From Allobosea sp. 47.2.35 (GTDB lineage: Bacteria > Pseudomonadota > Alphaproteobacteria > Rhizobiales > Beijerinckiaceae), in assembly GCF_024655635.1 (NCBI RefSeq), contig NZ_JANLGI010000019.1:1-64000 (forward strand): a DNA stretch of 64,000 bases, given 5' to 3'. The notes beneath the pieces are model-generated. The model saw nothing but the letters and a program-made list of their open reading frames with translations. It searched no databases and was not told the origin of the DNA. Every line of letters begins with the position of its first letter. Position 1 is the stretch's first letter. Shown here one piece after another: positions 1 through 64,000 of the stretch. The translations under genes were made by a program, and so were the position numbers.

Positions 1-311
1 GAGGCGCCGGCCTGCCCGCGGCGCAAGAACCCGACGGTCTCGCACTCCAGGCTCGCGACGAAGCTGTAGGCGCTGCGGGCTTCCTCCTCCATCAGCTTGC
101 CGCGCTCCATATGCGCTGAGGTGAAGCCCTCCATCACCTCCCCGGTCAGGCGTTCGCCGGCGAGCTTGTAGAGATAGGTCTGCCGGGTCCGGCTCTCGGC
201 ACCGCCGCGTCCCTTGGTCAGGATCGAGGCGAACTCGGACGCGGTCGGGATGCCCAGGCGCGCTTGTGCCCATTCCGGGGAGCCTTGTGTGCAGTTGATG
301 ATCTCGAGCAT
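1..311 (-). CDS. YqaJ-family viral-type exonuclease, 5' part (cut by window edge)
   Basis: The visible 103 codons begin MLEIINCTQGSPEWAQARLG and continue with TASEFASILT. This is the typical N-terminus of YqaJ/lambda-exonuclease-type recombinases, where the Q-x-S-x-E-W segment and a following serine belong to the nuclease fold. Such enzymes resect double-stranded DNA and hand single strands to an annealing protein. The ATG is two bases after the stop codon of the ERF gene, so the two are transcribed and probably translated together, the classic exonuclease plus annealing-protein pair of phages and integrated elements. The C-terminal catalytic half (D...ExK) lies outside the window, so activity cannot be judged. 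Confidence 0.8.
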   Translation of the reverse strand, partial: MLEIINCTQGSPEWAQARLGIPTASEFASILTKGRGGAESRTRQTYLYKLAGERLTGEVMEGFTSAHMERGKLMEEEARSAYSFVASLECETVGFLRRGQAGA

Positions 312-313
312 GA

Positions 314-1057
314 TCAGGCCCGTCCCTTCCTGGCGTTGAGCATCACCAGCGCCTGCCGGAAGCGGCGCGCTGGCAGTTCGGCAAAGGCCTTGATCTTGAA
401 GAAGCGCAGCAGGGCCTCGCGCTCACCGCCGACCTCGTCGATCAGCGCGAGTAGCTCCCGGGTCTGCTGGCGGGTGATGGTCTCACTGGACCCTGCGGCC
501 TTGCCATCATCGTCATCGGTTGCGGCGAGCCCCAACGCTGCCTTCAGCGTCATCCGCTGCAGATAGGTCAGTGTCGATCCGATCGCCTGGATCGCGTTCT
601 TGTCGCCGCTGTGATCGGCGCCGGCCGAGAGGCTGTTCTCCTCGCTATGGCCGTCACGGTGCGAGATCACGCAGGTGATGCTCACCCTCTCGCCGTCACT
701 GCTCGAGCGGAAGCGGTAAGCCAGCCCGTGGCGCGCCAGGGCCGGCCCGATCGCGCGGGCGATCTCGGCCAGATCCTCGTGGCGGTAGTGCTTGCTCCCG
801 ATACTGGCGATCTGGGTCTTCGCGATCACCGGAAGCTCTGCCTTGGCGGCTGTCAGTGCGGCTTCAAAAGCGCAGCGTGCATCGTCGGCCCGGCTCCGCT
901 CGTGCAGGCCGATCAGTTGAGACAGCACATGGTCGTCGGCGCCGCGGTCGAGCGCAGAACTCAACAGGCTGAGCGGGGTGATCGTGGGGGCAGGGCCCCG
1001 ACCGGCAAGCCGAATGGTTGCGGCTGAGCGCCGGTAACGCGCTGCTGCGTTGGTCAT
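314..1057 (-). CDS. ERF family single-strand annealing recombinase
   Basis: The 247-residue protein matches the ERF superfamily: a central region (about residues 45-190) with the pattern ALxAAKAELP, SxxYRHEDLAEI and GDKNAIQAIGSTLTYLQRM, followed by an acidic DDDDG tail, as in ERF proteins. ERF proteins anneal complementary single strands during phage recombination. The start at MTNAAARYRR is preferred because its ATG overlaps the stop of the upstream small gene as ATGA; a start ten codons earlier is possible. The gene lies directly before the YqaJ exonuclease and after two small unknown genes, all on the minus strand, which suggests one early-type recombination operon of a prophage or plasmid-derived element. 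Confidence 0.85.
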   Translation of the reverse strand: MTNAAARYRRSAATIRLAGRGPAPTITPLSLLSSALDRGADDHVLSQLIGLHERSRADDARCAFEAALTAAKAELPVIAKTQIASIGSKHYRHEDLAEIARAIGPALARHGLAYRFRSSSDGERVSITCVISHRDGHSEENSLSAGADHSGDKNAIQAIGSTLTYLQRMTLKAALGLAATDDDDGKAAGSSETITRQQTRELLALIDEVGGEREALLRFFKIKAFAELPARRFRQALVMLNARKGRA

Positions 1058-1242
1058 TGCCTGGCCCTCCTGCTGAGAGGGCTGCAAGACGCGACGCGAT
1101 CTGGGCCGAACCGCCAGTCGCGATAGGCTTGCGCGAGTTCAGCCGGGCTGAGCTGCGAGGTAGGGGGCAGGGGCTCTTGGCGCACCTCGTAGGTGAGCGC
1201 CCGTGAATCTACGGTAAGCGGAAGAGGCAAACTACGGTTCAT
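1054..1242 (-). CDS. small hypothetical protein in recombination operon
   Basis: A 62-residue protein (MNRSLPLPLTVDSRALTYEV...) whose stop overlaps the ERF start by four bases (ATGA). A GAGGG sequence lies about eight bases before this ATG. A longer reading starting at 1365 would overlap the next upstream gene by more than 100 bases, so the short form is preferred. It contains a DWRFGPDR-like segment and no recognisable domain. Small unknown proteins are common beside phage recombination genes. Function unknown. Confidence 0.5.
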   Translation of the reverse strand: MNRSLPLPLTVDSRALTYEVRQEPLPPTSQLSPAELAQAYRDWRFGPDRVASCSPLSRRARQ

Positions 1243-1252
1243 CACGATACCC

Positions 1253-1564
1253 TCAGTGAAACTGCTGACGGGCGAGGGCGATCGCGGGAGCCTCATTCGG
1301 CGAGGTCGTCGTCGCTCCAGTTCCGATATCGTCGCGAAACAGCCCGGGGCGGCCCAGCGTCGCAACGGCTTGAAGCCGTTGAAGCGCCGACAGCTCAGCC
1401 TTGGCCTCGGCCCATCCGCGCTTCAGGGACTGAGACAGCAACTGGCGTCGTTGCGCCCGACTTTGCAGCCCTGAAAACCGAAGGCGGGCCTGCCGCATGG
1501 CGTAGCGCAGGATGCCCGGCTTGTAGAAAATGAGCTTGTGCTTGAACTCCAGGATCAGGGTCAT
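1253..1564 (-). CDS. hypothetical basic protein, first gene of recombination operon
   Basis: A roughly 103-residue protein starting MTLILEFKHKLIFYKPGILR, rich in arginine and glutamine, probably alpha-helical in its middle (RLRFSGLQSRAQRRQLLSQ). A GGAGG lies six bases before the chosen ATG; the ATG one codon upstream is only three bases from it. It ends ten bases before the next small gene and appears to be the first gene of the minus-strand operon that leads into ERF and YqaJ. No known domain was recognised. The position suggests an accessory recombination protein, but that is inference. Confidence 0.5.
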   Translation of the reverse strand: MTLILEFKHKLIFYKPGILRYAMRQARLRFSGLQSRAQRRQLLSQSLKRGWAEAKAELSALQRLQAVATLGRPGLFRDDIGTGATTTSPNEAPAIALARQQFH

Positions 1565-1622
1565 CATCGTCCTCCAGCGACGAAAATCGTCGGTGACGGA
1601 CGGTTCCCTTCCTGTCGGGGTA

Positions 1623-1651
1623 CCAGTCAACTGGAATAGTCGACGCTCGAC
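1623..1651. promoter_or_regulatory. candidate operator region between recombination operon and XRE gene
   Basis: The 117-base divergent gap contains two short perfect dyads: CCAGT-CA-ACTGG at 1623-1634 and GTCGA-CGC-TCGAC at 1639-1651. Their placement between a recombination operon and a small XRE regulator resembles a phage switch. The dyads are short and no half-site is repeated exactly, so this is only a candidate. Confidence 0.25.
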
Positions 1652-1681
1652 GAAAAGCGTTGATCAGGCTATGCCGACTTC

Positions 1682-1909
1682 ATGATCACACCAGCCCAAT
1701 GCCGCGCGGCCCGCGCACTCCTCGACTGGAGCCAGCAGGACCTCGCAAAGGCCGCACATCTTAGCCTCTCAACAATCCGTGACTTCGAGAAAGGCAGGCG
1801 CGTGCCGACCCATAACAACCTCCGCGGGATCAAACTCGCCCTCGAGGAGGAAGGAGTTGAGGTTGGGGCAGAGAGGTCAGGGGTCGCAATAATTAAGCCA
1901 AACGCCTAA
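1682..1909 (+). CDS. small XRE-family HTH transcriptional regulator
   Basis: A 75-residue protein that is almost entirely one Cro/C1-type helix-turn-helix. Residues about 5-60 show the standard layout: CRAARALLDWSQQDLAKAA (helices 1-2), then LSLSTIRDFEKGRRVP (recognition helix and following turn), then a helix with NNLRGIKLALEEEG. Many stand-alone XRE proteins of this length occur in Rhizobiales genomes. It is divergent from the ERF/YqaJ operon with a 117-base gap between the genes, so it may repress that operon or itself. Its target is not known from the sequence. Confidence 0.85.
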   Translation: MITPAQCRAARALLDWSQQDLAKAAHLSLSTIRDFEKGRRVPTHNNLRGIKLALEEEGVEVGAERSGVAIIKPNA

Positions 1910-2221
1910 GTCTGGATCGCGTCGACCAACATGCGAGGCAGAAGAGCTGTCGGACGAGGCCGGCGGCAAAGACCGTCGATCCGATTGAAAAATCCTTTCT
2001 CGACAACTCCACTCACCGCTAAGGGGAGAGGCCATAAACGAAAGTTATGGGCGAATTGACAGGTTATCTAATCAGCAGGATTTGTGCCGCTTGCGCTCGA
2101 TTGACATTGCGCATTGTTTCGACCACTGCCTACTCCATAGTCGTGGTCGACTGCACGCGTCGAGCGTTGACCCGGCTCACGCTCTACTTGGACTTCTTCG
2201 ACGATCACGCTGGACAATCGA
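1910..2221. other. gene-free gap between recombination module and polysaccharide locus
   Basis: About 310 bases with no convincing gene. Short overlapping frames here lack ribosome-binding sites and family resemblance. The stretch presumably holds the promoter of the amidotransferase gene starting at 2222. No att-like direct repeat, tRNA or inverted repeat was recognised. Confidence 0.4.
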
Positions 2222-4207
2222 ATGTGTGGCATATTTGGGCTTGCCATATCGCGCAAGCATGCAATGGACCGCTCGCAATGGGCGGATGGCATCAAGAAGC
2301 TCTTCGAGACTTCCGAGACCCGCGGCAAGGAGGCCGCAGGTATCGCCATTGCGACGGCGCGAGAACTGCTCGTTCATAAGGACTCCGTCTCGGCCAGCGC
2401 GATGCTGGCGACGCCGGATTATCAACGCGTGATCAAACAGGCGGAGCAGTGGTTCTCCGAAGACAAGCTTTCCGGCAGCGCGCTCGCTGCGATCGGCCAC
2501 TCGCGGCTGGTTACGAATGGCCTTCAAGGCATCGACGCCAACAATCAGCCGGTCTGGCGCGACGACGTGGTTCTCGTCCATAACGGGATTGTCGTGAACG
2601 TCGATGCGTTGTGGGCTCGCGAGAAGGCGGGTGGCCTTGTTCCGCGCGCGGATGTCGACACGGAGGTCATCGCGGCCCTCGTGCAGAAGCATCGCAACGG
2701 CGGTGGGTCGATTTCGGAGACGCTCGGCCGGGTCTATGCCGATATCTATGGCGAGACCTCGATCGCGATGTTCCTGCGCGATGTCGATGCCCTCGTTCTC
2801 GCGACCAATACTGGCTCCCTCTATATCGGACGCACGCGCGACGGCGCGGGCCTGTTCTTCGCGTCGGAACGCTACATCTGCGAGCAGCTCATCTCCGGCG
2901 CGAAGAAGCTTGCGGGCTTCGAGGGGGCCGAGATCATTCACTTGCGCCCGGGGCAGGGCGCGATCATTCCGCTTGCCACGCTCGACATCGAGCGCTTTGC
3001 CGTCGAGCCGCGAGGGGAGACGGGGGAAGTCAAGCTGGCCGCGCCGGCGGTGGAGCCGATGCTGGAGACGCAGCGGCGCGTCGAGGAGAAGTCGACGCGC
3101 TACCGCGAGGCGATGCAGGCGATGCGGCGTTGCTCGCGCTGTCTTCTGCCGGAAACGATGCCATTCATCGTCTATGATCAGCAAGGCGTCTGCAATTACT
3201 GCCACAGCTATACGCCATGGGTTCGCCGACCGGAGGGTGATCTCGAAGCCGAGCTCGCGAAGTATCGGTCCAAGGATGGCTCGCCCGATTGCGTCGTGGC
3301 CTTCTCGGGAGGCCGGGACAGCTCTTATGGGCTGCATCTGCTCAAGACCAAGTATGGGATGACGCCGCTCTGCTTCAGCTATGACTGGGGCATGGTGACG
3401 GATCTCGCGCGCCGCAATCAGGCGCGGATGTGCGGCAAGCTCGGTATCGAACACATCTGGATCTCGGCCGATATCAAGCAGAAGCGCGCCAATATCCGGG
3501 CCAATGTCCTCGCCTGGCTGAAAAAACCCGACCTTGGACTCATTCCGCTCTTCATGGCGGGCGACAAGCAGTTCTTCTGGCACGCCAGCGAGACGATCAA
3601 GGCCACGGGAATTCCGTTGTCGGTGTTCTGCACCAATCGGCTCGAGAAGACGGACTTCAAGACGGGCTTCCTCGGCCTGAGGCCGACGGACAGCGAGATG
3701 CGCAACAAGCCGTCGTCGCTGCGGTTGAAGTCCAAGGTGGATCTTGCCTGGGGCTATGGCAGCAGGTTCCTGTCCAACCCCCGTTATCTCAACCGTTCCA
3801 TTCCGGACACATTGTTCGCGGCGTTCTCGTACTATGGCATCGAACAGGAACATCTTTTCATGTTCGATTATCTTCGCTGGGACGAGGAGACGATCAACCG
3901 GGCGTTGATCGATGAATACGATTGGGAAACGGCACCCGACACGCCGTCGACCTGGCGGATCGGCGACGGGACGGCGCCATGGTATAATTACATCTACCAC
4001 ACCGTGGCCGGGTTCACGGAGTTCGACACATTCCGCTCGAACCAGATTCGCGAGGGCATGCTGACGCGAGATGAGGCGCTCGCTTCGCTGGACGAGGTGA
4101 ATGCCCCGCGGTGGGGAGCTATCCGGGATTACATGCATCTCATCAACGTGGATTTCGATGAGGCCATTCGCGTGGTCGATCGCATGCCCAAGCTCTATCT
4201 GGCGTAG
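2222..4207 (+). CDS. class II glutaminase / N-acetyl-sugar amidotransferase fusion (WbpG/PseA-like)
   Basis: The 661-residue protein joins two enzymes. Residues 1-250 are a class II (Ntn) glutamine amidotransferase of the GlmS/PurF type: it starts MCGIFG, so Cys2 would be the nucleophile, and has RGKEAAG, GHSRLVTNG and HNGIVVN motifs. After a charged linker, residues about 300-655 match the N-acetyl-sugar amidotransferase family (WbpG, PseA): paired cysteines C304-x2-C307 and C324-x2-C327, probably binding a metal, and an ATP-pyrophosphatase P-loop S362-GGRDSS. WbpG-type enzymes convert an N-acetyl group to acetamidino using ammonia, normally supplied by HisH/HisF-like partners; here the glutaminase is built in. 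The wbpA/B/D/E genes of the same locus make a plausible substrate precursor. The exact substrate is inferred. The gene is followed closely by two membrane-anchored unknowns. Confidence 0.8.
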   Translation: MCGIFGLAISRKHAMDRSQWADGIKKLFETSETRGKEAAGIAIATARELLVHKDSVSASAMLATPDYQRVIKQAEQWFSEDKLSGSALAAIGHSRLVTNGLQGIDANNQPVWRDDVVLVHNGIVVNVDALWAREKAGGLVPRADVDTEVIAALVQKHRNGGGSISETLGRVYADIYGETSIAMFLRDVDALVLATNTGSLYIGRTRDGAGLFFASERYICEQLISGAKKLAGFEGAEIIHLRPGQGAIIPLATLDIERFAVEPRGETGEVKLAAPAVEPMLETQRRVEEKSTRYREAMQAMRRCSRCLLPETMPFIVYDQQGVCNYCHSYTPWVRRPEGDLEAELAKYRSKDGSPDCVVAFSGGRDSSYGLHLLKTKYGMTPLCFSYDWGMVTDLARRNQARMCGKLGIEHIWISADIKQKRANIRANVLAWLKKPDLGLIPLFMAGDKQFFWHASETIKATGIPLSVFCTNRLEKTDFKTGFLGLRPTDSEMRNKPSSLRLKSKVDLAWGYGSRFLSNPRYLNRSIPDTLFAAFSYYGIEQEHLFMFDYLRWDEETINRALIDEYDWETAPDTPSTWRIGDGTAPWYNYIYHTVAGFTEFDTFRSNQIREGMLTRDEALASLDEVNAPRWGAIRDYMHLINVDFDEAIRVVDRMPKLYLA

Positions 4208-4260
4208 ATTCTCCTGTTCGGGGTTATTGAGCGGCCTTGCCGCTGCGAAGCGAGGTCGCG

Positions 4261-5457
4261 ATGTCGCGTTGGTTCAGCGTGTCCCTGAAGAAGCGCGTGC
4301 TGTTTGGCTGCATCGCGTTGCTCGCATTGGCGGGCGCCGCGGCTGGGACATGGGCATATCGGCAATGGGCCGACCGTACCCCGGATCTTGCGGCACTGCG
4401 TGATAGCTTGCGTGCCCGCCTCGATCCCAAATTCCCGGGCAGGGGCGTGACGGACTATCCCGGGAATACGAGCGACGATGTATCCAAGGCCTATGCCATG
4501 GTGCTGAAGGCGGAAACCGAATGGGCCCGGCGGACCGGCAGGCCGGTCAGCGAACTGGCCATCGCATCCGGCATGTTCCTGCTGGAGCATTCGGACGAAC
4601 GCCGTGACGGCTTCCCGGGCTGGGGCGTTCCGATCGCTTGGGATCCCTATGGTGACGGCTCGGTCAACCCGGCTCATACCAAGTATACGATTTCGACCGG
4701 CATCGCGATCGACGCTCTATTGGATTGGGCGGAGGTGGATCCGAAAGCGCCACGCGCCCGAATCTTCAATCTGATGATCGGCGCCGCGCGCCCGTATCTG
4801 CAAGCGGGAGCGCTGTCACCGTCCGGGTTGCTGCCCTATTCGCTCGAGTCCGTCGACAGACCCTACGACACCTTCAATCCGGCGGCCTATCTTGCCGGTG
4901 TCATGCAGCGCCTGAGCGTGTTCCCCGAGGCAGCGGAGATTCGTGACAGTCTGCGCGCTGTCGCCGACAAGACGATCGAAGCGCATCTGGCGCAGCGCCG
5001 CTCGACGCAGGCGGGAGCATGGTACTGGAACTATTCGATCAACGAGAACGTCCCCAACGACCTCGCCCATGCCGGCTATGTCATCTACGGCTTGCGCCTT
5101 TACGCTCAGGAAGGTGGAAAGCTTGCAGGCAAGCTGGATGTGCCTGCCATCGAGAAACACCTTGCCGATTTCGTCGGGGAGCCGACGGATCGCCTGTTCG
5201 CCTGGCCGATGTTCCGGCAGGATACGAACACGCCGGCGCGGTCCTATGATCTGGGGATGGGGCTTTATCTCACCTGCGTTGTCGGCCGGCCCGATCTCAC
5301 CCATCGCTACGCCAGGTCGCTTGCGCGATACCGGACTCCCGAAGGCGCCTACCTGAAATACCCGCCGGACTACAACGCTCCTGCCCTCAGCGTCAGGGAG
5401 TACGAGGCCTATATCCTGCTCGGCCTGTCGCGCTGCGCCGAAAGGCCGGCCCAATGA
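4261..5457 (+). CDS. membrane-anchored protein of unknown function, possible alpha/alpha-toroid
   Basis: A 398-residue protein with one N-terminal transmembrane segment (about residues 10-30, LFGCIALLALAGAAAG) and a large periplasmic part. Repeated helical segments rich in aromatic residues (GAWYWNYSINENVPND, AHAGYVIYGLRLY, SYDLGMGLYLTC) suggest an alpha/alpha-toroid such as glucuronyl C5-epimerases or polysaccharide lyases have; this is only a fold guess. The ATG at 4261 is preferred over one eight codons upstream because it sits directly before the basic stretch preceding the membrane segment. Its stop overlaps the next gene (ATGA), which also encodes an anchored unknown. The setting in the polysaccharide locus suggests a role in glycan modification or export. 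Confidence 0.6.
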   Translation: MSRWFSVSLKKRVLFGCIALLALAGAAAGTWAYRQWADRTPDLAALRDSLRARLDPKFPGRGVTDYPGNTSDDVSKAYAMVLKAETEWARRTGRPVSELAIASGMFLLEHSDERRDGFPGWGVPIAWDPYGDGSVNPAHTKYTISTGIAIDALLDWAEVDPKAPRARIFNLMIGAARPYLQAGALSPSGLLPYSLESVDRPYDTFNPAAYLAGVMQRLSVFPEAAEIRDSLRAVADKTIEAHLAQRRSTQAGAWYWNYSINENVPNDLAHAGYVIYGLRLYAQEGGKLAGKLDVPAIEKHLADFVGEPTDRLFAWPMFRQDTNTPARSYDLGMGLYLTCVVGRPDLTHRYARSLARYRTPEGAYLKYPPDYNAPALSVREYEAYILLGLSRCAERPAQ

Positions 5458-7595
5458 AGCTGGGGCTGTCGCGCCGAGTGGTTGTCGCCCTTGCGGCGGT
5501 TTCTATCCTGGGGCTTGGGGCTGTCGGCACGCTGCGCTTCTTCAAGGCCGAGGCGCTACGGCGCGCCGCGATCACCGTTGCTGCCGATCAGACGCGGCAG
5601 CTTGAGACCGCACAGAAGACGATTGCCGAGCTTCGGCAAAACGAGACCTTGGCAATACAGGCTGCTGCTCGCAAGGCTTCTGGGCTGCGCCTGATCGCGA
5701 TTTCAGAGGAGCATCGACAGGCTGCGGTAGCAGCCATGCCGCCGTTCGAGCCTGATCGGGAAGTCCCGATCCCGTTCACGCATTTCGAGAGCGGCGGGAG
5801 CAAGGCGGAGCTTCGCTATACGCCGTCGACGGGGCTGAGCACGCTGGATATTGCCGGTTATCGGGCAGTGACGTTTTCACGCCAGGGATTTCCGCTCAAG
5901 TTGGTCAGCCTCGGCCCGAATCGGTTCGCCGTCTTCTTTAGGGAAGTGCCTTCCAGCCGTCTGTTTCTCAGCATTCTGGATGGAATGGAGATGCGGGAAA
6001 TCCAGCTCGCGGGTCCGGGGGATGCCGAGCCCGTCTTGCGCGAGAGCATAGCCTGGGATGGGCGTTTGCTGGGAATCCTCTACGATAACCAGCGCCGCGT
6101 GAACGAAGTCGTGGAGATCGACCTGGCCGCGGCCGCGGAGACACAGGTCCCGCGCGTGATCGCCACCTTGCCGACGCTCGAAGACCCCGCTGGATCGAAT
6201 TACGAGATGATGGCGACATTGTTCATGTTGCCTGGGCGAGACCGTCTCTGGATCGTCGGGGGGACCTTGGTCTCGACCTTGTCCAAGAATGAATTTGCTG
6301 TTGTTGGGCGCCTGTCTGCCTGTGAGCGGGCGCAGGATGTGGCGTTATCTGAGCAGGGACCGACAGTCCTTTGCCTCGCCAAGCGCAAGGATGGGCCAGC
6401 TTTTCTGTTGTCGCGCTGGGAGGCGGGTGGCCTTGTTGGCGGATATGAGGACATCGCGGCGGACGGGGTGCCTTTCGATCTAGCAGTCAAGGCGGAGAAG
6501 CCGACGACGGATCGGGTTGTCTCCCCTGCCGATGTCGCCGGCTTGTTGCGCCGCGATCTCGCCGGAAACCAGGTTTCAGGGGTGATGGAGCTTGGGACCA
6601 ACAATCTCGAGGGGCGGGTTGCCTGGTCCCAGATTTATTTCCTCAACGGCCTCCTCGACCTGTTGTTGATCAGCCGGAGTGACGAGCGCGCTTTCGAGCG
6701 CTTCGCTCCGCTGATCAGCGAGGTCAAGCGCCGGTTGGATGTCGAGATGTCGGCGCTGGATCGCGTTCTCGCCTCAGCCGTGGGCTATGAGGCGAAAGCC
6801 TTCACGGCTCACCGCGAGCCGCGCATTTTTGCCGTCCAGACGGCTCGCCTTTTGCTGCTCGCCAACCGGTATCGGCGCGAGGTTCCACATGGAGCTTCGC
6901 TTCCCGCATTTGAAGGGTTGCGGCAGCGGGTCTTCGAGCTGCAAGGACATATCGACGCGTTCCAGGTCTCGTCGGGAGGAGCTGACGAACCGAAGGCAGG
7001 CCGCTCCTATCTGATGTGGCCGAAAGGCAGCGCGTTCTATTTCGACGGCCTCAATGTCCCCTACAATCATCAAAACGAATGGGCCTACAGCGTACTGGAT
7101 ACGTTGAAGAGCGAACGCATGCTGGATCAGGCAGATAGCCTTGCCCGGCGGAGAGCGGTGGACATCATCGATCACTTTCTCGAGGGAGTGACGCACCGCG
7201 GCGCGATGCCGGAGAGCGGCATCTGGCCTTATTGGTGGGGCCGGGCTGCGCGAAGCTGGACGGAGTCCGACGGGGTCTCGATCAATACGCCCGCCTATCC
7301 GGGGGATCGCCTGGATGCCTTCATCTCCTTCAAGTCGATCGACGTGATGTCGGTGCTGTCGGCCGAACGTTTCAGCGAGCCGGCGACGCGACCGGAGTTG
7401 ATCGCCGGCATTCGGGATCTCGTGGCTAATGGCAGCGTCTATCCTTTCGTATCTGCCTCCTTCGTAGCGCGTGGCTACCTGCCCGAGTTGGAGCCAATTG
7501 TCGGGTTGCGCTATGCGCGGATGACCGCGCCCTGGGAGATGCAGAATGCGGTATGGGCTTTGCTATCGCTGCCGCTTGCTGCCGATAAACGGTGA
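5454..7595 (+). CDS. large membrane-anchored protein of unknown function in polysaccharide locus
   Basis: A 713-residue protein with an N-terminal membrane anchor (about residues 8-28), then a helical, probably coiled-coil segment (ADQTRQLETAQKTIAELRQ). Residues about 100-350 look beta-rich with repeated short strands and might form a propeller. The C-terminal half is helical with aromatic motifs (PYNHQNEWAYSVLDTL, GIWPYWWG) that recall the preceding protein, so the C-terminal fold may be a second alpha/alpha-toroid. No catalytic signature was recognised. The start overlaps the previous stop by four bases, so the pair is translationally coupled. A periplasmic glycan-processing role is inference. 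Confidence 0.6.
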   Translation: MKLGLSRRVVVALAAVSILGLGAVGTLRFFKAEALRRAAITVAADQTRQLETAQKTIAELRQNETLAIQAAARKASGLRLIAISEEHRQAAVAAMPPFEPDREVPIPFTHFESGGSKAELRYTPSTGLSTLDIAGYRAVTFSRQGFPLKLVSLGPNRFAVFFREVPSSRLFLSILDGMEMREIQLAGPGDAEPVLRESIAWDGRLLGILYDNQRRVNEVVEIDLAAAAETQVPRVIATLPTLEDPAGSNYEMMATLFMLPGRDRLWIVGGTLVSTLSKNEFAVVGRLSACERAQDVALSEQGPTVLCLAKRKDGPAFLLSRWEAGGLVGGYEDIAADGVPFDLAVKAEKPTTDRVVSPADVAGLLRRDLAGNQVSGVMELGTNNLEGRVAWSQIYFLNGLLDLLLISRSDERAFERFAPLISEVKRRLDVEMSALDRVLASAVGYEAKAFTAHREPRIFAVQTARLLLLANRYRREVPHGASLPAFEGLRQRVFELQGHIDAFQVSSGGADEPKAGRSYLMWPKGSAFYFDGLNVPYNHQNEWAYSVLDTLKSERMLDQADSLARRRAVDIIDHFLEGVTHRGAMPESGIWPYWWGRAARSWTESDGVSINTPAYPGDRLDAFISFKSIDVMSVLSAERFSEPATRPELIAGIRDLVANGSVYPFVSASFVARGYLPELEPIVGLRYARMTAPWEMQNAVWALLSLPLAADKR

Positions 7596-8402
7596 GGTAG
7601 GGCGAGAGCCTCGCGATTCAGAGTAGGTCACCCCAAGCGCGGCCCAGCAGCTTCAGGGGGGCGAGGCTGCTTTCTGGATCGCCGGGAGTTGGAGTTTCCG
7701 CCCTTCGATCACGGCGGTGGGCTTGGTGCTCCGCTGGCATTTTTGCATCGGCAAGAACGCCTTCTGGGCGTCCGAGAATTTCAAGTCCTCCATCGCCCTC
7801 AGCTCCTCCTGCTCCAAGGGAAACGATACGGAAAACTCTAACCCAAAGCTGTACCGTTTTAGGGACCAGATCAGGGCTCTGATCAAAAGCCTGCGGCCAT
7901 CGTTGGGATTGAGGACCGGCAAGCCGGAAGGCTGATATGATCGGCCATTCGGGAGGTCGCTGTGCGTCACGCAGCTCAACAAGGCCTTACAAAATTCATT
8001 GTCGATTGTCGTTGTGCGTATATATGGGCGCAGTAATTCGCGAATTTGTGAATTTATTCGATATTATGAAGATTAAATTAAGTGATTTTTTCAAAAAATT
8101 GCCAATATAATCTAAATATTACTAAGAATTCGTTGGAAAGAATATTAATTAATCGTTTTTGTCGCCATTGTTAAAGAATTGAATTAATGCATGCGGCGAA
8201 TGCAAAATCTGGACCTGTCTTAATTCGAAATAGAGATTGCACTTGATCGTAAGATGCTGCTCTCATTGTTCCAGAAGCGGACATGAGCGGTTTGCTACGA
8301 CGCCTTCTCGGCTCCCCCCCTGCGGCGCACAGTTGCGCAGATTGGGGTTTTCGAGGTCTCAAGGTCGCCTTGGGACAACAGGACAGTGGACGAAGATCGA
8401 GA
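7596..8402. other. long intergenic region with IS remnant and AT-rich block
   Basis: About 800 bases without an intact gene. The left part holds a short IS3-type transposase remnant on the minus strand (separate entry). From about 7985 to 8240 the base composition drops sharply: 24 of the 120 bases at 8041-8160 are G or C. This block lies just before the flippase gene and may hold its promoter and binding sites for an AT-preferring silencer. The stretch 8283-8402 can be read as an N-terminal extension of the flippase but looks non-coding. Confidence 0.45.
7653..7793 (-). mobile_element. remnant of IS3-family orfA
   Basis: Reading leftward from about 7793 the sequence translates as MEDLKFSDAQKAF, which matches the start of IS3-family OrfA proteins, with a purine-rich ribosome-binding site (GGAGCAGGAGGAGC) just before it. 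After 13 residues the similarity stops and the frame runs into unrelated sequence, ending at 7653. The helix-turn-helix and all of orfB are missing. Upstream, near 7850-7870, TGGTCCCTAAAACGGTACA could be what is left of the terminal repeat. This is a decayed scar, not an active element. Only the short match supports it. Confidence 0.4.
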
Positions 8403-9707
8403 ATGAGCGGTGAGCGGCAAGGCCCGGACATGCTGGGTCCGGAGGGAGGGGCGTTTTCGGTCCGCCGACTCGCCGGCTCGTTCATGGCGCTCAGCCTGAG
8501 CCTGGCGGCATCGCGTGGCCTTTCGATCGGCAGTTTGCTGCTGTTTTCTTGGTTCAGCGGCCCTGAACCTTTTGCGCCATTCGGGCTCTACATCGCGTTG
8601 GTGACTGTGTTCTGGGTCGCCGTCTTCGGTTGCTATGAGCAGGCTATCCTCGTTGCGCGAGCGGAGGAAACGGCGGCACTCGCTTGGTTGGCCAGCGCGG
8701 TCGCGGCGGGCCTCGTTGTGGCCCTGTTCGTTGCCTGCAGCGCAGCCGTGGCATTCGATCTGCCGTTGCCGGAAGGGTTTTCGGATGCGCCTTTTGCACT
8801 GCTCTGCATGCCGCTTTCGCTCGCGCTGCGGGCGGCAAATCGGCTCGCACTCATCTTTGCCACGCGAGAAGGCGAATTCGCGCATGTTGCGAGGACGAAT
8901 TGGATTCAGGCGTCGGTCCAGGGGGCGATGCAGTTACTGCTGCTGGTCGCGGGGCGTGATTATCTGACCTGCCTGATTCTGGCGGATCTTGTCGGGCTCT
9001 TCGCTGGAACCGCGGTCATCGGCTTCCGCAGCGTTGGGGTGCAAAGAACGTTGGCCGCCAGTCCTCCCTCCCTATGGCAGATGCGGGACGCTGCTCTCGC
9101 CTGGCGGACGATGCCGCTTTGGCGCTTGCCGATGAGTCTCGTTTCGGTTGCTGCGATCAGCTTGCCAGCCCTGACCATCCCTCTCGCTTATCCGTCAGCA
9201 CTTGCAGGCCAGCTTCTTTTTGCGTTGCGGATGCTTGAAATGCCTTCCTTCGTTGTGACGGGTGCGGTTTCGCCATTGCTGCAACGCCAGCTCTCGGTGC
9301 GGGAGCAATCCCCCGGCTTCGCAAAAGCGGCGGTGCTGCTGCTGACATTCGTGGCGGTATCCGGGTTTGCACTCGGAGGCGTGGCGGCGACGATCATCGA
9401 CGACTATTTCACCGGCTCGCGCTGGTTCGATGCGCTCGCTGCCGTGCCTTGGCTCGTTCCTTATTTCATCGGCTTGACGATCAGCGCTCCACTGGTTGGA
9501 GCCGTGATCGGGCCATTGGTTGAACGTCGTTCGATGCTGCTACAGGGATTTTTCTTTGCCCTTTCGCTTGGGGCAGCGGCGCTGCTCTTCGCTCCCATCG
9601 ACTGGCCGATCCCGCTGCTGGCTTTCGGCTGCGCCATGCTCGTGCGGGCTCTCACCTTTGCGCAACTCTATATCGATGCGCGGCGAGCCAGCGCCAAGAG
9701 TTCCTGA
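8403..9707 (+). CDS. Wzx-like polysaccharide flippase / MATE-fold membrane protein
   Basis: About 434 residues of almost continuous hydrophobic helices (roughly 12 segments), in the pattern of polysaccharide-exporter flippases that move undecaprenyl-linked oligosaccharides to the periplasm. The N-terminal loop and first helix (VRRLAGSFMALSLSLAASRGLSIGSLLLF) fit this family, but no single motif proves it. The start at 8403 (MSGERQGPDM) is preferred because the 40 codons upstream, from 8283, are basic and not membrane-like. A strongly AT-rich block precedes the gene. The locus has a second flippase at 14736, so the two may serve different glycans. The downstream neighbour is convergent. Confidence 0.65.
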   Translation: MSGERQGPDMLGPEGGAFSVRRLAGSFMALSLSLAASRGLSIGSLLLFSWFSGPEPFAPFGLYIALVTVFWVAVFGCYEQAILVARAEETAALAWLASAVAAGLVVALFVACSAAVAFDLPLPEGFSDAPFALLCMPLSLALRAANRLALIFATREGEFAHVARTNWIQASVQGAMQLLLLVAGRDYLTCLILADLVGLFAGTAVIGFRSVGVQRTLAASPPSLWQMRDAALAWRTMPLWRLPMSLVSVAAISLPALTIPLAYPSALAGQLLFALRMLEMPSFVVTGAVSPLLQRQLSVREQSPGFAKAAVLLLTFVAVSGFALGGVAATIIDDYFTGSRWFDALAAVPWLVPYFIGLTISAPLVGAVIGPLVERRSMLLQGFFFALSLGAAALLFAPIDWPIPLLAFGCAMLVRALTFAQLYIDARRASAKSS

Positions 9708-9824
9708 GCGGGCGCGATCGCTGCCGATATGCCGGATCGGGCGCCGTTACGCCAGAACGATGCCAGTTCGGGCGAGGCATCTGCCTTTCGGCTGCCCGCG
9801 AAGCGATGCTCGATGGGGCATCGA

Positions 9825-12779
9825 TCATCGACGGTCCGGTATATCCTCAATCGAAAGATGCTTGATGGTGAGGTTTCTCGCTTCCCCGATGAAGGCCAGC
9901 GCATAATTGCTGGCGCCGCGAGGAACCTTGAACGGCAGTACCGTCTCTTGAGCATCGGGCGTCAGGAAGAACCTCCCGGCAGAGATCCAATCGACCCGGC
10001 CGTCGGGCATGGCGTATTGGATGTAGAGAGTGAAGAAACCAGACCCTGACGCGTCGACCCTGGCCTGCCTTTCCTGCCAGCCGTTCGGGGCGGCGTGTCG
10101 AAACAGGAGGTCATAGGCCGGTCGGACGGACGAATAGATCGTCGATTGGGGGTAGTTTTCCAGTGTCGTACGAAGATCCTCGAGCCGGGAGCGGAGCAAG
10201 AAGGACAAGCCCGGCGTGAAACCTTCCGTCGATATCCGTGACGTCCTCCCCCAGAAGCGGGTTTCGTCCGTGCTCCGGTAGGTCGCGAAAGTGCCGTCCG
10301 CGAATACGAGCGCCGTGTGGGACCAGTCTGCGATCGTCGTGCCGCGTGAAGCTTGCGTCCCCTCCGCGCGAGGTGGAACAGCCGTCCTGCAGAGGGCGAA
10401 ATCCGAAAGGGCGATGTTGCTCGGGGCTCGTCCGACCTTGCGAATGGCGATCCGGAAATCAACGGTGTTGGGGCCGGGAGTGAAGCGGGCCTTTATGTGG
10501 CGAGGGTCCTTGTCGATCACTCCGTCCCAAAGGCGCGCGACTTGCGGCTCGACGCCGACTGTACGCTGGACGTACTCGATCGCGTCGATCGCCAGAAAGC
10601 CTTCGCCTTGCGCCGTGGCCGTGATGCCGACGGTGTTGGGCGCCGGAACCTGCTGCGACCATGACGTGCGCGGTGGCAGGTCCAACGGGCCGAGCCCCGT
10701 GGCGAGGATTTGATCCGCACCGTGATTGGCCGCGAGCAGAAGCGAGTCGGATGATGGGCTGCCCGATCCAGACAGAAACGCGGCGGACACCGTGCCCGTC
10801 GAGCGGATCAGATCGAAATTGAGGAAGGGGATACCGGTCAGCGATCGGGCAAGTTTCGTCCAGGAGCCACCCAGCTGCCAGATCGAGAGATCGATATCGG
10901 ATGCGGGGATGGGGTGGCAGGTTGCAGGCGCCGGATTGTCGCGCAGCGCGAACAGACGATAGCCGCGGTGGTTGCCGATTTCGTCGACGAGTGTCTGGTC
11001 GGCGATCAGATCCGAGACCACGGTTCGCGAATAGGTCGGCCAATGGTAGTTTGGCAGCAGAATGAAGCGGATGTTGCGGGCTCGCAGCCAGGCATGGGCC
11101 TCGGCGACATCCGTCATTCGATAGAGTGGTTCGACGGCGTTATCGAAATTGTCCAGCCATGGACCCGTGCCGTACAAGGTGAAATCGGCCTGTCGAAAGA
11201 CGAGCGTGCGCTCGCCGGGCTTCAGATGGCTTTCGATGTAGCGATATAAGGGCGCGCCGGGAAAACGGTCGCTGGCGCGATAGATCGGGGCCCGTTCGCC
11301 GATCGTCGCCAGGTCTACCCGGCTCCCGAGATTGGAGAGGCGTGCTGCTGATTGGAGCAGCATCCAGCCGGGAAAGATCAGGAGCAAAGCGGTGGTGGAG
11401 ATCCGGAGCCAGCGTCCGCGTGTGAGCGCAGTGGCGAGGGCAGGCGCTGCCAGCACAGCGGCAAGCGGGACCAGCGTCATCATGTACCGGGCGTTCTTGA
11501 TGACGAGGTCGGTGCGGAGCAGAATGGTCAGGCCTGCCATCAGGAAGTAGCAGCAGATCCAGACGGCAAAGACTTTCGACACCGGCTTTGCCGCGCGCCA
11601 TTTGCGCAGGACCAGCCAAAGGCCGGGGACCAGCAGCCAGAACAGCAAGCTGAATTGAGGGAGTTCGGTAAAGCCCCGAAACAGGCCGAAAGCCATGCGG
11701 TCCGTGACGGTCATCAGGTCCCGCCGGTAGCGCTGGTCCGTGTAGAAATCGATCTCGGGCATATCCCAGATCGGCACGCTGTCGTGAATGGGCGTGCCGA
11801 AGAGGTAGAGGTTCCTAAAATAGTGGAGCCCCCCGACAAGGAGCGCGGCCATTCCGACGATGAGCGGAATCCGAAGGTTCCGGAAACGGTCAGGCGGGCC
11901 GAGCAGCAGCCAGGATGCACCGCCGAAGGCGATGGCGAGAATTCCGATGGAATGCGCAAAGGCTGCTAGGCCGAGAAGGCCACCGGTAAAGGCGGCTTGA
12001 GTGGTCGTGGGTTTCTCGATCAGGCTGGCGACGGCGACAGCTGCAGCTATGAAGGCTGTGAGGCGCAGCGGGTCGATGTGATAGCCCACGATCATCGTGA
12101 CGTAGAGCGGGGACGCGATCAGCAGGATCATCGCGCCGGTCACGGCGATGGGCCGGCGGTCCGGAACGGCGATGGCCACGAGGGCCATGGTCGAGATGAG
12201 GCAATAAAGGACGAGAAGCCGGGCCGGCAGGAACGATTCCGCTCCAAGCCAGTGATACCCCCAGACGATATACATGTGATAAGCGGGCGGATGGGACGGT
12301 GGCGCAAAGAGGCCGTTCTCCGCCGCAGTGGTGATCGGGTATCCCGAAAGGGAAGCTTGCTGGAATATATTCTTGGCTACGGCCATATATTCAATGGAAT
12401 CGTTCTCGAAGAACGGCATCGTCGCAATCTGAAATGTAATAAAAAGCAGAATAAAATAGAGCAGGTATTTAAATTTCGTCTCGGCCGCATACGAAAAGGC
12501 GTCCCGATAGATCGATAGAAATCTCAAAAATGAATCGCGATGAAACGAGATGGCGAAGATCGATGCCGCCAGAATGTAGATGAATGCATTCTTGTTGAGG
12601 AAAGGGATGTTGTAAGAAATATATATCAACAGAGACAGGATGAGCGGAGACGTGGCAATAAGCGCCGCGGCGTTAAATTTACTCTCCTGGGTAGCGCGGT
12701 GAAAGATTCTCAGAAGGGCCGTCGGAAGGCACGCAAAGGTTATGGCGATGAAACAGGAGAGCTTTGCGGCATAGATCAC
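9825..12779 (-). CDS. GT-C fold glycosyltransferase (ArnT/PMT-like) with long C-terminal periplasmic domain
   Basis: A 984-residue protein. The first half (about 1-480) has 11-13 transmembrane helices with the first periplasmic loop carrying FFENDSIEYMAVAKN, the acidic motif expected of GT-C enzymes that use polyprenyl-phosphate sugars, and a later SHPPAYHMYIVW segment. The second half (about 500-984) is soluble, with two beta-rich sections that may bind carbohydrate. It probably transfers a sugar from a lipid donor to the glycan in the periplasm. The GTG start has GGAAAG nine bases upstream. The gene is divergent from a dolichol-phosphate-mannose-synthase-like GT2, which could make the lipid-linked donor. 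The N-terminal third is much more AT-rich than the rest. Confidence 0.75.
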   Translation of the reverse strand: MIYAAKLSCFIAITFACLPTALLRIFHRATQESKFNAAALIATSPLILSLLIYISYNIPFLNKNAFIYILAASIFAISFHRDSFLRFLSIYRDAFSYAAETKFKYLLYFILLFITFQIATMPFFENDSIEYMAVAKNIFQQASLSGYPITTAAENGLFAPPSHPPAYHMYIVWGYHWLGAESFLPARLLVLYCLISTMALVAIAVPDRRPIAVTGAMILLIASPLYVTMIVGYHIDPLRLTAFIAAAVAVASLIEKPTTTQAAFTGGLLGLAAFAHSIGILAIAFGGASWLLLGPPDRFRNLRIPLIVGMAALLVGGLHYFRNLYLFGTPIHDSVPIWDMPEIDFYTDQRYRRDLMTVTDRMAFGLFRGFTELPQFSLLFWLLVPGLWLVLRKWRAAKPVSKVFAVWICCYFLMAGLTILLRTDLVIKNARYMMTLVPLAAVLAAPALATALTRGRWLRISTTALLLIFPGWMLLQSAARLSNLGSRVDLATIGERAPIYRASDRFPGAPLYRYIESHLKPGERTLVFRQADFTLYGTGPWLDNFDNAVEPLYRMTDVAEAHAWLRARNIRFILLPNYHWPTYSRTVVSDLIADQTLVDEIGNHRGYRLFALRDNPAPATCHPIPASDIDLSIWQLGGSWTKLARSLTGIPFLNFDLIRSTGTVSAAFLSGSGSPSSDSLLLAANHGADQILATGLGPLDLPPRTSWSQQVPAPNTVGITATAQGEGFLAIDAIEYVQRTVGVEPQVARLWDGVIDKDPRHIKARFTPGPNTVDFRIAIRKVGRAPSNIALSDFALCRTAVPPRAEGTQASRGTTIADWSHTALVFADGTFATYRSTDETRFWGRTSRISTEGFTPGLSFLLRSRLEDLRTTLENYPQSTIYSSVRPAYDLLFRHAAPNGWQERQARVDASGSGFFTLYIQYAMPDGRVDWISAGRFFLTPDAQETVLPFKVPRGASNYALAFIGEARNLTIKHLSIEDIPDRR

Positions 12780-13117
12780 AGTTGCGGGCTTTCCGGAGAG
12801 GGCGTTTCTGTCGTTGAGTCTGATGAGCGGTGTCGTCGTTCGCCGTTTGCCGGTTTTCTTGCGGAACTGTGATGCCGCTGCCGCTGCCGGACGCTACCAG
12901 ATATCGGTGCGAGGGGGCAATGCGCTTGCGCTGCCCGACGCTTGCATGTGCGGAACGGCTCTGCCGGGCATGGTCGATTCGATTGAGCCTTGTATTTCGA
13001 TGCCCGCTTGGGCAGTGTCCCGGCGAAAATACACAAGGGTTTGTCGGCGAGATGGATGATCAAGCCATGCCGCATTCCTGAAGCAAAAAGTTATTGGCGA
13101 AGAGCCAGGAGAGTTGG
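12780..13117. promoter_or_regulatory. divergent intergenic region between GT-C and GT2 genes
   Basis: About 340 bases between two divergent glycosyltransferase genes, so it should hold both promoters. Overlapping short frames here show no family resemblance. No convincing -35/-10 pair or dyad was recognised. Confidence 0.3.
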
Positions 13118-14065
13118 GTGTATAAGGGTAAGATCATATCCGTTGTCGTTCCTTGCTACAACGAAGGGCATCAGATTCACAAAGTTGTGGAAACGATGCC
13201 GGATTTCATCGATCATATCGTTATCGTAGACGATCTGAGCAAGGACGATACCGTAGGTGTCGTAAAGGCTCTTCGGGAGAAGCACCCACGGATTACGTTG
13301 CTTGAGCATGCCGAGAACCAAGGTGTCGGCGGCGCGATTGCAAGCGGCTACAAGTGGTCTCGCGACAATGATATCGATGCCGCGGTCGTGATGGCCGGCG
13401 ATGCTCAGATGGACCCGGACGACCTCCCTGCGCTCCTCGATCCCGTTGTGAACGGTGAGGTTGATTACTCGAAGGGGAACAGGCTTATCTGGAGAGGGTC
13501 GTATCGCATCATTCCCAAGAAGAGATTCTTCGGGAATTCGATTCTGTCGTTTCTTACAAAGATTGCCTCGGGCTATTGGCACGTCGCGGACTCGCAGACT
13601 GGCTACACAGTCATCAACAAGGATGCTTTGGCGACGATTGATTGGGACACCATGTATCGTCGCTATGGTCAGCCGAACGATCTGCTGATCAAGCTCAATA
13701 TTGATGATTTCCGAGTCAGGGATGTGCCGGTTCGGCCTGTTTATGGCGTCGGAGAGATCAGCGGCATCAAGATTCGGCGCGTGGTGTTCACGATTTCCAA
13801 CGTGCTCGTTCGCGGGTTCCTCAAGCGGATGTGGGAAAAATACGTCGTCCGCGACTTCCATCCACTCGTGTTGTTCTATCTCTTGGGCGTGCTGATGCTG
13901 GGTCTGTTCAGCGTCATGATGCTGCGGGTGATCGTGCTCTGGATCATGGACGGATTCGCCCCGCCGATGTCGGCGATGGCTGCGCTGTTCGCTTTTTCCA
14001 CGGGGCTGCAGGCGATGTTCTTCGCCATGTGGTTCGACATGGATGCGAACAAGCACCTGCGCTGA
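13118..14065 (+). CDS. GT2 polyprenyl-phosphate glycosyltransferase (DPM1-like)
   Basis: A 315-residue protein. The N-terminal GT-A domain has SVVVPCYNEG, HIVIVDDLSKDDT and GDAQMDPDDL, the nucleotide-sugar and metal motifs of GT2 enzymes, and the QTGYTVIN segment typical of dolichol/undecaprenyl-phosphate transferases. Two C-terminal transmembrane helices (about 240-300) anchor it. Such enzymes load a sugar onto polyprenyl phosphate at the cytoplasmic face. The GTG start (MYKGKII) is chosen because AGGAGA lies five bases upstream; a TTG at 13094 is possible but has a weaker site. The divergent GT-C enzyme is a likely user of the product. The following gene overlaps by one base. Confidence 0.8.
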   Translation: MYKGKIISVVVPCYNEGHQIHKVVETMPDFIDHIVIVDDLSKDDTVGVVKALREKHPRITLLEHAENQGVGGAIASGYKWSRDNDIDAAVVMAGDAQMDPDDLPALLDPVVNGEVDYSKGNRLIWRGSYRIIPKKRFFGNSILSFLTKIASGYWHVADSQTGYTVINKDALATIDWDTMYRRYGQPNDLLIKLNIDDFRVRDVPVRPVYGVGEISGIKIRRVVFTISNVLVRGFLKRMWEKYVVRDFHPLVLFYLLGVLMLGLFSVMMLRVIVLWIMDGFAPPMSAMAALFAFSTGLQAMFFAMWFDMDANKHLR

Positions 14066-14739
14066 TGCCGATCGGTCGGGTTTTCCCCGTCCGCGGTTCG
14101 GGTGTGCTCCTTTGGGGCGCGTTGTGCGGGATCGTCGTCTATGTCGTCGCGGCGGGCGCCGTCATCATGATGGCAGAGCGTTCTGGGCGAGATGCTGTCG
14201 GGTTGCCACACCCGGCAGCGGCGGTGGTCTTCTATGACGACAGTCCGGTGCAGCGGAAGGCGCGCGTTGCCTATGCCGTCGAGCGGTTCCGCGCAGGCGA
14301 TGTCCAGTATCTCGTGATGGCGGGCGGCTGGCGGCCGGGCCGGGGCGGCTACCAGGGGGCGCGAGAGATGGTGGAGGACGCGCGGGGCATGGGTGTGCCC
14401 GATGCGGCCCTCAGATATGACGCCGGCTCCAACGACACTGTTTCCAATCTACGCCAGGCGATGGCGCTCGTGCCGGATCTGGGAGTTCGCGCTGTCGTCA
14501 TGATCAGCGACAGCTTCCATATCCCGCGCATCGCATCGCTCGCGCCGGTTTTTTGCGCGGATTTTGAGTGCCGCTTCTGGCCGGCCCCTGTGCCCATGAC
14601 ATGGTGGGTTTGGTTTGTGCGCATCAATCACGAGCTGGCTGCCCAGGCCGCGCGACTGCTGCCGCGCGGCCTGCTGGAGATTTGGTTCGACTACCGGCGC
14701 CATGCCGGGATCGCACAAGAGGGCGGCGCGCAGGCATGA
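14065..14739 (+). CDS. DUF218 / YdcF-SanA-like membrane protein
   Basis: A 224-residue protein with one N-terminal membrane helix (GVLLWGALCGIVVYVVAAGAV region) and a DUF218 domain: AAVVFYDDSPVQRKARVAYAVERFR, YLVMAGGW, a SNDTVSNLRQAM segment with the family's characteristic N-T-x-x-N-x-x-x-A pattern, and VVMISDSFHIPR. DUF218 proteins (SanA, ElyC, YdcF) are linked to envelope polysaccharide and lipid-carrier metabolism, but their chemistry is not settled. The start overlaps the GT2 stop by one base and the stop overlaps the flippase start (ATGA), so the three genes form a tight operon. Confidence 0.75.
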   Translation: MPIGRVFPVRGSGVLLWGALCGIVVYVVAAGAVIMMAERSGRDAVGLPHPAAAVVFYDDSPVQRKARVAYAVERFRAGDVQYLVMAGGWRPGRGGYQGAREMVEDARGMGVPDAALRYDAGSNDTVSNLRQAMALVPDLGVRAVVMISDSFHIPRIASLAPVFCADFECRFWPAPVPMTWWVWFVRINHELAAQAARLLPRGLLEIWFDYRRHAGIAQEGGAQA

Positions 14740-16046
14740 CTGGCACAGGTCTGGAAACTGGCGGGGGCGAGGCCCACAAGGGAACGAGCATCGCAACGGG
14801 CGTCCTGTGGAACATCGCTGCCCTCGGGTTCTTGGCCGTCGCCGGCATCGTTCTCAATCTGGTCGTCGGGCGGGTCTATGGGCCGGCGACGCTCGGCGTC
14901 TTCAACGTCGCTTTCGCCGTATACATTTTCTTGTCGCAGATTGCGGCCTTCGGGTTGCAGTTCTCGGCACTGCACTCGGTTTCGGTGATGCGGGGCGGGC
15001 ATGGGGAAGCTTTGTCGCGAACCGTCTACGGCGGGCTTCTGCTCTGCGCCGGGATCGGTGGACTCGTGACCCTTGCGAGTATTTTGGCGGCGCCCCTGAT
15101 CGCGGCCCTGTTCCCACGCGTGCCAGATCTTTCGACGGCGTGGCTCCTCGTCGCGCCCGGGCTGCTGCCGTTCGCGCTGAACAAGTATATGCTCGGAGTC
15201 ATCAATGGCATGCAGCATATGCGCGCTTTTGCCGTTCTTCAGGCGGGCCGCTTCATCGGCATTCTGATCGGGCTGGGCGTGATGATCCTCGCGGGCTTGC
15301 CCGGGATCTACCTCACGTTCATCCTGGCGCTCGCCGAATTCCTGCTTGCCGGCGTTGCGGGAGCTTACCTTATGAAGGTGGTCCCTCGTCCGAGTGTGGC
15401 CGGCATGTCAGCTGAGATGCTGCGCCACGCGCGTTTCGGAATGCGCGTGTTTCCGGCGGGCATGGTGGCGGAACTTAACACCCGCGTCGATGTCCTGATG
15501 ATCGGGGCGCTGCTCAACGATACCGCTGCTGGGATCTATACGATCGCCTCGCTGGTCTACGAGGCGGCGTTGCAGGCAGTGGTCGTTCTGCGGAATAATA
15601 TCAATCCGCGCCTGGCGCGGGACATCATGGAGCACCAGAAGGAACATATCCTCGCTTTCAGCCGTCGATTGGGCGTGCTGGTTACGGTGCTTGCGGCGGT
15701 CGGGGCATTTGTCGCGATCATTGGCTTCCCGCTGTTCGCTTCGCTTGCTTTTCCCGGAAAGGAGTTCTCGGGAGCGTCGGAGCCATTGTTCTGGCTCATG
15801 CTCGCCCTCGTCTTCGCAGCCGCGCCGCTGTGCTACAGCCTGATCCTGTCGCAGGCGGGCAGGCCCGGCTGGCAGAGCGTCGGTATGGTCGCGATGTTGA
15901 CGATGAACCTGATCTTCAACGCGCTGCTCATTCCAAAGTTCGGGATAGCCGGAGCCGGTATGGCCATGGGCCTTTCGACGGTGCTCGGCGGCGCCCTGAT
16001 TGTCGCCCTAAGCCGCTTTGTGCTCGGCGTAAGGCTGTTTTTCTGA
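14736..16046 (+). CDS. Wzx-type polysaccharide flippase (MATE/MVF fold)
   Basis: A 436-residue protein with about 12-14 transmembrane helices. The N-terminus (GVLWNIAALGFLAVAGIVLNLVVGR followed by YGPATLGVFN) is the familiar pattern of polysaccharide biosynthesis flippases, and a second half carrying FPAGMVAELNTRVDVLMIG with an intramembrane arginine/aspartate fits the Wzx family. It would move lipid-linked repeat units across the inner membrane. Its ATG overlaps the DUF218 stop, which ties it to the GT2 and DUF218 genes. It is the better Wzx candidate of the two in this locus. Confidence 0.8.
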   Translation: MTGTGLETGGGEAHKGTSIATGVLWNIAALGFLAVAGIVLNLVVGRVYGPATLGVFNVAFAVYIFLSQIAAFGLQFSALHSVSVMRGGHGEALSRTVYGGLLLCAGIGGLVTLASILAAPLIAALFPRVPDLSTAWLLVAPGLLPFALNKYMLGVINGMQHMRAFAVLQAGRFIGILIGLGVMILAGLPGIYLTFILALAEFLLAGVAGAYLMKVVPRPSVAGMSAEMLRHARFGMRVFPAGMVAELNTRVDVLMIGALLNDTAAGIYTIASLVYEAALQAVVVLRNNINPRLARDIMEHQKEHILAFSRRLGVLVTVLAAVGAFVAIIGFPLFASLAFPGKEFSGASEPLFWLMLALVFAAAPLCYSLILSQAGRPGWQSVGMVAMLTMNLIFNALLIPKFGIAGAGMAMGLSTVLGGALIVALSRFVLGVRLFF

Positions 16047-16255
16047 GGGTATGGCGCCGTTTTTGATGGCCCGTTGCTAAAGCAATGGCCTCCGACTAAG
16101 AGGCTCACGAGCGCGCCTGCAAATGGGGTCGGGGCGGCCGCACGTCGCCTATGCCATTGGGGCTTCGGCGCGGCTCAGTGCGGAAGCCGATCTCCGCGAC
16201 TGTGGGCTTGCTAGGTCCAGATTACCGTCGACAGCTTGAAACGGACGACTGAACG

Positions 16256-18154
16256 ATGTGTGGCCTATTCGGTTCGATCGGGTTTGCGCCGGATATGGCT
16301 CGGATCGATCTCGTTTCGCATCGTGGCCCGGATGGGCGGGGTTGGCGCGAATTCGCTTCTCCGGGCGGGCCCGTCGCTCTCGGGCACAGGCGGCTTGCCA
16401 TCATCGACGTGTCGGATGCTGGGCTGCAGCCGATGTCGGAGCGATCAGGCCGCTACCATCTCGTTTTCAATGGCGAGATCTACAACTATATCGAACTGCG
16501 CGACGAGATGCGTGCGAGCGGCGAGATTTTCGAGACGGAATCCGACTCGGAGGTGCTGCTGCGGGCTTACATGCTTTGGGGCGAAGGAGCGTTGAAGCGC
16601 CTGCGCGGCATGTTCGCATTTCTTATCTGGGACGATCGGGACAAAACCCTGTTCGCCGCGCGCGACCGTTACGGCATCAAGCCCTTGTATATTGCAGCAA
16701 GCGGGCAAGGCGTCGCCTTCGCGTCGGAGATCAAACAGCTTCTCGATCTTGCCGGCGGGACTAGGAGGCTCAATCTGGCGCGTGCCTATGATTTTCTGGC
16801 GGACGGCATGTCCGATCACACCGCCGAGACCTTGTTCGAGGGAATTCTCCAGATTCGCGGCGGCGAATACGCCATCGTGGCGGCGCATGCTGCCGCACTC
16901 GGGCAGCCGATCGTCAGGCGTTGGCACGAGGTCGCTATGCCGCCCGTGGTCACAATGTCGGAAAAGGATGCGGCGGAGCGTTTCCGGGAGCTGTTGCGCG
17001 ATTCGGTTCGGCTGCATCTGCGGGCGGATGTGCCAGTCGGCTCCTGCTTGTCGGGGGGGCTGGATTCCTCGTCCATCGTCTGCCTCATGGCCAGGATGTT
17101 GCCGGCTGATGGGCTAGGCCTGCACACCGTCTCGGCCTGCTACGCGGACAAGTCGGTGGACGAGAAGCCGTTCATGGATGCGGTCATCGAGGCAACGGGA
17201 GCGCAGGCGCATTTCGTTTTCCCACGAGCCGAGGACGTCTTCCAGCGCGTTGCCGATATCACCTGGCATCAAGATGAGCCCTTCGGTTCGAGCTCGATCT
17301 TCGCCCAGTGGTGTGTTTTCGAAACGGCCAAGGCTGCCTGCATCAAGGTCATGCTCGACGGTCAGGGAGCTGACGAAATCCTGGCCGGGTACCACGGTCT
17401 TTTTCCGACCTATTTGGCGGAGCTGGCACGGTCGATGCGTCTGATGCAGCTCGCGCGGACAATGGCGGAGCGGCGTTCCATGCATGGTCAGGGCGTGGGA
17501 AGGCAGGCGGCGGGGTTGATCTACTCGCTGGCGCCAGACGGCATGAAAAGGCTGGTTCGCGGCGCGCGACATGACCATTTGCAGCATGGCTGGCTGTCCA
17601 CGGATACATTGGCGTCGCTTGAGCATCGTCCATCGGCTCTCGAGACCGCCGCAGCATCGCTAGGGCTGAAGGCGCCCGGCGATATCGCCTCGATCTGTCT
17701 GGTGATGGCGCATTCCTCCAACCTGCCCATGCTGTTGCATTGGGAGGATCGCAACAGCATGGCGCATGGGATCGAGGCCCGTGTCCCGTTTCTCGATCAT
17801 CCGCTTGTCGACTTCGCCCTCGGTCTCGGCAGCCAGCACAAGCTGGTCGGGGCTGATACCAAGCGGGTTCTGCGGCGGGCCATGGCCGATGTCCTCCCCC
17901 CTGCAGTCAGTGCGAGGCGCGATAAGCTCGGCTTTGCGACGCCGGAAGCCGCCTGGTTCCGCGGGCCGCTTAGACAGTTGGTGGAGGATGGAGTCGAACG
18001 GACATTGCGCACGTTGCCCGGGTTGCTCGATCCAGCCGGTACGAGGCGCTTCGCGTCGAAGATGCTGTCGGGCGCGGCACCCCTTGATTTCAGTTTGTGG
18101 AGGATCATCAGCCTCGGTATCTGGGCCGAGCGCTTCAAGGTCTCTCTCGGCTAG
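16256..18154 (+). CDS. asnB: glutamine-dependent asparagine synthase
   Basis: A 632-residue AsnB-type enzyme. It starts MCGLFG with Cys2 as glutaminase nucleophile and has SHRGPDG, GHRRLAIID, FNGEIYNY and ARDRYGIKPLY motifs of the class II domain, then the synthetase P-loop S266-GGLDSS and the DGQGADEILAGY and HGIEARVPFLD motifs. It makes asparagine (or amidates another carboxylate) from glutamine and ATP. AsnB paralogues are frequent in exopolysaccharide and O-antigen loci, where they may amidate sugar acids or peptides instead of making free asparagine. Given the uronic-acid genes nearby, uronamide formation is possible, but this is inference. A 209-base gap separates it from the flippase. 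Confidence 0.85.
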   Translation: MCGLFGSIGFAPDMARIDLVSHRGPDGRGWREFASPGGPVALGHRRLAIIDVSDAGLQPMSERSGRYHLVFNGEIYNYIELRDEMRASGEIFETESDSEVLLRAYMLWGEGALKRLRGMFAFLIWDDRDKTLFAARDRYGIKPLYIAASGQGVAFASEIKQLLDLAGGTRRLNLARAYDFLADGMSDHTAETLFEGILQIRGGEYAIVAAHAAALGQPIVRRWHEVAMPPVVTMSEKDAAERFRELLRDSVRLHLRADVPVGSCLSGGLDSSSIVCLMARMLPADGLGLHTVSACYADKSVDEKPFMDAVIEATGAQAHFVFPRAEDVFQRVADITWHQDEPFGSSSIFAQWCVFETAKAACIKVMLDGQGADEILAGYHGLFPTYLAELARSMRLMQLARTMAERRSMHGQGVGRQAAGLIYSLAPDGMKRLVRGARHDHLQHGWLSTDTLASLEHRPSALETAAASLGLKAPGDIASICLVMAHSSNLPMLLHWEDRNSMAHGIEARVPFLDHPLVDFALGLGSQHKLVGADTKRVLRRAMADVLPPAVSARRDKLGFATPEAAWFRGPLRQLVEDGVERTLRTLPGLLDPAGTRRFASKMLSGAAPLDFSLWRIISLGIWAERFKVSLG

Positions 18155-18890
18155 TGCACTTGGCGTCCAGCAGTCTTGCTCGATGTCACTCTGTCTAGGC
18201 GCAATTTCTGACGCTCCAGGCAGCGATGCGTTGGCGAGCGCCCTGGATGTAGGCAGTTCCCTTGCTCGACATGGAAACCGCCGCCCCCCAGCGCAGCCTC
18301 TGCGCTGGCGACGATCGCCCTCCGGTTCAGGAGGGGTAGAACTTCGTCACTCTTTCGGTTGTCTCGGTCGACCTGCGACTGTCGTGTGGGACCGCTCACC
18401 GGCCTCGTATTCGACAGTGGTGGCTCTTGCCATACAATTTTGAGGTTGTTGCGGGCGAGCAGTTTGATTAGGCGAATGGACCGTTGCCGGAAATGGACAA
18501 GGCGGTTGTTCGTTCGGATATCCTGCGTGAATGGGACAGGCTTCTCCCCGGAAAAGAGGGGCGGGATCAGCGTGCGGACTATCTTGAGGTGACCGTCATT
18601 CGAGACAAGCAGGCCGTGGCGGCGATCACCAGCAATACCGATGACCATCCGACCTTCGAGTATTATTGGCTGCGTCAGATGTTTGGGCGTTGGGTATCGC
18701 CCAGATTAGAGGTTTCGTCGACCGCCTTATGAGCGCTTTAGAAAGCATGTTCCCGTTGTTATCGAGCCATAGACCCCAGGCTTTCTGAGTCGGGGCGCTT
18801 GGAGCACAGTGTCGTCGGTTTGCGCTGAGGAAATGCTCTGACAGGCCGTGCCGGAGGCACGGTCTTTGGCATCTCGGTCTCACAAGGCTC
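18155..18890. other. 735-base gap with no clear gene
   Basis: This stretch separates asnB from the convergent glycosyltransferase operon. Both strands carry short open frames without recognised families; the one at 18493 (separate entry) has the most protein-like composition. The length and the lack of intact genes in an otherwise dense locus suggest decayed sequence, but no insertion-sequence ends were recognised. Confidence 0.4.
18493..18732 (+). CDS. possible small hypothetical protein or gene remnant
   Basis: A 79-codon frame starting MDKAVVRSDILREWDRLLPG and ending SPRLEVSSTAL. Its acidic, mixed composition (TSNTDDHPTFEYYWLRQM) looks more like a real protein than the arginine-rich shadows around it. 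A TTG three codons earlier is another possible start. There is no good ribosome-binding site and no recognised domain, so it may be the surviving end of a decayed gene. Confidence 0.3.
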   Translation: MDKAVVRSDILREWDRLLPGKEGRDQRADYLEVTVIRDKQAVAAITSNTDDHPTFEYYWLRQMFGRWVSPRLEVSSTAL

Positions 18891-20057
18891 CTATAAGGGG
18901 GCCTTCCTGCCTGTGCGTTCGACGATATCGAGCAGGCGTTTGCCTTCCGTTTCGAAATTGAAGGCTTCAGCGGCTCGAAGGCTGTTTCGCTTGCACTGGT
19001 CGATCTGCTCTGGCGTCAACGTGTTCAGCAGCTCCGCGATGGCATCGGCGGAAAAAGCCACCAGCAAGGCCCCACAGGCTGTCCCTTCGATGATCTTGCG
19101 TATTTCGGGCAGGTCGCTGCTGACCACCATCAGCCCGGCGGCCAGATATTCGAAGAGCTTGTTGGGGAGTGCGAAACGCGCATGAATTGTGCTGTTGGAT
19201 AGCAGGAAGATACCGATATCGGCGTCGCGCGCGGCTTCAACTACACGATGGGGCGGGACCGCCGGCTCGAACCGGACGCGATCTCCAAGGGCTGCCGCGC
19301 GGTTCACGAGTGCCTCGCGGAAGTCGCCTGCGCTTTCGCCGCGAATGGTAAGCCTGTATTGCGCCGGCCAGGCATGAACGCTGTCGATGAGCGTTTCCAG
19401 GCCGCGCCGTGGTGCAACGACGCCATGATACAGGACGTGGGTCGTCGAACCCGTCTGCCGAAACACGCCGGGTTGTTTTCGGGGCATATTGGCGATCACA
19501 TCGGGCTTGACGGGCAGGGCGTAGCGTTCGGCGAGCGCCTCGCTCAATCCGGAGCTCACGGCGATGACCGCATCGGCTTCGCGAATGAAGCGGTTTTCTA
19601 TCCAGGCGACATGCTGTTGTGCGAGGAGCCGCCAGGGCTTGCTGTCAGCGAATTCTTCTGTCGCGAATTCATGACTGTCGTAGATGATGCGCGCGTTGCA
19701 GGCGCGCTTGGCGGCACTCGCAAGGGGCAGGGCGCGCCAGTCATTGGCGATAACCAGGTCAGGGCGGTAATCCAGCAGCTGTCTTCTAGCAGCCAGGCGG
19801 GTGAGGGAGGCCCAGTAAAGCAAGCTGGCTGAGGCGGGCCAAAGGCTCGCAGGAGCGTGCCTGCCGACGAGGCCGAGACGTATGCGCAGGTTCGAGCCGG
19901 GGCCAGGTAATGGGGCCACGTCGTTGACCGGCGTTTCGGGCAGGGGTGCTTGCGCGAAGATGCGCACCGCATGTCCGGCCTGAGACAGCAACTCAGCATG
20001 ACGCAACACGCGGGAATCGTGCCGCAGCGGTCCGATGCAAACCAATGCGATCTTCAT
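18891..20057 (-). CDS. GT4-family glycosyltransferase
   Basis: A 388-residue GT-B enzyme. The N-terminal half starts MKIALVCIGPLRHDSRVLR and has DLVIANDWRALPLASAAKR and IIYDSHEFATEEF. The C-terminal half carries the donor-binding E-x7-E type region with FALPNKLFEYLAAGLMVVSS and LPEIRKIIEG. These are GT4 features; the sugar cannot be deduced. The start is set by the ATGA overlap with the upstream glycosyltransferase, even though the frame stays open for 25 more codons. It is the last gene of the wbpA-to-GT4 operon. Confidence 0.8.
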   Translation of the reverse strand: MKIALVCIGPLRHDSRVLRHAELLSQAGHAVRIFAQAPLPETPVNDVAPLPGPGSNLRIRLGLVGRHAPASLWPASASLLYWASLTRLAARRQLLDYRPDLVIANDWRALPLASAAKRACNARIIYDSHEFATEEFADSKPWRLLAQQHVAWIENRFIREADAVIAVSSGLSEALAERYALPVKPDVIANMPRKQPGVFRQTGSTTHVLYHGVVAPRRGLETLIDSVHAWPAQYRLTIRGESAGDFREALVNRAAALGDRVRFEPAVPPHRVVEAARDADIGIFLLSNSTIHARFALPNKLFEYLAAGLMVVSSDLPEIRKIIEGTACGALLVAFSADAIAELLNTLTPEQIDQCKRNSLRAAEAFNFETEGKRLLDIVERTGRKAPL

Positions 20058-21202
20058 GGATGAACTGCTGAGGGTAACGGGGGGCAGCACTCGATCAGGA
20101 GCGCGGCCGTGTCCGCGGCACGGTAGCGCCAATCATATTGCATCTCAACCGCACGGCGGCCGCGTGCGCCCATCGTCGTCGCCTCCGTCCGATCCGCGGC
20201 GACCTGTGCGACCGCGCCGGCGAGCGCGACCGGGTTGGCAGACGGGAAGACGAGGCCGCAAGCGTTGTCCCGCACGACCTCGGCCTGATAGGGCAGATCG
20301 CTGGCGATGACAGGGCGGCCGCTCGCCATGCTTTCGAACAGCTTGAGCGGCGCGACGCCACCCTCTTCGCGGCGGCCATGTCTTTCGATAGGGCAGAGAT
20401 TGACGAGCGCGCGTGCAGCCAGGCCAGCGATATCGGGTTTGGGCAGATAGCCCAGGGCGATCACGCGCTGATCGTGCTCAGCTGCCGCCCTCACCGATGC
20501 GAGCCCCGGCCCGTGGCCTGCAACGACGAGCTTCACATTGGGCGGCCAGCTTGGGTCGGAAATGGCGGACAGCATCGTGTCGACACCGTGCCAAGCCACT
20601 AGGCCGCCGAAGAAGAAAGCGTAATCGCCTGCGATGGTCGGACCGCCAACCGCTCCGGGTTTGAATTCCTCGGAATCGGCTCCGTTCGGGATGAGCCGCA
20701 CATCGATCTTGCTGCCGATCGTTTCGCGCAGCCAGCTCTGCAAGCCGGGTGTCACGGTAACGAGCATGCTGGCTGTGCGATATTGCCGATGCTGGATCCA
20801 GGTCAGCAACCGGGTTGCAATCGGAAGTAGGCCGTGGCTGACTCCGATATCCGCCGTGCGGCCATTGACCTCGTGGACGATTGGCTTGCCCAGAAGCCGG
20901 GCTCCTGTCGAGAACGCCAGTGCAGCCGGATGGGCTCGGACATAGGCGATGTCGGCTCGCCGAAGCGCGATGAATGCCTGCCAGCTGAGCCGCGCATAGT
21001 CCGACAGGCGACGCAAGGCCGAGCGTCGGGGTTCGTCAGCTTTGGCGTGCACTGCAAAAAGAGCGACCGGCAGGCCTAGATTGTTGGCGATCGCATGGAC
21101 ATGCGTAGCTGCCGCCTGCCCGGGTTGCAGGCTCTCCAGGCAAAGATAGACGACCTTGGGGCGTGTGCCGTCTCTCTGGACTCGCGCGACGTCGCCCACC
21201 AC
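20054..21202 (-). CDS. GT4-family glycosyltransferase
   Basis: A 382-residue GT-B enzyme with a weak N-terminal Rossmann half (KVVYLCLESLQPGQAAATHV, PIVHEVNG) and a typical GT4 C-terminal half: FFFGGLVAWHGVDTML, VVAGHGPGL, and the E-x7-E region in GGVAPLKLFESMASGRPVIAS. It likely adds one residue to the lipid-linked repeat unit in the cytoplasm. The start codon is GTG and overlaps the TAG stop of the wbpE-like gene by one base, which supports co-translation. Substrate not known. Confidence 0.8.
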   Translation of the reverse strand: MVGDVARVQRDGTRPKVVYLCLESLQPGQAAATHVHAIANNLGLPVALFAVHAKADEPRRSALRRLSDYARLSWQAFIALRRADIAYVRAHPAALAFSTGARLLGKPIVHEVNGRTADIGVSHGLLPIATRLLTWIQHRQYRTASMLVTVTPGLQSWLRETIGSKIDVRLIPNGADSEEFKPGAVGGPTIAGDYAFFFGGLVAWHGVDTMLSAISDPSWPPNVKLVVAGHGPGLASVRAAAEHDQRVIALGYLPKPDIAGLAARALVNLCPIERHGRREEGGVAPLKLFESMASGRPVIASDLPYQAEVVRDNACGLVFPSANPVALAGAVAQVAADRTEATTMGARGRRAVEMQYDWRYRAADTAALLIECCPPLPSAVHP

Positions 21203-22353
21203 TAAGCTGCAGCGGCACTTCTCAGAGCGCCTCGCACCGCCTCGATGACGTAATTCTGCGTCGCCTCGTCGAGATAGGGATGCATCGGCAGCGCGACGAC
21301 CTCCTGCGCGACGCGTTCGGAGATCGGCAGGCCGTTCCCGGCGACCGGATAGTGCTTGTAGGCGGTTTGCTGGTGCAGGGGCTTCGGGTAATAGACCGTG
21401 GTCGGCACGCCCTTGGCCTTCAGCGCAGCCTGGAAGGCGTCGCGGCGGTCGGCCGCGACGCGGATGGTGTACTGAGCCCAGGTCGAGACGCAGTCCGCCA
21501 TGACATGGGGCGTCACGACGAGGTCCTTGAGCGCGGCCGTGTAGCGGGCTGCCACGACCTGCCGCTTCTCGATCTCCTCGGCATAGACCTTGAGCTTCTC
21601 GATCAGCACGGCGGCCTGGATGGTGTCGAGCCGCGAGTTCACGCCGACGCGGACATTGTCATATTTGTACGAGCCCTTGCCGTGGAAGCGCAGCGACATC
21701 AGCAGCGCGGCATGCTCGTCGCTGTCGGTCAGGATCGCGCCGCCATCGCCATAGCAGCCGAGCGGCTTGGCCGGGAAGAAGCTTGTGGTCGCGAAATCGC
21801 CGATCGCGCCGGCAACGCGGCCCTTGTAGCGGGCGCCGTAGCCCTGCGCGGAATCCGAGATCAGGATGAGGCCGTTCTGCTTGCAGAAGGCCTCGATCGG
21901 CTCGTAGTCGCAGGCCTGGCCGAAGAGATCGACGCTTATCAGGGCGCGCGGGTTGAGCTTGTGCTGCTTCGCTGTCTCAAGCGCGGCGCCGAGGCTCTTG
22001 GGGTCGATATTGTAGGTCGCTTCGTCGATCTCGGCGAAGACCGGGGTCGCACCCATCCAGGCGACGACCTCGGCGGTCGCGGCGAAGGTGAAGCTCGGGC
22101 AGATCACGGCGTCGCCGGGGCCGATGCCGAGCGCTTCGAGCACGAGGATCAGCGCGTCCGTGCCGTTGGCGACGCCGATCGCATGCTTCGCGCCGCAGAA
22201 GGCGGCGAGCCCGGTCTCGAACCGCTGGACCTGTTCGCCGAGGATGTAGTTGCCGTCATGGACGACCTTGAGGATGGCCTCGTCCATGGCCTTGCCGATG
22301 TACTGGCGCTGGGCCTTGAGGTCGATGAACTCGATCGTGGGACGCTCGCTCAT
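21202..22353 (-). CDS. wbpE: PLP-dependent sugar aminotransferase (WbpE-like, DegT/DnrJ/EryC1/StrS)
   Basis: A 383-residue aminotransferase. It opens IEFIDLKAQRQYIG and has the family motifs GVANGTDALIL, CPSFTFAATAEVV, D167 in LISDSAQG and the PLP lysine at K196 in FFPAKPLGCYGDGG. WbpE converts UDP-2-acetamido-3-keto-glucuronic acid to the 3-amino sugar using glutamate. The neighbouring wbpD, wbpB and wbpA homologues complete the UDP-2,3-diacetamido-2,3-dideoxy-glucuronate route, which makes this assignment stronger than the family alone. It overlaps wbpD by one base. Confidence 0.9.
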   Translation of the reverse strand: MSERPTIEFIDLKAQRQYIGKAMDEAILKVVHDGNYILGEQVQRFETGLAAFCGAKHAIGVANGTDALILVLEALGIGPGDAVICPSFTFAATAEVVAWMGATPVFAEIDEATYNIDPKSLGAALETAKQHKLNPRALISVDLFGQACDYEPIEAFCKQNGLILISDSAQGYGARYKGRVAGAIGDFATTSFFPAKPLGCYGDGGAILTDSDEHAALLMSLRFHGKGSYKYDNVRVGVNSRLDTIQAAVLIEKLKVYAEEIEKRQVVAARYTAALKDLVVTPHVMADCVSTWAQYTIRVAADRRDAFQAALKAKGVPTTVYYPKPLHQQTAYKHYPVAGNGLPISERVAQEVVALPMHPYLDEATQNYVIEAVRGALRSAAAA

Positions 22354-22955
22354 CAGGCAATCTCCTCAAGCTGCTCCGGGCTGATTTCCCGGTAGCGCGT
22401 TCCAGTCAGCGGGCAGGTCAGGTCCGGCCCGAGCCTCTCGCCGGCCTTGCTCATCCAGCCGATCCGGCGTGCAGGGACCCCGGCCATCAGAGCATAGTCG
22501 GGCACGTCCTTCGTCACCACCGCGCCGGCGGCAATGAAGCAATACGCGCCGAGCGTATGGCCGCAAACGATGGTCGCGTTGGCGCCGATGCTCGCGCCGC
22601 GCTTCACCAGCGTGCGGCGGAACTCGGCCTTGCGGTTCATGAAGGCGCGCGGGTTGTTGACGTTGGTGAAGACGCAGGACGGGCCGCAGAACACGTCCGC
22701 TTCCAGCTCGACGCCATCATAGAGCGCGACGTTGTTCTGGATCTTGCAGCCGTCGCCGATCGTCACCCGCGGCCCGGCCATCACGTTCTGGCCGAGCACG
22801 CAATCCTTGCCGATCGTGGTCTGGCCCAGCACATGCACGAAATGCCAGATCCTGGTGCCGGTGCCGAGCGTCGCGCCCTCGTCGACATAGGCGCTTTCAT
22901 GGACGAGCGCGCCGGGAAAGCGCGGGTGTTCCCGCATCTGCGACGCGCCGGCCAT
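22353..22955 (-). CDS. wbpD: UDP-3-amino-GlcNAcA N-acetyltransferase (WbpD-like, left-handed beta-helix)
   Basis: A 200-residue hexapeptide-repeat acetyltransferase. The sequence runs through repeats such as ALVHESAYVDEGATLGTGTRIWHFV and KDCVLGQNVMAGPRVTIG, with FTNVNNPRAFMNRKAEFRRT, a segment typical of WbpD/WlbB. WbpD acetylates the 3-amino group to give UDP-2,3-diacetamido-2,3-dideoxy-glucuronic acid, using acetyl-CoA. The extended C-terminal tail after VPARRIGWMSKAGE, with CPLTGTRYRE, is also seen in this subfamily. It starts three bases after wbpB ends and overlaps wbpE by one base. Confidence 0.9.
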   Translation of the reverse strand: MAGASQMREHPRFPGALVHESAYVDEGATLGTGTRIWHFVHVLGQTTIGKDCVLGQNVMAGPRVTIGDGCKIQNNVALYDGVELEADVFCGPSCVFTNVNNPRAFMNRKAEFRRTLVKRGASIGANATIVCGHTLGAYCFIAAGAVVTKDVPDYALMAGVPARRIGWMSKAGERLGPDLTCPLTGTRYREISPEQLEEIA

Positions 22956-22958
22956 GCT

Positions 22959-25297
<2,339 letters not shown>

Positions 25298-25596
25298 GAG
25301 CGGCTTTCCGCTGGAAGAGCGCACATGGCGCGAAATCAAGTTTCAAGGGAGGCTTTGCCGTTCGGTTAGAACGATGTCAACCTGAGGTGCTTCCGCTTCG
25401 GATCCTGTTGATCAAGTTTTGGGCAGAATTCCGTCATTCAAATGAGACGGTACCTGGAACCAACTCTATCCGTCGAAGAGGTTGGGTCGGTGCGGTAAGG
25501 ATCCTCCACTTCGGGCGAGCTGACTTGCTGCGCTGCAGCCCTATGCGCGATAAGCTGCGTGAGCAGGCTTTCTCGGCTTGCTCTGACGGGGTTTTT
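25298..25596. promoter_or_regulatory. divergent gap between wbpA and nadE
   Basis: About 300 bases between divergent genes. It should contain the promoter of the wbp operon and that of nadE. No clear dyad or box was recognised. The nadE frame stays open through much of it, but that part lacks similarity to NAD synthetases. Confidence 0.3.
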
Positions 25597-27636
25597 ATGA
25601 CGTTCCGCAATATCCACGCTCACGGTTTCGTCCGCATCGCCTGCGCCGCGCCGCGGTTGAAGGTGGCGGATCCCGCTTTCAACGTGGCCGAGACCGTCGC
25701 CATGCTGCGGCGAGCCGACGAAGGCGGCGCCTCGCTCTGCCTGTTTCCGGAACTCGGCATCAGCGCCTATGCCATCGACGATCTGCTCCAGCAGAACGCC
25801 TTGCTCGATGCGGTGAACGACGCGTTGGCGCGGCTCGTCGCGGAAAGCCGCAGCCTGCGCTGCGTCGCGGTCGTCGGCGCCCCCTTGCGTGTCGATGGCA
25901 GGCTGTTCAACTGCGCCGTCGCGATCCATCGCGGCCGCATCCTGGCCGCCGTTCCCAAGACCTATCTGCCGAACTATCGCGAATTCTACGAGCGCCGCCA
26001 GTTTGCCTCGGGCGAGCGGGCCAGCACGCTCTATGTCGATCTCTGTGGGCAGGAGGTTCCGTTCGGCGCTGACATCCTGCTGACGGCGAGCGATATCCCC
26101 GATTTCGTCGTCCATATGGAGATCTGCGAGGACGTCTGGACGCCAATCCCGCCCTCGTCCTACGCCGCGCTCGCCGGTGCGACCTTGCTGCTCAACCTCT
26201 CGGCCTCGAACGTTACGATCGGCAAGTCGGACTGGCGCCATGCGCTCTGCATGGCCCATTCCGGCCGCTGCATCGCGGCCTATGCCTACTCAGCCGCCGG
26301 CACCGGCGAATCGACCACCGATCTCGCTTGGGACGGCCAGGCGATGATCTACGAGAACGGCGCGCTGCTGGCTGAGGCCGAGCGCTTCGCTGCCGAGCCG
26401 CAGCTCATCCTCGCCGATATCGATCTCGAACGGCTGGCGATGGACCGCATCCGCCAGAACACCTTCGGCGACAGTGCCGATCTCAATCGCGACCGACTCG
26501 GTTTCCGCCGCGTCGCTTTCGCGCTCGAGCCGGACCGTGACAGCGATCTCGGCCTCGCCCGTGAGGTGGATCGCTTCCCCTTCGTGCCGAACGACGACGC
26601 AAGGCTGAACGAGCTCTGCTTCGAGGCCTACAACATCCAGTCGCATGGCCTGCGCAAGCGGCTGGAAAGCACGCGGCTCGACAAGGTGGTGATCGGCGTT
26701 TCCGGCGGCCTCGATTCGACGCAGGCCCTGATCGTCGCGGCGCACACCTTCGACGCGCTCGGCCTGCCCCGCGAAAACATCCTTGCCTATACGCTGCCCG
26801 CCTTCGCGACGAGCAAGGACACCAAGGACAATGCCTGGCGCCTGATGCGCTCCCTCGGCGTCAGCGCCGAGGAGATCGACATGACGCCGGCCTGTCGGCA
26901 GATGCTCGTCGATATCGGCCATCCCTTCGCGGCGGGCGAGCCCGTCTACGATACTACGTTTGAAAACGTGCAGGCCGGCGCGCGCACCTCGGTGCTCTTC
27001 CGCCTCGCCAACCGGCACAATGCGCTGGTGATGGGTACCGGCGACCTCTCGGAGCTCGCGCTCGGCTGGTGCACCTATGGCGTCGGCGATCACATGTCGC
27101 ATTACAACGTCAACGGCTCGGTGCCGAAGACGCTGATCCAGCATCTGATCCGCTGGGTCGCCCAGTCCGGTCGCTTCGGCGCGGAGGCCTCGGATGTCAT
27201 GCTCGACATCCTCGCGACCGAGATCTCGCCGGAGCTGGTGCCGGGCGATGGCCACAAGCCCGCGCAGAAGACCGAGGATTTCGTCGGCCCCTATGCATTG
27301 CAGGATTTCAACCTGTTCTACACGACGCGCTACGGCTTTCGCCCGAGCAAGATCGCCTTCCTCTCCGAGCATGCCTGGCGCGATGCCGGGGCAGGGGATT
27401 GGCCGCCGAACATGGAGGCGGCCAAGCGCGTCGCCTATGACTTGCCCGTGATCAAGCGCTGGCTCGGCGTCTTCATCCGCCGCTTCTTCGAGACCAGCCA
27501 GTTCAAGCGCTCGGCCGTGCCGAATGGCCCGAAGGTTTCGTCGGGCGGCTCGCTCTCGCCGCGCGGCGACTGGCGGGCGCCGAGCGATGCCTCGGCTGCA
27601 CCATGGCTCAAGGACTGGGAGCGGATTCCGGATTGA
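25597..27636 (+). CDS. nadE: glutamine-dependent NAD+ synthetase
   Basis: A 679-residue enzyme of usual length for the glutamine-dependent form. The N-terminal nitrilase domain has LFPELGIS (catalytic Glu), [15 protein letters not shown] (Lys) and the nucleophile Cys177 in EICEDVW. The C-terminal synthetase domain has the P-loop S369-[19 protein letters not shown] and a [13 protein letters not shown] segment. It amidates nicotinic acid adenine dinucleotide. The ATG at 25597 begins [17 protein letters not shown], where family similarity starts; the longer frame to 25387 is not supported. It marks the right end of the polysaccharide region. Confidence 0.95.
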
Positions 27637-27680
27637 CGCCGGGAGCTCTGGTCGTCAGGGCAGCCATCGGCCGATTGCGG

Positions 27681-27717
27681 GGGGCGCAGAACGGATTGAC
27701 CCGTCGCTCCGCGCCCC
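27681..27717. terminator. possible bidirectional terminator between nadE and argC
   Basis: In the 89-base gap between these convergent genes, GGGGCGC at 27681-27687 pairs with GCGCCCC at 27711-27717, and an inner ACGG/CCGT pair closes a six-base loop. There is no U-tract on either strand, so termination is plausible but weakly supported. Confidence 0.4.
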
Positions 27718-27725
27718 GCTTGGCG

Positions 27726-28700
27726 TCATGGCCAGACAGGTGCGCCGTCCAGCCCCGTCGTTTCTGGCAGCCCGCAGATCAGGTTCGCATTCTGCACGGC
27801 CTGCCCGGCCGCACCCTTGCCGAGATTGTCGACCACGCCCATCGCGATCACCAGATCGCGCTCTGGGTCGGCCGCGTAGCTGACGAATGCGAGGTTGGAG
27901 CCCGTAGCCCATTTGGTTTGGGGCGGCTTGTCGGTCACGCGGACGAAGGACCGCCCGGCATAGAAGCGCCGCGCTGCGTCCAGGCACTGCTCGGTATTGG
28001 CGCGGCCGCGGCAATAGATCGTGGCGAGTATGCCGCGGGTCATCGGCACCAGGTGCGGCGTGAACACCAGCCCGGCCGCGCTGCCGCCACTCAGCCGCTC
28101 GATCGTCTTGGCAATCTCGGGCATGTGGACGTGCTTGAGCAGGCCATAGGGCACGAGGTTCTCGTTGCTCTCGGCGTAGCCAAACGTGCTGTCGCCGCCG
28201 CGGCCGGCACCTGAGATGCCCGTCTTGACGTCGATCACGATATTGCCGGGCTCGATCAGTCCGTTGACCAGCAAGGGCGCCAGCGCGGTCAGTGTCGCTG
28301 CCGGGAAGCAGCCGGGATTGGCGACACGCGTCTGGCCGCCGATCTCGGCCGGCCAGATATCGGCCAGACCGTAAGCCCAGCCTTCGACATAGCGGTGGTC
28401 GCCGCCGATATCGACGATCTTCACGTGCTTGGGCACGCGCGCCAGCGCGTCGGCCGACGCACCCGTAGGCAACGACGCGAACAGCACGTCGAGCTTGGGC
28501 AAGGTCGCAGGATTCCACTTCTCGATCACCAGTTCGGCCAGCTTGGCCGGCGCACCGGGGAAGCGATCCACCAACCGGCTGCCGGCGCTGCTCTCGCCCG
28601 CAGCATAGACCAGCTCGAAAGACGGGTGGCTGGCGATCAGGCGCAGCGCTTCACCGCCGCCAAAGCCACTGATTCCGACAATGCCGACGCGGATCTTCAT
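27726..28700 (-). CDS. argC: N-acetyl-gamma-glutamyl-phosphate reductase
   Basis: A 324-residue reductase. It starts MKIRVGIVGISGFGGGEALR (NADP-binding GxSGFxG), has SLPTGASADAL, and the catalytic Cys131 in VANPGCFPAATL. It reduces N-acetyl-glutamyl phosphate to the semialdehyde in arginine synthesis. Family members of this type are about 310-350 residues. The ATG lies only 22 bases downstream of an intrinsic terminator hairpin, and upstream of that is an arginine-rich leader frame, so expression is likely controlled by attenuation (see the leader and terminator entries). The gene appears to stand alone, convergent with nadE. Confidence 0.9.
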   Translation of the reverse strand: MKIRVGIVGISGFGGGEALRLIASHPSFELVYAAGESSAGSRLVDRFPGAPAKLAELVIEKWNPATLPKLDVLFASLPTGASADALARVPKHVKIVDIGGDHRYVEGWAYGLADIWPAEIGGQTRVANPGCFPAATLTALAPLLVNGLIEPGNIVIDVKTGISGAGRGGDSTFGYAESNENLVPYGLLKHVHMPEIAKTIERLSGGSAAGLVFTPHLVPMTRGILATIYCRGRANTEQCLDAARRFYAGRSFVRVTDKPPQTKWATGSNLAFVSYAADPERDLVIAMGVVDNLGKGAAGQAVQNANLICGLPETTGLDGAPVWP

Positions 28701-28721
28701 GGTGATGTCCTTGTGGGTTTG

Positions 28722-28760
28722 GGCAAAAGAAAACCCCCGGAGCCTAGGGCTGCGGAGGTT
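28722..28760 (-). terminator. intrinsic terminator in the argC leader (attenuator)
   Basis: On the minus strand AACCTCCG (28760-28753) pairs with CGGGGGTT (28739-28732), with an inner AGCC-CTA-GGCT stem, followed by TTTCTTTT (28731-28724). It sits between an arginine-rich leader frame and argC, 22 bases before the argC start, so it would stop transcription ahead of argC unless disrupted. The leader segment GGGCTGCG (plus-strand 28840-28847) is exactly complementary to CGCAGCCC in the 5' half of this hairpin (plus-strand 28747-28754) and could form a competing antiterminator. Confidence 0.8.
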
Positions 28761-28803
28761 CAGGGACGCGGGTCGGGGTCGCTTCGGCGGATGATACCTA
28801 CGA

Positions 28804-28911
28804 TCAGGCCGTCATCATGCGGAAGAACGCTGGTCGACGCGCAGCCCGAAGAGCCGCCGCTCGTGTGAAGCAGCGTCGGCGTCGGTCACAGCGGTTCCGG
28901 TTCCTGAGCAT
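28804..28911 (-). CDS. candidate arginine-rich leader peptide of argC
   Basis: A 35-codon frame upstream of argC, beginning MLRNRNRCDRRRRCFTR, in which 12 codons are arginine (positions 3, 5, 7, 10-13, 17, 22, 25, 26, 31). It ends 44 bases before the terminator hairpin. A ribosome stalled at codons 10-13 for lack of charged Arg-tRNA would leave codons 22-24 free to pair with the terminator's 5' arm and allow read-through into argC. The weak points are the lack of a good Shine-Dalgarno sequence before this ATG, an alternative in-frame GTG at 28923, and the general arginine bias of GC-rich frames. Confidence 0.6.
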   Translation of the reverse strand: MLRNRNRCDRRRRCFTRAAALRAARRPAFFRMMTA

Positions 28912-28994
28912 GTCCCGCGACACTGTCGCGATGCCCGTCCATCGTCAAGCGCAACGCCCGCTTTCGCACGCGGCAAGGTAGTCTCCGCACCCAA

Positions 28995-29024
28995 CAAAAA
29001 AGCCCGCGGCTTGCGCCGCGGGCT
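28995..29024 (-). terminator. intrinsic terminator of the peptide ABC operon
   Basis: A perfect 10-bp stem, AGCCCGCGGC at 29001-29010 and GCCGCGGGCT at 29015-29024, with a four-base loop, followed on the minus strand by six T residues (28995-29000). It lies 22 bases after the stop of the double ATPase gene and ends that operon before the argC leader. Confidence 0.9.
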
Positions 29025-29046
29025 GATCGTTTTTGTCTCGGGAGGC

Positions 29047-30897
<1,851 letters not shown>

Positions 30898-30915
30898 GGC
30901 TAGTCCTTCCCTGGA

Positions 30916-31857
30916 TCAGATGACGCGACGCGGGTCGAGCGCATCGCGCAGGCCGTCGCCGATGAAGTTGATCGAAAGCACAGTCAGGAAGATCGCGGCG
31001 CCCGGGAACAGGGCCCAGTGCGGCGCGGTGTCGAGCTGGTCCTTGGCGTCGAACAGCAGGCGACCCCAGGTCGGGATGTCCGGCGGGAAGCCGAGGCCGA
31101 GGAAGGAGAGCGTCGATTCGGCGATGATCGCCGAGGACACCTCGATCGTCGAGGCGACGATGACGGGGCCGAGCGCGTTCGGGAGGATGTGCCTGACCAT
31201 CTGGCGCATCTTGGTCGCGCCCTGGGCACGGGCGGCCTCGACGAACTCCTTCTCGCGCAGCGAGAGGAACTGCGCGCGCACCAGGCGCGCCACCGGCATC
31301 CAGCGCAGGCCGCCGATGACGATGACGATCAGCACGAAGACACCGCCCTCGACGCCGAACACCGCCTTCAGCTGTTCGCGGAACAGGTAGATGATGAGCA
31401 GCAGCAGCGGCAGCTGCGGCAGCGACAGGAACAGGTCCGTCACCCACATCAGGATCGGGTCGGCATATTTGCGCGACATGCCTGCCACCGCGCCGATGAG
31501 GACGCCGACGATCGTCGCCACCACCATCGCCGCGAGGCCGACGGCGAGCGAGATGCGTCCGCCATACATCATGCGCGCCAGGATATCCTGGCCGAGGTCG
31601 TCGGTTCCTAGCGGATGCGACCAGGACGGGCCCTGGAGCTGCGCCGAGAAGTCGATGTCGTTGATCGCGACCGGCCACACCCAGGGGCCGACGATGACGG
31701 CGAGGACCAGCATGCCGAGCACGAAGGTGCTCGCCATGGCCAGGCGGTGACGGCGGAAGCGGCGCCAGGTCTCGCGCCCGGGCGAGACCGAGACCTGGCT
31801 CACGGCAGCGCCCGCAGCCGGATCAGCTGAAGGAGATGCGAGGGTCGAGCCAGCCAT
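30916..31857 (-). CDS. peptide-type ABC transporter permease (DppC-like)
   Basis: A 313-residue permease with a cytoplasmic N-terminal stretch, a first helix (MASTFVLGMLVLAVIVGPWVW), the HPLGTDDLGQDILARMMYGGR motif of DppC/OppC proteins and the EAA loop region (EFVEAARAQGATKMRQMVRHILPNALGP). It forms the transmembrane channel with the DppB-like protein. The start at 31857 overlaps the preceding permease gene by 35 bases. It is followed 18 bases later by the fused ATPase. Confidence 0.9.
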   Translation of the reverse strand: MAGSTLASPSADPAAGAAVSQVSVSPGRETWRRFRRHRLAMASTFVLGMLVLAVIVGPWVWPVAINDIDFSAQLQGPSWSHPLGTDDLGQDILARMMYGGRISLAVGLAAMVVATIVGVLIGAVAGMSRKYADPILMWVTDLFLSLPQLPLLLLIIYLFREQLKAVFGVEGGVFVLIVIVIGGLRWMPVARLVRAQFLSLREKEFVEAARAQGATKMRQMVRHILPNALGPVIVASTIEVSSAIIAESTLSFLGLGFPPDIPTWGRLLFDAKDQLDTAPHWALFPGAAIFLTVLSINFIGDGLRDALDPRRVI

Positions 31858-32782
31858 AAAGAATATCCGCGATGAGGTTGAAGAAGACGACCAGGCAGGA
31901 GAAGACGAACGTCACGGCCATGATCACCGGCGTGTCGTTGGCCAGGATCGCATCGATCAGGAGCGATCCGATGCCGGGTACACGAAAGATCTGTTCGGTG
32001 ACGAGCGCGCCGCCGAACACGGCAGGCATCTGCAGCGCGACCAGCGTCACGACCGGGATCAGGGCGTTGCGCGTGATGTGCCGCAGCGTGACCCGCTTCT
32101 CGCTCAGGCCCTTGGCGCGCGCCGTGGTGACGTAGTCGAGTCGGATGACGTCGAGCACGGCCGAGCGGACATAGCGCGTATAGGAGGCTGCCTGGAACAG
32201 GCCGAGCACGGTGATCGGCATGATCGCCTGGCGGAACATCTCCCAGTACCAGCGCCAGCCGGTGGCGGCGATGTCGGAGCGGTAGACGAAGGGGAACCAG
32301 TCCAGCGTGACCGAGAAGACCAGGATGAAGAGCAGGCCGGTGAAGAAGGTCGGCAGGGAGAAGCCGACGAAGGCGAGCGTGTTGGCGATCTGGTCGAAGA
32401 CCGAATAGGGCCGGGTTGCGGCATAGATGCCGACCGGCAGCGCGACGCACAGCGCCAGAATCTGGGAGGAGCCGACGACGAACAGCGTGGTGGGCAGGCG
32501 CTGCAGGATCAGGTCGTCGACATTGATGCGGCTGGCGAAGGAGAAGCCCCAGTCGCCCTGCGCCATGTTCGACAGCCAGCGCAGGTAGCGCACCATCACC
32601 GGATCGTTGAGGCCGAAGCTGGCGCGCAGCGCCTCGCGCACTTCAGGCGGCACGTTCGGATTCGTCGCCATTTCCGAGAACGGATCGCCCGGCGCCAGGG
32701 CCAGGATCGTGAACAGGATCACGCTGATGCCGAGAAGACTTGGAATGGCGATCAATAACCGCCTGATGAGATATGTCGCCAT
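31823..32782 (-). CDS. peptide-type ABC transporter permease (DppB-like)
   Basis: A 319-residue permease. It starts MATYLIRRLLIAIPSLLGIS, the standard DppB/OppB first helix, followed by a periplasmic loop with LGLNDP-like sequence (FGLNDPVMVRYLRWL), and has the EAA loop (DYVTTARAKGLSEKRVTLRH) and C-terminal LADILYGWLDPRI. It lies 145 bases after the binding-protein gene; that gap holds two strong hairpins. Confidence 0.92.
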   Translation of the reverse strand: MATYLIRRLLIAIPSLLGISVILFTILALAPGDPFSEMATNPNVPPEVREALRASFGLNDPVMVRYLRWLSNMAQGDWGFSFASRINVDDLILQRLPTTLFVVGSSQILALCVALPVGIYAATRPYSVFDQIANTLAFVGFSLPTFFTGLLFILVFSVTLDWFPFVYRSDIAATGWRWYWEMFRQAIMPITVLGLFQAASYTRYVRSAVLDVIRLDYVTTARAKGLSEKRVTLRHITRNALIPVVTLVALQMPAVFGGALVTEQIFRVPGIGSLLIDAILANDTPVIMAVTFVFSCLVVFFNLIADILYGWLDPRISFS

Positions 32783-32831
32783 GAAATAGTCTCTGTACGC
32801 ACGGCCGGGCCGCGAACTGGAGTTGATGACG

Positions 32832-32917
32832 GCCGGCCCGCCCCTGACGCTGATTCAGCAGCAGGGGCGGGCCGGCACGTTTGTCTTCCGTCACCGCGGC
32901 GCAAACCGCGGTGACGG
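32832..32917 (-). repeat. two tandem hairpins between binding-protein and permease genes
   Basis: The first inverted repeat pairs CCGTCACCGCGG at 32888-32899 with CCGCGGTGACGG at 32906-32917 (12 bp, six-base loop). The second pairs a 15-base arm at 32832-32846 with 32862-32876 (15-base loop). Neither is followed by a U-tract. They begin 11 bases after the binding-protein stop, and are likely to stabilise the upstream mRNA or reduce read-through. Confidence 0.75.
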
Positions 32918-32927
32918 ACGATCGGGC

Positions 32928-34715
32928 TTAGCTACGATACCAGGCCGCGATGTTCCAGCTGTCGACGTCCCAGCCGCTATGATCATGCGACAGGTTGTTC
33001 AGCGAGGCCGCGATGCGGGTGCGCGACAGGATCGGCAGGATGACATTGGCCTCGCAGAAGATCTCGTTGACCTTGATCAGGAGCGCAGCGCGCTTGGCCG
33101 GATCGAGCTCCTTCTGGGCGGCCTTGTAGGCCTTGTCGGCCTCCGGGTCCGAGTAGCGCGAGACGTTGCGGCCCAGCCACTTGTTCTCCTTGGTCGCGAT
33201 CTCCCAGGAGACGAACTGGTTGAGGAAGCGCTCCGGATCGGGCTGCGGCTGCGTCGTGGTGTACATCTCCATGTCCACGTACAGCTTGGTGTAGGTGTCG
33301 GGGTTGGCGACGTCCGACGAGAAGAACACCGAAGCGGTGACCGACTTCAGCTCGAGGTCGATGCCGGCGCGCTGGCACGCCTGCTTGATGATCGCCTGCG
33401 TCTTCTGGCGCGGAGCGTTGATCGAGGTCTGGTAGACGTATTTGAGCTTCTTGCCGTCCTTCTCGCGGATGCCGTCCGAGCCCTTCTTCCAGCCGGCGTC
33501 GTCGAGGATCTTGTTGGCCTTGTCGATGTTGAACTCATACTTGAGCTTGGTCGACTTGAACTGCTTGGGCTCGTTGACGAAGCTCGCCGTCGCGGTGCCG
33601 CCGCGGCCATAGATGAACTTCTGCACCGAGTCGCGGTCGATCAGCAGGTTGATCGCCTGGCGCACGGCCGGGTCCGTCAGGGTCGGGTGCTTGGTCTTGA
33701 CGCTGGAGCGCTCGCCATCGACCTCGGTCCACGGATCGGTCGTGTTGAGGATGATGAACTCGATATCGCCCGAGGCAACGGCGCTGATCTTGCCGCGGCC
33801 GCCGGTCTCCATGCGCTTGAGGACCTCGTCCTCGACCTGCAGGTTCCAGGCATAGTCGTATTCGCCGGTCTGGAGCACGGCGCGTGCCGCCGACACCGCG
33901 TCACCGCCACCCTTCACCTCGATCGTGTCGAAATGCGGCTGGATCTTGACGTGGTAATCCTCGTTGCGGGTGCCGGTCAGGATGTCGCCCGGCTTGAAGT
34001 CCGCGAACTTGTAGGGGCCGGTGCCGACGGGCTTCAGGTTGGCCGGGGCCTCGCGCGACTTCGCGCCCTTGTACTCGCCGAAATGATGCTTCGGGATGAT
34101 CATGCCGGCGACGCCGACATAAGGATCGGCCCAGAACGGTGTCGCTTCCGCGAAGATCACCTTGACGGTGTGCTCATCGACCTTCTCGACCTTGATGTCC
34201 TTGTAGGAGCCGGTGGTATAAGCGGCGGTCGCCGGGTCGGCAGCGTATTCCCAGGTGAAGACGACGTCGTCGGCCGTCAGCGGCTTGCCGTCGTGCCACT
34301 TCACACCCTGCTTGATCTTCCAGGTGACGACCTTGCCATCGGCGGAGAGGCCGCCATTGGCCTTGGTCGGGATTTCCGCGGCAAGCTGCGGGATCAGGTT
34401 GCCGTCCTTGTCCCAGCCGGCGAGCGGCTCGTAGAAGATGCGGGACGCGATCTGGTCCTTGGTGCCCGAGGCGAAGTGCGGGTTCAGCAGCGTCGGGGCC
34501 TGCCAGAGCAGCATCTTCAGCGGGCCGCCGCCGCCGGCCTTGGTCGGCTTGTAGGGCAGGGTGGCATTCGCCATCGCCACATCGTTCCAGATCAGGATCT
34601 GGGTTGCGAGCGGCGCGGCAATGCCGACGGCCGCCATTCTCTGCATGAAGGAGCGTCGCGACAGCGTGCCTTCCTTCACATCCGCGACCAGGCCGCGGAT
34701 TTCCTGCTCAATCAT
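32928..34715 (-). CDS. ABC transporter peptide-type substrate-binding protein, Tat-exported
   Basis: A 595-residue family 5 (DppA/OppA-type) binding protein. A twin-arginine signal (SRRSFMQR) followed by a hydrophobic stretch (MAAVGIAAPLATQILI) near residues 20-45 indicates folded export by Tat. The core has KIKQGVKWHDGKPLTADDVVFTWEY, VGTGPYKFADFKPGD and AVRQAINLLIDRDSVQKF, all typical. The start MIEQEIRGL is chosen because GGAGG lies six bases upstream; the frame is open for 26 more codons. It heads the minus-strand operon of permeases and ATPase. The ligand cannot be read from the sequence. Confidence 0.9.
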   Translation of the reverse strand: MIEQEIRGLVADVKEGTLSRRSFMQRMAAVGIAAPLATQILIWNDVAMANATLPYKPTKAGGGGPLKMLLWQAPTLLNPHFASGTKDQIASRIFYEPLAGWDKDGNLIPQLAAEIPTKANGGLSADGKVVTWKIKQGVKWHDGKPLTADDVVFTWEYAADPATAAYTTGSYKDIKVEKVDEHTVKVIFAEATPFWADPYVGVAGMIIPKHHFGEYKGAKSREAPANLKPVGTGPYKFADFKPGDILTGTRNEDYHVKIQPHFDTIEVKGGGDAVSAARAVLQTGEYDYAWNLQVEDEVLKRMETGGRGKISAVASGDIEFIILNTTDPWTEVDGERSSVKTKHPTLTDPAVRQAINLLIDRDSVQKFIYGRGGTATASFVNEPKQFKSTKLKYEFNIDKANKILDDAGWKKGSDGIREKDGKKLKYVYQTSINAPRQKTQAIIKQACQRAGIDLELKSVTASVFFSSDVANPDTYTKLYVDMEMYTTTQPQPDPERFLNQFVSWEIATKENKWLGRNVSRYSDPEADKAYKAAQKELDPAKRAALLIKVNEIFCEANVILPILSRTRIAASLNNLSHDHSGWDVDSWNIAAWYRS

Positions 34716-35167
34716 CAAAGCCTCCACCTTCAAAACAAAATTGATCCCCGGCACCTTCGCGCCGTGTTCTCGTTGATGGGCCCAGCAAGGCATGTGCCAA
34801 CGAAAGCGTCAACTGTGCAGCGCAGGGCAGGTACGCGTCTGCCGCGATGCAGGGCTTCTAGGAATGGGCATTGTTGCATGAATGTGCCCATTTTTGCGCC
34901 ACGGTCACAACTTTATGTCGATATCTGCCTGAAGACGACAGCTTTCTTTTCGTTGAGAACGGTGCCGCCGTGGCGCTCGCGCGCGGCGCCGTCATCCTTG
35001 TGACCTATTCTTCGTGAGCGGCCGGGCGTCGTCTTGCGGGGATGCCGTGGCGGGCCGGTGGAGCGTGCGCCGGTTCGTCTTGACTCACCCGTGCCGGAAA
35101 TGGAATGTTTATTCCAACTCGCGGGAGGTCTAAAAAATTCCTGCCATTCGCTTCGGGAGGCGGGTCG
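34716..35167. promoter_or_regulatory. divergent regulatory gap
   Basis: About 450 bases between the Tat-type binding protein gene and the SDR gene. It should hold promoters in both directions. Near its right end, a perfect 16-base dyad (separate entry) precedes the SDR start. No gene of its own was recognised. Confidence 0.4.
35101..35116. promoter_or_regulatory. perfect dyad upstream of SDR gene, candidate operator
   Basis: TGGAAT-GTTT-ATTCCA is a perfect 6-bp inverted repeat with a four-base spacer, 52 bases before the chosen SDR start. Its symmetry and placement fit a dimeric repressor site. It is the only dyad noticed in this gap. The regulator is not encoded next to it. Confidence 0.4.
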
Positions 35168-35968
35168 TTGTCGCAAGCTGGTTCGTTCAGCCGTGATCTC
35201 CACGGCAAGGTTGCCATCGTCACCGGCGGCAGCCAGGGTCTGGGAGAGGCGATCGTCCGCGAATTCGCGGATCGTGGTGCTCGAGGCCTTCTTCTGACCG
35301 GGCGCAATGCGCAGCGTGGCGAGGCCGTGGCGGAAAGCCTGCGGAAAGGCGGCTGCGATGCCCGTTTCCATCAGGTCGATCTTGCCGATCTCGATGCCGT
35401 CAGGCGGGTGGTGCCGGCGGCCGAGAAGGCCTTCGGGCATCTCGACATCCTCGTGAACGCCGCGGGCGATACCGACCGCGGCACCATCTTCGACACCTCG
35501 CCCGCGCTCTACGAGCGCATCATGGCGGTGAATCTGCGCGCCCCCTTCTTCCTGATCCAGAATGCCGCCGACCTGATGCGCCGGCAGGATATCCCAGGCG
35601 CCGTCGTCAATATCCAGTCGATGTCGGCCCATGGTGGCCAGCCCTTCCTCTCCGCCTACAGCGTCTCGAAGGCCGCGCTCGCCGCGCTGACGAAGAATGC
35701 GGCCTACGGGCTGCTGAAGCACCGCATCCGCGTCAACGGGCTCAATATCGGCTGGATGGCGACGCCGGGCGAGGATGCGATCATGAAGCTGCGCCATGAT
35801 GCCAAGGACGGCTGGCTTGATGAGGCCAATGCCTCCCAGCCCTTCGGCCGCCTGATCGACCCGCGCGAAGTCGCGAAGGCCGTCGCTTATCTCGCCTCGG
35901 CCGAATCGGGGCTGATGACCGGCTCGAATATCGATTTCGACCAGACGATTCTGGGCGCGCACGACTAG
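35168..35968 (+). CDS. short-chain dehydrogenase/reductase
   Basis: A 266-residue classical SDR. It has the cofactor motif IVTGGSQGLGEAIV, NAAGD after the fourth strand, a catalytic Ser in NIQSMSAHGG, the YxxxK motif in SAYSVSKAALAALT, and a C-terminal MTGSNIDFDQ. The TTG start (MSQAGSFSRDLHGK) is chosen because GGGAGG lies seven bases upstream; an ATG at 35105 lies inside a dyad and has no site. With the following dehydrogenase and phosphatase genes it looks like part of a polyol or sugar catabolic set. Confidence 0.85.
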   Translation: MSQAGSFSRDLHGKVAIVTGGSQGLGEAIVREFADRGARGLLLTGRNAQRGEAVAESLRKGGCDARFHQVDLADLDAVRRVVPAAEKAFGHLDILVNAAGDTDRGTIFDTSPALYERIMAVNLRAPFFLIQNAADLMRRQDIPGAVVNIQSMSAHGGQPFLSAYSVSKAALAALTKNAAYGLLKHRIRVNGLNIGWMATPGEDAIMKLRHDAKDGWLDEANASQPFGRLIDPREVAKAVAYLASAESGLMTGSNIDFDQTILGAHD

Positions 35969-36029
35969 CCCCGGATTTCCACCGCGGCGCGAGCGCCGCA
36001 AGACTGCCTGACGAGACGCGACCACGGGA

Positions 36030-37040
36030 ATGACGAAGGCCATGAAGATCGGATTGCTGGGCGCCGGCCGCATCGGGCGCATCCACGGGCTGAACGTCGC
36101 CGCGCGCGGCGATGCCGAGCTGGTCGCCGTCACCGACGCGATGCCGGAGGCTGCTGCCTCGCTCGCCGCCGCTGTCGGCGCCAAGGCCACGACCACCGAG
36201 GCGATCCTCGCTGACGCCGCCATCGATGCGGTGCTGATCTGCACGCCGACCGATACCCATGCCGACCTGATCGAGCAGGCGGTTTCCGCCGGCAAGGCCG
36301 TGTTCTGCGAGAAGCCGGTCGATCTCGACGCGGCCCGCATCCGCCGCTGCCTCGCGACGGTCGAGAAGTCCGGCAAGCCCTTGATGATCGGCTTCAACCG
36401 CCGCTTCGACCCGAATTTTGCCGCGCTGGAGAAGCGCTTGCGGGCGGGCGAGGCCGGTGCGATCGAGATCGTCACCGTGATCTCGCGTGATCCCGCGCCG
36501 CCGCCGGTCGATTACGTCAAGCGCTCGGGCGGGCTCTTCCGTGACATGATGATCCATGATTTCGACATGGCGCGCTTCCTTCTGGCCGAGGAGCCGGTCG
36601 AGGTCTTCGCGCTCGGCTCCGCTCTCGTCGACAAGGCGATCGGCGAGGCCGGCGATGTCGATACCGCCGCCGTGATCATGAAGACGGCCTCGGGCCGGAT
36701 CGCCCAGATCTCGAATTCGCGCCGCGCCACCTATGGCTACGACCAGCGCATCGAGGTCCATGGCTCCAAGGGCATGCTCCGCGCCGGCAATATCCATGAG
36801 ACGACGGTCGAGATCGCGACGGGGCAGGGCTTCCGTGCCGACCCCGTGCAGAATTTCTTCCTGGAGCGCTATGCCGCGGCCTATCGCGCCGAGCTCGACG
36901 CCTTCATCGCGGCCTGCAACGGCAAGGCCGCGGCTTCGCCGACCGGGCTCGACGGCCTGAAGGCGCAGATTCTCGCCGATGCCGCGACCGAATCCGCGCA
37001 GACCGGCAAGCCCGTCCGCGTCGATCTGGGGATGAAGTGA
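36030..37040 (+). CDS. Gfo/Idh/MocA dehydrogenase, inositol 2-dehydrogenase-like
   Basis: A 336-residue oxidoreductase with an N-terminal Rossmann domain (IGLLGAGRIGRIHG), CTPTDTHADLIEQA, the CEKPVDLD motif and the inositol-dehydrogenase-like segments GFNRRFDPNF and FRDMMIHDFDMARFLL, where the HDxD stretch holds the catalytic acid/base. Enzymes with this pattern oxidise myo-inositol or related cyclitols and sugars with NAD. Its stop overlaps the start of the phosphatase gene. Substrate preference is inferred from motifs only. Confidence 0.85.
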   Translation: MTKAMKIGLLGAGRIGRIHGLNVAARGDAELVAVTDAMPEAAASLAAAVGAKATTTEAILADAAIDAVLICTPTDTHADLIEQAVSAGKAVFCEKPVDLDAARIRRCLATVEKSGKPLMIGFNRRFDPNFAALEKRLRAGEAGAIEIVTVISRDPAPPPVDYVKRSGGLFRDMMIHDFDMARFLLAEEPVEVFALGSALVDKAIGEAGDVDTAAVIMKTASGRIAQISNSRRATYGYDQRIEVHGSKGMLRAGNIHETTVEIATGQGFRADPVQNFFLERYAAAYRAELDAFIAACNGKAAASPTGLDGLKAQILADAATESAQTGKPVRVDLGMK

Positions 37041-37822
37041 TGACGCCGGCCGAGCGCGACCTGCGCTATTACACGGCGCTTGGCCTCGCCGCCGAGGCGG
37101 GCCATCTGGCGCTCGGCTATTTCAACAAGAGCGAGTCGCTCGGCATCACCATGAAGGGCGCGCAGGACTGGCTGACCGTCGCCGACGGCAAGGTCGAAGA
37201 TTTCCTGCGCCGCCGCCTCTCGGAGCTTTTCCCGCAGGACACCGTCATCGGCGAGGAGGGCGGTGGTCAGGCGTCGGACGCGGTCTGGATTCTCGACCCG
37301 ATCGACGGCACCGCGAATTTCGCCCGGGGCGACCGCAACTGGTGCATCTCCATCGGCTTCCTCGCGAACCGCAGGCCCGAGATCGGCGTCGTGGCGGCGC
37401 CGGCCCTGGGCGAGGTCTATGCCTCCAGGCGCGGCGCCGGGGCGACCCTGAACGGCGACCCGATCAAGGTGTCCGGCACCACCGATATCGGCCGCGCCTC
37501 GGTTGAGCTCGGCTGGTCGACACGCATCCCCGCGCAGAACTATGTGAAGGTGATCGAGCGCAACTATGCCGCCGGTGCCGCGATGAAGCGTGGCGGCTCG
37601 GGCACGCTCGGCCTCTGCCATGTCGCCAATGGCTCGAGCGATGCCTATGCCGAATTGCATATCAATGCCTGGGACGTCGCGGCCGGCATCGTCATCGCCA
37701 GCGAGGCGGGCGCTGAGATCAACGACTTCTTCGCCGGCGAGGGGATTGCGAAGGGAAACCCCATCCTGTGCTGCACGCCAGCGCTTGCGGCGCCGCTGCG
37801 GGAGATTACCGGAATCGCTTAG
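37040..37822 (+). CDS. inositol monophosphatase family protein
   Basis: A 260-residue Mg-dependent phosphatase. It has GEEGGG (first metal Glu), WILDPIDGTANFARG (DPxDGTxN metal motif) and WDVAAGIVIASEAGAEI, all conserved in SuhB/IMPase and related bisphosphatases. It hydrolyses inositol or other polyol/sugar monophosphates. The ATG overlaps the dehydrogenase stop by one base; a GTG one codon earlier is also possible. A phosphatase encoded between a dehydrogenase and an Afu-like importer suggests that the imported solute is phosphorylated. Confidence 0.88.
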   Translation: MTPAERDLRYYTALGLAAEAGHLALGYFNKSESLGITMKGAQDWLTVADGKVEDFLRRRLSELFPQDTVIGEEGGGQASDAVWILDPIDGTANFARGDRNWCISIGFLANRRPEIGVVAAPALGEVYASRRGAGATLNGDPIKVSGTTDIGRASVELGWSTRIPAQNYVKVIERNYAAGAAMKRGGSGTLGLCHVANGSSDAYAELHINAWDVAAGIVIASEAGAEINDFFAGEGIAKGNPILCCTPALAAPLREITGIA

Positions 37823-37913
37823 CCGACATCATATTTCATTGATCTTTCGACAAAATTCATCTCAGCTTCGTCTTAAGCGACAAGAAACGAAAGATCCGAA
37901 CAGGGAGGTTCAC

Positions 37914-38951
37914 ATGCAGACGAAATCATGGCTCAAGGCGGGGCTTTTCGCCGCGCTCGCCACGGCGGCCTTCGCCGCCACCCCGGCCCGCGCCCAGGGC
38001 TCGCTCGTCATGTATTGCGGTGTCCAGGAAGAATGGTGCCGCGCCATGTCGACGGCCTTCGAGAAGGAGACCGGCATCAAGGTCGCGATGACCCGCAAGT
38101 CGGCGGGCGAGATCTATGCCCAGCTCAAGGCTGAATCCTCGAACCCGCGCGGTGACGTCTGGTGGGGTGGTACTGGCGACCCGCATCTGCAGGCGGCGGA
38201 AGAGGGGCTCACCCTCGAATATGAATCGCCGAAGAACAAGGAGCTCCACGGCTGGGCGCTCGACCAGTGGAAAGCCGCCAAGCAGCGTTCGGTCGGCATC
38301 TATGCCGGCGCGCTCGGCTTCGGCTTCAACACCGAGCAGATCAAGTCCAAGGGCATCCCCGAGCCGAAATGCTGGGCCGACCTGCTCAATGCCAAGCTGA
38401 AGGACGACGTCCAGGTTGCCGATCCCAACTCCTCGGGCACGGCCTACAACCTGCTGGCGACCGTCATCCAGCTGATGGGCGAGGATAAGGGCTTCGAGTA
38501 CCTGAAGCAGCTCCACAAGAACGTCAGCCAATACACCAAGTCGGGCGCCGCCCCGGCCAAGGCCGCGAGCCTCGGCGAGACGGCCGTCGGCATCGTCTTC
38601 ATCCATGACGCGGTGGTCTTCGCCGTGCAGGGCGACCCGATCAAGCCGGTCGCGCCCTGCGAGGGCACGGGCTACGAGATCGGCTCGATGTCGATCGTCA
38701 AGGGCGCGCGCAATCTGGAGAACGCCCAGAAGTTCTACGACTGGGCCCTGACCCCGGCCGCGCAGGCGCTCGCCGCTCCCGCGAAGTCCTATCAGGTCCC
38801 GTCGAACAAGGCCTCGCCGGTGCCGGCGCAGTCGCCGAAGATGGATCAGATGAAGCTGATCAACTACGACTTCGTGAAATACGGTTCCTCGGCCGAGCGC
38901 ACCCGCCTGCTCGCCAAGTGGGACAAGGAAGTCAAGGCGCTGCCGAAGTAA
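37914..38951 (+). CDS. ABC transporter substrate-binding protein, Fbp/Afu type
   Basis: A 345-residue periplasmic protein with a Sec signal peptide (LFAALATAAFAATPARA, cleavage near residue 28) and the class D/F binding-protein fold: LVMYCGVQEEWCRAM, KVAMTRKSAGEIYAQL, DVWWGGTGDPH and PNSSGTAYNLLATVIQLM. The family includes iron-binding FbpA and hexose-phosphate-binding AfuA; the WWGGTGDPH segment fits the phosphate-sugar branch better than iron binders, but the ligand is not proven. A GGGAGG lies seven bases before the ATG. The frame is open upstream, but that overlaps the phosphatase gene. Confidence 0.85.
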   Translation: MQTKSWLKAGLFAALATAAFAATPARAQGSLVMYCGVQEEWCRAMSTAFEKETGIKVAMTRKSAGEIYAQLKAESSNPRGDVWWGGTGDPHLQAAEEGLTLEYESPKNKELHGWALDQWKAAKQRSVGIYAGALGFGFNTEQIKSKGIPEPKCWADLLNAKLKDDVQVADPNSSGTAYNLLATVIQLMGEDKGFEYLKQLHKNVSQYTKSGAAPAKAASLGETAVGIVFIHDAVVFAVQGDPIKPVAPCEGTGYEIGSMSIVKGARNLENAQKFYDWALTPAAQALAAPAKSYQVPSNKASPVPAQSPKMDQMKLINYDFVKYGSSAERTRLLAKWDKEVKALPK

Positions 38952-38983
38952 GCGGCTTCGCACTTTTCTTCCGAACCAACATC

Positions 38984-39010
38984 GTCATCCTGGGCCCTGC
39001 CCGGGATGAC
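38984..39010 (+). repeat. REP-like hairpin between binding-protein and permease genes
   Basis: GTCATCCTGGGC (38984-38995) pairs with GCCCGGGATGAC (38999-39010) with one G-U pair and a three-base loop. It lies 32 bases after the binding-protein stop. GTCATCCCGGGC-like palindromes of this sort are commonly dispersed in alphaproteobacterial genomes. Confidence 0.7.
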
Positions 39011-39096
39011 CCGGCGGTTTCATCACCAAACACGTTTGGCGGCCTTCAGAACCGGGATAACGGTCGGCCGCATCAGGGCAAGGGAACAGGGCAACC

Positions 39097-41304
39097 ATGG
39101 CGCCAGCGACGAGACTCGTGCTGCTGATCGGCTGGCTCGGCTATGCGCTGATGCCCTGGTATCTCGTCGAGGGCATGAGCCTGACGAACTGGGCCTGGCT
39201 CGCCGAATACCCGTTCGGCAAGGCGGGCAGCGCGCTGGCGCTTTCGCTGTCCGGCCAGACGCCCTGGCTCCTACCTGTCGGCATCGCGCTGGCAGCTGCG
39301 ACGATCTTCTGGGGCAGTGCCGACCGGCAGCGCACGGCCGGCGTACTGGTCTGGGCCGGCCTGCTCGGCATGGCCCTGTTTTTCGCCCAGGCTTTCTCCA
39401 TCGTCCTGAAGGACCAGGGCATTTCCTGGCTTGCCGCCCTGCTCGGCGGCGCCGGTGCTGCCCAGCGCGGCATCGGCGGCGGCGCCTTCCTGACGCTTTT
39501 GTCGCTGCTCTTCCTGCTCTGTCACGGCCTTGCCTATCGCGGCGTTTGCCGTGGCGACCTCTTCACGACCTCGACGATCGGCCTCGTCGTCCTGCTGATC
39601 GGCATCTTCATCTTCTTCCCGGTCGCGATCATCTTGAAGAGCGCGCTGGTCGACCAGAACGGTGCCTTCGCACCGGCGGCCTTCGTCGAGCGCTTCCTCG
39701 ATTCCTCGATCTGGGGGCTGGGCTGCGTCACCAGCAATACCAATTGCGGTGTCGCCTGGAACACGCTGATCCTCGCCGTGCTCTGCGGCGTCATCACCAC
39801 CTTGCTCGGCCTCGCCTGCGCGCTGCTGATCCTGCGCACCGGCATGCCCGGCAAGCGCGTCATGCGGGCGCTGACGGTGCTGCCGATCATCACCCCGCCT
39901 TTCGTCATCGGCCTCGCGCTGATCCTGCTCTTCGGCCGCGCCGGCGCGGTCTCGACCCTGCTCTACGAGTGGTTCGACATTCCGCGTTCGCGCTGGCTCT
40001 ACGGCCTGCCGGGTGTGCTGCTGGCGCAGGTGCTCGCCTTTGCGCCGATCGCCTTCCTCGTCCTGATCGGCGTCGTGCAGGGCATTTCGCCGAGCCTTGA
40101 AGAAGCTTCGCAGACGCTCGGCGCCAAGCGCTGGCAGACCTTCCGCACCGTGACCTGGCCGCTGCTCAAGCCCGGCATCGCCAATTCCTTCCTGCTCGGT
40201 TTCGTCGAGAGCATGGCCGATTTCGGCAATCCGCTGGTGCTCGGCGGCAATTTCGAGGTGCTCTCGACCAAGATCTTCTTCGCGGTGGTCGGCGCCTCCT
40301 ACAATCAGGGGCAAGCGGCGGTGCTCGCCATCGTGCTGCTCGCCTTCACGCTCGGCGCCTTCTGGGTGCAGCAGCGCTGGCTTGGCGACAAGTCCTACAC
40401 GACGGTCACCGGCAAGGGCGATGCCGGCCTGCCGACGCCGCTGCCGCGCCGCATCACCTGGCTCTCGGCCGCCGTCATCGTGCCCTGGGTCGCGCTGACC
40501 GTGGTGATCTATGTCGTCATCCTCGTCGGCGGCTTCGTTCGCAACATGGGCCGCGACTTCACCCCGACGCTCCAGCACTATCTCACCGGTTTCGCCATCG
40601 ACTTCAGCAACGGCATCTATTTCCAGGGCTCGGCCTGGCCGTCCTTCTTCACCACGGTGAAGGTCGCCGCGATCTCGGCGCCGCTGACGGCGTTGATCGG
40701 CCTGCTCACCGCCTATCTGCTGACGCGCCAGCGCTTCAGCGGCCGGGCAGGCTTGGAATTCGCGACGATGCTCTCCTTCGCCATTCCCGGCACGGTGCTC
40801 GGCGTCGCCTATATCCTCGCCTTCAACGTGCCGCCGGTCGAGATCACCGGCACGGGCCTGATCCTCGTCATCGCCTTCGTCTTCCGCAACATGCCGGTCG
40901 GCGTGCGCTCCGGCATCGCCGGCCTGTCGCAGATCGACAAGAGCCTGGACGAGGCTTCGACCACGCTGCGCGCCCGCAGCTTCACCACGCTCTGGCGCGT
41001 GGTGCTGCCGCTGCTCAAGCCCGCCCTGGTCTCGGCGCTGGTCTATAGCTTCGTGCGCTCGATGACGGCGGTCAGCGCGGTGATCTTCCTGGTCTCGGCC
41101 GAATACAACCTCTCCACCGCCTATATCGTCGGGCGCGTCGAGGCCGGCGAATTCGGCCTCGCCATCGCCTATTCCTCGGTTCTGATCGTCTTCATGGCGC
41201 TCGGCATCGCGCTCATCCAGTTCACCGTCGGCGAGCGCAAGCTCGGCCGCCGCGCCCGCACCGCTGCTGTCGCCGCACCGGCGCCTGCCCCCGCTATCGG
41301 ATAA
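39097..41304 (+). CDS. ABC transporter permease, fused two-domain (FbpB/AfuB type)
   Basis: A 735-residue permease with two transmembrane domains in one chain. It opens with several extra helices (about residues 5-150), then a first permease domain (about 170-430) with an EAA loop LEEASQTLGAKRWQTFRTVTWPLLKPG, and a second domain (about 450-720) with LDEASTTLRARSFTTLWRVVLPLLKP. The C-terminus is a short alanine/proline tail. Together with the binding protein and ATPase it forms an importer of the iron/hexose-phosphate family. It is separated from the binding-protein gene by 145 bases that include a hairpin. Confidence 0.9.
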   Translation: MAPATRLVLLIGWLGYALMPWYLVEGMSLTNWAWLAEYPFGKAGSALALSLSGQTPWLLPVGIALAAATIFWGSADRQRTAGVLVWAGLLGMALFFAQAFSIVLKDQGISWLAALLGGAGAAQRGIGGGAFLTLLSLLFLLCHGLAYRGVCRGDLFTTSTIGLVVLLIGIFIFFPVAIILKSALVDQNGAFAPAAFVERFLDSSIWGLGCVTSNTNCGVAWNTLILAVLCGVITTLLGLACALLILRTGMPGKRVMRALTVLPIITPPFVIGLALILLFGRAGAVSTLLYEWFDIPRSRWLYGLPGVLLAQVLAFAPIAFLVLIGVVQGISPSLEEASQTLGAKRWQTFRTVTWPLLKPGIANSFLLGFVESMADFGNPLVLGGNFEVLSTKIFFAVVGASYNQGQAAVLAIVLLAFTLGAFWVQQRWLGDKSYTTVTGKGDAGLPTPLPRRITWLSAAVIVPWVALTVVIYVVILVGGFVRNMGRDFTPTLQHYLTGFAIDFSNGIYFQGSAWPSFFTTVKVAAISAPLTALIGLLTAYLLTRQRFSGRAGLEFATMLSFAIPGTVLGVAYILAFNVPPVEITGTGLILVIAFVFRNMPVGVRSGIAGLSQIDKSLDEASTTLRARSFTTLWRVVLPLLKPALVSALVYSFVRSMTAVSAVIFLVSAEYNLSTAYIVGRVEAGEFGLAIAYSSVLIVFMALGIALIQFTVGERKLGRRARTAAVAAPAPAPAIG

Positions 41305-41319
41305 GGACAGAGACTTAAG

Positions 41320-42387
41320 ATGGCCAAGGCCGGACCCGCTTCCGTCGAATTCCGCAACGTCTCGATGCGCTATGGCGCGGTGACGGCGGTCGACAACATC
41401 AACTTCACCATCGAGGCCGGCAAGCTCGTGACCCTGCTCGGCCCCTCCGGCTGCGGCAAGACCACGACCTTGCGCATGATCGCGGGCCTCGAGATCGCCA
41501 GCGACGGCCAGATCCTGATCGGCGGCAAGGACGTCACCAAGCTCTCGGCTGCCGACCGCGACGTCTCGATGGTGTTCCAGTCCTACGCGCTCTTCCCGCA
41601 TATGAGCGTGCTCGACAACGCCGCCTATGGCCCGACCGTGAAGGGCCTCGGCAAGGACGAGGCCAAGCAGATGGCGCTGGAGAAGCTGGCGCTGGTCGGC
41701 CTGAAGGGCTTTGAGAACCGCTACCCGTCCGAGCTTTCGGGCGGCCAGCAGCAGCGCGTCGCGGTGGCCCGCGCGCTCGTGCTGGAGCCGCAGGTGCTGC
41801 TCTTCGACGAGCCGCTCTCCAATCTCGACGCCAAGCTGCGCCGCCGCGTCCGCGAGGAAATCCGCGAATTGCAGCAGGACCTCAACCTGACCGTGGCCTA
41901 TGTCACGCATGATCAGGAGGAGGCGCTCGCCGTCTCCGACCGCATCATCGTGATGTCGAACGCCCGGATCGCGCAGGAAGGCGCGCCGCGCGACCTCTAC
42001 GAGCAGCCCTCCAACGCCTTCGTCGCCGACTTCATCGGCGACGCCAATCTGGTCGATGTCACCGTGAAGGCGGCGGCGGACGGCCGCGCCGATGTCGCGA
42101 TCGGCTCGGCGACGGTCAGCCTGCCGGCGCGTGGGCTCGGTGTCGGCCCGGCCAAGGTCGCGATCCGGCCGGAGGCGCTGCTGCTCGGCGAGCCGGGGCA
42201 GGCGGGTTCGCTGCCCGGCACGATCCGCAAATGCGCCTATCTAGGCAACCATCTCGACATCATGGTCGAGACTGAAGTGGGTGGGCTTTTCGTCGTCCAG
42301 TATGGCGGGCGCGAGATGCTGGAGCCCGGCACAGCGGTCTCCGTTTCCTTCGCGAACAAGGGCGTGACGCTGATTCCGCCGGCCTGA
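41320..42387 (+). CDS. ABC transporter ATP-binding protein (FbpC/AfuC type)
   Basis: A 355-residue ATPase with Walker A LLGPSGCGKTTT, Q-loop FQSYALFPH, the signature LSGGQQQR, Walker B VLLFDEPLSNLD and H-loop VTHDQEEAL. The C-terminal 110 residues form the TOBE-type regulatory domain (VAIRPEALLL; FVVQYGGREM). Its layout matches FbpC/PotA-like import ATPases. It begins 15 bases after the permease gene and closes the transporter operon. Confidence 0.92.
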   Translation: MAKAGPASVEFRNVSMRYGAVTAVDNINFTIEAGKLVTLLGPSGCGKTTTLRMIAGLEIASDGQILIGGKDVTKLSAADRDVSMVFQSYALFPHMSVLDNAAYGPTVKGLGKDEAKQMALEKLALVGLKGFENRYPSELSGGQQQRVAVARALVLEPQVLLFDEPLSNLDAKLRRRVREEIRELQQDLNLTVAYVTHDQEEALAVSDRIIVMSNARIAQEGAPRDLYEQPSNAFVADFIGDANLVDVTVKAAADGRADVAIGSATVSLPARGLGVGPAKVAIRPEALLLGEPGQAGSLPGTIRKCAYLGNHLDIMVETEVGGLFVVQYGGREMLEPGTAVSVSFANKGVTLIPPA

Positions 42388-42420
42388 GCGACGCCGGAAG
42401 CCGAAGTTCGATGCTCGCAG

Positions 42421-42455
42421 GCTGAGAATGCGGCAGCTGCTGCCGTATTCTCAGC
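42421..42455 (+). terminator. hairpin after the Afu-type operon
   Basis: GCTGAGAATGCGGCAGC (42421-42437) and GCTGCCGTATTCTCAGC (42439-42455) form an almost perfect 17-bp inverted repeat with one G-U pair. A weak T-containing run follows. It lies 34 bases after the ATPase stop and is a probable terminator or 3'-end stabiliser. Confidence 0.55.
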
Positions 42456-42548
42456 ACTTTCGCTGTGTATTTCTGTTGAGTTGGCTAATCAAAAATTGAT
42501 AGATTCGGCTGACAATCGTCACCTGAATCGGGGAAAGACCGCACGAAA

Positions 42549-44276
42549 ATGGCCACGGGCGAGAGCGCAACCACCATCCTGATCCATCTTGTCGGCGGCG
42601 TCGCACTGCTGATCTGGGCGGTCAGGCTGGTGCGAACCGGCGCGATGCGCGCCTTCGGCTCCCAGCTCAGGCAGGCGCTGCAGAGTTTCACGCGCAACCG
42701 CTTCGCCGCCTTCGGCAGCGGCGTCGCGGTGACCATGGTGCTGCAAAGCTCGACGGCGACGACGCTGCTGGTCTCTTCCTTCGCCGGTCAGGCCCTGATC
42801 GTGCCGGCCATGGCGCTCGCCGTCCTGCTCGGCGCCAATCTCGGCACGTCGCTCGCGGCCTTCGTCATCTCGATGGATCTGGGCTGGCTCTGGGGGCTCT
42901 GCGTCGCCATCGGCGTCGCCATGTATCTGTCCAGCGAGGCGATGGAACGCCCGCGCAATATCGGCCGCGTGCTGGTCGGCATCGGCCTGATCCTGCTGTC
43001 GCTGATCGAACTGAACACGGCCGCCGCGCCGCTGGCGCAGTCGCCCACCTTCCGCACCGTCCTCGCCGCCATGGGCTCCGAGCCGCTGCTCGGCATCCTC
43101 GCCGCCATCGCCGCGACCTGGATCGTGCATTCCTCGATCGCGATCATCCTGCTCGTCGCGACTTTCGCGGCATCCGGGTTGTTCCCGCCGGCGACGGCGC
43201 TCACGCTGGTCATCGGCGCCAATCTCGGCAATGCGCTGATCCCGGTGCTCGACCAGCTCGGTGCGCCCGCCGCCCAGCGCCGCGCCGCCGTCGGCAATCT
43301 GGCGACGCGCGTGATCCTGGCGCTCGCCGTGCTGCCCTTCGTCGGCCCGCTTTCGGCCTGGCTCATCAGCCTGCCTTCGGCGGATGCGCGGCTCGCCATC
43401 GAGTTCCATGTCATGCTGAACGTCGTCGGCGCACTGGTCTTCCTGCCCTTCGTCGGGCCGATCTCGGCCCTGGTCGAGCGCTTCATGCCCGGCAAGGACG
43501 AGAAGGCGGAAGCCGTCACTCCGCGCTATCTCGACCCCAACGCACTCGACGCTCCGACCGAGGCGCTCGCCGGTGCGATGCGCGAGGCACTGCGCCTTGG
43601 CGACCGCGTCGAGGGCATGCTGCGCGATACCATGACGCTGCTTGAGAAGGACGAGCTCAAGCTCTCCCGCGCCATCGCCCAGGCCGATGACGGCGTCGAC
43701 ACCATCCACGAGTCGATCAAGCTCTATCTGGTCAAGGTCTCCCGCAACGAGCTGTCCGAGGAGGAGAGCCGGCGCCTGTTCGAGATCATCACCCTGATCA
43801 CCAATCTCGAGCATATCGGCGACATCATCGACAAGAACCTGCGCGAGCTCGCCGAGAAGAAGATCCGCAAGCGCTATTCCTTCTCGCCGGAAGGGCTGGC
43901 CGAGATTCGCGACTTCCATCACCGCGTCGCCTCGGCGCTGGCGCTGGCACTCAACGTCTTCGCGACCCGCGACCTCGTGCTCGCCCGCCAGCTCTTCGCC
44001 GACAAGGCTGCAATGCGCGATGCCGAGCGGCGCGCCACCGACAGCCATTTCCAGCGCCTGCGTTCGGGTCGGCCGGAATCGATCGAGACCAGCGCGATCC
44101 ATCTCGACATCATCCGCGATCTCAAGCGCATCCACGGCCATATCGTCTCGATCGCCTATCCGATTCTGGAGAGCGCCAACGAGTTGCGCGAGAGCCGCCT
44201 GCGCGAGACCAAGGCAGCCGCCGAGCAGCGCGAGATGCCGTCCGTCCTCATCCCTGCCGCACATTCGGGCGGGTAA
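42549..44276 (+). CDS. Na+/phosphate cotransporter family protein with PhoU-like domain
   Basis: A 575-residue protein. The first half has about eight helices with the duplicated NptA motif: VLQSSTATTLLV near residue 62 and WIVHSSIAIILLV near residue 197 (the second copy has HSS where QSS is usual). The C-terminal 250 residues are helical and PhoU-like (MREALRLGDRVEGMLRD, LEHIGDIIDKNLRELA). Members move phosphate with sodium, or export it (YjbB). The start ATG is a few bases after GGGGAAAGA. No convincing Pho box was found upstream. Confidence 0.85.
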   Translation: MATGESATTILIHLVGGVALLIWAVRLVRTGAMRAFGSQLRQALQSFTRNRFAAFGSGVAVTMVLQSSTATTLLVSSFAGQALIVPAMALAVLLGANLGTSLAAFVISMDLGWLWGLCVAIGVAMYLSSEAMERPRNIGRVLVGIGLILLSLIELNTAAAPLAQSPTFRTVLAAMGSEPLLGILAAIAATWIVHSSIAIILLVATFAASGLFPPATALTLVIGANLGNALIPVLDQLGAPAAQRRAAVGNLATRVILALAVLPFVGPLSAWLISLPSADARLAIEFHVMLNVVGALVFLPFVGPISALVERFMPGKDEKAEAVTPRYLDPNALDAPTEALAGAMREALRLGDRVEGMLRDTMTLLEKDELKLSRAIAQADDGVDTIHESIKLYLVKVSRNELSEEESRRLFEIITLITNLEHIGDIIDKNLRELAEKKIRKRYSFSPEGLAEIRDFHHRVASALALALNVFATRDLVLARQLFADKAAMRDAERRATDSHFQRLRSGRPESIETSAIHLDIIRDLKRIHGHIVSIAYPILESANELRESRLRETKAAAEQREMPSVLIPAAHSGG

Positions 44277-44285
44277 GGGCGATCC

Positions 44286-44606
44286 TCAGCGTGGCGCCGC
44301 CAGGATGATCGCGGCGCCCACGAGGCAGATGGCGCCGCCGGTCAGGTCCCAGCGATCCGGCCGGATGCCCTCGACAGCCCAGAGCCAGCCGAGCGAGGCG
44401 GCGATATAGACCCCGCCATAGGCGGCGAAGGCGCGCCCGGCCGCGGCGCTCTCGACCAGCGTCAGCAGCCAGGCGAACAGCCCGAGCGAGACCAGCCCCG
44501 GCAGCAGCCACCAGATCGGCTTGCCGAGCCGGAGCCAGCCCCAGAAGGCGAAGCAGCCGGCGATCTCGAAGAGCGCGGCGCCGATATAGGCGGCGATGGT
44601 CGGCAT
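44286..44606 (-). CDS. YnfA family (UPF0060) inner-membrane protein
   Basis: A 106-residue protein of the usual YnfA length with four predicted helices. It has the signature [17 protein letters not shown] in helix 1-2, [19 protein letters not shown] and a final [13 protein letters not shown]. YnfA proteins resemble small multidrug-resistance transporters in topology, though a function is rarely shown. It ends ten bases from the Na/Pi gene on the opposite strand and is divergent from the flavoprotein gene. Confidence 0.9.
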
Positions 44607-44694
44607 GTCATGATCCGGGTGCGCTTAAACGAGGTTCCCTCACGGGAGGCCTCAGTCTAAGCCGGATGACGCGTCACGCCAGCAAGCCCGGATC

Positions 44695-45915
44695 ATGTCA
44701 GTAAAGAACATCGCCATCATCGGTGCAGGCCCCGCAGGCCTGATCGCGGCCGAGCGGCTGGCCGCTGCAGGGCATCGCGTCGCGATTTACGAGCGCATGG
44801 CCTCACCGGCCCGCAAGTTCCTGCTCGCCGGGCGCGGCGGCCTGAACCTCACCCATTCCGAAGGGTTCGACGTTTTTCTCCGCCGCTACCGTGAAGCGGG
44901 CGATTGGCTGGAGTCGGCCCTGCGTGCCTTCCCGCCACAGGCGTTGCGCGATTGGGCGGATGGGCTCGGCGCGGAAACCTTCATCGGCTCCAGCGGCCGC
45001 GTCTTTCCCCGCGCAATGAAAGCCTCGCCCCTGCTTCGGGCTTGGCTCGCCCGGCTCGACGGGCTGGCCGTCCGGTTGGCATCGGGCCGGCTCTGGACCG
45101 GCTGGAGTGCCGATGGCGCCCTGACATTCCGCCTCGCGAGCGGCGAAATCGAAACTGTTCGCCCCGATACGACGCTGCTGGCGCTCGGCGGCGCGAGCTG
45201 GCCACGTCTTGGCTCCGATGGCGGCTGGGTGCCGTTGCTCACCGCACGCGGCGTCGCGATGTCGCCGCTCCGGCCGGCCAATGGAGGTTTCACGGTTGCC
45301 TGGTCGCCTCAGATGAAGGAGCGCTTCGCCGGTCAGCCGTTGAAGCGCATCGTTATCCGCTCTGGCGGTGCGACGGCAGCCGGTGAGGCGATGATCGATG
45401 CCGGCGGCATCGAAGGCGGGGCGATCTACGCGCTGTCGGCGCCGATCCGCAAGGCGATAGAGCAGGAAGGCGGTGCCACGATCCAGATCGACCTGCGGCC
45501 CGATCTCACGGAGGAGGAGCTTGCCGCACGCCTCGCAAAGCGCCGCAAGGGCGAGACGCTGAGCAACCATCTGCGCAAGGCGGCGGGTCTTGCTCCGGTG
45601 GCGATCGCCCTGCTGCGTGACGCCGCCGGAACGGCACTCCCGGACGAGCCGGTGGCGCTCGCCGCATCGATCAAGGCGGCAAAGCTGAGGCTTGAAGCGC
45701 CCATGCCGATCGCGCGCGCCATCTCGACGGCCGGCGGCATTGTCCGTGATGAATGCGATGCCGGCTTCATGTTGAAACGCCTGCCGGGCGTCTTCGTGGC
45801 CGGTGAGATGTTGGACTGGGAGGCGCCGACCGGCGGCTACCTGCTCCAGGCCAGCTTCGCGACCGGCGTCGCGGCCGCGGCTGGTATGGAGACGTGGCTG
45901 GCCGGACAGCGTTGA
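44695..45915 (+). CDS. HI0933-like flavoprotein (BaiN/TIGR03862 type)
   Basis: A 406-residue FAD protein. It starts with a dinucleotide motif (IAIIGAGPAGLIAAERLAA), has RKFLLAGRGGLNLTHSE, GRVFPRAMKASPLLRAWL and LALGGASWPRLGSDG, and a C-terminal GVFVAGEMLDWEAPTGGYLLQASF, all diagnostic of the HI0933/BaiN oxidoreductases, here in the shorter TIGR03862 form. The reaction is not known for this branch. It precedes two small genes that may be co-transcribed. Confidence 0.88.
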   Translation: MSVKNIAIIGAGPAGLIAAERLAAAGHRVAIYERMASPARKFLLAGRGGLNLTHSEGFDVFLRRYREAGDWLESALRAFPPQALRDWADGLGAETFIGSSGRVFPRAMKASPLLRAWLARLDGLAVRLASGRLWTGWSADGALTFRLASGEIETVRPDTTLLALGGASWPRLGSDGGWVPLLTARGVAMSPLRPANGGFTVAWSPQMKERFAGQPLKRIVIRSGGATAAGEAMIDAGGIEGGAIYALSAPIRKAIEQEGGATIQIDLRPDLTEEELAARLAKRRKGETLSNHLRKAAGLAPVAIALLRDAAGTALPDEPVALAASIKAAKLRLEAPMPIARAISTAGGIVRDECDAGFMLKRLPGVFVAGEMLDWEAPTGGYLLQASFATGVAAAAGMETWLAGQR

Positions 45916-45967
45916 ACCAGTGCTGCCTTGCCGCGTTACCCCTGCATCGACGTGAAGGGAGCAAGGC

Positions 45968-46189
45968 ATGGCCGAGCCGATGAAGCCCGGAACCGATGTG
46001 ACATGGCGCTGGGGCGCGCATCGCGCTCGCGGCCGTGTCGAGCAGGTTTTCACGACGCCGGTCAGCCGCAGGATCAAGGGCACGCGCGTGCACCGCAATG
46101 CTTCGGAGGCGAAGCCGGCCTATCTCGTAACCCAGCCCAATGGCGGCTACGCGCTCAAATCCCACAGCGAATTGGAGCGCGTTCAATGA
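45968..46189 (+). CDS. DUF2945 (hypervirulence-associated TUDOR-like) small protein
   Basis: A 73-residue protein with the DUF2945 pattern: PGTDVTWRWGAHRARGRVEQVF, RIKGTRVHRNASEAKPAYLV and a closing GYALKSHSELERV. DUF2945 proteins are a small, SH3/Tudor-like beta-barrel of unknown role, widespread in Rhizobiales and often next to DNA-repair or stress genes. The stop overlaps the next small gene (ATGA). Confidence 0.85.
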   Translation: MAEPMKPGTDVTWRWGAHRARGRVEQVFTTPVSRRIKGTRVHRNASEAKPAYLVTQPNGGYALKSHSELERVQ

Positions 46190-46530
46190 GCCATATCGAC
46201 CTGACGCCGCCCGAAGCGGTCGCCAAGGCGGCCGCGAAGGGCCTCAGGCTGCGGCAGCAGTTCAACCGCGGCGGCACGCAGATCGGCGTAGCCCGTGCCC
46301 GCGACCTCAGCAACCGCCGAAGATTGAGCTCCGATACGGTGCGGCGCATGGCGAGCTATTTCGCTCGCCATGCCGTCGACAGACAAGCCAGTGGCTTCGG
46401 CGATAAGGACGACCCCTCCGCCGGCTGGATCGCTTGGCTGCTCTGGGGCGGCGACGAAGGCCGCGACTGGTGCGAGCGCAAGAAGGCGGAACTGGACGAA
46501 GCGGATAAGGGCGAAAAGAAGCGCGCGTGA
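46186..46530 (+). CDS. small conserved hypothetical protein
   Basis: A 114-residue protein ([21 protein letters not shown]...). It has [22 protein letters not shown] and [20 protein letters not shown], a pattern resembling a conserved family found in phage- and plasmid-rich genomes, but no function was recognised. The start is set by the ATGA overlap with the DUF2945 gene. The highly charged C-terminus ([16 protein letters not shown]) may be flexible. Confidence 0.7.
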
Positions 46531-46676
46531 TCAATCGCTCCGCTTCAGCGCGGCCATGGCATCGGCGGTGCCTGTTCGAGCCCCATCGCAATATGCTGCC
46601 ATCTCCTGTCACCAATCATGCCGGCAAGGCGCCGCGCCCTCTCGCATCGCGGCCCGTTCCGCACCATATTGCGGCC

Positions 46677-49376
<2,700 letters not shown>

Positions 49377-49668
49377 GCTTGGCTATCCGTAATGACGGCA
49401 GTTTTTTTATCATCAATATCTGCGTGGCGCTGTTCGGTGGTCATCGTTCATTTGACGATGGCGCTATTCAACGATCAAGGGCGCGGGGAACCCTTCTCCC
49501 GGATGGGAGAGGGGCAGGGGTGAGGGACCGCCGCTGATCGTCAAGCCGCAACGGCGACGCAGCGCCTTCTCTTGAACCCGCACACCCTCATCCGGCGCTT
49601 CGCGCCACCTTCTCCCATCCGGGAGAAGGAAGAGGCGTCGCGGCTCGGGAGCTTGGGTCGGCTAGGCC
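49377..49668. repeat. dispersed palindromic repeat region after uvrB
   Basis: This gap has no gene. CCCTTCTCCCGGATGGGAGAG near 49490-49510 and CCTTCTCCCATCCGGGAGAAGG near 49608-49630 are inverted copies of a short palindromic unit common in Rhizobiales. Between them, CAGCGCCTTCTCTTGAA at 49560-49576 recurs exactly at 57292-57308. The repeats separate convergent genes and may act as terminators. Confidence 0.6.
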
Positions 49669-50163
49669 TCACGCCCCGTCGAAAGCCGCGTGATAGCGCA
49701 CCGTGCCGGCCGGCAGCTCCGCACCGAAACCGAGGCGCATGAAATATTCCGGTGGCACGCCCTCCAGCACCAGCTCCGGATCGTTGGCGAAGCCGAAGCG
49801 GCCGTAATAGCCGGGGTAGCCGAGCAGCACGCAGCCAGCGGCGCCCTTCTCGCGCAGGCGCTGCAGGCCCTCGCGGATCACGCCCGAGCCGATGCCGCCG
49901 CGCTGCCGGCCCCGCTTCACCGAGACCGGCCCGAGCCCGAAGCAATCGCGCTCCGCCCCGTCGATCGTCACCGGTGAGAAGGCGACATGGCCGATGATCT
50001 CGCCCTCTTCGACGGCGACGAGCGAGGTCAGCGCCCCGGCCGCGCGCAGGCCGTCGACGATCGCCGCTTCGGTGCCGCTGCTATGCGGCGCCGTCGCGAA
50101 GGCTTCCGTGGTCAGGGTGCGGATGGCGTCGGCGTCTTCGGGCCGCTCGGGGCGGATATCCAT
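49669..50163 (-). CDS. GNAT family N-acetyltransferase
   Basis: A 164-residue acetyltransferase. It starts MDIRPERPEDADAIRTLT, with IIGHVAFSPVTI in the central strand, the acetyl-CoA loop RGRQRGGIGSGVIREGL (Q/R-x-x-G-x-G/A type) and GYPGYYGRFGF near the C-terminus. The last motif is typical of the YhbS-like predicted N-acetyltransferases. Substrate unknown. The ATG at 50163 is the first start at which similarity begins; the open frame upstream is a shadow. Confidence 0.85.
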   Translation of the reverse strand: MDIRPERPEDADAIRTLTTEAFATAPHSSGTEAAIVDGLRAAGALTSLVAVEEGEIIGHVAFSPVTIDGAERDCFGLGPVSVKRGRQRGGIGSGVIREGLQRLREKGAAGCVLLGYPGYYGRFGFANDPELVLEGVPPEYFMRLGFGAELPAGTVRYHAAFDGA

Positions 50164-50316
50164 GGTTCTCTCCTGTGGGGCGCGGGTTATGCGCCCGGCG
50201 TCCCGCGCTCGCAAGGCGTTCACCAACGCAGATGTGATGGCCCGGCTGCAACCCGGCCGTGGCAGGCTGGTTGTCGGGGGGCGCGCGGCTTGCGCGCCCG
50301 AGCAGGGAGACGTTGC

Positions 50317-50703
50317 ATGACGATGCTGAACCGCCGCCGCCTTCCCGTCCTTCTCGCCGGCCTCGCCGCCACCGTCGCGCTGCCGGCGCTGGCGCATCAC
50401 GGCTGGGCCTGGGCCGAGGGCGAGCAGATGACGCTCATGGGCAAGATCAGCAAGATCTCGATGGCCCCGCCGCATCCGATGCTGATGGTCGAGTCCGAGG
50501 GCAAGCTCTGGCAGGTCGATCTCGGCAATCCCAACCAGACCGAGCGCTCCGGCTTCCGCGGCGACACGGCCAAGCCCGGCGATGCCATCACAGCGCTCGG
50601 CAACCGCCATCTCGACGAGACCAAGCTGCACATGAAGGCGGTGCGCATCACCCTCGCCGGCAAGGATTACGACATGTATCCGGAGCGCATTCGCACGAAC
50701 TGA
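50317..50703 (+). CDS. DUF6152-like small periplasmic protein
   Basis: A 128-residue protein with an N-terminal signal peptide (LPVLLAGLAATVALPALA) ending before HHGWAWAEGEQMTLMGKI, and PPHPMLMVESEGKLWQVDLGNP, ALGNRHLDETKLHMKAVRI. This matches the DUF6152 pattern, small beta-rich periplasmic proteins with an HHGW motif after the signal cleavage site that may bind a metal. A GGGAGA lies six bases before the ATG. It ends three bases before the next gene, which encodes a membrane protein, so the two probably work together. Confidence 0.8.
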   Translation: MTMLNRRRLPVLLAGLAATVALPALAHHGWAWAEGEQMTLMGKISKISMAPPHPMLMVESEGKLWQVDLGNPNQTERSGFRGDTAKPGDAITALGNRHLDETKLHMKAVRITLAGKDYDMYPERIRTN

Positions 50704-50705
50704 GC

Positions 50706-51179
50706 GTGGCCGAACTGATCGAGGCGCTGGGACATTGGCCGGGCGCGCTGTGGTTGCAGCGCTCCGGCACGGCCTATCTCGTCGTCAACGCCGCCCATAT
50801 CCTCGGCATCGGCCTGCTCGTCGGCGCGATCCTGCCGCTCGATCTCCGATTGATCGGCCTGTTGCGCGGCGCCCCGCTCGCCGTGCTCGCGCCTTTCCTG
50901 ACCCGCGCCGCCGCCTGCGGCCTCGCGCTGGCGCTCCTGACCGGCGCCTGGCTCTTCACGGTGAAACCATCGGATTACGCGGGTAATCCCGCCTTCCTCG
51001 CCAAGCTCGCTTTGCTCGCGCTGGCGCTCGGCAATATCGCGCTCCAGCATCGGGGCAGGGCGCTGGCGGAGGCGCTCGTGACCGAGCGGGTGTCGGGGCG
51101 TGTGCGGGCGAGCGCGTTCGCCTCCTTCACGCTCTGGCTGGCGGTGCTGCTGGCGGGGCGCTGGATAGGTTTTGTCTAG
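50706..51179 (+). CDS. small membrane protein (DUF6644-like)
   Basis: A 157-residue protein with four predicted helices. It opens MAELIEALGHWPGALWLQRS, then YLVVNAAHILGIGLLVGAILPLDLRLIG, a pattern with a conserved His and Asp in helix 1-2, seen in DUF6644/DUF2214-type membrane proteins, which sometimes accompany copper or haem proteins. GTG start, two bases after the stop of the DUF6152-like gene. The stop codon TAG overlaps the reverse-strand stop of the Nudix gene in the shared CTAG. Function unknown. Confidence 0.7.
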   Translation: MAELIEALGHWPGALWLQRSGTAYLVVNAAHILGIGLLVGAILPLDLRLIGLLRGAPLAVLAPFLTRAAACGLALALLTGAWLFTVKPSDYAGNPAFLAKLALLALALGNIALQHRGRALAEALVTERVSGRVRASAFASFTLWLAVLLAGRWIGFV

Positions 51180-51625
51180 GCCGCGACGGCGAGCTGCGTG
51201 TCGAGCTTGCGGATCGCGGTGCTGAGCTCGGGCTCGTCGACGAGATCGGCGGCATCGGCGAGCTTGAACCAGTGCAGGTCGCGCTGGTGCTGCTCGGCCC
51301 AGCTGTCGAGCTGCTGCTCGACTTCCAGCAGGTAGAGCTTCACTTCGCAGAGCGCGAAATGGTCGCTCATCCGCTTCCAATAGGTGTAGCGTCCGGCCGG
51401 CTTCTCGCTGACGCGACCGACGACGCCGGCCTCCTCATAGGCCTCGCGCGCGGCGGCGTCGCGGTCCTTGAGGCCCTTCATCGGCCAGCCCTTGGGCACG
51501 ATCCAGCGGCGCGTGGTGCGCGAGGTCACGAGCAGGATTTCGGTCGAGCCGTCGGCGGCGTGGCGGATCGGCATGGCGGCGATCTGCGACCGCTTCTCCC
51601 CCGGTTTCCGCTTGGCCTTCTTCAT
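51176..51625 (-). CDS. Nudix hydrolase
   Basis: A 149-residue protein. The Nudix box runs G-x5-E-x7-REAYEEAGV (GLKDRDAAAREAYEEAGVVG), preceded by RRWIVPKGWPMKG, as in diadenosine and diphosphoinositol polyphosphate hydrolases (DIPP/NUDT3-like). The start MKKAKRKPGEKR is chosen with AGGAGG 12 bases upstream; an ATG at 51649 would lie inside a palindrome. It shares a CTAG stop with the convergent membrane-protein gene. A nested palindrome (51646-51691) overlaps its 5' untranslated region. Confidence 0.85.
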   Translation of the reverse strand: MKKAKRKPGEKRSQIAAMPIRHAADGSTEILLVTSRTTRRWIVPKGWPMKGLKDRDAAAREAYEEAGVVGRVSEKPAGRYTYWKRMSDHFALCEVKLYLLEVEQQLDSWAEQHQRDLHWFKLADAADLVDEPELSTAIRKLDTQLAVAA

Positions 51626-51645
51626 CGACGCTGAGAGCCTCCTAT

Positions 51646-51691
51646 GCATCGGGCCGAAAAGTGGAATGCACTTTTCGGAGGACCCCGATGC
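51646..51691. repeat. nested palindrome in front of the Nudix gene
   Basis: GCATCGGG...CCCGATGC encloses CCGAAAAGTG-GAATG-CACTTTTCGG (10-bp perfect arms). This unit, followed by ATGCTCAAA, is a recurrent intergenic element in Rhizobiales by my recollection. It would form a large hairpin in the leader of the Nudix mRNA if transcribed. Confidence 0.6.
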
Positions 51692-51845
51692 TCAAACCAA
51701 GAGCTTGATCGCACCTGCGTCCGTCAGGACGCTCAGGCGATCAAGCGGCTGCACATTCGTCCGGCTCCGAATCACAGATGTTCGCCGGAGCGAATAAATA
51801 TTGCATCGATTCGGAAAAATGGAAGAGGCGTTCCGTGGAATCGCG

Positions 51846-53042
51846 TCAGTCCTTCGATTCGCGCATGTCCTCAGGCTTGGCCAGCCGCAGCAGGAGCCAG
51901 CCACTGACGCCGGAGAGCAGCGACCCGGCGATCACGCCGATCTTCGTCTGGCTCTGCAGCGCCTCCGAATCGGGGAAGGCGAGCAGCCCGATGAACAGGC
52001 TCATGGTGAAGCCGATGCCGCAGAGCAGGGCGATGCCGTAGAACTGCGCCCAGGAGGCGCGGGCCGGCAGGTCAGCGAAGCCGGTGCGGATCGCCAGCCA
52101 GCTGAAGCCGAAGACGCCGATCTGCTTGCCCAAGAACAGTCCGAGCATGATGCCGAGCGGCACCGGCGCCGCGAGCGTCGAGAGTCCGAGCCCGCTGAAG
52201 GACACTCCGGCATTGGCGAAGCCGAAGACCGGAATGACCAGGAAGGCGACGTAAGGATGCAGGCCATGCTCCAGCCGGTGTAGCGGCGAAGTAGCGTCGT
52301 CGGGCCTGGCCGGGGAGGGTTTCAGCGGGATCGTCAGGGCCAGCGCCACGCCGGCCAGCGTCGCATGCACGCCGGATTTCAGGGTGAAGACCCAGAGCGC
52401 CACGCCGAGCAGGAGATAGGGGCCGAGCCGTGTCACGCCGAAGCGGTTGAGGAGAGCGAGGGCGACCAGCGTTGCTGCCGCAAGGCCGAGATGGAGGCCC
52501 GACAGGCCGGCCGTGTAGAACACCGCGATGATGATCACCGCGCCGAGATCGTCGAGGATGGCGAGCGCCGTCAGGAAGACCTTGAGCGAGGCTGGCACGC
52601 GCGGGCCGAGCAGCGAGAGCACGCCGAGCGCGAAGGCGATGTCGGTAGCGGTCGGGATCGCCCAGCCGCGCAGGCTCTCGGGCGCTCCGAGATTGAAGCC
52701 GACATAGATCAGGGCTGGCGCGACCATGCCGCCGAGCGCGGCGAAGCCGGGCAGCACACGGCGGCTCCAGCTCGAGAGCTGGCCGTCGAGCATCTCGCGC
52801 TTGATCTCCAGCCCGACGAGCAGGAAGAACACCGCCATCAGCGCGTCGTTGATCCAGTGCAGAACCGAAAGCCCGAGCACATAGCTCTTCAGGGCGCTGA
52901 AATAGAACGGCGCCAGCGGCGAGTTGGCGATGACGAGGGCGAGCGCCGCGACCACCATCAGGATGATGCCGCCGGCGGCCTCGCTATGCAGGAAATCCCG
53001 CAAGGCGGAAACGGGGCGGGTCCGGTGGGCGGCGCCGGTCAT
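51846..53042 (-). CDS. nhaA: Na+/H+ antiporter NhaA
   Basis: A 398-residue antiporter with about 12 helices. It has [42 protein letters not shown] and the essential paired aspartates in [25 protein letters not shown]-like [10 protein letters not shown] segment is also present. NhaA exchanges cytoplasmic sodium for protons and is activated at alkaline pH. Length and motifs are all standard. The first ATG gives the usual N-terminus with a [10 protein letters not shown] segment. Confidence 0.95.
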
Positions 53043-53125
53043 CAGGTTCTCCTTACGTCGATCGGGACGGAAGAGATACGACAGGCTGTCGCCCTAGACC
53101 AAGTTTGCCGATGCCGCAGGCGGAA

Positions 53126-53512
53126 TCAGAGCTTCTTGCCGTCCTTGTCGAACTGCTTGAGGAAGGCGATCAGGTCCTTGATCTCCTTCTCGCTCTTGAT
53201 GCCGACGAAGATCATCTTGGTGCCGGGAATCTTGGCCTTGGGGTCCTTGATGTAGTCGGTGAAGGTCGCCTCGTCCCAGGTCAGGCCGGAATTCTTGTTG
53301 GCGTTCGAATAGCTATAGGCCTCGACCGCGCCGGAATGCCGGCCGATCAACCCGTTGAGCTCGGGGCCGACGAGGTTGCGCGCGCCTTCGCCGACCTGAT
53401 GGCAGGCGCGGCATTTGGCGAAGGAGCGCTCGCCTGCCGAGATGTCCTGCGCCGTGGCGGGCTGGGCAAGGAGGGGAAGCAGGAGGACAAGGCCGAAGAA
53501 AATGGCTCGCAT
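53126..53512 (-). CDS. class I cytochrome c (c2/c550-like)
   Basis: A 128-residue periplasmic cytochrome with a signal peptide (FFGLVLLLPLLAQPATA). The haem site is C34-RA-C37-H38, and the distal ligand is likely the Met in IPGTKMIFVGI. VGPELNGLIGR and TFTDYIKDPKAKIPGTKM match cytochrome c2-type electron carriers. It probably shuttles electrons between respiratory complexes or a dehydrogenase and an oxidase. Confidence 0.92.
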   Translation of the reverse strand: MRAIFFGLVLLLPLLAQPATAQDISAGERSFAKCRACHQVGEGARNLVGPELNGLIGRHSGAVEAYSYSNANKNSGLTWDEATFTDYIKDPKAKIPGTKMIFVGIKSEKEIKDLIAFLKQFDKDGKKL

Positions 53513-53600
53513 GATCAGGTCTTTCGACTTGGAGACATTCTCAACTTAATGCCGAGTCGCATGGCGATGGCATGAGCCATTTCGCCGCGCGGCGCCCTGT

Positions 53601-54416
53601 TCAGAGTTCGCCGATCCACTCCGCCACGGTCGCGGTGAAGGCATCGGGACGCGAAACCGGGAAGAGATGCCCGCCGGTTTCCATGATCGCGCGGCGGCAG
53701 CCGGGCAGGGCGGCGGCGAGCGCCTCCTGATGGTAGACGGGCACGACCATGTCGTCGCGCGTGCCGAGCACCAGCACCGGCATCATCAGCGAGTCGATAT
53801 CGGCGGTGCCGTCGAAGGCGAGCAGGGCATCGAGGCGCTCGCGCGTCACGGTCCGGGCGTGCTCGCTCACCGGCGCGGCCTCGATCGCGGCATCGTAGAT
53901 ATGCCAGTTCGCCTCGATCCAGCGCGGCTGGTAGCCGCTGAGCACCGAGGTCGCGGCATAGGCATAGGGGTCGCAGGCGAGGATGGCGCGCCGGGCGCCG
54001 AAGACGGCATTGAGATAGCGGCCGGATTTCAGCCAGCTCGCGCTCAGGATCAGGCCGTCGAGCCGGCCGGGCGCGAGCTTGGCGATCGCCTGCGCGATGC
54101 AGCCGCCGGTGGAATGGCCGAGCACCACGGCCCGCGAGACGCCGGCTGCGTCGAGAACGGCGAGGCTGTCCTGCGCCAGCAATTCGATCGTGCAGGGCGC
54201 CTCACCGCGCGTGCTGGCACCGATGCCGCGCTGGTCGAAGCGGATGACCTGGAAGGAACGCGAGAGCGTCGCGGCGATGTCGCTCCAGAAGGCGGCGCTG
54301 CCGCTAAGGCCGCTGACCAGCAGCAGCGGTTGGCCGTGGCCTTCCTTGAAGGCGTGCAGCACGGCGCCGTCCGGCGTCTCGACCTTGAAGTCGGTGATAT
54401 CCGTGGTGGCCGTCAT
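53601..54416 (-). CDS. alpha/beta hydrolase
   Basis: A 271-residue hydrolase. It has LLVSGLSGSAAFW (oxyanion region), RFDQRGIGAS, the nucleophile elbow with Ser102 in VVLGHSTGGCIA, an acid Asp in VLGTRDDMVVP and the His in ETGGHLF. This order fits the esterase/lactonase-like AB hydrolase-1 family; the substrate is open. A 20-codon upstream frame overlaps its start (ATGA) and has the better ribosome-binding site, so its translation may depend on that small frame. Confidence 0.88.
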   Translation of the reverse strand: MTATTDITDFKVETPDGAVLHAFKEGHGQPLLLVSGLSGSAAFWSDIAATLSRSFQVIRFDQRGIGASTRGEAPCTIELLAQDSLAVLDAAGVSRAVVLGHSTGGCIAQAIAKLAPGRLDGLILSASWLKSGRYLNAVFGARRAILACDPYAYAATSVLSGYQPRWIEANWHIYDAAIEAAPVSEHARTVTRERLDALLAFDGTADIDSLMMPVLVLGTRDDMVVPVYHQEALAAALPGCRRAIMETGGHLFPVSRPDAFTATVAEWIGEL

Positions 54417-54475
54417 GCGTCACCTCGCGGATGGAGATGCCGAATGCTGCGCAGCCCGCGCATGATCTCGTCCAT
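54413..54475 (-). CDS. 20-residue upstream frame coupled to the hydrolase gene
   Basis: MDEIMRGLRSIRHLHPRGDA, preceded by AGGGAGG eight bases upstream, a stronger site than that of the hydrolase itself. Its TGA overlaps the hydrolase ATG as ATGA, the typical form of translational coupling. It could be a regulatory upstream frame, a very small protein, or the true N-terminal region of a frameshifted hydrolase. No family was recognised. Confidence 0.45.
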   Translation of the reverse strand: MDEIMRGLRSIRHLHPRGDA

Positions 54476-54715
54476 GGCCCCATCCTCCCTGGAATAGTAG
54501 GTCGCCCGCCCTGATCGCTCGGTCTTGATTGGCCGATGGGATCGCTTCGTGTCAGGATGGCGCATCGATCCCGCCCCCGCCATGGCTTGAGCGCAGGGGG
54601 CGGAATGTTCTTGACGCAGATCAAATAGACCAAAGACTAATTGGCCTGCGTCTGACGCATGTCTTTGTGCGCGATGCGGCGGGCTGCCGGGATGTCGCCA
54701 GGCTCGGTCACGGGG

Positions 54716-55423
54716 TCAGGATGGATTCAGTCCTTCGCTGAGGGCGTAGGGCGCGAGCACGTCGCGAATGTCGCGTTCGACGCGGGGCGTCAGCAACGCG
54801 CGGGTGACCACGGCCCGCAGGTGATGGTCCATCAGGTCGGCGGCCCGGACGGCGTCGCCGGCACGCAGGGCATCGATCAATTGCCGATGCTCGGAGACGG
54901 CGCATTCGCTCGAATGCGGGCGCCCGTAGATCGCCAGGATCAGCGAGCAGCGCGACGAGGCTTCCTGGACATAGCGCAGCAGCAGCGCATTGCCGGTCAT
55001 CTTGGCGAGCTTGATGTGGAACTCGCCGGAGAGGCGGATCGATTCCGGGCCGTCCTGCTCATGCGCCTTCTCTTCCTGGCGGACATGGGCTTCCAGCTCG
55101 GCGACCTGGGCGGGGGTGATGCGGCCGGCCAGGCTTTCGGCCACGAGCCGTTCGAGCCCGCGCCGGACCTCGAACACGTCGCGCGCCTCTTCCAGTGTGG
55201 GATAGGCGACCGAGGCACCGCGATTGGGTTTGAGCTCGACGAGCCCCTCGACGGCGAGCCGTCCGAAGGCCTCGCGCACCAGGGTGCGGCTGACGCCGAG
55301 TTGCTCGCCGATCGAATCCTCCGGCAGCTTCATGCCGGGCTTCAGCGCCTGCTCGATGATCGCCCGGCGCAGCGCGCGGTAGACGGATTCGGCGCGCAGG
55401 ACCGGGGCTCGCTTCTCGGCCAT
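54716..55423 (-). CDS. GntR family regulator, FadR/FCD subfamily
   Basis: A 235-residue regulator. The N-terminal winged helix-turn-helix has VYRALRRAIIEQALKPGMKLPED and LGVSRTLVREAFGRLAVEGLVEL. The C-terminal helical FCD ligand domain has FEVRRGLERLVAESLAGR, GEFHIKLAKMTGN and a late LRAGDAVRAADLMDHHL, with the metal-binding His/Asp residues of the family. The start MAEKRAPVL has GAGGGAAAG upstream. It is divergent from the SBP-permease-amidohydrolase operon, which it probably controls. Confidence 0.9.
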   Translation of the reverse strand: MAEKRAPVLRAESVYRALRRAIIEQALKPGMKLPEDSIGEQLGVSRTLVREAFGRLAVEGLVELKPNRGASVAYPTLEEARDVFEVRRGLERLVAESLAGRITPAQVAELEAHVRQEEKAHEQDGPESIRLSGEFHIKLAKMTGNALLLRYVQEASSRCSLILAIYGRPHSSECAVSEHRQLIDALRAGDAVRAADLMDHHLRAVVTRALLTPRVERDIRDVLAPYALSEGLNPS

Positions 55424-55511
55424 CGTGGCTTTCCCTCGTGCAGGAATGGTCTTGTCCGGGGGTGTCAATGTCACGATAGCGGGCTCCGCGCCAGTTTCCG
55501 CTTGTGTTCAA

Positions 55512-55555
55512 TAATCGCATACAATACGCTTATGACATCGTATGCAAGTATGCCT
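55512..55555. promoter_or_regulatory. candidate GntR operator upstream of the third ABC operon
   Basis: In the 244-base divergent gap, GCATAC at 55517-55522 is followed by GTATGC at 55540-55545 and again at 55548-55553, in an AT-rich stretch. These are inverted and direct copies of one half-site, resembling the TNGTATNCNA sites of FCD-type GntR proteins. Position between the regulator and its likely target supports an operator. Confidence 0.5.
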
Positions 55556-55667
55556 GATAATCGCACACGAAAATGGCGCGCAAAGCGTCAGGTGCATAAC
55601 GGGACGGCAGAAAGCGATCGAGACTCGGTGCAGCCGCGGGCGCGCCGATGCAAAAGGGGAGAAGTCG

Positions 55668-57236
55668 ATGAAGAAGGCCTGGTTGCTGGCGGCCGTCGCC
55701 GCCTTTGCGCTCACCGGTGCGGCGGAAGCCAAGACGCTCAAATGGGGCGCGTCACGCGAGATCGCCTCGCTCGATCCCTATTCCTACGGCGAGACTTTCA
55801 CGCTGTCCGTGTTGAACCACGTCTATGAGGGGCTGGTGCGCTATACCGGCGATCTCAAGATCGAGCCGGCTCTGGCCGAGTCCTGGGAGACCGTGTCGCC
55901 GACCGTCTGGCGCTTCAAGCTGCGTCAGGGCGTGAAGTTCCATAACGGCAATCCCTTCACGGCCGATGACGTCATCGCCTCGCTGGCGCGTGTCACCCAC
56001 GAGACCTCGCCGCTCAAAGGCAATCTGCCGGCCTACAAGAGCTCGAAGAAGATCGACGACTACACGGTCGAACTCGAGGTCAACGGCCCCTATCCGCTGC
56101 TGCTGAACGACCTCACCAACATCTTCATCTTCGACAAGGAGTGGATGGAGGCGAACAACTCGCTGCTCCCGACCGATTCCGGCAAGGGCGTGAAGGGCTA
56201 CGCCACCGACAACGCCAATGGCACCGGCCCGTTCAAGGTCGAGAGCCGCCGTGCCGATTCCAGGACGGTCTTCGTCAAGAACGCCGCCTGGTGGGACAAG
56301 CCGAAGCACAATATCGACGTGATCGAGTTCTCGCCGATCACCTCGTCCTCGACCCGCGTCGCGGCGCTGCTCTCGGGCGAGATCGACTATACCAACGTCG
56401 CCCCGCTGCAGGACCTGCCGCGCCTCTCCGCCTCGCCGGACGTCAAGGTGCTGCAGACCAACGAACTGCGTTCGGTCTTCTTCGCGCTCAATCTCGGCGA
56501 CAAGCTGATCGAGAGCGACGTCAAGGATAAAAACCCCTTCAAGGACATCCGGGTCCGCGAGGCGCTCTATCGCGCCATCGACATCGACGCGGTGCACAAG
56601 CGCGCCATGCGCGGCCTGTCGCGCAACACCGGCGCCCTCGTCGCCCCGGCGATCCCTGGCTACGAGCCCTCGCAGGACGAGCGCCTGCCCTTCGACCTGA
56701 ACGGCGCCAAGAAGCTCCTGGCCGATGCCGGCTATCCCAACGGCTTCTCGTTCCAGATCAACTGCCAGAGCGACTCGCTCGTCAACGAGGAGGAGTTCTG
56801 CCAGGCGGTCGCGGCGATGTGGTCGCGCGCCGGCTTCAAGCCGAACCTCAGCATGGCCCCGCGCAGCCAGCAGACGCCGAAGCGCGTCAAGGGCGAGTTC
56901 GACGTCATCTCCTTCGGCTGGGCCAACGAGCCGATGATCGACGCCTACTCCCTGCTGGTCCAGGTGCTGCGCTCCAAGAGCGGCACCGGCGGCGTCTTCA
57001 ACTGGGGCGGCTGGGGCGATCCGCGCATCGACGCGCTGATCGACAAGGCTGGCGTCGAGCTCGACACGCCCAAGCGCATCGAGATGATGAAGGAAGCGCT
57101 CAAGATCGCCAAGAAGGAGCAGCTCTTCATCCCGCTGCACCAGCAGCCGATGGCCTGGGCGATGCGCAACACCGTCGCCTCGACCGTGCAGGCCTCGGAC
57201 AACAAGCCGCGGCTCTGGCTGACCATGATGAAGTGA
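55668..57236 (+). CDS. ABC transporter peptide-type substrate-binding protein
   Basis: A 522-residue family 5 binding protein with a Sec signal peptide (MKKAWLLAAVAAFALTGAAEA). It has FKLRQGVKFHNGNPFTADDV, NGTGPFKVESRR, IRVREALYRAIDIDAVHKR and IPLHQQPMAWAMRN, typical of DppA/OppA-like proteins. A GGGGAG lies seven bases before the ATG. It heads an operon with two permeases, an amidohydrolase and two ATPases. The amidohydrolase suggests the ligand is an amide, amine or heterocycle rather than a peptide, but this is inference. Confidence 0.9.
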   Translation: MKKAWLLAAVAAFALTGAAEAKTLKWGASREIASLDPYSYGETFTLSVLNHVYEGLVRYTGDLKIEPALAESWETVSPTVWRFKLRQGVKFHNGNPFTADDVIASLARVTHETSPLKGNLPAYKSSKKIDDYTVELEVNGPYPLLLNDLTNIFIFDKEWMEANNSLLPTDSGKGVKGYATDNANGTGPFKVESRRADSRTVFVKNAAWWDKPKHNIDVIEFSPITSSSTRVAALLSGEIDYTNVAPLQDLPRLSASPDVKVLQTNELRSVFFALNLGDKLIESDVKDKNPFKDIRVREALYRAIDIDAVHKRAMRGLSRNTGALVAPAIPGYEPSQDERLPFDLNGAKKLLADAGYPNGFSFQINCQSDSLVNEEEFCQAVAAMWSRAGFKPNLSMAPRSQQTPKRVKGEFDVISFGWANEPMIDAYSLLVQVLRSKSGTGGVFNWGGWGDPRIDALIDKAGVELDTPKRIEMMKEALKIAKKEQLFIPLHQQPMAWAMRNTVASTVQASDNKPRLWLTMMK

Positions 57237-57257
57237 GGCTGCCGCGGTCCAACCGTC

Positions 57258-57341
57258 ATGGCCGGGCTTGACCCCCGGCCATTTCGGCAACCAGCGCCTT
57301 CTCTTGAAGTTCCCGGGTTCTCGCATCGCGAAACCCGGGAA
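57258..57341 (+). repeat. two hairpins between binding-protein and permease genes
   Basis: ATGGCCGGG at 57258-57266 pairs with CCCGGCCAT at 57274-57282. A second stem pairs TTCCCGGGTT at 57310-57319 with AACCCGGGAA at 57332-57341, with an inner TCGC/GCGA. A repeated 17-base unit (57292-57308) lies between them. They start 22 bases after the binding-protein stop. Confidence 0.7.
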
Positions 57342-57365
57342 TGACGCCGGAACGCAGGAGTTCCC

Positions 57366-58358
57366 ATGCCGGCCTTTCTTTTCAAGCGACTGCTCAACGC
57401 CGCCGGCGTGATGCTGGCGGTGGCCTTTCTCGCCTTCCTGATCTTCCGCTTCGTCGGCGACCCCGTCGAGCTGATGCTGAACGAGCAGGCGAGCCAGCAG
57501 CAGCGCGACGAACTGCGTGTCCGCCTCGGCCTCGACAAGGGCTTCGTGCTGCAATACGCGACCTTCGTCGGCAATGCCGTGCGCGGCGATTTCGGCATCT
57601 CCTACCGCAACCAGCAGGACGTCTTCACGCTGATCTCGGAGCGCTTCCCGGCGACCTTCGAGCTGGTTCTGGTCGCGACCTTCCTGTCGCTCGCCGTCGG
57701 CGTTCCGCTCGGCGTCTATACCGCGATCCGACGAGACAGTTTCCTCGCCAAGACCCTGCAATTCGTCTCGGTGCTCGGGGTCTCCCTGCCAAGCTTCGCG
57801 CTCGGCATCCTCTTCATCCTGATCTTCTCGGTGACGCTGCAATGGTTGCCCGCCTTCGGGCGCGGCGAGGTCGTCCAGATCGGCTGGTGGAGCACCGGCT
57901 TCCTGACTGCTTCGGGCCGCAAGGCATTGATCCTGCCCGGCATCACGCTCTCGCTCTTCCAGATCACGCTGGTGATGCGCCTCGTCCGTGCCGAGATGCT
58001 GGAGACCATGCGCACCGACTTCATCCGCTTCGCCCGGGCGCGCGGCCTGCCGGCACGCGCCGTCAATTTCGGCCATGCGCTGCGCAATTGCCTGATGCCG
58101 GTCATCACCGTCACCGGCCTGCAGATCGGCAATCTCATCGCCTTCGCGCTGGTCACCGAGACGGTGTTCCAGTGGCCGGGCATGGGCATGCTTTTCGTCC
58201 AGGCCGTGACCTTCGTCGATATCCCGGTGATGGCGGCCTATCTGATCGTCGTCTCCTTCATCTTCGTCACGCTCAACACGCTGGTCGACCTGACCTATGC
58301 CTGGGTCGATCCGCGCCTGCGCGAGGACGCGCTCTCGGGAGGCGCCAATGCCCGCTGA
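57366..58358 (+). CDS. peptide-type ABC transporter permease (DppB-like)
   Basis: A 330-residue permease. It starts MPAFLFKRLLNAAGVMLAVAF, then RVRLGLDKGFVLQYATFVGNAV, and has the EAA loop TDFIRFARARGLPARAVNFGH and C-terminal LVDLTYAWVDPRLRE. This is standard DppB/OppB architecture. The stop overlaps the next permease gene by 11 bases. Confidence 0.92.
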   Translation: MPAFLFKRLLNAAGVMLAVAFLAFLIFRFVGDPVELMLNEQASQQQRDELRVRLGLDKGFVLQYATFVGNAVRGDFGISYRNQQDVFTLISERFPATFELVLVATFLSLAVGVPLGVYTAIRRDSFLAKTLQFVSVLGVSLPSFALGILFILIFSVTLQWLPAFGRGEVVQIGWWSTGFLTASGRKALILPGITLSLFQITLVMRLVRAEMLETMRTDFIRFARARGLPARAVNFGHALRNCLMPVITVTGLQIGNLIAFALVTETVFQWPGMGMLFVQAVTFVDIPVMAAYLIVVSFIFVTLNTLVDLTYAWVDPRLREDALSGGANAR

Positions 58359-59283
58359 GACCCTGAAGAAACCCGGCCGCCTGCGCCGCTTCCTCGACAG
58401 CGATATCGGCTGGAGCTTCTGCCACACGCCGGTCGCCTGGCTCTCGGCGCTGGTGCTGGTGTTGCTTGTCCTGACCGCGCTTTTCGCGCCGCTGATCGCG
58501 CCGCAGAACCCCTACGATCTTGCCCAGGTCTTCATCGACAAGGCCGAGATCCCGCCGATCTGGCAGGAGGGTGGCGAATGGCCCTTCCTGCTCGGCACCG
58601 ATCCGCAGGGCCGCGACGTGCTCTCGGCCATCCTCTACGGCTCGCGCATCTCGCTGATCATCGGCTTCTCCGCCGTCGTCGTCTCGATGATGATCGGCGT
58701 CTCGATCGGGCTCACCGCCGGCTTCTATGGCGGGCGCATCGACAACCTGCTGATGCGGCTCGGCGATACCGTGCTCTCGATTCCGACGCTGCTGATGGCG
58801 ATCCTAGTCTCGGCGATCTTCCGCGAGATGCTGCCGCCGGCCCTGCGCGAGCCCTTCTCGGCCGTGGTGCTGGTGCTCTCGATCGCGCTGACCAGCTGGG
58901 TCCAGTATGCCCGCACCGTGCGCGCGCTGACCATGGTCGAGCGCCGCAAGGAATACGTGCTTGCCGCCCGCATCATCAAGGTGCCGGCGACGCGGATCAT
59001 GGGCCGTCACATCCTGCCCAACACGATGACGCCGGTGCTGGTTTCGGCGACGCTCAGTCTCGGCCTCGCTATCCTCTCGGAGGCGACGCTGTCCTTCCTC
59101 GGCGTCGGCATGCCGATCACCCAGCCTTCGCTCGGCACGCTGATCCGCATCGGCAACCAGTACCTGTTCTCCGGCTCCTGGTGGCTCGTCGTTTTCCCCT
59201 CGCTGCAGCTCGGCCTGATCGTGCTTTCGGTCAACCTGCTCGGCGACTGGCTGCGCGACGCGCTGAACCCGAAGCTGCGCTGA
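58348..59283 (+). CDS. peptide-type ABC transporter permease (DppC-like)
   Basis: A 311-residue permease. It has an N-terminal cytoplasmic part, a first helix (WLSALVLVLLVLTALFAPLIA), LLGTDPQGRDVLSAILYGSR and the EAA loop EYVLAARIIKVPATRIMGRHILPNT, typical of DppC/OppC. Start MPAETLKKPG with GGAGG five bases upstream; the frame is open for 17 more codons inside dppB. The amidohydrolase gene follows 39 bases later. Confidence 0.92.
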   Translation: MPAETLKKPGRLRRFLDSDIGWSFCHTPVAWLSALVLVLLVLTALFAPLIAPQNPYDLAQVFIDKAEIPPIWQEGGEWPFLLGTDPQGRDVLSAILYGSRISLIIGFSAVVVSMMIGVSIGLTAGFYGGRIDNLLMRLGDTVLSIPTLLMAILVSAIFREMLPPALREPFSAVVLVLSIALTSWVQYARTVRALTMVERRKEYVLAARIIKVPATRIMGRHILPNTMTPVLVSATLSLGLAILSEATLSFLGVGMPITQPSLGTLIRIGNQYLFSGSWWLVVFPSLQLGLIVLSVNLLGDWLRDALNPKLR

Positions 59284-59322
59284 GACCATGGCCCGGAATG
59301 GCATTTTGATGAGGACTAGCCT

Positions 59323-60828
59323 GTGAGCCTGCAAGCCAAGAAGCGTCCCGAAGGCCGCATCCTGATGACCGCCCGCTGGGTCGTCGGACACAAGGACGGC
59401 CGCCATCGCCTCTATGAGAATGGCGAGGTCGTCTTCGAGAACGGCGAGGTCGTCTTCGTCGGCCATGGCTTTCCCGGCGACGTCGCCCGCCGCATCGACT
59501 ACGGCCATGCCCTGATCGGGCCGGGCTTCGTCGATTGCGACGCGCTCTCCGATCTCGACACCACCATCCTCGGCTATGACAACCAGCCGGCCTGGAAGAA
59601 GGGTCGCGTCTGGCCGCGCAGCTATCTCGAGGCCGGCCCCTACGAGATGTATACCCGCGAGGAACTGGCCTTCCAGAAGCGCTATGCCTTCTCGCAACTG
59701 ATCCGCAATGGCATCACCACCGCGCTGCCGATCGCCTCGCTGTTCTATCGCGCCTGGGGCGAGACGGTGCAGGAATTCGAGGATGCCGCGGATGCCGCCG
59801 CCGATCTCGGCATGCGCGCCTATCTCGGCCCGGCCTATCGCACCGGCAACCAGGTCGTCGAAAGCGACGGGCGCGTCGTCACCTATTACGAGGAGGAGCG
59901 CGGTCTCGCCGAGCTCGATGCTGCCATCGATTTTGCGAAGCGCCATGAGGGCCAGGCCGGCGGCTTGATCCGCGCGATGTTCGCGCCCGACCGCATCGAG
60001 ACCTCGACGGCCGAGCTGTTGCGCCGCACCGCGGCAGCCTCGCGCGAGCTCGACATTCCCGTCCGGCTGCACTGCTGCCAGTCGAAGATCGAGTACGACC
60101 TCGTCCTCGCCCAGCACGGCATGAGCCCGCCGGAATGGCTGGAGAGCCTCGGCTTCCTCAACGAGCGCTGCCTGCTGCCGCATGGCACGGTCGTCTCCGG
60201 CAGCCGCCTGATCGACCGCCCCGGCCGCGATCTCGAGATCATCCGCGATTCCGGCGCCAGCATCGTGCATTGCCCGCTGGTCTCGGGCCGGCACGGCAAC
60301 AGCATCAATCATTTCGGCAGCTATCGCGCCATGGGCCTCAACATCGCCATGGGCACGGATACCGCCCCGCCCGACATGGTGGTGAACATGCAGACCGGCA
60401 TGATCCTCTCCCGCACCATGGCCGCCAATGTCGGCGCGGTTCGCTCCGAGGATTACTACGACGCCGCGACCATCGGCGGCGCCGATGCGCTGCAGCGGCC
60501 CGATCTCGGCCGCCTCCAGCCGGGCTCCCGCGCCGACATCACCGTCTTCGAATTCGACCGGCCGCATAGCGGGCAGGTCATCGACCCCATCCAGACGATG
60601 ATGCTGACCGGCCATGGCCGCGACTTCGCGACCGTGGTGATCGATGGCCGCTTCGTCATGGAGAACCGGGCGATCCCCGGCCAGGACGAGGCTGCCGACA
60701 ACGCCCGCGCCCAGAAGCAGTTCGAAGGCGTGATGGCGCGCTATCCCGAGCGCACGCTCGGCCACCCGCCGATGAGCGAAATCTTCTCGTCGAGCTACGC
60801 GATCGAACGCAGCGAGGCCTCTGCATGA
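59323..60828 (+). CDS. amidohydrolase superfamily protein lacking the HxH metal motif
   Basis: A 501-residue protein of the TrzA/AtzA-like amidohydrolase group. The N-terminal beta-sandwich leads to GPGFVD, but where HxH normally follows it reads D71-C72-D73. Later motifs are partly present: H250 in VRLHCCQ, H287 in LPHGTVV, and D346 in MGTDTAPPDM. With the first two metal His replaced, the enzyme may bind metal differently or use a different reaction. An in-frame 21-bp tandem duplication (59416-59457) gives ENGEVVF twice in the N-terminal sandwich. GTG start. It is encoded between permease and ATPase genes, so it likely processes the imported compound. Confidence 0.8.
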   Translation: MSLQAKKRPEGRILMTARWVVGHKDGRHRLYENGEVVFENGEVVFVGHGFPGDVARRIDYGHALIGPGFVDCDALSDLDTTILGYDNQPAWKKGRVWPRSYLEAGPYEMYTREELAFQKRYAFSQLIRNGITTALPIASLFYRAWGETVQEFEDAADAAADLGMRAYLGPAYRTGNQVVESDGRVVTYYEEERGLAELDAAIDFAKRHEGQAGGLIRAMFAPDRIETSTAELLRRTAAASRELDIPVRLHCCQSKIEYDLVLAQHGMSPPEWLESLGFLNERCLLPHGTVVSGSRLIDRPGRDLEIIRDSGASIVHCPLVSGRHGNSINHFGSYRAMGLNIAMGTDTAPPDMVVNMQTGMILSRTMAANVGAVRSEDYYDAATIGGADALQRPDLGRLQPGSRADITVFEFDRPHSGQVIDPIQTMMLTGHGRDFATVVIDGRFVMENRAIPGQDEAADNARAQKQFEGVMARYPERTLGHPPMSEIFSSSYAIERSEASA

Positions 60829-61814
60829 CCGCATCCGCCGCCCAGCCTCTCCTGTCCGTCCGCGACCTGCGCATCGTCTTCGATGGCCGCCACGGCCCGT
60901 TGACCGCGCTGGACGGCGTGTCCTTCGATATCGCGCCGGGCGAGATCCTCGGCGTGGTCGGCGAGTCCGGGGCGGGCAAGTCCCTGACCGGCACGGCGGT
61001 GATCGGCCTGCTCGATCCGCCGGGCCGCATCGTCGGCGGCGAGATCCATCTCTCCGGCCAGCGCATCGACAACCTGCCGGCCGAGCAGATGCGCAAGCTG
61101 CGCGGCCGGCGCATCGGCGCGATCTTCCAGGACCCGCTGACCTCGCTGCACCCGTTGCTCAAGGTCGGCGACCAGCTCGTCGAGACCATTCTGACCCATC
61201 TGCCGGTCAGCCGGACGGAGGCGCGCAAGCGTGCGCTCGATCTGCTCAAGGAGGTCGGCATCCCCGCCGCCGAGACGCGGATCGACCATTTCCCGTACCA
61301 GTTCTCCGGCGGCATGCGCCAGCGCGTCGTCATCGCGCTCGCGCTCTGCGCCGAGCCCTCGCTGATCATCGCCGACGAGCCGACGACCGCGCTCGACGTC
61401 TCGATCCAGGCGCAGATCACCACCTTGCTGAAGCGGCTCTGCCGCGAGCACGGCACGGCGATCATGCTGGTCACCCATGACATGGGCGTCATCGCCGAGA
61501 CGGCCGACCGGGTCGCGGTGATGTATGCCGGCCGCATCGTCGAGATCGGCCCGGTCGAGGAGGTGACGCGCCGGCCGAGCCATCCTTACACGGCCGGCCT
61601 GATGGCCTCGATTCCGAGCGTCCATGTCCGCCACGAGCATCTCAACCAGATCGACGGCGCCATGCCGCGCCTCAACGCCATCCCGCCGGGCTGCGCCTTC
61701 AACCCGCGCTGCGGAAAGGCCGAGGATTTCTGCCGCAAGCACAAGCCCGGCCTGCCCGTGACCGGACATGCCGCAGCCTGCCATTTCCCCCTGAAGGAGG
61801 CGGCCCATGCTTGA
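60825..61814 (+). CDS. peptide-type ABC transporter ATP-binding protein (DppD-like)
   Basis: A 329-residue ATPase. Walker A is GESGAGKSLTG, followed by IFQDPLTSLHPLL (Q-loop), FSGGMRQR (signature), LIIADEPTTALD (Walker B) and VTHDMGVIAE (H-loop). The C-terminus has PYTAGLMASIP and a cysteine-bearing FNPRCGKAEDFC, the oligopeptide-specific extension. The start overlaps the amidohydrolase stop (ATGA). Confidence 0.92.
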   Translation: MTASAAQPLLSVRDLRIVFDGRHGPLTALDGVSFDIAPGEILGVVGESGAGKSLTGTAVIGLLDPPGRIVGGEIHLSGQRIDNLPAEQMRKLRGRRIGAIFQDPLTSLHPLLKVGDQLVETILTHLPVSRTEARKRALDLLKEVGIPAAETRIDHFPYQFSGGMRQRVVIALALCAEPSLIIADEPTTALDVSIQAQITTLLKRLCREHGTAIMLVTHDMGVIAETADRVAVMYAGRIVEIGPVEEVTRRPSHPYTAGLMASIPSVHVRHEHLNQIDGAMPRLNAIPPGCAFNPRCGKAEDFCRKHKPGLPVTGHAAACHFPLKEAAHA

Positions 61815-62811
61815 ACAGGCCACGACGCTCGCCCCCGTACAGTCTACGGGCGACGACATCATCCTCGATGTCGAGGCGGCCTGCTGCCGCTTCGACGTTT
61901 CGGCGCCGGCCCTGTCGCGGCTGTTCTCTGGGGAGACGCGGCGCATCCTGCGCGCGGTCGAGAGCGTCTCTTTCACCGTGAAGCGCGGCACCACCTTCAG
62001 CATCGTCGGCGAGTCCGGCTGCGGAAAATCGACGCTCGCCCGCATGGTCGTCGGCCTCCAGCGCCCGACCGAAGGCAAGCTGAGCTTCCGTGACATCCGT
62101 CGTGCCGACGGCACGATCGGCCCGCCGCGCGTGCAGATGATCTTCCAGGACCCCTATGCCTCGCTCAACCCGCGCTGGCGCGTCGGCGAGATCATCGCCG
62201 AGCCGATCCGCGAACTGAACCTGCGCGCCTACGAGGCGGCGATCCAGCAGCGTGTCGGCGACCTGCTGGAGACCGTCGGCCTGTCGCGCACCGATGCGAG
62301 CCGCTACCCGCATGCCTTCTCCGGTGGCCAGCGCCAGCGCATCTCGATCGCGCGTGCGCTTGCGACCGAAGCCGATTTCCTCGTCTGCGACGAGCCGACC
62401 TCGGCGCTCGACGTTTCCGTGCAGGCGCAGATCCTCAACCTGGTGGTCCGGCTGCAGAAGGAATTCGGGCTGACCTATCTCTTCATCAGCCACAACCTCT
62501 CGGTCGTCCGGCACATGTCGGACGATATCGCGATCATGTATCTCGGCCGCTTCGTCGAGGCGGGCCCGGCCGAGCAGGTCTTCACCAAGCCGCAGCACCC
62601 CTATACCCGCCTGTTGCTTGATACGATCCCCGATGTCGAGCGTCCGAACCGGGAGCGCCGGCCGATGTCCGGCGAGGTGCCGAGCCCGATCAGCCCGCCG
62701 GCCGGCTGCACCTTCAACCCGCGCTGCACCCAGGCCGCCGACCGGTGTCGCGTCGACCGGCCGGAGCTGCGGCAGTTGGGTGGCGTCGACGTGTCCTGCC
62801 ACTTCGCCTGA
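61807..62811 (+). CDS. peptide-type ABC transporter ATP-binding protein (DppF-like)
   Basis: A 334-residue ATPase. Walker A GESGCGKSTLAR, Q-loop IFQDPYASLNP, signature FSGGQRQRIS, Walker B LVCDEPTSALD, and the C-terminal oligopeptide extension PYTRLLLDTIP with FNPRCTQAADRC. It pairs with the DppD-like protein, with which it overlaps by eight bases. It is the last gene of the operon. A long inverted repeat follows. Confidence 0.92.
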   Translation: MLEQATTLAPVQSTGDDIILDVEAACCRFDVSAPALSRLFSGETRRILRAVESVSFTVKRGTTFSIVGESGCGKSTLARMVVGLQRPTEGKLSFRDIRRADGTIGPPRVQMIFQDPYASLNPRWRVGEIIAEPIRELNLRAYEAAIQQRVGDLLETVGLSRTDASRYPHAFSGGQRQRISIARALATEADFLVCDEPTSALDVSVQAQILNLVVRLQKEFGLTYLFISHNLSVVRHMSDDIAIMYLGRFVEAGPAEQVFTKPQHPYTRLLLDTIPDVERPNRERRPMSGEVPSPISPPAGCTFNPRCTQAADRCRVDRPELRQLGGVDVSCHFA

Positions 62812-62842
62812 GGTACAGGCGCAGCGGTTTCGCTCTGCATCC

Positions 62843-62975
62843 TTGTCATTCCGGGGCGCGCCGCAGGCGCGAACCCGGAACCCACGGCTGGGTGAGACAG
62901 TCGATGCGCGGTTGCCAGCGGCTCGCCCGATCGTGGGTTCCGGGTTCTTCGCTGCGCGAAGCCCCGGAATGACAA
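62843..62975. repeat. long imperfect inverted repeat between dppF-like and osmC genes
   Basis: TTGTCATTCCGGGGC (62843-62857) and the complementary GCCCCGGAATGACAA (62961-62975) bound a roughly 130-base element whose inner arms also match in part, with GAACCCGGAACCCAC and GTGGGTTCCGGGTTC. It resembles a palindromic MITE-like unit and lies between convergent genes, where it may act as a terminator. Confidence 0.65.
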
Positions 62976-62990
62976 AGGTGCGCGCCAGCC

Positions 62991-63422
62991 TCAGTCGACC
63001 AGCGTCGCCTCAAGCGTGATCGGCGCCTTGAACAGTTTCGAGACCGGGCAGCCGGCCTTGGCCTTGTCGGCGAGCGACTGGAAGGTCGCCTGGTCGGCGC
63101 CGGGCACCTTGCCCTTCAGCGTCAGGTGGATCGCGGTGATCGCGTAGCCGTCATCGAGCTTGTCGAGCGTCACGCGCGCCGTGGTGTCGAGCGCATCAGC
63201 CTTGAGATTGGCTTCTCCCAGGACGAGGGAGAGCGCCATGGTGAAGCAAGCGGCATGCGCCGCGCCGATCAGCTCCTCGGGATTGCTGCCGGGCTTGCCC
63301 TCGAAACGGCTGGCGAAGCCATAAGGATAGGCGTCGAGCGCCTTCGTCTCGGTCGAGATCGTGCCCTTGCCGTCCTTGATGCCGCCTTCCCAATGGGCTG
63401 CGCCGGTCTTGTTGATCGCCAT
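62991..63422 (-). CDS. OsmC family peroxiredoxin-like protein
   Basis: A 143-residue OsmC/Ohr family protein. It has the two conserved cysteines at C59 (AAHAACFTMAL) and C125 (KAGCPVSKLF), and GKPGSNPEELIGAAHA, close to OsmC rather than Ohr. OsmC reduces organic hydroperoxides and is induced by osmotic stress or stationary phase. Start MAINKTGAAHWEG. Confidence 0.93.
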   Translation of the reverse strand: MAINKTGAAHWEGGIKDGKGTISTETKALDAYPYGFASRFEGKPGSNPEELIGAAHAACFTMALSLVLGEANLKADALDTTARVTLDKLDDGYAITAIHLTLKGKVPGADQATFQSLADKAKAGCPVSKLFKAPITLEATLVD

Positions 63423-63566
63423 GATGCTGTCTCCCGTTCTGGTTGGATCGGTACTTTGCGGCTGGAACGCTACCCTTTGACAACGGTCCAGCGCGAGTCC
63501 GGTTCATCGTGACGACAAAGGCTCTGAATTGCCGTAAGGTCATCGCTCCGAACGCTGGAGGCTGTC

Positions 63567-63863
63567 ATGACCGCATTCAACGCCGTTCGTTTCAAGGTGA
63601 AGCCGGGAATGGAGACCGCCTTCCTCGACGCTCACCGAAAGGTCGCCGAGGACTGGCCGGGCCTGCGGCATGCCAATATCATCGCGGCCGGTGAGGGGCG
63701 ATACTGCATCATCGCCGAATGGGAGAGCTTCGAGGCGATGGTGGCGGCCCGCCCGCAGATGATCGCCACCCTCAACAGCTTCCGCCATACGCTCGACGAT
63801 CTCGGCAACGGGCTCGGCGTCACCGATCCGATCGCCGGGTCGGTGGCCGTCTCGCTGAAATAG
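63567..63863 (+). CDS. small ABM-like (antibiotic biosynthesis monooxygenase fold) protein
   Basis: A 98-residue protein with a ferredoxin-like pattern: FNAVRFKVKPGMETAFLDAHRKV, then GLRHANIIAAGEGRYCIIAEWESFEAMVAARP. These features fit the dimeric alpha/beta-barrel ABM superfamily. Catalytic residues are not obvious. It stands alone, divergent from osmC. Confidence 0.7.
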   Translation: MTAFNAVRFKVKPGMETAFLDAHRKVAEDWPGLRHANIIAAGEGRYCIIAEWESFEAMVAARPQMIATLNSFRHTLDDLGNGLGVTDPIAGSVAVSLK

Positions 63864-63886
63864 GGCATCGCCCGAACGCTCGCCGC

Positions 63887-63924
63887 AAAAGAAGAAGGCC
63901 CGCACCGATCGCTCGATGCGGGCC
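63887..63924 (-). terminator. intrinsic terminator for the gene at the right edge
   Basis: GGCCCGCA at 63897-63904 pairs with TGCGGGCC at 63917-63924, followed on the minus strand by a T-rich run (63887-63896). It lies 26 bases downstream of the minus-strand stop at 63951. Confidence 0.7.
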
Positions 63925-63950
63925 CATGGATTGGCCGGTGATCTGGCCGC

Positions 63951-64000
63951 TCAGCGGAACAGCGCCAGCGACTTCGACAGGGTGATCCAGACACCCCAGG
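63951..64000 (-). CDS. C-terminal end of a minus-strand gene (cut by window edge)
   Basis: The last 15 codons read WGVWITLSKSLALFR and then stop. The hydrophobic content suggests a membrane segment near the C-terminus. A terminator follows at 63887-63924, supporting a real gene end. Too little is visible to name it. Confidence 0.45.
   Translation of the reverse strand, partial: WGVWITLSKSLALFR

Follow-up and report, generated by a model that had tools for sequence, protein, structure and literature searches.

Attenuation is the textbook mode of control for the trp, his, leu, ilv, thr and phe genes; arginine is usually thought to be controlled by repressor proteins. Four described systems come close to the locus considered here. 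In E. coli, the leu and ilv leaders are ribosome-mediated transcription attenuators (PMC6123439). The trpL leader ORF of Sinorhizobium meliloti is leaderless, starting at AUG (PMC10117765), and the cysS uORFC-8-2 motif of Rhodobacterales has been proposed to be a ribosome-mediated attenuator (PMC8632094). Closest among bacteria is the Salmonella speF leader, in which two Arg codons of orf34 mediate arginine control by way of Rho-dependent termination, the speF ribosome-binding site and RNase G (PMC6386406); both gene and mechanism differ from those of the present locus.

The window, meaning the whole 64,000-nucleotide stretch of Allobosea sp. 47.2.35 DNA that was analysed, contains on its minus strand an argC gene preceded by a leader. 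This leader very probably controls argC as a ribosome-mediated transcription attenuator responsive to arginyl-tRNA. The features of the locus are as follows.

28948-28725, minus strand: conserved leader, member of a conserved family
28920..28948, minus strand: probable promoter, with -35 TTGACG at 28948-28943, a 17-nt spacer and -10 CAGTGT at 28925-28920
28804..28911, minus strand: leader ORF of 35 codons plus stop, probably leaderless, with ATG at 28911 and TGA at 28806-28804
28873..28884, minus strand: proposed regulatory codons Arg1-4, which are codons 10-13, CGA CGC CGA CGC
28855..28875, minus strand: hairpin 1:2, pairing Arg codons 28875-28870 with GCGGCG 28860-28855
28835..28860, minus strand: candidate antiterminator 5′ strand, GCGGCGG 28860-28854 plus GGCTGCGCGTCG 28846-28835, as suggested by folding
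28752..28775, minus strand: candidate antiterminator 3′ strand, linker GACCCGCG..CC 28775-28764 plus terminator 5′ arm AACCTCCGC 28760-28752
28840..28847, minus strand: GGGCTGCG, complement of 28754-28747, a possible alternative antiterminator helix
28725..28760, minus strand: intrinsic terminator, hairpin 28760-28732 with T-rich tail to 28725 (terminator scan and pairing)
27726..28700, minus strand: argC, N-acetyl-gamma-glutamyl-phosphate reductase, TIGR01850 type (profile and structure matches)
29001..29024, minus strand: separate terminator of the upstream ABC-transporter gene, a 10-pair stem plus T run

Several of these elements had been recognized in a preliminary description of the locus, and the window sequence bears them out. 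The 35-codon frame (28911-28804) is present with its 12 Arg codons, as are the four consecutive Arg codons at codons 10-13; across relatives, only the consecutive run is kept, and the total of 12 is not. The terminator, previously placed at 28760-28722, is seen as a hairpin with T-rich tail at 28760-28725, separated from the leader stop by 43 nt and from argC by 21-24 nt depending on the tail end chosen (44 and 22 in the preliminary description). The 8-nt complement between codons 22-24 and the terminator is likewise exact, joining GGGCTGCG (28847-28840) and CGCAGCCC (28754-28747). Upstream, a peptide ABC-transporter gene ends at 29047, and its separate terminator points to independent transcription of the argC leader. 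The single-sequence folding energy of the leader is unremarkable (z -1.05), and the case therefore rests on conservation.

In the proposed mechanism, transcription would begin at or beside the leader ATG, and the leader ORF would be translated without a Shine-Dalgarno sequence from a presumed leaderless start. With charged tRNA-Arg ample, the ribosome would clear codons 10-13 and hairpin 1:2 would re-form behind it, whereupon the terminator would halt RNA polymerase before argC. With arginyl-tRNA scarce, the ribosome would be expected to wait on the Arg run, covering segment 1; the freed GCGGCGG...GGCTGCGCGTCG would then pair with the linker and the terminator 5′ arm, and argC would be transcribed under what is presumably control by arginine. 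Judged from this organization, argC is probably switched on when arginine is short.

The promoter region is consistent with such a start. The distance from the start of TTGAC to the ATG is 37 nt in 60 of 75 distinct leaders, 38 nt in eight, 36 nt in four and 35 nt in two; in one leader the box was not found. The -10 of the window (CAGTGT) ends 8 nt before the ATG and is weak, a promoter scan giving no sigma-70 match there; the Acetobacteraceae form of the -10 is TACCGT. Given the TTGAC spacing, the 17-nt spacer and a -10 ending 8 nt upstream, transcription is expected to start at or next to the leader ATG, and the leader ORF is probably leaderless. The preliminary description was right that a good Shine-Dalgarno site is missing; a probable leaderless start would account for its absence.

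It had also been proposed that argC upstream regions be aligned across related genomes. The set assembled here consisted of the window and the best 80 of 204 argC relatives, making 81 loci, 80 of them assessable because L060 starts inside argC. A terminator pattern lies within the last 110 nt before argC at 50 of these 80 loci, and an ATG with an Arg run is present at 49 of the 50 (the exception, L033, has lost its 5′ end); the GCTGCG core of the 8-nt complement is paired in 49/49. The other 30 of the 80 loci carry no leader. The ATG precedes the Arg run by 27 nt in 38 leaders and by 30 nt in 11; the difference, between two lineages whose pre-Arg sequences are unlike, is exactly one codon. Conservation extends from roughly 15 nt ahead of the -35 to the argC stop, where it tails off. 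Organisms bearing the leader, by the titles of their records, include Bosea, Methylobacterium, Reyranella, Vineibacter, Roseomonas, other Acetobacteraceae and a genome labelled Asaia, which places the element, on sequence comparison, in several groups of Alphaproteobacteria.

A covariance model built from the 49 leaders was used for genome scans. It finds one strong copy in the source genome, the next hits being weak (24.8 and 15.2 bits); L084, a weak source-genome hit, shows no such leader on inspection. Within the genus, 28 leader copies occur in 27/67 genomes, and these are the same 27 that carry the window's type of argC, with leader and gene one-to-one (28 of each if two partial argC matches of G408 count as one gene). 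Strong matches are also present in 31/75 genomes of the family of G280, which its relatives suggest to be Reyranellaceae. In a class sample of 385 genomes, 29 have a match at E 0.01, with full leaders in the source genome, G280 and G358; the other 26 matches have E 0.0002-0.01, and the four of these inspected (L089, L090, L092 and L096) show no such leader. An ArgC start lies no more than 90 nt from the terminator in 56/57 extra loci; at the exception, L136, the ArgC text pattern was missed, yet argC directly adjoins in the genus comparison.

Sequence comparison shows the parts of the leader, its linkage to argC and the ATG with its in-frame Arg run. The 75 distinct leaders, which include 26 beyond the first 49, were selected by requiring an ATG followed in frame by an Arg run, and so these two features are not independent evidence in that set. 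It leaves out L033 and L185, which share one truncated leader lacking ATG and promoter, as well as L194, which was missed by the final pattern though an ORF with six Arg is present. A non-circular set was therefore anchored on the antiterminator strand and terminator only, and comprises 108/138 loci and 78 distinct stretches. In 77/78 distinct leaders there is an ATG 45-51 nt before the anchor (51 nt in 65), the exception being the truncated L033; as background, a comparable stretch further upstream has an ATG in 22/108. In the ATG frame (n=77), the longest Arg run is five codons in 40 leaders, four in 30, three in six and six in one, whereas runs of at least three occur in the other two frames in 1/77 and 0/77. 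This is the strongest single result from the comparison for translation of the run.

The run is also distinctive in codon choice. Among the 75 leaders, Arg1 is CGA in 74, Arg2 is CGC in 74, Arg3 is CGA, CGT or CGC in all 75, and Arg4 is CGC or CGT in 72. CGA makes up 5/170 Arg codons in five window ORFs, yet it is Arg1 in 74/75 leaders; CGG, with 26/170, never appears at Arg1-4. In most bacteria a single tRNA decodes CGA, CGC and CGT, so one tRNA may be all that the run reports on. By parsimony over the 75 leaders, changes at codon positions 1, 2 and 3 of Arg1-4 number 4, 2 and 12, the run being required for entry. Codons 2-9 accumulate about 9 changes per site (72, 80 and 71 at positions 1, 2 and 3); they give no coding signal and no third-position excess, and no peptide conservation is therefore claimed there. 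Codons 18, 20, 23 and 24 show 0, 3, 1 and 0 changes, and the linker about 7 per site. After the Arg run, the frame is broken in 13/49 leaders (14 by program, of which L074 was a false match on reading).

The hairpins are highly conserved. Across 49 leaders, hairpin 1:2 over the Arg codons has 98.6% of cells paired, with one-sided variation and no double changes, and it forms in folding models without a ribosome or with the ribosome far downstream; the terminator hairpin has 99.0% of cells paired, again with no double changes. The 8-nt helix is paired in 93.8% of cells over its 8 pairs versus 30-56% when slid, and lacks covariation because it is hardly variable. As modelled, this 8-nt match is one of several alternative pairings. 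Folding also yields a longer, interrupted helix, in which GCGGCGG pairs with the terminator 5′ arm and GGCTGCGCGTCG with the linker's conserved CCCGC region, followed by an inner hairpin. This longer candidate antiterminator is paired in 90.1% of cells versus 41-51% slid, and has a covariation score of 0.194 versus 0.055-0.090 slid; its structure was derived from the same alignment. It shows 40 double-change cells, which count sequences, not events, versus a shuffled mean of 15.9, and 0/500 shuffles reach the observed covariation score or double-change cell count. Pairs with double changes number 8, equal to the shuffled mean of 8.0, and pair types number 37, below the shuffled 39.5. The helix between GCGGCGG and the terminator arm is paired in 99.4% of cells and invariant, and the linker helix is paired in 93.1% with one-sided changes only; double changes are confined to the inner hairpin, leaving the two key helices of this candidate without any.

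The dependence of these pairings on ribosome position, and which antiterminator forms, come only from folding models. For the 75 leaders, a transcript ending in the terminator loop was folded with the ribosome A site moved along the codons. With the A site on Arg1, Arg2, Arg3 and Arg4, the GCGGCGG:terminator-arm helix has mean probabilities of 0.29, 0.47, 0.53 and 0.45, although at Arg3 17% of the leaders do not exceed 0.3. The value is 0.00 without a ribosome, 0.15 and 0.01 one and two codons past Arg4, and no more than 0.02 elsewhere, except for 0.05 one codon before Arg1. Pairing of the terminator arm with any upstream sequence amounts to 0.67-0.83 on Arg1-4, 0.30 without a ribosome, and 0.26-0.29 with the ribosome at the ten most distal positions beyond the run. 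Before the run it is 0.50-0.57, for which reason slow early translation might also antiterminate. When the 5′ end is left free to pair, the longer helix is weaker (0.18-0.24 on Arg1-4) and equally position-specific. The sequestration switch is 0.53 with native and 0.05 with shuffled linkers, the native value being larger in 73/75; however, 68/600 linker shuffles reach the native stalled value, and some of the effect follows from the set-up itself, in that a ribosome covering the Arg codons releases their pairing partner.

The preliminary description supposed that stalling at the Arg cluster would free the 8-nt segment to pair with the terminator, and suggested folding the leader in both states. 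In the models, stalling does favour upstream pairing of the terminator arm, but through the longer helix, which is position-specific on Arg1-4. The 8-nt helix is favoured just before the run: its probability is 0.41-0.79 with the ribosome there, including 0.69-0.79 when the A site sits roughly one to four codons short of the first Arg codon, and 0.07-0.28 on Arg1-4. As the main switch it was rejected, since in 49 leaders with the ribosome placed at each codon it does not rise on Arg stalling (mean 0.10 stalled, 0.13 free; higher in 27/49). The longer helix was found after the 8-nt helix failed, and was thus picked from the data; its checks are the slid-partner control, the linker shuffle and the 26 further distinct leaders. 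It is the better candidate of the two, not a proven one, and there is modest confidence, from these models, that it acts as the antiterminator in preference to the 8-nt helix or both. For the full transcript at equilibrium, the terminator wins in both states (0.96 and 0.95). Such folding is for that reason uninformative, and antitermination would have to be kinetic, decided during transcription, as it is in other attenuators.

By profile match, the downstream gene is predicted to act in making the leader's own amino acid, arginine. The window argC scores 287.8 bits against TIGR01850, above the cut-off of 233.6, in a profile search, and its best solved matches are ArgC structures (top 1vkn, E 5.9e-73). 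A second argC, of the TIGR01851 type, is located in the source genome at G000:C22:141392-142327 (L002), near an ORF that resembles an agmatinase gene. In the genus, TIGR01851 argC is found in 66/67 genomes and the window's type in 27/67; 26 of these 27 have both, and G443 has the window's type only. Given the near-universal TIGR01851 ArgC, the attenuated argC is, on gene content, an accessory (spare) copy. It belongs to a distinct subfamily present in 6/385 class-sample genomes at E 1e-100, three of them with the leader; in the three others (L172, L175 and L176) none is seen by eye.

The surroundings of related argC genes vary. At L031, L047, L049 and L051, a leaderless argC directly follows, by eye, a frame whose end resembles another ArgC, so two argC types may share one operon there. 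At L030, L042 and L057, also by eye, argC without a leader stands just after an apparent acetyltransferase gene. Other loci without a leader, L014, L016, L020, L034 and L040 among them, have in common an upstream block of another sequence (CTTGTTCGCTCACTCCAGCAGTAGGACACC, in some accompanied by TTGACATGCCCGACG farther from the gene), which reads as an alternative promoter region of a different kind serving this gene family. Downstream of the argC stop, L003, L008, L009, L011 and L017 share by eye a short hairpin-like block (e.g., GGCGGGCCT..AGGCCCGC), possibly argC's own terminator.

The neighbourhood of the leader is likewise variable: the longest flanking ORFs, called mechanically at 48 leader-bearing loci, are 91 ORFs in 77 clusters, the largest of three. 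One genus genome, G410, holds two full leader copies. The element is also carried on plasmids, with 15 plasmid records giving a match and four examined. In the Agrobacterium copy L205 (2477-2741, Ti plasmid pTiCFBP4996) the leader is shortened and contains two Arg codons; the plasmid leaders of Methylobacterium (L206) and Roseomonas (L207) contain five and four, and the Paracoccus plasmid copy L208 has no leader. From such patterns, leader and argC are read as a single-gene cassette passed between genomes. An ArgC tree of 81 proteins and two poor outgroups gives 12 leader changes, 2 of them forced by well-supported branches, with bootstrap not settled; it is weakly resolved and hence unfit for counting leader gains and losses or testing transfer. 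On pTiCFBP4996, the argC cassette of L205 is flanked by genes for an SDR oxidoreductase and a TetR-type regulator. At G358:C1:2590577-2590684 (L114), a second, decayed leader without terminator is joined to an apparent decayed argC piece and reads, from its sequence, as a dying second cassette.

A leader this strongly conserved and structured, with segments nearly invariant, might also work without translation, as a riboswitch-like RNA with arginine or a related metabolite as its direct ligand, its Arg codons being a by-product of a GC-rich hairpin; the codons do overlap a conserved stem, and codons 2-9 lack a coding signal. This is very unlikely, since the ATG is nearly fixed (77/78) and the Arg run is in its frame in 77/77 despite lineage-different sequence between them, the promoter-to-ATG spacing is near-fixed, and the Rfam scan gives no match at gathering score. 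Translation might instead act through the peptide. In the fungal arginine attenuator peptide, defined by a conserved arrest peptide sequence, the peptide stalls the ribosome with arginine as ligand. A nascent-peptide arrest leader of this kind would fit the finding that Arg4 is followed by an Arg or Cys codon in 65/75 leaders. However, the part of the peptide preceding the run varies freely (about 9 changes per site) and is unlike in the two lineages, 13/49 leaders do not keep the frame intact beyond the run, and, unlike in the fungal peptide, conservation between lineages does not extend past the Arg run. This reading ranks slightly below the riboswitch-like RNA.

Just as improbable is a leader that serves mainly as the source of a trans-acting small RNA, with the terminator as its normal 3′ end and argC control secondary. 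The terminated product would be leaderless and about 187 nt long, somewhat like Sinorhizobium rnTrpL (PMC10117765), but all strong genus leader matches adjoin argC, as does the sole remnant leader found (L114), next to its decayed argC piece. A trans role of the leader RNA could nevertheless exist alongside attenuation. Ribosome-mediated attenuation, the trp/his-type logic that the preliminary description had put forward for arginine, is supported by the framing of ATG and Arg run, the conservation of terminator and hairpin, and the linkage to argC in the genus.

The Rfam scan of the window, T-box included, gave no match at gathering score; three matches fall below threshold, the best being ctRNA_p42d at 25.3 bits (threshold 50). 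An arginine-biosynthesis attenuator was not found in Rfam or in the open-access literature searched; arginine does not occur in PMC1183508, and neither arginine nor argC in PMC2965389. The earlier remark that no such leader was known in Hyphomicrobiales holds for these sources, although the element is not confined to that order. There is a somewhat better than even case that this is the first known bacterial ribosome-mediated arginine-biosynthesis attenuator, travelling with argC as a self-contained leaderless cassette (promoter, Arg-codon leader, terminator and argC) on chromosomes and plasmids of several alphaproteobacterial groups, and that the recipient gains a spare, starvation-inducible ArgC beside its housekeeping ArgC. 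With a conserved attenuator for arginine, the mechanism would reach beyond its textbook cases to an amino acid usually assigned to repressor control. The at least 75 distinct leaders form a natural series on codon choice and antiterminator design versus sensitivity, and the spread of the cassette raises the question why a second ArgC moves among genomes already having one.

Like the trp/his/leu-type attenuators (PMC6123439), the argC leader combines a short ORF containing codons for the product amino acid with a proposed choice between antiterminator and terminator before a biosynthetic gene; unlike them, it would use arginine, a long, interrupted candidate antiterminator that draws on the linker, and a single accessory isozyme gene. 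It resembles S. meliloti trpL/rnTrpL (PMC10117765) as a probable alphaproteobacterial attenuator with a presumably leaderless ORF, a property read in the argC leader from promoter spacing only, whereas that system concerns tryptophan and a different gene. As in the speF leader (PMC6386406), consecutive Arg codons in a leader ORF would sense arginine by ribosome pausing and the RNA would refold; however, the speF leader controls ornithine decarboxylase through a DUF2618 peptide with two Arg codons, and its HIRRT core, as quoted there, is absent by eye from the leader peptides described here, where the gene is argC. The cysS uORFC-8-2 motif (PMC8632094) is similarly an alphaproteobacterial uORF with tandem codons of one amino acid, but those are cysteine codons before a tRNA synthetase gene. 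The argC leader, then, would follow the trp/his attenuator logic with a new amino acid, a probable leaderless start, a long candidate antiterminator and an accessory gene.
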